Shown: piece by piece, positions 1 to 23,945 of the stretch | Layout of the letters: each line of letters begins with the position of its first letter | How positions within the stretch are numbered: the stretch's first letter is position 1 | Source of the DNA: Geoglobus sp. | GTDB lineage: Archaea; Halobacteriota; Archaeoglobi; Archaeoglobales; Archaeoglobaceae | Reading direction: 5' to 3' | Length of the DNA: 23,945 nucleotides | Assembly: GCA_027019885.1 (NCBI GenBank) | Contig: JALUWC010000530.1 | Location: 1 to 23,945 of the forward strand | Made by a program: the position numbers and the translations under genes | The notes under the pieces: model-generated | What the model saw: only the letters and a program-made list of their open reading frames with translations | What the model was told of the DNA's origin: nothing | Database searches by the model: none

Positions 1-1865
1 ATAGCCCTAACAGCATGCCTCTCATCCTCCTTTGCCATTTCAGCCAGCTTCTTCGCCACCTGAACGCTCATCTCGTTAAATCCAGCATCTCCAATTTCGA
101 CAACCACAAAATAATCAGAGTGCTCAGCAACTCCATCAACAGGCCCGCCAAGAAGCCTGAGATTTTTCAGATCAACACCAACAGCAGCTTTGAGCGAGAC
201 TTTTCTGTAGTTTCTTTTCCCCTCAATGAAGAAGCTTCCTTTTGGCAGATACTCGCCTGGCTTTGCTGCCCTCTTCACCTGTTCCGGCAGAACATAGTAC
301 ACCTCTCCGCTGTGCTTACCTTCATTCCAGAGAGCAGAATAAATGGCTGCAAACTCACACGCCTCAGCTATGCTTTTTTCTCCAGCCTTCTGTCCGTTTT
401 TCAGAATGGCAGCCGTGCCACCGGGTGTTTCGGTGTGGAAAAAGAGATCGTTCCTCTCCATGTGCTTTGAAACCACCTCCTCGTTCATATCAGCATTTCT
501 CCCCCCTATGACAAGATATCCTTCTGATGTGAGATACCATCTGTACCTCTCATACCACTTTCTTTTCCTTGCAACTCTGATTGATGAAAGAAGTCTTCTC
601 TCCTTGGTTTCCTCAGCCCTTTTCATCTCCTCCTGAGTTCTTCTGAGAGCGATGAGAACTCCATTTAGCTTCTCCCTGAATTTCTTTGCTTTCGAGTAAT
701 ATTCATCAGCAATTTCATGGATCGACTTTCTTAGCCAGAGTCTGATCTCATGTCCGTCAATCTCAACATCAACTGCATTTTCCTCAGGGATCAGCTTAAT
801 AACCTCTTTCAGATTTCCCTTTTTCTTCTCCTTTTCCACTATCTCAGCAACCCCCTTCCATCCCCTGTTTTCTACTGCTCTTTTGAATGCTGAATGGATT
901 GCCTCAATTTTCTGATAGTTTTCGTATATCAGATTTCCAGTCTCCTTTAACCTCTCCATTTCAGACTCAAACCTTTCTTTTGCCTCAAGCTGACTTCTGT
1001 ATCTTGTCTTCAGTCTTTCAAGCGCCTCATTTCTTTTTTCCATCACTTCAACTCTCTGAACTGTTTTTGAAGAAAAGAAGGTGTCGATCGCCTTCCAGTA
1101 GGTATCAAAGTACTTCTTCTCCAGTTTATCGTATCTCAGAAGTTCAACAGGCTGGTAATCAATGAAGCTGCCTTTATCGAGAACAATGTGAGGTGTTACC
1201 TCTTCAGGAACGTATATTTCATGAATTGCTTTCAGGATTCTTTCGGCTTCCCCATCACACAGCTCATCACCCTTTTTGTTTTTGTCGACTCGAGCCCTCT
1301 CAAGAATCTCTTCAGCATACAGCCCTCCTGTGCCGAGATTGAGAGCTATACTCCTCACAACCTCCCTGTCTCCCAGTATATCTCTTAATTCGCTGACATC
1401 TCTGATCTTTCTTGGATCCGGTCTTGGTTTGGGGAAAGAATACGCAGATCCAGTTTTCATCCTATGCTTTAAAGGCATTATAACTCTGAAATCATCATCT
1501 GTCAGAATTACGTTCCCTTTTGAAAAAAGCTCGGCTATTATGTGCTTCTTCTCCTCCCTCTCGAAGCTCAGCACAATGACTCTGTCAAAGCCGTGCTGCT
1601 CTATCCCGACAAGCCTCGCATTCTCCAGATGTTTTCGCAAAAGCATGGCAAATGAGGATGGAAATCTGGGACTTTCCTTTGGAAATCTTGTTGGATGGAA
1701 TCTTATTCCGGCCTCGATTACAAGATCCACTCTCTCATTTCCTCTGAGCTTTATTCTTATCTCATCAGGGATGTGGTGGTAGATTTTGTCAACTCTCGCA
1801 CCCTCAATTTTCTCCGAAGTTTCTTCCACGACAATTGAGATGTCAAGGGATGACATTGATCTCAT
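1..1865 (-). CDS. rqcH: RqcH/NEMF-family ribosome quality control protein (NFACT), C-terminus cut by window edge
   Basis: The minus strand is open from the left edge to an ATG at 1865 (a second in-frame ATG is at 1856), giving about 621 residues without a stop. The family binds the 60S/50S subunit with a stalled peptidyl-tRNA and recruits tRNA in ribosome-associated quality control. The order seen fits NFACT: an N-terminal domain starting with the DIxxxVEE segment and an IDKIY-like VDKIYHH block, helical linkers, charged coiled-coil stretches near residues 265-310 and 380-425, then an NFACT-R domain at about 430-560 with the RNDLFFHTETPGG block near 473. NFACT-R is the RNA-binding part. A TATA-like element at 1891-1898 puts transcription start at or just before ATG 1865. 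Archaeal members are somewhat longer than 621 residues, so only the extreme C-terminus should be missing. The family is clear; the symbol is by analogy with bacterial RqcH. Confidence 0.9.
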   Translation of the reverse strand, partial: MRSMSSLDISIVVEETSEKIEGARVDKIYHHIPDEIRIKLRGNERVDLVIEAGIRFHPTRFPKESPRFPSSFAMLLRKHLENARLVGIEQHGFDRVIVLSFEREEKKHIIAELFSKGNVILTDDDFRVIMPLKHRMKTGSAYSFPKPRPDPRKIRDVSELRDILGDREVVRSIALNLGTGGLYAEEILERARVDKNKKGDELCDGEAERILKAIHEIYVPEEVTPHIVLDKGSFIDYQPVELLRYDKLEKKYFDTYWKAIDTFFSSKTVQRVEVMEKRNEALERLKTRYRSQLEAKERFESEMERLKETGNLIYENYQKIEAIHSAFKRAVENRGWKGVAEIVEKEKKKGNLKEVIKLIPEENAVDVEIDGHEIRLWLRKSIHEIADEYYSKAKKFREKLNGVLIALRRTQEEMKRAEETKERRLLSSIRVARKRKWYERYRWYLTSEGYLVIGGRNADMNEEVVSKHMERNDLFFHTETPGGTAAILKNGQKAGEKSIAEACEFAAIYSALWNEGKHSGEVYYVLPEQVKRAAKPGEYLPKGSFFIEGKRNYRKVSLKAAVGVDLKNLRLLGGPVDGVAEHSDYFVVVEIGDAGFNEMSVQVAKKLAEMAKEDERHAVRA

Positions 1866-1890
1866 GCCTTCGAATCCAGTACTTCAGGGT

Positions 1891-1898
1891 TAATATAG
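1891..1898 (-). promoter_or_regulatory. TATA box for RqcH gene
   Basis: The minus strand reads CTATATTA here, centred about 29 bases before ATG 1865. That is the usual archaeal TATA-to-start distance for a leaderless or nearly leaderless mRNA. Confidence 0.5.
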
Positions 1899-1952
1899 AT
1901 GTTTGCTTTCAGATGAAAATCCGAATGCAGTTCCTACCTCTGAAAAGTGTTG

Positions 1953-2007
1953 TTGCCCGCTCTGTGGAATCCCCATCATTGCTCAGGGGACGCATGGCCG
2001 GCGGGCA
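1953..2007. other. GC-rich intergenic inverted-repeat segment, possible structured RNA
   Basis: Between the divergent promoters lies an unusually GC-rich stretch. The outer arms TGCCCGC (1954-1960) and GCGGGCA (2001-2007) are perfectly complementary. The inner arms TCCCC (1970-1974) and GGGGA (1986-1990) are too, with an 11-base loop and roughly symmetrical 9-10-base internal loops between the two stems. In AT-rich intergenic DNA of hyperthermophiles, GC islands often mark small RNAs. Stem, internal loop and upper stem resemble an H/ACA guide hairpin followed by an AGA trinucleotide, but I could not identify a K-turn or a target. The strand is unknown, and chance pairing is not excluded. Confidence 0.3.
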
Positions 2008-2025
2008 GATCGGGTTATTTGGTAA

Positions 2026-2034
2026 ACTATATAA
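2026..2034 (+). promoter_or_regulatory. TATA box for MFS transporter
   Basis: ACTATATAA lies about 33 bases before ATG 2063. It predicts a leader of only a few bases and supports 2063 over the longer upstream in-frame start. Confidence 0.5.
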
Positions 2035-2062
2035 TCCTTTTCCCGGAAGCTCTTTTTCGTTC

Positions 2063-3178
2063 ATGGCGGAGAGACTTGCAGAAAAAGACCCCGCAAAGAG
2101 AAATGTCTTCCTCTTGGGAGTTGTCAGCTTTTTAAATGACATGAGCAGCGAGATTATTCTCCCAATCCTGCCCTTTTTTCTCAGAGGTTTCGGTGCTGGA
2201 TATGCTGGAATTGGACTTATTGGCGGCATTTTCGATGGTTTTGGAAATCTTGTGAAGGTTCTTTCAGGCTATTCGTCTGACAGGATTGGTAACAGAAAAC
2301 ACATGGTTTTTATTGGTTATCTCACCTCATCCATTTCAAAGCTTTTTCTCTCTTTTTCATCATCTACTGTGATGGCTGGCTCTCTTGTCACACTCGACAG
2401 AGTTGGTAAGGGAATACGAACATCGCCAAGAGACGCACTTCTTGCGGAGTCTGGTATAAAGAGCGGAAAGGCATTTGGATTCCACAGAATGATGGACACC
2501 CTCGGGGCTGTTGTAGGAACATCAATTTCTCTCCTCCTCATTTACCTCGGATTTCAGTATGGAAGGGCAATTCTGATAGCTGCTGCAATCGGGTTTTTTG
2601 CTGTGATACCCTTGATTTTTGTGAGGGAAACAGCCACTCCAATCGAAAAGCCGAAGCTGACATTCAGACTTAAGAAGTTCACTGCATTTTCGTTCTTTGC
2701 AGGACTCGCCAACCTGAGTTACATGTTTTTTCTTCTGAGAGCAGAGAGTTTTGGAGTTGAATCAGCAATTGGACTCTATCTCCTTTTTAATGTTGTCTAT
2801 GCTCTTTTCTCATATCCATTTGGAGTTCTCGCAGAGAGTATTGGAAAAACGAGAGGTCTCTCGCTGGGATACCTGTTCATGTCACTCTCATCTCTTTTTA
2901 TGTTCTATGGAACTGACATCTACTTTCTGATTTCTGGTTTTATCCTCTACGGACTTTTCATGTCTGTTGTTGAGGCTCAGCAGAGAGCGCTTGCATCGGA
3001 TCTGAGCATTTCATACGGGTTTGGCATAGGAACATATCACTTTGTTTTTGGAGTCTCGACCATAGTTGGAAACGTCATTGCAGGAATCATAGCTGATGTC
3101 TCTCTCAGCTTCGTTTTCATATACTCTGCACTTCTTTCACTTGTCATGTCGTTTTGCTACTCACTCTTCAGATTCTGA
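2063..3178 (+). CDS. MFS transporter
   Basis: A 371-residue integral membrane protein of the major facilitator superfamily; substrate unknown. It is hydrophobic throughout, with about 11-12 predicted membrane segments. Family signatures are the FLNDMSSEIILPILPFFL first helix, the cytoplasmic loop SDRIGNRK after helix 2 (MFS motif A type) and DRVGKGIRTSPRDAL, a block typical of one prokaryotic MFS subgroup. The reading frame stays open to 1835, but that extension is not hydrophobic and would run across the divergent promoter region. I chose ATG 2063 because a TATA element sits at 2026-2034 and the protein then starts MAERLAEKDPAKRN just before helix 1. It stands alone, divergent from RqcH and 62 bases before the next gene. 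Confidence 0.82.
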   Translation: MAERLAEKDPAKRNVFLLGVVSFLNDMSSEIILPILPFFLRGFGAGYAGIGLIGGIFDGFGNLVKVLSGYSSDRIGNRKHMVFIGYLTSSISKLFLSFSSSTVMAGSLVTLDRVGKGIRTSPRDALLAESGIKSGKAFGFHRMMDTLGAVVGTSISLLLIYLGFQYGRAILIAAAIGFFAVIPLIFVRETATPIEKPKLTFRLKKFTAFSFFAGLANLSYMFFLLRAESFGVESAIGLYLLFNVVYALFSYPFGVLAESIGKTRGLSLGYLFMSLSSLFMFYGTDIYFLISGFILYGLFMSVVEAQQRALASDLSISYGFGIGTYHFVFGVSTIVGNVIAGIIADVSLSFVFIYSALLSLVMSFCYSLFRF

Positions 3179-3210
3179 TTTGTGGAGTTGGAGTAATAAC
3201 CACATCAAAT

Positions 3211-3218
3211 TTTAAATA
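3211..3218 (+). promoter_or_regulatory. TATA box for asd
   Basis: TTTAAATA is centred 26-27 bases before ATG 3241, so the mRNA should be leaderless. This selects 3241 over the in-frame start at 3226. Confidence 0.6.
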
Positions 3219-3240
3219 TTGAGTTTTGTTTCTTGCATTC

Positions 3241-4275
3241 ATGAGATACAGGGTTGCAATTCTCGGAGCAACAGGAATGGTTGGGCAGAAGTTCATTCAG
3301 CTCCTCGAAAATCATCCATGGTTCGAGGTTTCTGCGTTGATTGCAAGTGAAAGAAGAGTCGGAAAGATTTACGGTGATGAAGTGGAGTGGGTGGTTTCAG
3401 AAAATGTTCCAGAAGACGTTGCCGGCATGGAAATGCTTCCCATGGATCCCAAGAAAGTCGATGCAGACATAGTTTTCTCTGCTTTGCCCTCAGATGTGGC
3501 GAAAAAGGTTGAGGCAGTGTTTGCCAAGGAGGGTTTTGTTGTTGCAAGCAATGCTTCAGCCTTCAGAATGGATGAAGACGTCCCCCTCGTGATTCCTGAG
3601 GTCAATCCTGATCACCTTGGACTCGTTGAAAAGCAAAAAAAGAGTCGTAACTGGGATGGATTTATAGTTACCAATCCCAACTGCACAACAATTGTTCTTG
3701 TCATCACTCTCAAGCCCCTTATGGATCTTGGTTTGAAGGAGGTGAACGTGGCAACCATGCAGGCTTTGAGTGGTGCAGGATACCCGGGGGTACCATCTCT
3801 CGCCATAACAGACAATGTGGTCCCGTTTATAAAGGGTGAGGAGGAAAAGGTCGAAAATGAGCCTCTCAAACTCCTTGGCAGGTATGATGGTGAAGGAGTG
3901 GTTTTTGCCGATCTGAAAGTCTCGGCATCATGCCACAGGGTTCCGGTTACTGATGGACACACCGAAGCGGTTTTTGCAGGGTTTGAGAGAAAAATTGAGG
4001 TGGAGGAGGTTGCTGAGGCATTCAGATCACTTGAGCCAATTGAAGGATTACCAACTTCTCCGGAAAAGGTCATAATCGTGAGAGATGAGCCAGAAAGACC
4101 ACAGCCAAGGCTTGACAGAAATGCAGGAAACGGAATGAGTGTTGTTGTGGGGAGAATAAGGAAGGATGGAGATAGTGGGGTGAAATATATTGCAATGGGT
4201 CACAATACTGTTAGAGGTGCTGCCGGAGCAAGCATTCTCAACGCTGAGCTTATGGTTAAGGAAAAATTAATATAG
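3241..4275 (+). CDS. asd: Aspartate-semialdehyde dehydrogenase
   Basis: It catalyses NADP-dependent conversion of L-aspartyl-4-phosphate to L-aspartate 4-semialdehyde, the branch-point step to lysine, threonine, methionine and isoleucine. The 344-residue protein is of the archaeal/fungal type. The N-terminal Rossmann motif is [10 protein letters not shown] (residues 9-18). The catalytic Cys is C148 in TNPNCTT and the acid/base His is H240 in [10 protein letters not shown]. The C-terminal stretch GRIRKD...[17 protein letters not shown] closes the dimerisation/NADP domain as usual. ATG 3241 follows a TATA box at the leaderless distance; an in-frame start 15 bases upstream adds only five residues before the Rossmann strand and is unlikely. 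The gene is complete and apparently monocistronic, since alba has its own promoter overlapping the asd stop. Confidence 0.96.
4267..4274 (+). promoter_or_regulatory. TATA box for alba, overlapping the asd stop
   Basis: TTAATATA overlaps the asd stop codon. It is followed by a short leader and a strong Shine-Dalgarno AAGGAGGT (4301-4308) 8 bases before ATG 4317. This is one of the few single genes here with a clear leader and ribosome binding site, as expected for an abundant protein. Confidence 0.55.
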
Positions 4276-4316
4276 TGGTTAGTTTTCGGAGTTAAAAAAC
4301 AAGGAGGTAGATAGAA

Positions 4317-4589
4317 ATGGCAGAAAATTCTGTGTTTGTCGGAAACAAGCCTGTAATGAACTATGTTCTGGCAGTGCTGACACAGTTCAACAGTGGAATT
4401 AAAGAAGTATCTGTCAAGGCAAGGGGAAGGGCAATAAGCAGAGCGGTTGATGTAGCAGAGATAGTCAGGAAGAGATTTCTTCCAGATGTTGTTGTGAAGG
4501 ATATCCAGATCTCAACAGAAAAAGTTGAGAGCGAGCAGGGAGAGGCAAACGTCTCGGCAATTGAGATAACCCTTGCAAAGGCAGAGTAA
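4317..4589 (+). CDS. albA: DNA/RNA-binding chromatin protein Alba
   Basis: Alba is a small dimeric archaeal chromatin protein that coats DNA and also binds RNA. At 90 residues the protein has the family's usual length. The N-terminal block [14 protein letters not shown] carries the DNA-contacting Lys (K11), whose equivalent is acetylated/deacetylated in Sulfolobus Alba. [16 protein letters not shown] forms the conserved basic helix, and the C-terminal beta-hairpin region ends with [10 protein letters not shown] strong ribosome binding site lies just upstream and a T-rich stop signal just downstream, so it is likely a highly expressed single-gene transcript. Confidence 0.96.
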
Positions 4590-4599
4590 GCCAACAAAA

Positions 4600-4619
4600 T
4601 TTTGTTTTTCCTCTTTTTG
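4600..4619 (+). terminator. T-rich transcription terminator after alba
   Basis: Two T runs (4600-4609 and 4613-4618) follow the alba stop with no hairpin. This is the form of most archaeal intrinsic terminators, and a new promoter follows directly. Confidence 0.55.
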
Positions 4620-4632
4620 CCTGTTGCAAAAA

Positions 4633-4642
4633 TTTTTTAAAA
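4633..4642 (+). promoter_or_regulatory. TATA box for pgk
   Basis: TTTTTTAAAA is centred 26-27 bases before ATG 4664, so the pgk mRNA should be leaderless. Confidence 0.55.
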
Positions 4643-4663
4643 CAAATTGGAGTTTAAGAATCA

Positions 4664-5902
4664 ATGATTGAGGGCTATCCTACACTTGACGACATTGATT
4701 GCACCGATAAAAGGGTTCTGATGAGGATCGACATCAACGCACCAATCTTTGAAGATGAAATTCTTGATACAGCCAGATTCAAAAGCCACATACCAACAAT
4801 AAAGGAACTTGAGGATTCTTCAATTGTTCTTTTGGCTCATCAATCGAGACCCGGAAGGAAGGACTTCACAGATCTCAGCAGCCATGCTGAGGTGCTTTCA
4901 GAACTCCTCGACAGAGAGGTCAGGTATGTTGACGAGCTTTTTTCTGAATGTGCAACAAGAGCGATATCCTCGATGAGGAAGGGGGATGTCCTTCTTCTTG
5001 AAAACGTCAGATTTTACTCTGAGGAGGATCTGAAAAAAGCACCTGAGGAGCATGCAGCATCACACATAGTCTCAAGACTTTACAAATATTTTGATGTGTA
5101 CGTTAATGATGCCTTTTCAACCTCTCACCGATCTCATGCAAGCCTTGTTGGTTTTCCTGTTGTTCTTCCCTCAGTTGTGGGCAGACTTGTGGAAAAAGAG
5201 GTCAGTGCACTATCAAGAGCGCTGAAGAGCGATGGAACGAAGGTTTTTGTTCTCGGAGGAGCGAAGATAAGCGATTCCATCAAGGTGATGAAAAACGTCC
5301 TTGAAAAGGGGATTGCTGAAAGGGTCTTTCTTACGGGAGTAGTCGCCAATTATTTCCTCATGCTGAAGGGAACGAATATCGGGGAGTGGAACAGAAAAGT
5401 TGTTGAAGACAACAAGGAAGGAATAGATGATGGGGAGATGAAAAGAATTCTCGAGAAGTATGGTGATAAGGTAGTTCTCCCTCTTGACTTCGGAATTGAA
5501 ATCGAAGGGGAGAGGGTTGATGTTGACATGGATGAACTCAAAAGCCTGAAAAACCCTGTTATAAAAGATATAGGTAAAGAGACTGTGAAACATTACTATA
5601 ACAGCATAGGTGAAGCTGACGTGGCTGTGATAAACGGCCCGGCAGGTGTATTTGAGGAGGAGGATTTCTCTTACGGGACATTTGAAATTTTGCGAGCAGT
5701 CTCAAATGCAGGATTCTCAGTTGTTGGAGGGGGGCATATCTCATCTGCTGCAAGACTTCTCGGACTGGAGGACAGATTTGATCACATCTCTACAGGGGGA
5801 GGAGCAAGCATAAGATTTCTGAGTGGTGAAAAGCTACCGGCTCTCGAGGTGATAAAGAAATACTGGGAAGCGAAATGGCATCGTTTTGTCAAAGGATCTT
5901 GA
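4664..5902 (+). CDS. pgk: Phosphoglycerate kinase (archaeal type)
   Basis: It transfers phosphate reversibly between 1,3-bisphosphoglycerate and ADP in glycolysis/gluconeogenesis. The 412-residue length is normal. The N-terminal substrate domain has VLMRIDINAPI (family VxxRxDxNxP), the LAHQSRPGRKDFTDL block (variant of SHxGRP), LLENVRF and NDAFSTSHRSHAS. The nucleotide domain has VLGGAKISDSIKV and NGPAGVFEEEDFSYG, and ends in GGGHISSAARLLG and HISTGGGASIRFLSG, the archaeal form of the ATP-site loops. The gene is leaderless by the TATA position. Downstream there is no intact gene for about 410 bases. Archaeoglobales mainly use this enzyme in the gluconeogenic direction; that is family knowledge, not visible here. 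Confidence 0.97.
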   Translation: MIEGYPTLDDIDCTDKRVLMRIDINAPIFEDEILDTARFKSHIPTIKELEDSSIVLLAHQSRPGRKDFTDLSSHAEVLSELLDREVRYVDELFSECATRAISSMRKGDVLLLENVRFYSEEDLKKAPEEHAASHIVSRLYKYFDVYVNDAFSTSHRSHASLVGFPVVLPSVVGRLVEKEVSALSRALKSDGTKVFVLGGAKISDSIKVMKNVLEKGIAERVFLTGVVANYFLMLKGTNIGEWNRKVVEDNKEGIDDGEMKRILEKYGDKVVLPLDFGIEIEGERVDVDMDELKSLKNPVIKDIGKETVKHYYNSIGEADVAVINGPAGVFEEEDFSYGTFEILRAVSNAGFSVVGGGHISSAARLLGLEDRFDHISTGGGASIRFLSGEKLPALEVIKKYWEAKWHRFVKGS

Positions 5903-6313
5903 ATAACATCTGTGTCTCACACCTCTGCCTTGCAGGTCTTTTGCTTTGGCCCCATTACATCGCTTCTCGTGATTTGTCAACCGGTTTCTCATCGCTCATA
6001 CAGGCGTCTTCCAACATCGCGGGTAATGGGTGAGCCTGAGAGCATTCTCCAAGCAGTCATTGGAGGGGATATTGATCAGGCTTTTGTTCATTATCTTTTT
6101 CCCCGATGGAAAGATGCGTGATTAACTGTCAAGCGGATTCTCATGTACATGTATCAAAAATCAGGGAAGAGTTTCACCGTTGTAGGGAGCGGAATACTGT
6201 GGGAGTTGTGGCATCAAGCTGTGTGAACAAAATTCTGGATGAGGAGTGAATTTTGTGCCAAAAACCGATAGAAATGTTAAAAGTTAAATACCCTCTCAAA
6301 TTTCTGCAAAAAA
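5903..6313 (+). pseudogene. 410 bases without an intact gene; possible decayed coding remnant
   Basis: No frame gives a convincing full protein. Three forward frames carry protein-like stretches in succession: 5912-6119 (its GGDIDQAFVHYLFP part is near 6064-6105), a parallel frame over the same span (FVNRF then LFIIFFPDGK), and 6121-6246 (VSKIREEFHRC...VGVVASSCVNKILDEE). The pattern of a GxxxxxIxxxIxxGxID segment followed by a helix and an N-x-VGVVAS strand faintly recalls methylglyoxal-synthase-like domains, but the match is by eye and weak. If real, at least one frameshift has occurred. The last 35 bases hold the promoter of the next gene. Confidence 0.25.
6284..6290 (+). promoter_or_regulatory. 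TATA box for ClC gene
   Basis: TTAAATA is centred 27 bases before ATG 6314, which predicts a leaderless transcript. Confidence 0.6.
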
Positions 6314-8113
6314 ATGAAAGCAATCCTAAGGATAAAAAATGCCCTTCGAGCAGACCATCTCTGGAAATGGAATCTCATAGGTATAGTGGTAGGCATAATA
6401 GCCGGGCTTGGTGCTATAGCCTTTTACACACTCCTCGAATACTCTACAGAGTTCTTCTTGGGGACAGGAACAGGATTCTTTCCACCAAAATCAGGGATTT
6501 TAGACGTAACTTGGAAACTTCCAGAAAACCCGCTGTTAATAATTCTGGTTATAACCTTGGGTGGACTTGCTTGTGGCTGGCTTGTATACACTTTTGCACC
6601 GGAAGCAGAAGGTCACGGTACTGATGCAGCTATAAGGGCATTCCATAAGGAAAGTGGAAAGGTACGGGCAAGAATACCATTGATAAAAATGATAGCTTCT
6701 GCGATCACAATTGGTACTGGTGGAAGTGCTGGGAGAGAGGGGCCCACAGCTCAGATATCCGCTGGATACGGATCTATAGCAGCAGATATACTGAAGTTAG
6801 ATGTTAAGGAGAGGAGACTGGCTTTAGCTGTGGGAATAGGAGCTGGGATTGGTAGTATTTTCAAAGCCCCCCTTGGAGGTGCAATACTGGCGACAGAGAT
6901 ACTTTACAAAAGAGACTTTGAGGTTGAGGCTTTGATTCCGGGTTTGATTGCTTCAGTAATAGGTTACGTGATCTTTGCTACTTATGATGGCTACTCCCCT
7001 GTTTTCTCTTTTCCTCAGTTACACATTTCTGCGATTCAGATCCCATTTTTCATGGTCGAGGGCATAGTTTGTGGACTTTTTGGTCTGGCATATGTATTTT
7101 CTTTTTACAAAACTCACTCACTTTTCTCACAATTGTTCCAGAAAACTGGGCTTCCAATACACTTCAAACCTGCCTTAGGCGCCCTGATAACAGGAATAAT
7201 AGTTGTTTTACTTGCTTCTTTCGTCAATCCGATTGTAGGGTATGGCGCACTTGGAATGGGGTATGGCTTTTTGGAACTTGCTATGTACAACCTCCTGCCC
7301 TTAGAGGTTATGTTCCTTCTGGGTGTCGCAAAAATCATAACAACTTCCCTCACAATTGGTTCTGGAGGTAGTGGTGGTGTTTTTGCTCCCGGATTAGTTA
7401 TTGGAGGTATGATTGGAGGTAGTATTGGGATATTATTTCACATATTCTTCCCCAGTCTTATCCCGGCTGACATTGTTCCAGCTTTCGTTGCAGTTGGTAT
7501 GATCGCTCTTTTCGGAGGAATTTCAAAGGCTCCCATTTCCGTCTTAATTATGATTAGTGAGATGACGAAAAACTATGAGCTTCTCTTTCCAGGCATGGCT
7601 GCTGTCGCCTTGGCATACATGATCACCGGGGATCACACAATCTACATTGAGCAGGTGAACACCAAAGCCGACAGCCCAGCTCATACAGAGGAAATGTCCA
7701 TTGACATACTCCGCAACATAGATGTGAAGAGTGCAATGGTGCCCGCAGAACACCTCCTAACGGTAACTCCAAACAACACGGTTTTGGAGGTTCTGTATCT
7801 TATCGAAAAAACCGGACACATGGGGTATCCGGTACTGGAGGATGGCAAACTTGTCGGTATAATAACATTCCAGGATGTAGAAAGAGTTCCGATAGAAAGT
7901 AGGGGAAGTGCAAGGGTTTCAGAAATTATGACCAAGGATGTTATAGTAGCTTATCCGGATGAAAATTTAGAGGAAGCTTTAATAAAATTAATTCAGAAAA
8001 ACATTGGAAGGCTACCTGTAGTTGAAAGAGGAAATGAGAAAAGACTTCTGGGATTGATCACGAAGAGCGACATAATGAAAGCCCATGCCAAAGAGGTGTT
8101 GAGGATAACTTAA
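6314..8113 (+). CDS. CLC-family chloride channel/H+ antiporter with two CBS domains
   Basis: A 599-residue membrane protein that should pass chloride or another small anion, probably coupled to protons. The CLC selectivity motifs are present: GSAGREGPTAQ with the gating glutamate E142, GSIFKAPLGGAI near residues 179-190, and GSGGSGGVFAP (349-359), the bacterial/archaeal variant of GxFxP. The membrane part ends near residue 455. Two CBS domains follow (about 468-525 and 534-597), which usually bind adenine nucleotides and gate transport. The gating Glu favours antiporter chemistry but does not prove it. TTA leucine codons appear more common than in asd or pgk, which with the decayed region upstream hints at later acquisition. 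It converges on the next gene with 15 bases between stops. Confidence 0.93.
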   Translation: MKAILRIKNALRADHLWKWNLIGIVVGIIAGLGAIAFYTLLEYSTEFFLGTGTGFFPPKSGILDVTWKLPENPLLIILVITLGGLACGWLVYTFAPEAEGHGTDAAIRAFHKESGKVRARIPLIKMIASAITIGTGGSAGREGPTAQISAGYGSIAADILKLDVKERRLALAVGIGAGIGSIFKAPLGGAILATEILYKRDFEVEALIPGLIASVIGYVIFATYDGYSPVFSFPQLHISAIQIPFFMVEGIVCGLFGLAYVFSFYKTHSLFSQLFQKTGLPIHFKPALGALITGIIVVLLASFVNPIVGYGALGMGYGFLELAMYNLLPLEVMFLLGVAKIITTSLTIGSGGSGGVFAPGLVIGGMIGGSIGILFHIFFPSLIPADIVPAFVAVGMIALFGGISKAPISVLIMISEMTKNYELLFPGMAAVALAYMITGDHTIYIEQVNTKADSPAHTEEMSIDILRNIDVKSAMVPAEHLLTVTPNNTVLEVLYLIEKTGHMGYPVLEDGKLVGIITFQDVERVPIESRGSARVSEIMTKDVIVAYPDENLEEALIKLIQKNIGRLPVVERGNEKRLLGLITKSDIMKAHAKEVLRIT

Positions 8114-8128
8114 TCAAAATTCCAATTT

Positions 8129-8659
8129 TTATACTTTACTCAAATCCAAATACATATCATACTCGAAATGCATATCCACCACCTCAAACCCAAGCTTTTT
8201 GTAAACGTGAATAGCCCTTTTATTCGTTCTCTCAGTTATAAGGGTTATCCCCTCAAATCCAGCAGATTTGCAGTATTCTATCATTTTTTTAAGCATCCTC
8301 TGCCCTATCCCTCTGTCCTGATAATCCTGATGGACGAATATGGAGAGGTCAACAACCTTACCATCTTCAGATGGAACGATGGAGCAATGACCGACTATCT
8401 TTTCTCCAATTTCAGCCACAACGCTGAACCCATCCTCGGCAAGATAGTCCACCCACATTTCTATGCCTATCCTTGTTGAAGGCGGCAATCCAAGACATCT
8501 GTTCTCAGGAGTGAAGCTTTCATACATATCTACCAGATTTTCTCTGTCTTTAACATGGTCGTATTCCCGCAGAGTAATTAAATCTCCCTTTCTGTCAGTG
8601 AATTCAGTTAAAGGAAATCTGGGAAAGTTTCTTCTTTTTTCAGTTCCCGTTTGTCGCAT
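8129..8659 (-). CDS. GNAT-family N-acetyltransferase
   Basis: A 176-residue acetyl-CoA-dependent acyltransferase; substrate unknown. The Gcn5 fold is recognisable: a long N-terminal part with ITLREYDHVKDRENLVDMY, the central strand VVAEIGEKIVGHCSIV, the acetyl-CoA pyrophosphate loop QDRGIGQRM (fitting Q/RxxGxG/A) near residues 115-123, and the C-terminal NKRAIHVYKKLGFE, where the Tyr is the usual general acid. The first 20 or so basic residues precede the fold. A TATA element at 8682-8690 is 27 bases before ATG 8659, so the gene is probably leaderless and not in an operon with the upstream hypothetical. Confidence 0.88.
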   Translation of the reverse strand: MRQTGTEKRRNFPRFPLTEFTDRKGDLITLREYDHVKDRENLVDMYESFTPENRCLGLPPSTRIGIEMWVDYLAEDGFSVVAEIGEKIVGHCSIVPSEDGKVVDLSIFVHQDYQDRGIGQRMLKKMIEYCKSAGFEGITLITERTNKRAIHVYKKLGFEVVDMHFEYDMYLDLSKV

Positions 8660-8681
8660 TGAAAATGGTTTGGGTGCTAAG

Positions 8682-8690
8682 ATTATTTAT
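8682..8690 (-). promoter_or_regulatory. TATA box for GNAT gene
   Basis: The minus strand reads ATAAATAAT, centred 27 bases before ATG 8659, the leaderless spacing seen for most genes of this window. Confidence 0.55.
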
Positions 8691-8736
8691 TGCTTGCTTG
8701 AAATTATTAATGGTGATATTGGGTTTATCTCAGTTT

Positions 8737-9162
8737 TTACACAAAACCATTCTCTCTAAGGGATTCAAATACGATATCGAGTATTTCTTCCATGATGGCA
8801 TCAACTGGTTTGGTTATCCTGGCCATGATAATGGCGTTGGTATCTGAAGGTGGAGCTACTGCCATTTCAACGCCATCAATTTTTGCATCCCTCACTTTTT
8901 TGGCGATTTCTCCCTTTGCAAGGGTTTTATCCCCCTTTTTAATCGTAAACCCCGAATGTTCTACATTTTCAAGCTCAACGAAAATAACCACTGTCTCATA
9001 GTTTTTGGCTTTTTCAAGGGTCTGGAATTTCACAGTTTTACCACCGAAAACAAATGTTGAATTGAGGACATCATTGCTCATCATCTCATCAAAACCATAA
9101 CACAGATTTAAAGCGATTTCGGTTTGTAAAACATGATCTTTGGGTGGTTCAACTTTTGTCAT
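8737..9162 (-). CDS. Conserved-looking hypothetical protein, 141 aa
   Basis: I do not recognise this family. The protein is soluble, mixed alpha/beta and acidic, with a valine/isoleucine-rich core (YETVVIFVELENVEHSGFTI), a lysine-rich middle and a C-terminal amphipathic helix (MEEILDIVFESLREN). It has no membrane segment, signal peptide or Cys motif. The frame stays open to 9252, but the extra N-terminal residues there would run into the divergent gene's start, so I take ATG 9162, which gives MTKVEPPKDHV. AT-rich TATA-like sequence lies on the minus strand at 9198-9222. It is divergently arranged with the next hypothetical, with about 90 bases shared between them, so the two may be co-regulated. 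Confidence 0.6.
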   Translation of the reverse strand: MTKVEPPKDHVLQTEIALNLCYGFDEMMSNDVLNSTFVFGGKTVKFQTLEKAKNYETVVIFVELENVEHSGFTIKKGDKTLAKGEIAKKVRDAKIDGVEMAVAPPSDTNAIIMARITKPVDAIMEEILDIVFESLRENGFV

Positions 9163-9210
9163 GAGAATGAGTATCGCATCCTCAGATAAGTTGAGGAGAA
9201 TATAGTAAAA

Positions 9211-9218
9211 ATTAAATA
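9211..9218 (+). promoter_or_regulatory. TATA box for the 9252 operon
   Basis: ATTAAATA lies 37 bases before ATG 9252, leaving a leader of about 10 bases that includes GGTGAT (9241-9246) as a ribosome binding site. Confidence 0.45.
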
Positions 9219-9251
9219 GTGGAGTGAGATGATTAATAATGGTGATTTGCA

Positions 9252-9686
9252 ATGGCTGAGAAAATGAGGGTAGTTCTGTGCGGATATGATCCGGTTCTCG
9301 TGAGAGGATATGTGAGGGCGAAGAATGAGGAAGCTCTATGGTTCTATCTGCCGAAGGAGCTTTACAAGGATTATGGTCTGAAACCGGGTGATAAGATTAA
9401 GGGGACTGTTGAAAAGATATATGCCGGATCCACTGGAGAGGTGATAGCAGAGCCAAATGAGGATTTTGAGTGGGACACTTCTCAGTTCACAGGAATGGCT
9501 GTTGTTGTGGATTTTGACTTCATTGCAAAATACAAGCTGACTGCCTGGCACTTCTTGGAACTCACTGTAAAGTCGGTTGTTCAGGATGGTGAGGAAAAGG
9601 AGGTTTATCCCGGAGAGATAAAAGAGAGAAAGATCTGGCCGGAGGATAAATTAAAGCTGAGATACACACTGGCGTACGTGGAATGA
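9252..9686 (+). CDS. Hypothetical protein, 144 aa, with an AbrB-like N-terminal stretch
   Basis: No family is recognised with confidence. Residues 29-55 (ALWFYLPKELYKDYGLKPGDKI) have the look of a swapped-hairpin AbrB strand, where PKEL and LKPGDKI are the usual turns. The rest is beta-rich and acidic, with no Cys and no membrane segment. Its stop overlaps the ATG of the following metallo-beta-lactamase-fold gene in an ATGA arrangement (9683-9686), so the two are translationally coupled and probably work together. A regulatory or scaffold role is only a guess. Confidence 0.6.
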   Translation: MAEKMRVVLCGYDPVLVRGYVRAKNEEALWFYLPKELYKDYGLKPGDKIKGTVEKIYAGSTGEVIAEPNEDFEWDTSQFTGMAVVVDFDFIAKYKLTAWHFLELTVKSVVQDGEEKEVYPGEIKERKIWPEDKLKLRYTLAYVE

Positions 9687-10753
9687 AGGACAGCACCTTA
9701 AATGAATGGACAAGACTGGGGGATAGTGGACTAACCTCCAATATTCTTTTTCTGGAGGGTTTTGAAAATTCTGCGAATATTTATGTTATTGAGAATGATG
9801 GCGAGATCTCTCTGATAGACACCGGAAATGACTATACAGCATTTCCAGAGCTTTTTGATTTGTATAGGGTTGATGAAATCTCATCAGTATTTTTAACTCA
9901 CTCTCACAACGATCACAGCCTCGGCTTGGTAGACCTCCTCCAGTATTACCCGGATTTTGGCAATCTTGATCTTTACGTGCATGAAGTTTTTCATGAACGG
10001 CTCAGAAAAGTGATTGAATACTTTGAAAGAGACATAAGGATAAAAACTCTGATAGGGGGGGAGAAAATAAGGCTTTCAGGAGAGAAGTTTGAAGTTTTGA
10101 AAACTCCCGGGCATACTATCGACAGCCTCTCTTTATATCATCCCGATGAGAGAATCCTTTTCTCCGGAGACGCGGTTTCAGCAAAACCTGTCATAGACGA
10201 CATGCTTGGTGGAAGGCTAATGGATTTTATAATCTCTCTTAGATATCTGCGGAAAAAAGACATTGAACTGATTCTACCTGGACATACCCTCCCCGGATTA
10301 AATAGAGACAATGAAATATTGGACAGAGCCTATCTGAAGGCTATTGGATTTCTTTCTTCAAACTATTCTCTTGTCGAATCTGCAAGAGAGGCAATCAGGC
10401 TTGATATGGTTGAGGAAGCTTTATTTGCACTTGAAAAACAAATTGAGTTTGAACCTGAAGATGAGGAGGCAAAAAAACTATACGCATCAATTCTTGCAGA
10501 TACCGGAGAAATAGAAAGGGCCATAACAATACTCAAAGAGGTTCCAGAATCTGCAGACACACTCTACCTCCTCGGTATGGTCTCGATAAAGTATGGCAGG
10601 CTTGAAGAAGCAGAGAAATATTTGAAGAAATCACTCAAGATGAAAGATGAGAAAATTACGAGGATGGCTTTAGTTTCAGTTCTGGTTGAGATGGGCAAAA
10701 TTGAAGAAGCTAAGAAATTTCCGGAGTTTAAAATCGTGGAAAGATTTAGTTGA
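9683..10753 (+). CDS. Metallo-beta-lactamase-fold hydrolase with C-terminal TPR-like repeats
   Basis: A 356-residue protein with a complete MBL metal site: THSHNDH gives H73, H75, D77 and H78; further ligands are H144 (TPGHT), D163 (FSGDAV) and H201 (LPGHT). These are the residues for a binuclear Zn or Fe centre as in glyoxalase II and related hydrolases. From about residue 232 the protein changes to helical repeats (AREAIRLDMVEEALFALEKQ, ADTGEIERAITILKE, KYGRLEEAEKYLKKSL) that fit TPR spacing. The substrate is unknown; the TPR part suggests a protein partner. Translation is coupled to the upstream 144-aa gene. The following operon starts with its own promoter 75 bases on, so a link to it is not required. 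Confidence 0.85.
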   Translation: MKDSTLNEWTRLGDSGLTSNILFLEGFENSANIYVIENDGEISLIDTGNDYTAFPELFDLYRVDEISSVFLTHSHNDHSLGLVDLLQYYPDFGNLDLYVHEVFHERLRKVIEYFERDIRIKTLIGGEKIRLSGEKFEVLKTPGHTIDSLSLYHPDERILFSGDAVSAKPVIDDMLGGRLMDFIISLRYLRKKDIELILPGHTLPGLNRDNEILDRAYLKAIGFLSSNYSLVESAREAIRLDMVEEALFALEKQIEFEPEDEEAKKLYASILADTGEIERAITILKEVPESADTLYLLGMVSIKYGRLEEAEKYLKKSLKMKDEKITRMALVSVLVEMGKIEEAKKFPEFKIVERFS

Positions 10754-10758
10754 TGTTT

Positions 10759-10801
10759 TTGTGATAAACCGTTAAGATTTTATATAGGGTATTGTCACAA
10801 T
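10759..10801 (+). promoter_or_regulatory. Promoter of the CoA-transferase operon with flanking dyads
   Basis: The TATA element TTTATATA (10778-10785) predicts transcription start near 10808. It is flanked by the inverted arms TTGTGA (10759-10764) and TCACAA (10795-10800). The right arm lies inside the perfect 11-base dyad ATTGTCACAAT (10791-10801), and a related ATTGTGTCAA follows at 10804-10813. A protein bound here would cover the TATA box and start site, so this is a plausible operator for an inducible catabolic operon. The regulator is not in the window. Confidence 0.5.
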
Positions 10802-10827
10802 CTATTGTGTCAAAAGGAGGAGATAGG

Positions 10828-12336
10828 ATGGGAGAAGAAAATGGTAAAACAATTGAAATAGACATAGATGACGTCAGTGACACTCTTTTGCCAAGGCCTT
10901 GGCCTGTATCAAAACCGAGGACGAGGGAGGAGCTTTATTCCCCGTGGGTCAAAGATCCGAGAGATCCAGAGGGTAAATACGGAGAATTTATTGAGGAAAA
11001 TATAAGCTGGGAAAAGGCTGAGGGAAAGCCATGGGCGCTTGATGGACTGCTTGTGCTGGACTGCACGATATGGGGAATGGCAGGAGCATTTGCCGGTTCA
11101 TATCTTGCAGAACTTGGAGCAACTGTTATAAAGATTGAGCCATTGGATGGAGACCCGCAGAGGCATCTCTATCCATTTGGCAGAGAAGAATATGCTTTTG
11201 AAGATATATATACCGGAGAAAAAGTAAGTCCGACATTCATTCATGAGCAAAGAAACAAGTATTCCATAACACTGAACCTTGAAACTGAGGAAGGTAGAGA
11301 GCTTTTTAAGAAGTTAGCTGCTCAGGCAGACATAGTTCTTGAAAACTATCCACCGGGCACATTTGATGAGTGGGGTATCGGTTACAGGCAGCTCAGCAAG
11401 ATAAATCCAAGGCTGATTTATGCTTGGTTTGGGCAGCTTGGACAGTGGGGAAGCATGAAGGACAGAACCTCAAAATATGGGCAGTGGATGCTCGATCCTG
11501 TAGGGATTTGCTGCAGTGAATTCGTGCATTCGACGGGATTTCCGGCAGATTTGCTTCCAAGAGAACAGGGAGGCAATCCAACCCGATCAGGTGAGTGGGT
11601 TGGAGATGTGGTAGCTGGGGTCCATGGAACCATAGCGATTCTTGCAGCCCTCTATTACAGGGAGAATGTCAGCAACAGGGGTCAGTTTATTGAGGCAACT
11701 GCTTCTGAATGTTATATGGATATCTGCGATTTCAACGTTGCCTGGTATGGTTTTGATGGTAGTATAAAGGCAAGAACCGGTGGCTGGGACCCGAATCTCA
11801 ATCAGTACGCATGGAATCCATGTAAGGATGGATACCTGATGATTGGTGGTCAGACTGACAGACTCTGGTACAGAATTCTGCAGGTTATCGCTCAGGAAGA
11901 TCCTGAGGGAGCGAGACTCATTGCTGAGGACCCATTCCTGAAGGAAATGGCGGCAAGAAACGCTCTGGAGGGGTTGATAAAGACATACACAATAACCGCA
12001 CAGTGGTTGGCTCATAACACAAGGGCAGAAGGGGAGAGAAAGATGGTTTCGAGAGAGGTTGCAGCAGCTCCAGTGCTGTTCATTGATGAGATAGCAGAAT
12101 ACGAGCACTTTGTTTACAGAAGGCATGTGACCGAGGTCTATGACGAGCATTATGGAAAGGTATTCGCTAGCAACTCCCCACTGGCTCACCAGCACAGAAC
12201 GCCAGCAAGGATAAAGTGGCTTGGAAGACCTCTCGGACTTGACAACGGAGAGATCTTTGCGAGATATCTGGGCATTGGGCCAATGGAGCTCAAAAAGCTC
12301 GCATTGGAAGGAGTTGTTAAATGGTATCGTGAGTGA
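10828..12336 (+). CDS. Family III CoA-transferase (CaiB/BaiF type), subunit 1
   Basis: Family III enzymes move CoA from an acyl-CoA to a free acid through an aspartyl-CoA thioester intermediate. Core blocks are all present: [75 protein letters not shown] and [16 protein letters not shown]. The catalytic Asp is D260 in [10 protein letters not shown]. At 502 residues it is about 100 longer than typical members, with an N-terminal extension of about 75 residues rich in Pro, Trp and acidic residues. I chose ATG 10828 because AAAGGAGG (10813-10820) stands 7 bases before it; an upstream in-frame TTG at 10792 lies before the predicted transcription start. The adjacent paralogue suggests a heteromer like BbsEF of anaerobic toluene degradation; the substrate is not known. 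Confidence 0.88.
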
Positions 12337-12346
12337 GGTGGTTAAG

Positions 12347-13750
12347 ATGGTTGAAAGCTGGAGTTTTAACCCTCCATTTGATAGGAACCCTGAGACAGGA
12401 GAGGACCTTGACAAGATTCCATTTGAGGAGTACTGCAGAAAGGTTTTCGACCCAAGCAAAACATTTGAAAAACCTGAGGCTTTGAAGGGCTGGAGACATG
12501 TGTCATCAACAATGTATATTTTAAGCCCCCATGTTGGTGCGACTCTCGCTGAATACGGAGCTGAGGTCATAAAGGTTGAGATGCCGAGGCTTGGCGATCC
12601 AATGAGACACACCTCTCCATTCAATGAAGCGTATCTCTGGCCTGAGACAGATCACAGACCTCTAACTGGAACGGGATTTGGTTTCCTTCATGCGAATGTT
12701 AACAAGTACTTTGTAACCCTCGATTATCATGCAGATGAGGCAAAGGAGCTTTACTATGATCTAATCAGAATCTCTGACAGCATGGCTGAATGCTACCGCC
12801 CAGGAACATTCTTTAGATGGGGAATTGGATATCCGCAGCTCAAAGAGGTAAATCCACGTTTGATCTACATCTGGCTGGGAGGATTCGGCAATTATGGCCC
12901 AAGAAGGTATGGAGGCAGCTATGACATACTGGGGCAGGCATGCGGTGGGCTTGCAGCGATTACAGGATGGCATGAAGACTTTGGAGGGCATCCTGCAAAG
13001 CACACCAACTGGATAATTGACTGGTATGCAGGTCTGACAGGTCTTATCGGAATTCTTGCAGCAGCTCATTACAGAAAGAAGACGGGAGAGGGTACGTTCA
13101 TCGACCTCTCACAGATAAGCTGCTCAACAAGAGCAACAGGCTACTCATTCCCGCTGTATGGCAGGTTTGGTGTGGTCAGGCAGAGATGGGGTAACTGGGA
13201 TACACTGCTCTCAGTCCATGGAATAATAATGGCTGGAAAGACAGACGATCCTGAGCATCCGAACCCGCAGATAAGTGTTGAAAGCAGGTACGTGATGGTG
13301 TCAGCCTTCCAGGATGAAGACTTCAAAGAGCTCTGCTATCTGATTGGCAGACCAGATCTGTGGGAGAAGTACAGTTCATTTAAGGAGAGAGTCAAGCCTG
13401 AAGCACAGATTGAGATTTACAGGGCTCTTGAGGAGTGGGCATCTGACAAGTCAAGGAGTGAGGTTGTTGAAGCTATAAACAACGCTGGCCTGATAGCAGT
13501 TCCAGTCATGTCTGCCAAGGACATATACGATGCCGAACATTTCTGGGAGAGAGGCACGATAAGATGGGTTGACGATCCATTGTTTGGGGAAGTTCTGACC
13601 CAGAACTGGCATGTAAAACTGAGCGAAACACCACCGAGAACAAAGTGGGTCTGGAGACCAATTGGCAGTGACAACATAAGGATTTACCACGAACTCATGG
13701 GGTATTCCATGAGCAAGCTGAAGGAGCTGTGGGAGAAGGGAGTCATCTAA
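12347..13750 (+). CDS. Family III CoA-transferase (CaiB/BaiF type), subunit 2
   Basis: A second CoA-transferase of 467 residues, clearly related to but strongly diverged from the preceding gene. It has [65 protein letters not shown] and [22 protein letters not shown]. The catalytic-type Asp is D225 in [12 protein letters not shown]. The C-terminus [14 protein letters not shown] is the usual family ending. An in-frame extension to 12221 overlaps the previous gene and lacks a ribosome binding site. I take ATG 12347, which has GAGGTG (12335-12340) at the right distance and starts 10 bases after the previous stop. Because both subunits keep the Asp, either could form the acyl intermediate. Residues 55-120 carry an insertion with [13 protein letters not shown] not seen in short members. 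Confidence 0.88.
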
Positions 13751-13764
13751 AGGAGGTGTGAGAG

Positions 13765-14238
13765 ATGGTCTATTACTGGGAATGTGAATGTGGATGGGTC
13801 AATTACCTTGATCCTTACTACTTCTGGAACTTCGAGGGCAAGGTGAAATGTGCAGGGTGTGATAGTGTAGCAAAATTCAGATTTCTCAATGGAGAACTGA
13901 TGGATGGTCCAACAAAGGTTGATGAGGCCCCAGATGTTCTTCCATTGTATGCAGACAACCCAAATGAGGGGTATATTTCGTACAAGGTTGGTGTTGAGGG
14001 TAAGACACGACCATTCTATGGACTGATGAGAGACCCAAGAACATACACCGGAGAGGCAAGAGTCAGGACAGAGAATGTGAGAGGCAGTTTCATAAGAAGC
14101 ATGCCAAACCAGCCAAAGAAAGCTGGATTTGCTGAAGTCAGGAGATTCGCATGGATTGACAGAAAGAAGAGCACTGATGTCTGGGGAGAGGACAAGTATC
14201 CAGGCAAGCCTGTTTATGGCCCTGATGTGGAGGAGTGA
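13765..14238 (+). CDS. Uncharacterised 157-aa protein with N-terminal four-Cys metal site
   Basis: I do not recognise this family. C7, C9, C29 and C32 (WECECGW and KCAGCDS) form a CxC-x19-CxxC site that could hold zinc or iron like a rubredoxin knuckle. The rest is rich in Tyr, Pro, Arg and Asp, with no membrane segment, and ends GKPVYGPDVEE. A strong ribosome binding site, AAGGAGGTG, overlaps the end of the previous gene (13750-13758) 6 bases before ATG 13765, so it is made with the CoA-transferases. It could be an accessory subunit, like the Zn-ribbon partner BbsA in bacterial bbs operons, but I see no DUF35-type sequence, so homology to BbsA is not claimed. Confidence 0.75.
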   Translation: MVYYWECECGWVNYLDPYYFWNFEGKVKCAGCDSVAKFRFLNGELMDGPTKVDEAPDVLPLYADNPNEGYISYKVGVEGKTRPFYGLMRDPRTYTGEARVRTENVRGSFIRSMPNQPKKAGFAEVRRFAWIDRKKSTDVWGEDKYPGKPVYGPDVEE

Positions 14239-14243
14239 TAACC

Positions 14244-14531
14244 ATGGAGAGTGAAGCAAAGGAAAAATTCAGCTTTCCAGAAGATGCAGGTCCGAGACCA
14301 CCAATTCTCACTCCAGAGCAGGCTGAGTTCATTAAGCAATTCCCGCACAAATGCAAGGACTGCAAATGGCTTAAACCAGTAATTCCGGGAACTGTGTTTC
14401 CACCTGCGGATCTTGTTGGATACTGCAAAATAATACACTGGCCATTCTACTGGTGTGTCAGCAAATACGTGGTTATCAGGAACTGCAAGTGGTTTGAAGA
14501 AAGAAGTGAGGATCAGTATCTACAACGCTAA
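14244..14531 (+). CDS. Small five-Cys protein resembling HiPIP-like small subunits of benzylsuccinate-synthase-type enzymes
   Basis: The 95-residue protein has Cys at 37, 40, 61, 71 and 81, in the settings HKCKDCKWLKP, GYCKI, YWCVSKYV and RNCKWFEE. Paired CxxC followed by spaced single Cys with aromatic neighbours is the pattern of small HiPIP-like [4Fe-4S] proteins such as the beta and gamma subunits of benzylsuccinate synthase. This is a resemblance by eye. I use ATG 14244, 10 bases after GGAGG (14229-14233); a GTG at 14235 overlaps the previous stop but has no usable site. It is the last gene of the CoA-transferase operon before T-rich DNA. No glycyl-radical large subunit is in the window, so the partner is either distant or the CoA-transferase itself. 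Confidence 0.75.
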   Translation: MESEAKEKFSFPEDAGPRPPILTPEQAEFIKQFPHKCKDCKWLKPVIPGTVFPPADLVGYCKIIHWPFYWCVSKYVVIRNCKWFEERSEDQYLQR

Positions 14532-14534
14532 ATT

Positions 14535-14560
14535 ATTAAATATTTTTCTTTCTTCTTTTT
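14535..14560 (+). promoter_or_regulatory. TATA box and T-rich stop signal between the operon and the 47-aa gene
   Basis: ATTAAATA (14535-14542) is centred about 26 bases before ATG 14564, the leaderless distance. The T-rich run at 14543-14560 could also end the CoA-transferase transcript. Confidence 0.5.
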
Positions 14561-14563
14561 GTT

Positions 14564-14707
14564 ATGGCTGAATATTTCTGTATTTATGACACGGTTGTCA
14601 GGTGTATTGTGGACCAGAGCAAAGAGGGATGGGAGAAAGCATGCAGAACCTGTCCGATCATGGATGGTTTAAAATCGGGCAAGGGCTGCACAAGTGTTGA
14701 ATTCTGA
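14564..14707 (+). CDS. 47-aa cysteine-rich protein
   Basis: A short frame starting at ATG 14564 encodes 47 residues with five Cys (6, 14, 27, 30, 42), including ACRTCPIMDG and GKGCTSVEF. The Cys density and CxxC are unlikely by chance and fit a metal or Fe-S binding miniprotein. A TATA element stands at the exact leaderless distance, and the next gene follows after 14 bases, so it heads its own small operon. Together with the 95-aa five-Cys protein just upstream it forms a pair reminiscent of the two small subunits of benzylsuccinate-synthase-like enzymes, but sequence similarity to those is not shown. Confidence 0.6.
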   Translation: MAEYFCIYDTVVRCIVDQSKEGWEKACRTCPIMDGLKSGKGCTSVEF

Positions 14708-14721
14708 GGGGGTGTCTGGTT

Positions 14722-14994
14722 GTGAATATTGATTTTGGCAAAACTGGTAGCATAGGGGATATCAAAGCTATGGTGGAGAGCTGGTATTATAAATACTCTG
14801 AAATAGGGGATGAGATGGCTGTGCAGATGTTTATGGATGATCTGGAATCAGTATATCCATACATAACGTTTCTATTTCAGAGAGGCGAGATAAGTTTTGA
14901 GGAATACAATGAATTTCAGGGGTTCTGTGAGGAGTTAATTGGAAGGCTGATGGAGAAGGCAGGTATTGAGGATATAGACAGATCTTTCCGCTGA
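14722..14994 (+). CDS. Small acidic hypothetical protein, 90 aa
   Basis: Unrecognised. The protein is helical, strongly acidic and rich in aromatic residues (MVESWYYKYSEIGDEMAVQMFMDDLESVYPYI), with one Cys and no membrane segment. The start is GTG 14722, preceded by GAGGGGGTG (14706-14713) at a good distance; this site overlaps the stop of the 47-aa gene, so the two are co-translated. A small all-helical partner protein is the most that can be said. Confidence 0.65.
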   Translation: MNIDFGKTGSIGDIKAMVESWYYKYSEIGDEMAVQMFMDDLESVYPYITFLFQRGEISFEEYNEFQGFCEELIGRLMEKAGIEDIDRSFR

Positions 14995-15010
14995 ATTTTT
15001 AACTCAGATC

Positions 15011-16003
15011 ATGAGACTCAGAGAGGTTTTTGTCAGCTTAGCTTTAGAAAACGGGATCGAGAAGATTTATGCTCCGGGCTTGAAAAAGCCAGATCCTCTT
15101 GCTTTCCTTGCTTCCCAGATAGCAAGCGGCAAAATGAGTCTTTACAGACCAAAGGAAGTTAGAAGATTATGTCTTACAATTAACGGGGGGTATGTCGAGG
15201 CAATTCCAGATGCGTATGCAGGTATCAATTCTGAAAAATCAATTTTAGATAAAAGTGATTTTGTGGAGTACTTGTCTCCATTCCCGTATATTGTGGTTGA
15301 CTGCAAACTGAGAGATATACATTCGGAGAAGGAAATTCTCAGCCTTGACACACAGATCAAAAAAACTTTATCGGTTGTGAGAAGGTTTATGTGGGATGAG
15401 AGACTTGTGATAACTGGTTTCAGATCTGAGGCATCTGCAATCCATTATCCGTCAACTGAAGATTTTCTAACTGAAATGAATTTTGAAAAAGTCATTCTCC
15501 TTGATCCCAATGGAAAGGATGTTTTTCAGGGCGAGAAGGCTGATTGCTATATCATTGGCGGGATTGTTGACAGATCAGGGGATAAAAAGGGCACAACAGA
15601 ACTGATTTACAGGAGGCTTGCTGAAAATGGGTTTGATGTTGAAAGGAAAAGAATACTTCTCAGGAATGATGTTGTTGGGGTACCTGACAGAATAAACCAC
15701 ATAGCAGAGATAGTTTTGAAGTGTGTTATCGATGGTCTGAATGTTGAGAGAGCAATTTACGATGTGCAGAACAGAAAGATAGCCAGATGGAGATTGAGAA
15801 AGGAGATTGCAAAAAATGCAAAAAGGATAAAGGTTTCTGACAGGAAATTCAGGGTCATCGGTAAATCATTTTTTGATGAGGTCAGAAACTGGCTTAAAGT
15901 TAATGAGGACGACTTCTATAAGTGTGCGAGAGACATGGGTGTGATGGTTTTGGGTGAGACCCTCACCTCTGCGAAAGTTCTTAAAATACGTGGAGATTTA
16001 TAG
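15011..16003 (+). CDS. trm10: tRNA (purine-9 N1)-methyltransferase, archaeal Trm10 family
   Basis: A SPOUT-class, SAM-dependent methyltransferase modifying position 9 of tRNA. At 330 residues it matches archaeal Trm10 proteins. The catalytic core shows FPYIVVDCKLRDIHSEKE, the central RLVITGFRSEAS, then CYIIGGIVDRSGDKKGTTE (about residues 179-197), where D187 of GGIVD is in the place of the proposed general base, and KRILLRNDVVGVPDRINHIAEIV, the knot region. The N-terminal 90 residues and the basic segment VQNRKIARWRLRKEIAK suit tRNA binding. Whether it makes m1G, m1A or both cannot be told. ATG 15011 begins 16 bases after the previous stop without a clear ribosome binding site; thioredoxin follows after 6 bases. 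Confidence 0.85.
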   Translation: MRLREVFVSLALENGIEKIYAPGLKKPDPLAFLASQIASGKMSLYRPKEVRRLCLTINGGYVEAIPDAYAGINSEKSILDKSDFVEYLSPFPYIVVDCKLRDIHSEKEILSLDTQIKKTLSVVRRFMWDERLVITGFRSEASAIHYPSTEDFLTEMNFEKVILLDPNGKDVFQGEKADCYIIGGIVDRSGDKKGTTELIYRRLAENGFDVERKRILLRNDVVGVPDRINHIAEIVLKCVIDGLNVERAIYDVQNRKIARWRLRKEIAKNAKRIKVSDRKFRVIGKSFFDEVRNWLKVNEDDFYKCARDMGVMVLGETLTSAKVLKIRGDL

Positions 16004-16009
16004 AGCATT

Positions 16010-16417
16010 ATGGAGGAAATTGAGAAGATAAGGCAGAGAAAGCTTAGAGAGCTCATGGAAAGGCTTGAGGGCTCAAAGAAAACACCCCAGGAGGTTATAG
16101 ACCATCCTGTGAGGGTTGATGCAGGAAACTTCGACGAAACTCTCAAAAAACATGGAAATGTTGTTGTTGACTTCTGGGCAGAGTGGTGCATGCCGTGCAG
16201 AATGATCTCGCCAATAATCGAGGAGCTTGCAAAAGAGTATGCTGGAAAGGTGGTTTTTGCCAAGCTCAATACCGATGAGAATCCATCCATCGCGGCAAGA
16301 TATGGCATAACCGGAATCCCGACTCTCATATTCTTCAAGAATGGAAGACCAGTTTCCAATGTTGTTGGTGCCCTTCCGAAGGCTGAGCTGAGAAGATGGG
16401 TTGAGAGAAATCTTTAG
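16010..16417 (+). CDS. trxA: Thioredoxin with N-terminal helical extension
   Basis: A 135-residue cytoplasmic dithiol-disulfide carrier. The active site is WCMPC with C60 and C63, so the dipeptide is Met-Pro rather than the common Gly-Pro. The rest of the fold is standard: VVVDFWAEWC, the KLNTDENPSIAARYGI block, the cis-Pro in GIPTLIFFKNG and the C-terminal ELRRWVERNL helix. About 30 basic and acidic residues (MEEIEKIRQRKLRELMERLEG) precede the fold and form a predicted helix, as in several Archaeoglobales and haloarchaeal thioredoxins. ATG 16010 lies 6 bases after the Trm10 stop, so the two are co-transcribed. Confidence 0.93.
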   Translation: MEEIEKIRQRKLRELMERLEGSKKTPQEVIDHPVRVDAGNFDETLKKHGNVVVDFWAEWCMPCRMISPIIEELAKEYAGKVVFAKLNTDENPSIAARYGITGIPTLIFFKNGRPVSNVVGALPKAELRRWVERNL

Positions 16418-16469
16418 AAAATCTGAACCCATCAAAAACCTTTTCAACTTTTTGGGATTTGTTGTTTCA

Positions 16470-17702
16470 ATGATCGCAAGAGAGGTGGAGTTTGAGGGTC
16501 ATTTGATTGATTCAAACATCCTTCCGAAAGTTCTCGATCTAATTCTGGACTTGGACGGAGAGTTCGAGATAACTGAGTTCAGAATAGGCAAGAGGAAGCA
16601 TGACAAGAGCTATGCGAGAATGATAGTTTTTGGAAAAGACACACATCATCTTGATGAAATTCTGAAAGAACTGCACAAACTTGGGGCAGGAATTCCAGAT
16701 GCCGAGGATGCCGAAATTGCTGAAGCTCCGGATGACATGGTTCTGCCCGATGGGTTCTATGTCACAACAAACAATCCAACTTTTGTCAGAATTGATGGGG
16801 AGTGGGTTGAAGTTGAGGACATAGGAATGGACAGGGTCATTGTTGTTGATGTTCAGAATAAGAAAGCCTACTGCAGATTTCTGAACGAAATCAGGAGGGG
16901 AGACATGGTTGTTGTTGGGGAAAATGGTGTTAAAGTCATCCCTCCAGAAAGGCCGAGAAAGTCCTCAACATTTGAATTCATGGGCGGACATGTTTCATCT
17001 GAAAGACCAACATCCAATGTTGTAAAGGCTATTGCAAATGAGATAGTCGAGCTCAAGAGAATGGGTGGAAGGATAGCAGTTGTTGCCGGTCCAGCGGTTG
17101 ATCATACGGGGGCGAGAGATGCTCTGGCAGGAATGGTGAGGGATGGGTATGTTGATGTTCTTCTTTCCGGCAATGCTCTCGCAGTCCACGACATTGAAAT
17201 GTCCATTTTTGGCACATCTCTTGGAATGGATGTGAAAACAGGAAGACCCGTGCCTGGAGGTAACAGGCATCACATCCACACAATAAGCAGGGTAATAGCG
17301 GCTGGAGGGATAAGAAATGCCGTCGAAACGGGGATTGTGAAGGAGGGAATAATGTACGAATGCGTCAAAAACAATGTGCCCTTTGTTTTGGCAGGTTCAA
17401 TAAGGGATGATGGGCCATTGCCTGAAGTGATCACAGATGTCATGGAGGCGAAGAAGGAAATGAAGAAGGCATTGAAAGGAGTGAATATGGTTATAATGCT
17501 CGCATCAATGCTTCACAGCATAGCAGTTGGAAACCTTCTGCCATCAACTGTAAAAACAATATGCGTTGATTCAAATCCTTCAACGGTTACAAAGCTGGTT
17601 GACAGGGGAAGCCATCAGGCCATTGGTGTTGTAACGGATGTGGGTCTTTTTCTGCCCGAGCTTTACAAGAGCATAAAAGAAATTGAAATCGGTTCAGCAT
17701 GA
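16470..17702 (+). CDS. Archaeal ornithine cyclodeaminase (LOR/SDH-region, TIGR00300 family)
   Basis: This family converts L-ornithine to L-proline and ammonia in archaea that lack the usual proline pathway; it is unrelated in sequence to bacterial ornithine cyclodeaminase. The 410-residue protein has the N-terminal LOR/SDH-type region (REVEFEGHLIDSNILPKVLDL, SYARMIVFG), a linker with a FEFMGGHVSSERPTSN block, and a C-terminal Rossmann-like NAD domain with IAVVAGPAVDHTGARDALAGM, VLLSGNALAVHDIE and TICVDSNPSTVTKL. The frame is open to 16401 inside thioredoxin, but ATG 16470 gives MIAREVEFEGH, the normal family start, about 27 bases after a weak TATA-like stretch. Its stop overlaps the next, convergent gene by 9 bases. 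The function is from family knowledge. Confidence 0.83.
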   Translation: MIAREVEFEGHLIDSNILPKVLDLILDLDGEFEITEFRIGKRKHDKSYARMIVFGKDTHHLDEILKELHKLGAGIPDAEDAEIAEAPDDMVLPDGFYVTTNNPTFVRIDGEWVEVEDIGMDRVIVVDVQNKKAYCRFLNEIRRGDMVVVGENGVKVIPPERPRKSSTFEFMGGHVSSERPTSNVVKAIANEIVELKRMGGRIAVVAGPAVDHTGARDALAGMVRDGYVDVLLSGNALAVHDIEMSIFGTSLGMDVKTGRPVPGGNRHHIHTISRVIAAGGIRNAVETGIVKEGIMYECVKNNVPFVLAGSIRDDGPLPEVITDVMEAKKEMKKALKGVNMVIMLASMLHSIAVGNLLPSTVKTICVDSNPSTVTKLVDRGSHQAIGVVTDVGLFLPELYKSIKEIEIGSA

Positions 17703-18665
17703 AATCATCTCTCTGACCCCTCTGTTTATCGATATCTCACCAATGCTCTTTATTTTTCTGCATATGTCAATCAGAGGATAGATCAGAAGTGGGTTTTCCC
17801 TCCCCTCTCTTATTTTTGCCAGAAGCTCCTCTTCAATATCATTTGAAAATACAAGTATGTCATTTGCCTTCTCAAGATCTGAATTCATGTATGACTCCAT
17901 TACCTTTACAAAGAGATCCTCAACCGTGATGAGCATTTCTAAATAGCTGACTGCAATTCTGTCATAATCCTCAGCGGAGTAGAGATTCTCAGAGAAGTCA
18001 TAGAGTGAGTCTGATATCTCCTCGAGGATTTTTGCTATGATTCTCATCCCGAGAATGTTTCTCATCTCGCTCCACTTTGATGGGGCCATGAGTTCCCTCA
18101 AGATTCTGTTTTCAAGCCTTACAGCTAAAAGATACAGTCTGTCTGTGTCCTCTTCGAGCTTTACTATTTCTTTCAGCCCTTCCTTATCGTCTATTCTTAT
18201 GCTGTCGATTATGCTCTCTATTATGCCAGAAACAATCTGGGACATTCTCCTCAGAACATCCTCTATATTGAATTCTGTTGTTGTTAAACTTCTCAGAACC
18301 ATTCTGTCCTCATCAGCATCTATTATTTCCATTCCAATCATGTCGTGGGCGATTCTGCTTATCCTGCCAACAACTTTTGGGGAAATCATGGCGTCCTTTA
18401 TTTCTATCTCATCAAGACCCTGAATGTAGAGAGCTATGATCAGTCTCCTGAGGAAGTTCTCGTCGTATTTCGGAATTTTGCCTATTTCGGCCTTGACAAC
18501 CTTATGGAGCTCGCTGTATTTTTTTGGCATCAGCTTGATTACATCCCTGTCAATGTCAAGGATGATCTCATCTCCCTGATCCAGGTCATTCTCCTTGATC
18601 CAGTTCTTTGGGAGACTTACCATGAAGCTTGAACCGCCTATGAGCTGGAGCTTTCTCGTTTCCAC
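17694..18665 (-). CDS. AbrB-PhoU domain protein, putative phosphate-uptake regulator
   Basis: A 323-residue protein. Residues 1-45 (METRKLQLIGGSSFMVSLPKNWIKENDLDQGDEIIL) are a SpoVT/AbrB-type DNA-binding hairpin. The remainder is helical with two PhoU-like bundles (AHDMIGMEIIDADE..., IVSGIIESIIDSIRID, ILEEISDSLYDFSENLYSAEDYDRIAVSYLEMLITVEDLFVKVMESYMN). This AbrB-PhoU layout is common in archaea and often tied to phosphate uptake control, but no pst genes are present here. The start is GTG 18665, with TATA 26-27 bases upstream. An inverted repeat overlaps that TATA box and may be its own operator. The 3' end overlaps the convergent ornithine cyclodeaminase gene. Confidence 0.85.
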   Translation of the reverse strand: METRKLQLIGGSSFMVSLPKNWIKENDLDQGDEIILDIDRDVIKLMPKKYSELHKVVKAEIGKIPKYDENFLRRLIIALYIQGLDEIEIKDAMISPKVVGRISRIAHDMIGMEIIDADEDRMVLRSLTTTEFNIEDVLRRMSQIVSGIIESIIDSIRIDDKEGLKEIVKLEEDTDRLYLLAVRLENRILRELMAPSKWSEMRNILGMRIIAKILEEISDSLYDFSENLYSAEDYDRIAVSYLEMLITVEDLFVKVMESYMNSDLEKANDILVFSNDIEEELLAKIREGRENPLLIYPLIDICRKIKSIGEISINRGVREMISC

Positions 18666-18671
18666 GTAATA

Positions 18672-18695
18672 ATTAATACGTACCTATTAATATAT
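18672..18695 (-). promoter_or_regulatory. Promoter of the AbrB-PhoU gene with 7+6+7 inverted repeat
   Basis: ATTAATA (18672-18678) and TATTAAT (18685-18691) are perfect inverted arms around a 6-base spacer. The TATA element (18688-18695, centred 26-27 bases before GTG 18665) overlaps the right arm. An AbrB-type dimer binding here would block its own transcription. Confidence 0.45.
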
Positions 18696-18718
18696 TTTAC
18701 CCGGCACCACAAAAAAGG

Positions 18719-18988
18719 TCAGGAAGAATACGTAGGATCGTCATCAAAACCCAAACTGAGATCCTGAATCATTTTTCCTGCAAGACCTATCAGAATCCTG
18801 TCATCGGCGAGAATTTCCCTTATGATCATGAGTGAAGTTGCCTCCTTCAGCTCCTGACTTCTGAGTCTGTCAAGATGTTCTATGAGCATTACAGCCAGTT
18901 TGTAGATTTCAGTCAGCCGTATATCGTCCTCACCCTCAAATTCTTCCTCATCAAGCTCGATATCAATAATTTCGTCAAATTCTTCCAT
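18719..18988 (-). CDS. Small acidic hypothetical protein, 89 aa
   Basis: Unrecognised. The N-terminal third is extremely acidic (EEFDEIIDIELDEEEFEGEDD) and the rest is helical, with EIYKLAVMLIEHLDRLRSQELKEATSLMIIREIL and an IGLAGKMIQDL helix. It has no Cys and no membrane segment. An upstream GTG at 18997 is in frame, but ATTTAAAT (19011-19018) is centred 26-27 bases before ATG 18988, so I take this ATG as a leaderless start. It lies upstream of the AbrB-PhoU gene on the same strand, 53 bases away, and each has its own promoter. Confidence 0.62.
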   Translation of the reverse strand: MEEFDEIIDIELDEEEFEGEDDIRLTEIYKLAVMLIEHLDRLRSQELKEATSLMIIREILADDRILIGLAGKMIQDLSLGFDDDPTYSS

Positions 18989-19010
18989 TGTTAGCACTTT
19001 CAGAGTTGAA

Positions 19011-19018
19011 ATTTAAAT
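19011..19018 (-). promoter_or_regulatory. TATA box for the 89-aa acidic protein
   Basis: ATTTAAAT is self-complementary and centred 26-27 bases before ATG 18988; it decides the start codon. Confidence 0.5.
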
Positions 19019-19039
19019 AGTTATTGGCTGTTCTTGGCA

Positions 19040-19726
19040 TTACCTCAGATCCATCTCCTTTCCACTATCTGCATCCTTCACAAAGCTCAGAACGTGGTTT
19101 TCCGGATATGCACCGACAAACTGAACAACGTTTCCCTTGTCAAGATTTCTTATCACAGTGTGAGGCACACCCATAACTCCCCATCTGTCTGCAAGAGACG
19201 GAAACTCAAGGCTCTCTATCATCTCAGCCTCAATTTTTTCACTCACCATTGCGAACTGGTGGGCAATCAAAACGGCCTTCGGACAGTATGGGCATGTGGG
19301 TGTTACATATACTTCCATTCTGAGTCTGTTTCTGACATTCTGAAGCTCCTGAATCGTTGCATCTGTTATTTCAAGCTGTTTTGTTGAGATGTACATTATG
19401 TCCTTGATCAGCGTTGTGAACTCGTAGCCTGAAGGAATTCCGGTGAATCTAATCCTCAATCCGGCCTCTCCATCTTCATCCGTGATTATTATGGATGGAG
19501 CAAGTTCAACGTCAAATTCCTCAGCCTTCTCGCTTTCAACATCGTGAATCTCAAGCTCAATCTTTTCTGAGAGCTCTGAAACCTCCTGAAGTAACTGTTT
19601 CGTATCTTTGCAGTACATGCAGTTTTCATCTTTGCTTGAAAACAGCAGAATTCTCACCTTATCTCTCAGAATTTTCTCAAATTCAGTCCTGAGATAGTTT
19701 CTGTCTTCTTCCTTTAGCAGCCCCAT
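19040..19726 (-). CDS. Protein disulfide oxidoreductase (two-thioredoxin-fold PDO)
   Basis: Hyperthermophilic PDO proteins hold two thioredoxin folds and form, reduce or isomerise disulfides in the cytoplasm. The 228 residues show the first active site CMYC (C36, C39) and the second CPYC (C145, C148), with P77 in LAPSIII and the Pro of GVPHTVIR as the cis-prolines. CPYC in the second fold is the family's more reactive site. The first site carries Met-Tyr where the best-known relatives have Gln-Tyr. ATG 19726 has AGGTGA a few bases upstream, and a TATA-like GTTATATATT lies further upstream at 19757-19766. Confidence 0.92.
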   Translation of the reverse strand: MGLLKEEDRNYLRTEFEKILRDKVRILLFSSKDENCMYCKDTKQLLQEVSELSEKIELEIHDVESEKAEEFDVELAPSIIITDEDGEAGLRIRFTGIPSGYEFTTLIKDIMYISTKQLEITDATIQELQNVRNRLRMEVYVTPTCPYCPKAVLIAHQFAMVSEKIEAEMIESLEFPSLADRWGVMGVPHTVIRNLDKGNVVQFVGAYPENHVLSFVKDADSGKEMDLR

Positions 19727-19821
19727 TTTTTCACCTACGTTTTTTTGAAATTAGGGAATATATAACACCATAACCTGAATTGACAGAAACATCAAAGTCC
19801 CACAGAGCCATCTCAGAAGGT

Positions 19822-19829
19822 TTTTAATA
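19822..19829 (+). promoter_or_regulatory. TATA box for rfcS
   Basis: TTTTAATA is centred 27-28 bases before ATG 19853, which predicts a leaderless transcript. Confidence 0.55.
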
Positions 19830-19852
19830 TTGGTCGAGCAAATGAAATCACA

Positions 19853-20821
19853 ATGGATACCGAGATATGGGTTGAGAAGTACAGGCCAAGAACCCTCGAC
19901 GAGATTGTTGGACAGAATGAGGTCATTGAGAGGCTTAAGGGTTATGTGAAGAGAAAGAATATTCCCCATCTCCTATTCTCAGGACCTCCAGGCACTGGAA
20001 AAACTGCTACAGCAATAGCTCTCACGAGAGACCTTTTTGGAGATGTATGGCAGGACAATTTCATAGAAATGAATGCAAGTGATGAAAGAGGGATTGATGT
20101 TGTGAGGCACAAGATAAAAGAATTTGCAAGAACTGCTCCCATCTCTGCTCCGTTCAAGATAATCTTTCTCGATGAGGCCGATGCTCTTACCGCTGATGCT
20201 CAGGCTGCACTGAGGAGAACTATGGAGATGTATTCAAAGACCTGCAGGTTCATTTTGAGCTGCAATTATGTAAGCAGGATTATAGAGCCCATTCAGAGTA
20301 GGTGTGCCGTTTTCAAGTTCAGACCTGTACCTAAGGAAGCTATGAAAAAAAGACTTGCTCAGATTTGCAGGAATGAAGGCGTTGAAATCGAGGATGAGGC
20401 TTTGGAGGCTTTAATTTACATCTCAGGTGGAGACTTCAGAAAGGCAATAAACGCTCTTCAGGGAGCATCTGCTCTTGGAAAGAAAATCACATCTGACGTG
20501 ATTTATCAGATAACCGCGACTGCCAAGCCGGAGGACATTGAAAAGCTCATTGAAACTGCCTTGAAGGGTGATTTTCTGGCAGCGAGAGAACATCTTGACA
20601 GTCTGATGATCGAATATGGAATGAGCGGGGAGGATGTGATCTCTCAGTTGTACAGGGAGATAGTTTCTGCAAAATTTGATGAATCTCTGAAGGTTGTTCT
20701 GATTGACAGGCTTGGTGAAATAGACTTCAGGCTGACTGAGGGTGCACACGAAAGAATCCAGCTTGATTCATTCCTTGCCTATCTTGTAATTGTTGGAAAG
20801 AAGAGAATGAGGCAGGACTGA
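19853..20821 (+). CDS. rfcS: Replication factor C small subunit (clamp loader)
   Basis: RfcS with RfcL loads the PCNA clamp on primed DNA using ATP. The 322-residue protein is complete and of normal length. Motifs: RFC box WVEKYRPRTLDEIVGQ (6-21), Walker A GPPGTGKT (44-51), Walker B LDEAD (D107), the SRC motif with its arginine finger at 149-151 in PIQSRCAVF, and sensor 2 near SGGDFRKAINALQGA. The C-terminal helical domain forms the subunit collar. No intein interrupts Walker A or the SRC region, sites where other archaeal rfcS genes carry them. The start is fixed by the TATA position. The large subunit is not in this window. Confidence 0.97.
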   Translation: MDTEIWVEKYRPRTLDEIVGQNEVIERLKGYVKRKNIPHLLFSGPPGTGKTATAIALTRDLFGDVWQDNFIEMNASDERGIDVVRHKIKEFARTAPISAPFKIIFLDEADALTADAQAALRRTMEMYSKTCRFILSCNYVSRIIEPIQSRCAVFKFRPVPKEAMKKRLAQICRNEGVEIEDEALEALIYISGGDFRKAINALQGASALGKKITSDVIYQITATAKPEDIEKLIETALKGDFLAAREHLDSLMIEYGMSGEDVISQLYREIVSAKFDESLKVVLIDRLGEIDFRLTEGAHERIQLDSFLAYLVIVGKKRMRQD

Positions 20822-20883
20822 AACGTTTCGTCAATTTTTCGATCAGAAAAATATTTATTTTGGCAGTATTAGGGTAGAGTGAG

Positions 20884-21726
20884 ATGAAAGCTGAAGTGGT
20901 GATGAATCCGGATGTCATATGGGCGGAACTGCCAAATACAAGGGAATATGTTCTTGAGCTTTTCAAGAAGCATGACATATCCTCAGTTCCTGTTCTCAAA
21001 AATGGCAGGTTGGTGGGGATCGTTACAAGAAAAGACATACTGAGAAAAATAGAAGAGGATCAGCTTGCTCTTCTTATGACACCCGATCCGGTTTATGTAA
21101 TGCCTGAAACAGACATAAATGATATAATCAAAATATTTTCTGAAACAGAGTTCAGAAGACTTCCAGTTGTTAGGGATGATGAGCTGGTTGGCATAATAAC
21201 TGTCAGAGATGTAATCAGAGTTCTTGCTGAAAAAGGCATAGAGGAACCGATTGGGAAGTATATTTCAAACTCCTCGGTATGTGTATGGGAGGACACGCCC
21301 CTCAATGTGGCGGGGGAAATAATGAGGATAGGAAACACTGAAGCATGCCCCGTTCTTGACTCGGAATCGAGAGTTGTTGGAATTATTGATGAAAAGATTC
21401 TCCTCACTGAAACCCTTATCGAGGATTTCATAGAATCGAGAGAGTATCCTTCTTCCAGCGATTCTGACGATCAGTGGGCCTGGGAGGGGATAAGAGACTA
21501 TGCGGTTAAGTATTTTGAGGTCAGTGTTGTGAAGCTCCCAAGAGAGCCTGTAAAGGATTTCATGAAAAAACCAGTTTTTGCAAACCCCCAGTCTCCTATT
21601 TCAAAGGTTGCGAGAGAAATGGACAAATCCGATCTTGATTATCTGCCCGTTCTGGATGTAAATGAGAGATTTACAGGTATGATTTCGGATAAGGATTTGC
21701 TGAAAGCAGCTTATGGCACGTTTTAA
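20884..21726 (+). CDS. Four-CBS-domain protein
   Basis: The 280 residues consist almost entirely of four CBS repeats: about 1-58 (MNPDVIWAEL...VPVLKNGRLVGIVTRKDIL), 62-122 (LMTPDPVYVMPE...LPVVRDDELVGIITVRDVI), 125-182 (SVCVWEDTPL...VVGIIDEKILL) and 220-280 (FMKKPVFANPQ...GMISDKDLLKAAY). CBS pairs bind adenosine nucleotides or SAM and act as sensors; with no catalytic domain this is a stand-alone sensor whose partner is unknown. An acidic linker with SSSDSDDQWAWEG separates repeats 3 and 4. A TATA-like AAATATTTATTTT at about 20848-20860 precedes ATG 20884. The stop overlaps that of the convergent tmk by 4 bases. Confidence 0.9.
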   Translation: MKAEVVMNPDVIWAELPNTREYVLELFKKHDISSVPVLKNGRLVGIVTRKDILRKIEEDQLALLMTPDPVYVMPETDINDIIKIFSETEFRRLPVVRDDELVGIITVRDVIRVLAEKGIEEPIGKYISNSSVCVWEDTPLNVAGEIMRIGNTEACPVLDSESRVVGIIDEKILLTETLIEDFIESREYPSSSDSDDQWAWEGIRDYAVKYFEVSVVKLPREPVKDFMKKPVFANPQSPISKVAREMDKSDLDYLPVLDVNERFTGMISDKDLLKAAYGTF

Positions 21727-22343
21727 TACCATTTTCTCAGAGCCATCTCAAAAAGAGAACCTCTCGATGAAATCAGATCCACCACAGCATTGTAGCATTC
21801 TTCTTTTACTTCATTTATGGGCCTCTCACCATTGATCAATACAATTTCATCGGAGTTCATTGAAAGATATATCTCTCTAACCCTTTTCAGATACTTCAGC
21901 TCCTCGAATCCGGTGAACTTGCCTCTATTTGATATCCTTTTCATGGCAGTCTCAGGTGTAACGTCAATCAGTACTGTCAGATCTGGCTTTGGTGCAATCT
22001 CCTCGTTTCTTCTGAGTATCTCTTCAGGATCGATTCCGAAAGCGCCCTGATATGCAACACTCGAATAATAGTATCTGTCCATCACCACCGATATGCATTT
22101 GCTGATTCTTGGGAGAATGTTCTTCTCCACGTCCTCAATCCTGTCAAGTATGAAAAGTTCAAGCTCTTTTTCAGGAGGGAATCTCTTTTCAGATGTCTTT
22201 ATCATTCTCCCGTAAACGCTGTCGCTTGGTTCTTTCAGCACATGGGTTCTGAATCCAAAATCTTCCAGAACGCTTTTTATATACACGGCCATGGTTGTTT
22301 TCCCGGAGCCATCTATCCCTTCAACAGCAATCAGAAAGCCCAC
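21723..22343 (-). CDS. tmk: Thymidylate kinase
   Basis: It phosphorylates dTMP to dTDP with ATP, an essential step to dTTP. The 206-residue protein has the P-loop GIDGSGKT (9-16), KEPSDSVYGRMIK where the family has its nucleotide-binding EP motif, the MDRYYYSSVAYQG block (DRY/F-x-S-x-x-AYQ, binding dTMP) and the lid region RISNRGKFTGFEELKYLKRV. The start codon is GTG 22343, giving MGFLIAVEGIDG. A TATA-like stretch on the minus strand lies about 23 bases away, and the palindrome CTGAAATTTCAG (22345-22356) sits between the two. Confidence 0.95.
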   Translation of the reverse strand: MGFLIAVEGIDGSGKTTMAVYIKSVLEDFGFRTHVLKEPSDSVYGRMIKTSEKRFPPEKELELFILDRIEDVEKNILPRISKCISVVMDRYYYSSVAYQGAFGIDPEEILRRNEEIAPKPDLTVLIDVTPETAMKRISNRGKFTGFEELKYLKRVREIYLSMNSDEIVLINGERPINEVKEECYNAVVDLISSRGSLFEMALRKWY

Positions 22344-22344
22344 A

Positions 22345-22356
22345 CTGAAATTTCAG
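22345..22356. promoter_or_regulatory. 12-base perfect palindrome at the tmk start
   Basis: CTGAAATTTCAG lies immediately upstream of GTG 22343 and downstream of the minus-strand TATA-like TTTTAAAAT, so it covers the predicted transcription start of tmk. It could be an operator; a 12-base palindrome in AT-rich DNA can also be chance. Confidence 0.3.
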
Positions 22357-22498
22357 GTAAAATTTTAAAATACTTTGTGGGTGGCATCGTCTTGAATATC
22401 CGGAAGTCTACATTTCAGATTTATTTGTAGTGATGTGCTTTAAAAAAGCAATCCAGTAAGAGTTAAATAATGGAGCACTGAAAATTATCGGTGTTAAT

Positions 22499-22807
22499 AT
22501 GAAGTCGCCATGTGAGGTGTTTGCCTCGAGGATAATACCCGTAATCAGAGGTGAAATCGCAAGAGAACTGGTTGCGAGAGGTCACAAGAAGAAGGAGGTA
22601 GCTGAAATACTGGGCATAACAATTGCTGCAGTGAGCCAGTATGTTCATGGAAAAAGGGGTGTAGGTGGAAGCGAGAAACTGAAAGAGAGGATAAGGGAGA
22701 TTGCAGATGAGATTGAAGAGGGTAAGCTCAGCGAGGAAGATTTAAGTATAAAGCTCTGTGAACTGTGTACACTGGTGAAAAGGGAAAACAATGCTGAGCA
22801 GGTTTAA
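22499..22807 (+). CDS. Archaeal HTH transcriptional regulator with conserved Cys residues
   Basis: A 102-residue DNA-binding protein of the archaeal XRE-like family (COG2522 type). It starts SPCEVFASRIIPVIRGEIARELVARG and has the helix-turn-helix KKEVAEILGITIAAVSQYVHGKRG (residues 32-54). The C-terminal part ends in KLCELCTLVKR. C5 in the PCE motif and C87/C90 in CxxC recur in this family and could bind metal or sense redox; this last point is inference. GTTAAATAA (22462-22470) is the likely TATA, leaving a leader of only a few bases. Its last 17 bases overlap the start of the next gene, so the two are translated together. Confidence 0.85.
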   Translation: MKSPCEVFASRIIPVIRGEIARELVARGHKKKEVAEILGITIAAVSQYVHGKRGVGGSEKLKERIREIADEIEEGKLSEEDLSIKLCELCTLVKRENNAEQV

Positions 22808-23345
22808 GCCAGCGGTAACCGGCCTTCTCAAACCTGTCACAGTGCACCTTGTCAGATCAGGCATCACGCCCAACCATCTGACTGTAGTTGCTGTTGTTTT
22901 AGGTCTCACTTCAGCCTACTTCATATTTGCGGGAAAAACTATAATCGGCGTTTTTCTCCTTCTGATAAGTTCTTCACTTGACGCACTCGATGGCGCTCTT
23001 GCCAGAAATGAAAACCTCAGGTCAGAGTTTGGTGGTTTTCTCGATTCTGTTATGGACAGGTATGTTGATGCGGCAGTTATAATCGCAATCGGGGTACATT
23101 CAGGGCATGTCTTTCTTGCTTCAATTGCTGTTGTTGGCGCATTGATGGTGAGTTACACGAGGGCAAGGGCAGAGACGATTATTGAAAGATGTGATGTTGG
23201 CATCGCAGAAAGAGGCGAGAGAACACTGATCCTGATTGGAGGTTTGATCGCAGGGCTGGAATACTATGCTCTCCTTGTTGTTGCCATTTTGGCACATTTT
23301 ACAGCCATCCACAGGGTATATTACACTCACTCTCAGAGCAGATGA
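22791..23345 (+). CDS. CDP-alcohol phosphatidyltransferase (archaetidylinositol-phosphate-synthase-like)
   Basis: An integral membrane enzyme that joins a CDP-activated lipid to an alcohol phosphate. The full catalytic signature is present: D64xxD67G68xxA71R72 followed by G81xxxD85xxxD89 (SLDALDGALAR, GGFLDSVMDR). The 184 residues contain about six hydrophobic segments, the standard size. The N-terminal KPVTVHLVRSGITPNHLT matches archaeal members that make archaetidylinositol phosphate from CDP-archaeol, which I consider the most likely reaction; archaetidylserine or archaetidylglycerophosphate synthesis cannot be excluded. ATG 22791 lies inside the regulator's 3' end (17-base overlap). The stop region overlaps the convergent transporter by 13 bases. 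Confidence 0.9.
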   Translation: MLSRFKPAVTGLLKPVTVHLVRSGITPNHLTVVAVVLGLTSAYFIFAGKTIIGVFLLLISSSLDALDGALARNENLRSEFGGFLDSVMDRYVDAAVIIAIGVHSGHVFLASIAVVGALMVSYTRARAETIIERCDVGIAERGERTLILIGGLIAGLEYYALLVVAILAHFTAIHRVYYTHSQSR

Positions 23346-23945
23346 TAGCTTTCAACTCCAAGAACAATAAGTACCGATCCAATCACTATGTTTCTGCTGA
23401 TCTTTTCTATTCTGCCCATTGCCAGAGCCGTCAGAATAAGGGTGAAGAGAGGATATATGCTAAGCACGGGCTCAACAACGCTTATGGGATAGGTTATCAG
23501 TGCCCTGTATCTGAGATAGTGCCCCATGCCCACAAAAACTCCTGCTGGAATGAAGAATTTCTCACCTCCTTTTTTTCTGTATCTGAAAAAGAGTGGAAAG
23601 AGTAGAGTTGAGGTCACATATCCAATTGCACTTCCGAAAACAGGCTCAGGGTCTATCTCCATACCAATCTTGACAGTTGCAGAAGAGAGGGCTGTGGTTA
23701 AACCTGTCAGAAGAGCAAGTGCAATCCCTTTCACATCACCCGCTCCTTCGGGAGTTGAAATCAGGTATATGCCAGCGAAAATCAGCACGGCCATAACAAG
23801 AATCTTTGCTCCAATCTCCTCACCCATCGAGAAGCCGAATACAACTGCAAAGAAAAGCCTGGTTGCAGAAAGACTTCCAGCAGAGTTTGCACCTATCCTG
23901 CTTATGGCATTGTAGAATGCAGTTCTTGCCACAAGAAAGTGGAGG
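23333..23945 (-). CDS. EamA/DMT-family transporter, N-terminus cut by right window edge
   Basis: The minus-strand frame is open to the right edge. A GTG at 23932 is in frame, but sequence upstream (reading LHFL) still fits the family, so the true start lies outside. The visible 200 or so residues hold about six to seven hydrophobic segments. The first part ends an EamA repeat (FYNAISRIGANSAGSLSATRLFFAVVFGF) and the second repeat begins at GIALALLTGLTTALSSATVKIG and closes with ISVVEPVLSIYPLFTLILTALAMGR and IVIGSVLIVLGVESYHLL. EamA proteins export or import small metabolites; the substrate is unknown. Confidence 0.85.
   Translation of the reverse strand, partial: LHFLVARTAFYNAISRIGANSAGSLSATRLFFAVVFGFSMGEEIGAKILVMAVLIFAGIYLISTPEGAGDVKGIALALLTGLTTALSSATVKIGMEIDPEPVFGSAIGYVTSTLLFPLFFRYRKKGGEKFFIPAGVFVGMGHYLRYRALITYPISVVEPVLSIYPLFTLILTALAMGRIEKISRNIVIGSVLIVLGVESYHLL

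Follow-up and report, generated by a model that had tools for sequence, protein, structure and literature searches.

In Geoglobus sp., two family III CoA-transferase genes (CoAT1 and CoAT2) and two genes for small cysteine-rich proteins (P3 and P4) form a tightly packed operon that appears to have been inherited as a unit among the Archaeoglobales. There is about an even chance that these genes encode a heteromeric family III CoA-transferase system with small metal-type subunits of its own. To our knowledge, descriptions of family III CoA-transferases present them as plain interlocked dimers that lack metal subunits.

Conservation and distribution of the operon

The window, namely the whole stretch of DNA analyzed (23,945 nt), carries the four genes in the order CoAT1-CoAT2-P3-P4 at 10828–14531 (Table 1). 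The gaps between CoAT1, CoAT2, P3, P4 and the following small gene P5 are 10, 14, 5 and 32 nt, respectively, and a T-rich stretch (14532–14563) precedes P5. All five of these open reading frames were present as described in an earlier note on this DNA; an alternative start of CoAT2, a GTG at 12338, would give a protein of 470 aa.

Table 1. Coordinates of the CoA-transferase operon, its promoter region and the neighboring genes in the window
Feature	Position	Strand	Length	Description
c4	8737..9084	-	~115 aa	start inferred from relatives
c2	9252..9686	+	144 aa	highly conserved; by eye, two AbrB-like motifs
c1	9683..10753	+	356 aa	metallo-beta-lactamase fold and TPR repeats; 4-nt overlap with c2
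TATA-like element of the CoAT operon	10778..10786	+		read from sequence
Palindrome TTGTCACAAT-CT-ATTGTGTCAA	10792..10813	+		operator-like, near expected transcript start
CoAT1	10828..12336	+	502 aa	family III CoA-transferase subunit; ATG preceded by AGGAGG
CoAT2	12347..13750	+	467 aa	family III CoA-transferase subunit; invariant Asp225
P3	13765..14238	+	157 aa	zinc-ribbon-like, conserved C-terminal tail
P4	14244..14531	+	95 aa	five Cys
P5	14564..14707	+	47 aa	five Cys; optional member
c3	14722..14994	+	90 aa	second module; no Pfam match over threshold

The four genes were found together in 14 of the 57 Archaeoglobales genomes (the gene order of one, G066, was pieced together from two contigs), and neither CoAT1 orthologues nor P3 were found in the remaining 43. 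Their order was kept in all 14, so the tight coupling of the CoA-transferases with P3 and P4 proposed in the earlier note holds as a conserved unit. CoAT1 orthologues were at least 58% identical, and the next best paralogue reached at most 40%. Across the 57 genomes, P3 was found solely beside CoAT1-CoAT2 and no CoAT1 orthologue was found without P3; on a 392-genome sample of the phylum, the P3 profiles recovered the same 14 genomes and one marginal match. Of 60 relatives, 10 had P4, and these were the ones that had P3; P4 lay only beside P3 in a search that covered these 60 relatives (38 of the order) and four further cluster genomes and left out 15 genomes of the order. Neither protein was thus met apart from the CoA-transferases in the genomes searched.

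In nine other genomes P3 adjoined P4, with identities of 59–91% for P3 and 70–95% for P4, and in genus g10 identity went down to 39–46% and 49–50%, respectively. Given that P3 and P4 stay conserved and adjacent across genomes, their chance association is excluded. CoAT1 and CoAT2 shared 93% identity with their counterparts in JdFR-37, compared with only 48% for the adjacent Trm10. The set is patchy within genera g1, g3 and g10, and it therefore appears to have been gained or lost as a unit. It was present in G006, which is probably Geoglobus ahangari, and absent from G001 and G002, two genomes of this genus that each consist of a single contig. That the genes are unrelated neighbors held together by general synteny is extremely improbable: the flanks are largely syntenic too in Geoglobus genomes, but outside this genus the flanks vary while the set persists, the neighboring second module is rearranged yet remains near, and P3 accompanies every CoAT1 orthologue found in the 57 genomes.

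The two CoA-transferase subunits

PF02515, which covered most of both proteins (E 1.2e-74 for CoAT1 and 1.1e-75 for CoAT2), was the only Pfam family over the cut-off in either subunit; in CoAT1 it is preceded by about 70 N-terminal residues. The family is shared with the formyl-CoA, CoA:oxalate, carnitine, mesaconate and glutarate enzymes of family III. The best scores against the NCBIfam family III equivalogs were 151 bits (CoAT1) and 162.5 bits (CoAT2), compared with cut-offs of 413–750. For CoAT1 and CoAT2, respectively, the formyl-CoA/oxalate models gave 122 and 160 bits against 504 (TIGR03253) and 99 and 92 against 522 (NF008511), L-carnitine CoA-transferase (NF002914) gave 83 and 96 against 413, and succinyl-CoA:mesaconate CoA-transferase (NF041294) gave 151 and 162 against 700. 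By these scores the subunits did not fall with carnitine or oxalate enzymes, a grouping that the earlier note had named as evidence against its proposal.

The aspartate of the catalytic column is Asp260 in CoAT1 and Asp225 in CoAT2, as the earlier note had seen for the proteins of the window. Among orthologues, it was invariant only in CoAT2 (14 of 14); CoAT1 kept it in 12 of 14 and had Ser in the other two (L024 and L025). In the tree, CoAT1 grouped with the Asp-less partner subunits of other Archaeoglobales pairs (support 0.97), and in all 14 partner-type subunits sampled from such pairs the Asp was replaced by Trp, Ser or Tyr, whereas CoAT1 of the window retains it. CoAT2 shares its highest identity, up to 43%, with a catalytic subunit, yet the CoAT2 stem lies beside the CoAT1/partner group; this tree position is not firm, and no conclusion rests on it. 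The other heteromeric pairs (for example, C545 and C555 of G000) are likewise encoded by adjacent genes and are 29–43% identical to the pair of the window. CoAT2 would transfer CoA by the usual ping-pong mechanism, with Asp225 forming the aspartyl-CoA intermediate, and CoAT1 would be its interlocked partner, in which the Asp, unusually kept for the partner type, may provide a second active site.

A different acyl-CoA reaction, such as isomerization, racemization or CoA transfer within one molecule, seems quite unlikely; P3 and P4 would in that case belong to the active complex. 2-Methylfumaryl-CoA isomerase and methylacyl-CoA racemase, members of the same family, were among the lower-ranked matches, and both subunits are long and diverged; however, CoAT2 scored 24 bits against an isomerase cut-off of 725, and the Asp of intermolecular transfer is invariant in it.

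Comparison with the succinyl-CoA:benzylsuccinate CoA-transferase BbsEF, which also consists of two different family III subunits (PDB 9fn0), bears on the earlier suggestion that the set has split off from an anaerobic pathway for aromatic or alkane acids. Chain 9fn0_B matched CoAT2 with an E-value of 1.1e-27 (third in rank) and CoAT1 with 4.2e-19. The BbsEF subunits are 409–410 aa long, shorter than CoAT1 and CoAT2, and in the tree 9fn0_B fell with other PDB enzymes, outside the CoAT1 and CoAT2 clades (9fn0_A was not in the tree, and the Asp of 9fn0_B, one column off in the alignment, was left unscored). Benzylsuccinate synthase has Cys-rich small subunits, BssB and BssC, whose families are present in Pfam; P4 resembles them in size and in having several Cys, including a CxxC. 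An activation step detached from an anaerobic fumarate-addition pathway, with P4 as a BssC-like protein, could be read from these likenesses, but it is very improbable. P4, unlike such subunits, had no Pfam match, and no match to a PFL-like glycyl-radical enzyme (PF02901) was found in the genome of the window (G000, 96% complete). PFL-like enzymes occurred in 6 of the 14 cluster genomes versus 10 of the 43 others, without co-distribution. Moreover, the conserved set contained no thiolase, dehydrogenase or hydratase Pfam family and no bbs-type genes, and the suggested pathway origin is not borne out. Small Cys-rich partners are not mentioned for BbsEF in the available text of PMC10818641, whereas CoAT1-CoAT2 is accompanied by P3 and P4. 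As stated in the available text of PMC4600277, the G. ahangari genome has no benzoate-degradation genes, and the benzoyl-CoA pathway is present in G. acetivorans.

The small cysteine-rich proteins

The conserved core of P3 consists of C9, C29 and C32. The CxC motif noted earlier was not conserved, being HxC in relatives and CxxC in the deepest ones, and P3 proper follows the pattern [C/H]x(1,2)C...CxxC; zinc-ribbon matches of its relatives in Pfam were only sub-threshold. In some distant relatives (P0037 and P0045), Asp takes the place of one putative Zn ligand. The AF2 model of P3 alone was confident for residues 1–85 only, with the conserved C-terminal tail at low confidence, which fits a subunit that needs a partner for folding; a structural search gave no significant match. 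The N-terminal ribbon of P3 would bind Zn, and the conserved tail would grip the CoA-transferase. Distant P3-like proteins formed 39 clusters (query included), and P3-like proteins may act elsewhere without these CoA-transferases.

In P4, C37, C40, C61, C71 and C81 were invariant in an alignment of 14 rows. None of the 14 sequences matched any Pfam family at E-values up to 10, no PDB match was found either, and the predicted model was unusable (mean pLDDT 48.8). P4 could hold a second metal or an Fe-S site serving assembly, stability or the shaping of the acid-binding pocket. A metal-containing CoA-transferase complex, as proposed in the earlier note, is a plausible prediction.

All five Cys of P5 are invariant. 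A search of the 14 cluster genomes recovered the gene in 9; among the five without a match is G026, whose contig stops inside P4. Shorter paralogues lie elsewhere in three cluster genomes, and there were two further marginal matches near an E-value of 0.008. P5 is only loosely attached to the cluster, and of the three Cys-rich proteins that the earlier note had assigned to the set, P3 and P4 belong to it and P5 is an optional third.

A second module and the regulatory alternative

The unit delimited by the earlier note, correct in its core, was too short, given that the conserved unit reaches c4, c2 and c1 (8737–10753) on one side and c3 (14722–14994) on the other. c2 was found in 12 of the 57 Archaeoglobales genomes, every one among the 14 with the cluster; c1 adjoined it in all 12 and c4 was close to c2-c1 in 11. 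c3 was present in 11 of the 13 cluster genomes whose sequence continues past P4, adjoining c2 in L082 and L083. c1 matched PF00753 (E 1.6e-22) and TPR families; c2 and c4 had no Pfam match over the threshold. The module lies within a few kb of the CoAT operon in four arrangements, once as a single eight-gene run: upstream on the same strand, upstream divergent (L050/L081), downstream on the same strand (L055/L083) and downstream convergent (L082). Three genomes from two genera (G018, G016 and G026) have a 4HBT-type thioesterase gene beside c4, and related AMP-binding acyl-CoA ligases, 48% identical, are encoded a few kb further in G018 and G073. These neighbors would suit CoA-ester metabolism; each was absent near the cluster in most genomes examined, including the window.

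It is possible, though rather unlikely, that P3, P4 and the second module are a regulatory and assembly system beside an ordinary CoA-transferase, with P3 and P4 as assembly or metal-sensing factors. The AbrB-like motifs of c2, the TPR repeats of c1 and the lack of a known enzyme fold in P3 and P4 are consistent with this, as is the operator-like palindrome at the CoAT promoter, for which chance predicts 0.01 occurrences across the window and the conservation of which was only partial in the closest relatives; a stretch similar to the TATA-like element precedes several orthologues. Against it, each of the 14 cluster genomes has P3 and P4 immediately 3′ of the CoA-transferase genes, and neither was present on the 5.6- and 5.3-kb contigs that carry the two further CoA-transferase pairs of the Geoglobus sp. 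genome. In a CoA-transferase system with its own metal-type subunits, c2 would supply regulation and c1 a hydrolase-type partner.

A more far-reaching proposal is a new class of CoA-transferase machine, in which two potentially active interlocked subunits, Zn and Fe-S miniproteins obligate for catalysis or redox gating, and a hydrolase/regulator module would act on an acid for which activation of this kind is not known. We regard it as unlikely; if true, the P3-like proteins of other hosts would mark a wider, unrecognized family. Five of the eight proteins (P3, P4, c2, c3 and c4) are without a Pfam match over the threshold, and a co-inherited set of this composition points to a metabolic step of hyperthermophilic archaea that has yet to be described. 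The cluster is present in the cultured Ferroglobus placidus (G016), and probably in Geoglobus ahangari, which makes it directly testable.

Layout and distribution of the CoA-transferase operon

The two family III CoA-transferase subunits, CoAT1 and CoAT2, are followed by three small Cys-rich proteins (P3, P4 and P5), none of which gave a meaningful-score match among Pfam or NCBIfam families. A TATA-like element, seen again before several CoAT1 orthologues, and a palindrome (0.01 expected by chance), only partly preserved in orthologues, precede the operon. A second related palindrome arm lies at 10759-10767. A Trm10-like tRNA methyltransferase gene (15011-16003; NF041140, 222 bits, under the cut-off of 550) comes after the cluster in Geoglobus and JdFR-37, not in G016 (Ferroglobus).

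Coordinates of the operon, the second module and related loci
Feature	Position	Remark
c4, c2, c1	8737-10753	conserved neighbours, outside the operon's own coordinates
c2	9252-9686	12/57 genomes, all within the cluster's 14
TATA-like element	10778-10786	before CoAT1
Near-perfect palindrome, 22 bp	10792-10813	before CoAT1; overlaps expected transcript start of the operon
CoAT1	10828-12336	PF02515 protein
CoAT2	12347-13750	PF02515 protein
P3	13765-14238	starts 14 nt after CoAT2
P4	14244-14531	starts 5 nt after P3
P5	14564-14707	separated from P4 by a T-rich 32-nt gap
P5-related four-Cys miniproteins	L099:8238, L100:3124, L101:7654	~36-42 aa
Thioesterase / ligase stretches	L018:15163-17272, L020:4917-5291, L023:6714-7091, L055:14678-16363	

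The P3 profile matched 14 of the 57 Archaeoglobales genomes, and the identical 14 were recovered from a phylum sample of 392 genomes. CoAT1 orthologues (at least 58% identity) were found in exactly these genomes, the next CoA-transferase reaching at most 40%. Across 60 relatives, P4 turned up in the 10 that also have P3, and in the remaining four cluster genomes it adjoins P3 (tblastn); together, these searches covered 42 of the 57 genomes of the order. All 14 cluster genomes show the order CoAT1-CoAT2-P3-P4, although it is split across two contigs in G066 and the G026 contig stops inside P4. Given that presence is mixed within three genera (g1, 5/7; g3, 2/6; g10, 2/10), the set appears to have been gained or lost as one unit.

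The assembly of the window's genome (574 contigs, 96% complete) measures 2.77 Mb with 8.75% contamination, against 1.6-1.9 Mb in its congeners, and two of its contigs, C545 and C555, may therefore come from another organism. Three cluster-bearing genomes called Geoglobus (G003, G004, G005) belong to the same genus.

The subunits and their Cys-rich partners

The catalytic Asp, which the earlier note had read in both subunits, correctly for the window, is invariant in CoAT2 (14/14) and present in 12 of 14 CoAT1 sequences, with Ser in both g9 genomes. Archaeoglobales hold several CoA-transferase pairs (L102-L113, L026, L027), with one subunit per pair lacking the catalytic Asp among 14 sampled. 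When these 14 other pairs of the order (12 loci selected from the CoAT1 search and two own-genome pairs, one locus yielding a single ORF only) were compared, Asp was found in 13/13 catalytic-type subunits, and Trp, Ser or Tyr replaced it in 14/14 partner-type subunits; judged from these alignments, Asp in both subunits is thus unusual. CoAT1 clustered with the partner type (support 0.97), while the placement of CoAT2 in that tree carries no weight here. Both subunits scored far under the cut-offs of known NCBIfam equivalogs, and three PDB sequences (SUGCT, formyl-CoA transferase and one BbsEF chain) grouped with neither.

Of the P3 cysteines, C29 and C32 never vary and C9 hardly does, and the fourth putative ligand comes as CxC, HxC or CxxC; a Cys-to-His swap would fit zinc. 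The AlphaFold2 model was confident at residues 1-85, not in the conserved tail. One distant match, P0011, led to 39 clusters including itself, mostly of ~130 aa, whose homology spans the greater part of P3 at profile E-values of 3e-18 to 4e-25. The P0011 family consists of ~130-aa zinc-ribbon-like proteins without Pfam domains. P4 has five invariant Cys (14/14 alignment rows) and an invariant stretch, HWPFYWC.

P5 has five invariant Cys across 9 rows and marginal matches in G004 and G020 (E ~0.008). Its paralogues, shorter and with four Cys, lie at unrelated loci of three genomes, beside a helicase-like or transporter-like gene (by eye), and the cluster's CoA-transferases had no match at these loci. 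The proposed association of CoA-transferases with Cys-rich partners is real and the set even larger than claimed; two of the three partners are co-inherited, whereas P5, given its occurrence in 9/14 cluster genomes and its paralogues elsewhere, is probably not a core part.

A second conserved module

The second module comprises c1 (metallo-beta-lactamase and TPR), c2 (AbrB-like by eye), c3 and c4. The conservation of c2 nearly equals that of the enzymes, and in the two cluster genomes that lack it the assembly breaks off in this region (the contig of G014 stops in CoAT1; that of G066 keeps only 1.1 kb upstream of CoAT1). c1 adjoins c2 in 12/12 genomes, c4 is close to c2/c1 in 11/12 (it was not found near L025), and c3 occurs in 11 of the 13 genomes having sequence past P4. 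The window and most other genomes carry the module upstream of the operon and on its strand. It is upstream and divergent in JdFR-27 (L050/L081) and downstream and convergent in G078 (L082), whereas SJ3.Bin61 (L055/L083) has it downstream on the operon's strand, in the run CoAT1, CoAT2, P3, P4, c3, c2, c1, c4. That the neighbourhood outlasts rearrangement argues for a functional link, rather than plain synteny.

A 4HBT-type thioesterase adjoins c4 in G018 (4-nt overlap), G016 and G026. G018 and G073 also encode related AMP-binding acyl-CoA ligases, a few kb further on; neither the thioesterase nor the ligase was found in the remaining stretches searched, including the window.

Pathway links and likely function

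The suggestion that the genes are a detached part of an aromatic or alkane pathway found no support. PFL-like enzymes occur in 16/57 genomes (6/14 with the cluster, 10/43 without), and none was found in the window's 96% complete assembly. The cluster is held by G006 (1,770,093 bp), presumably the G. ahangari genome. As far as the account in PMC4600277 goes, G. ahangari is without benzoate-degradation genes, and a benzoyl-CoA pathway is reported in G. acetivorans. On this distribution, and as G006 holds the cluster while G. ahangari is reported without benzoate genes, the cluster does not appear to track either the PFL-like enzymes or the benzoate/benzoyl-CoA pathway. The genes form a CoA-transferase operon that is inherited together with two Cys-rich partners and a second module, and its likeliest function, to which we give about an even chance, would be to transfer CoA to some acid, in a complex that includes metal-type subunits.
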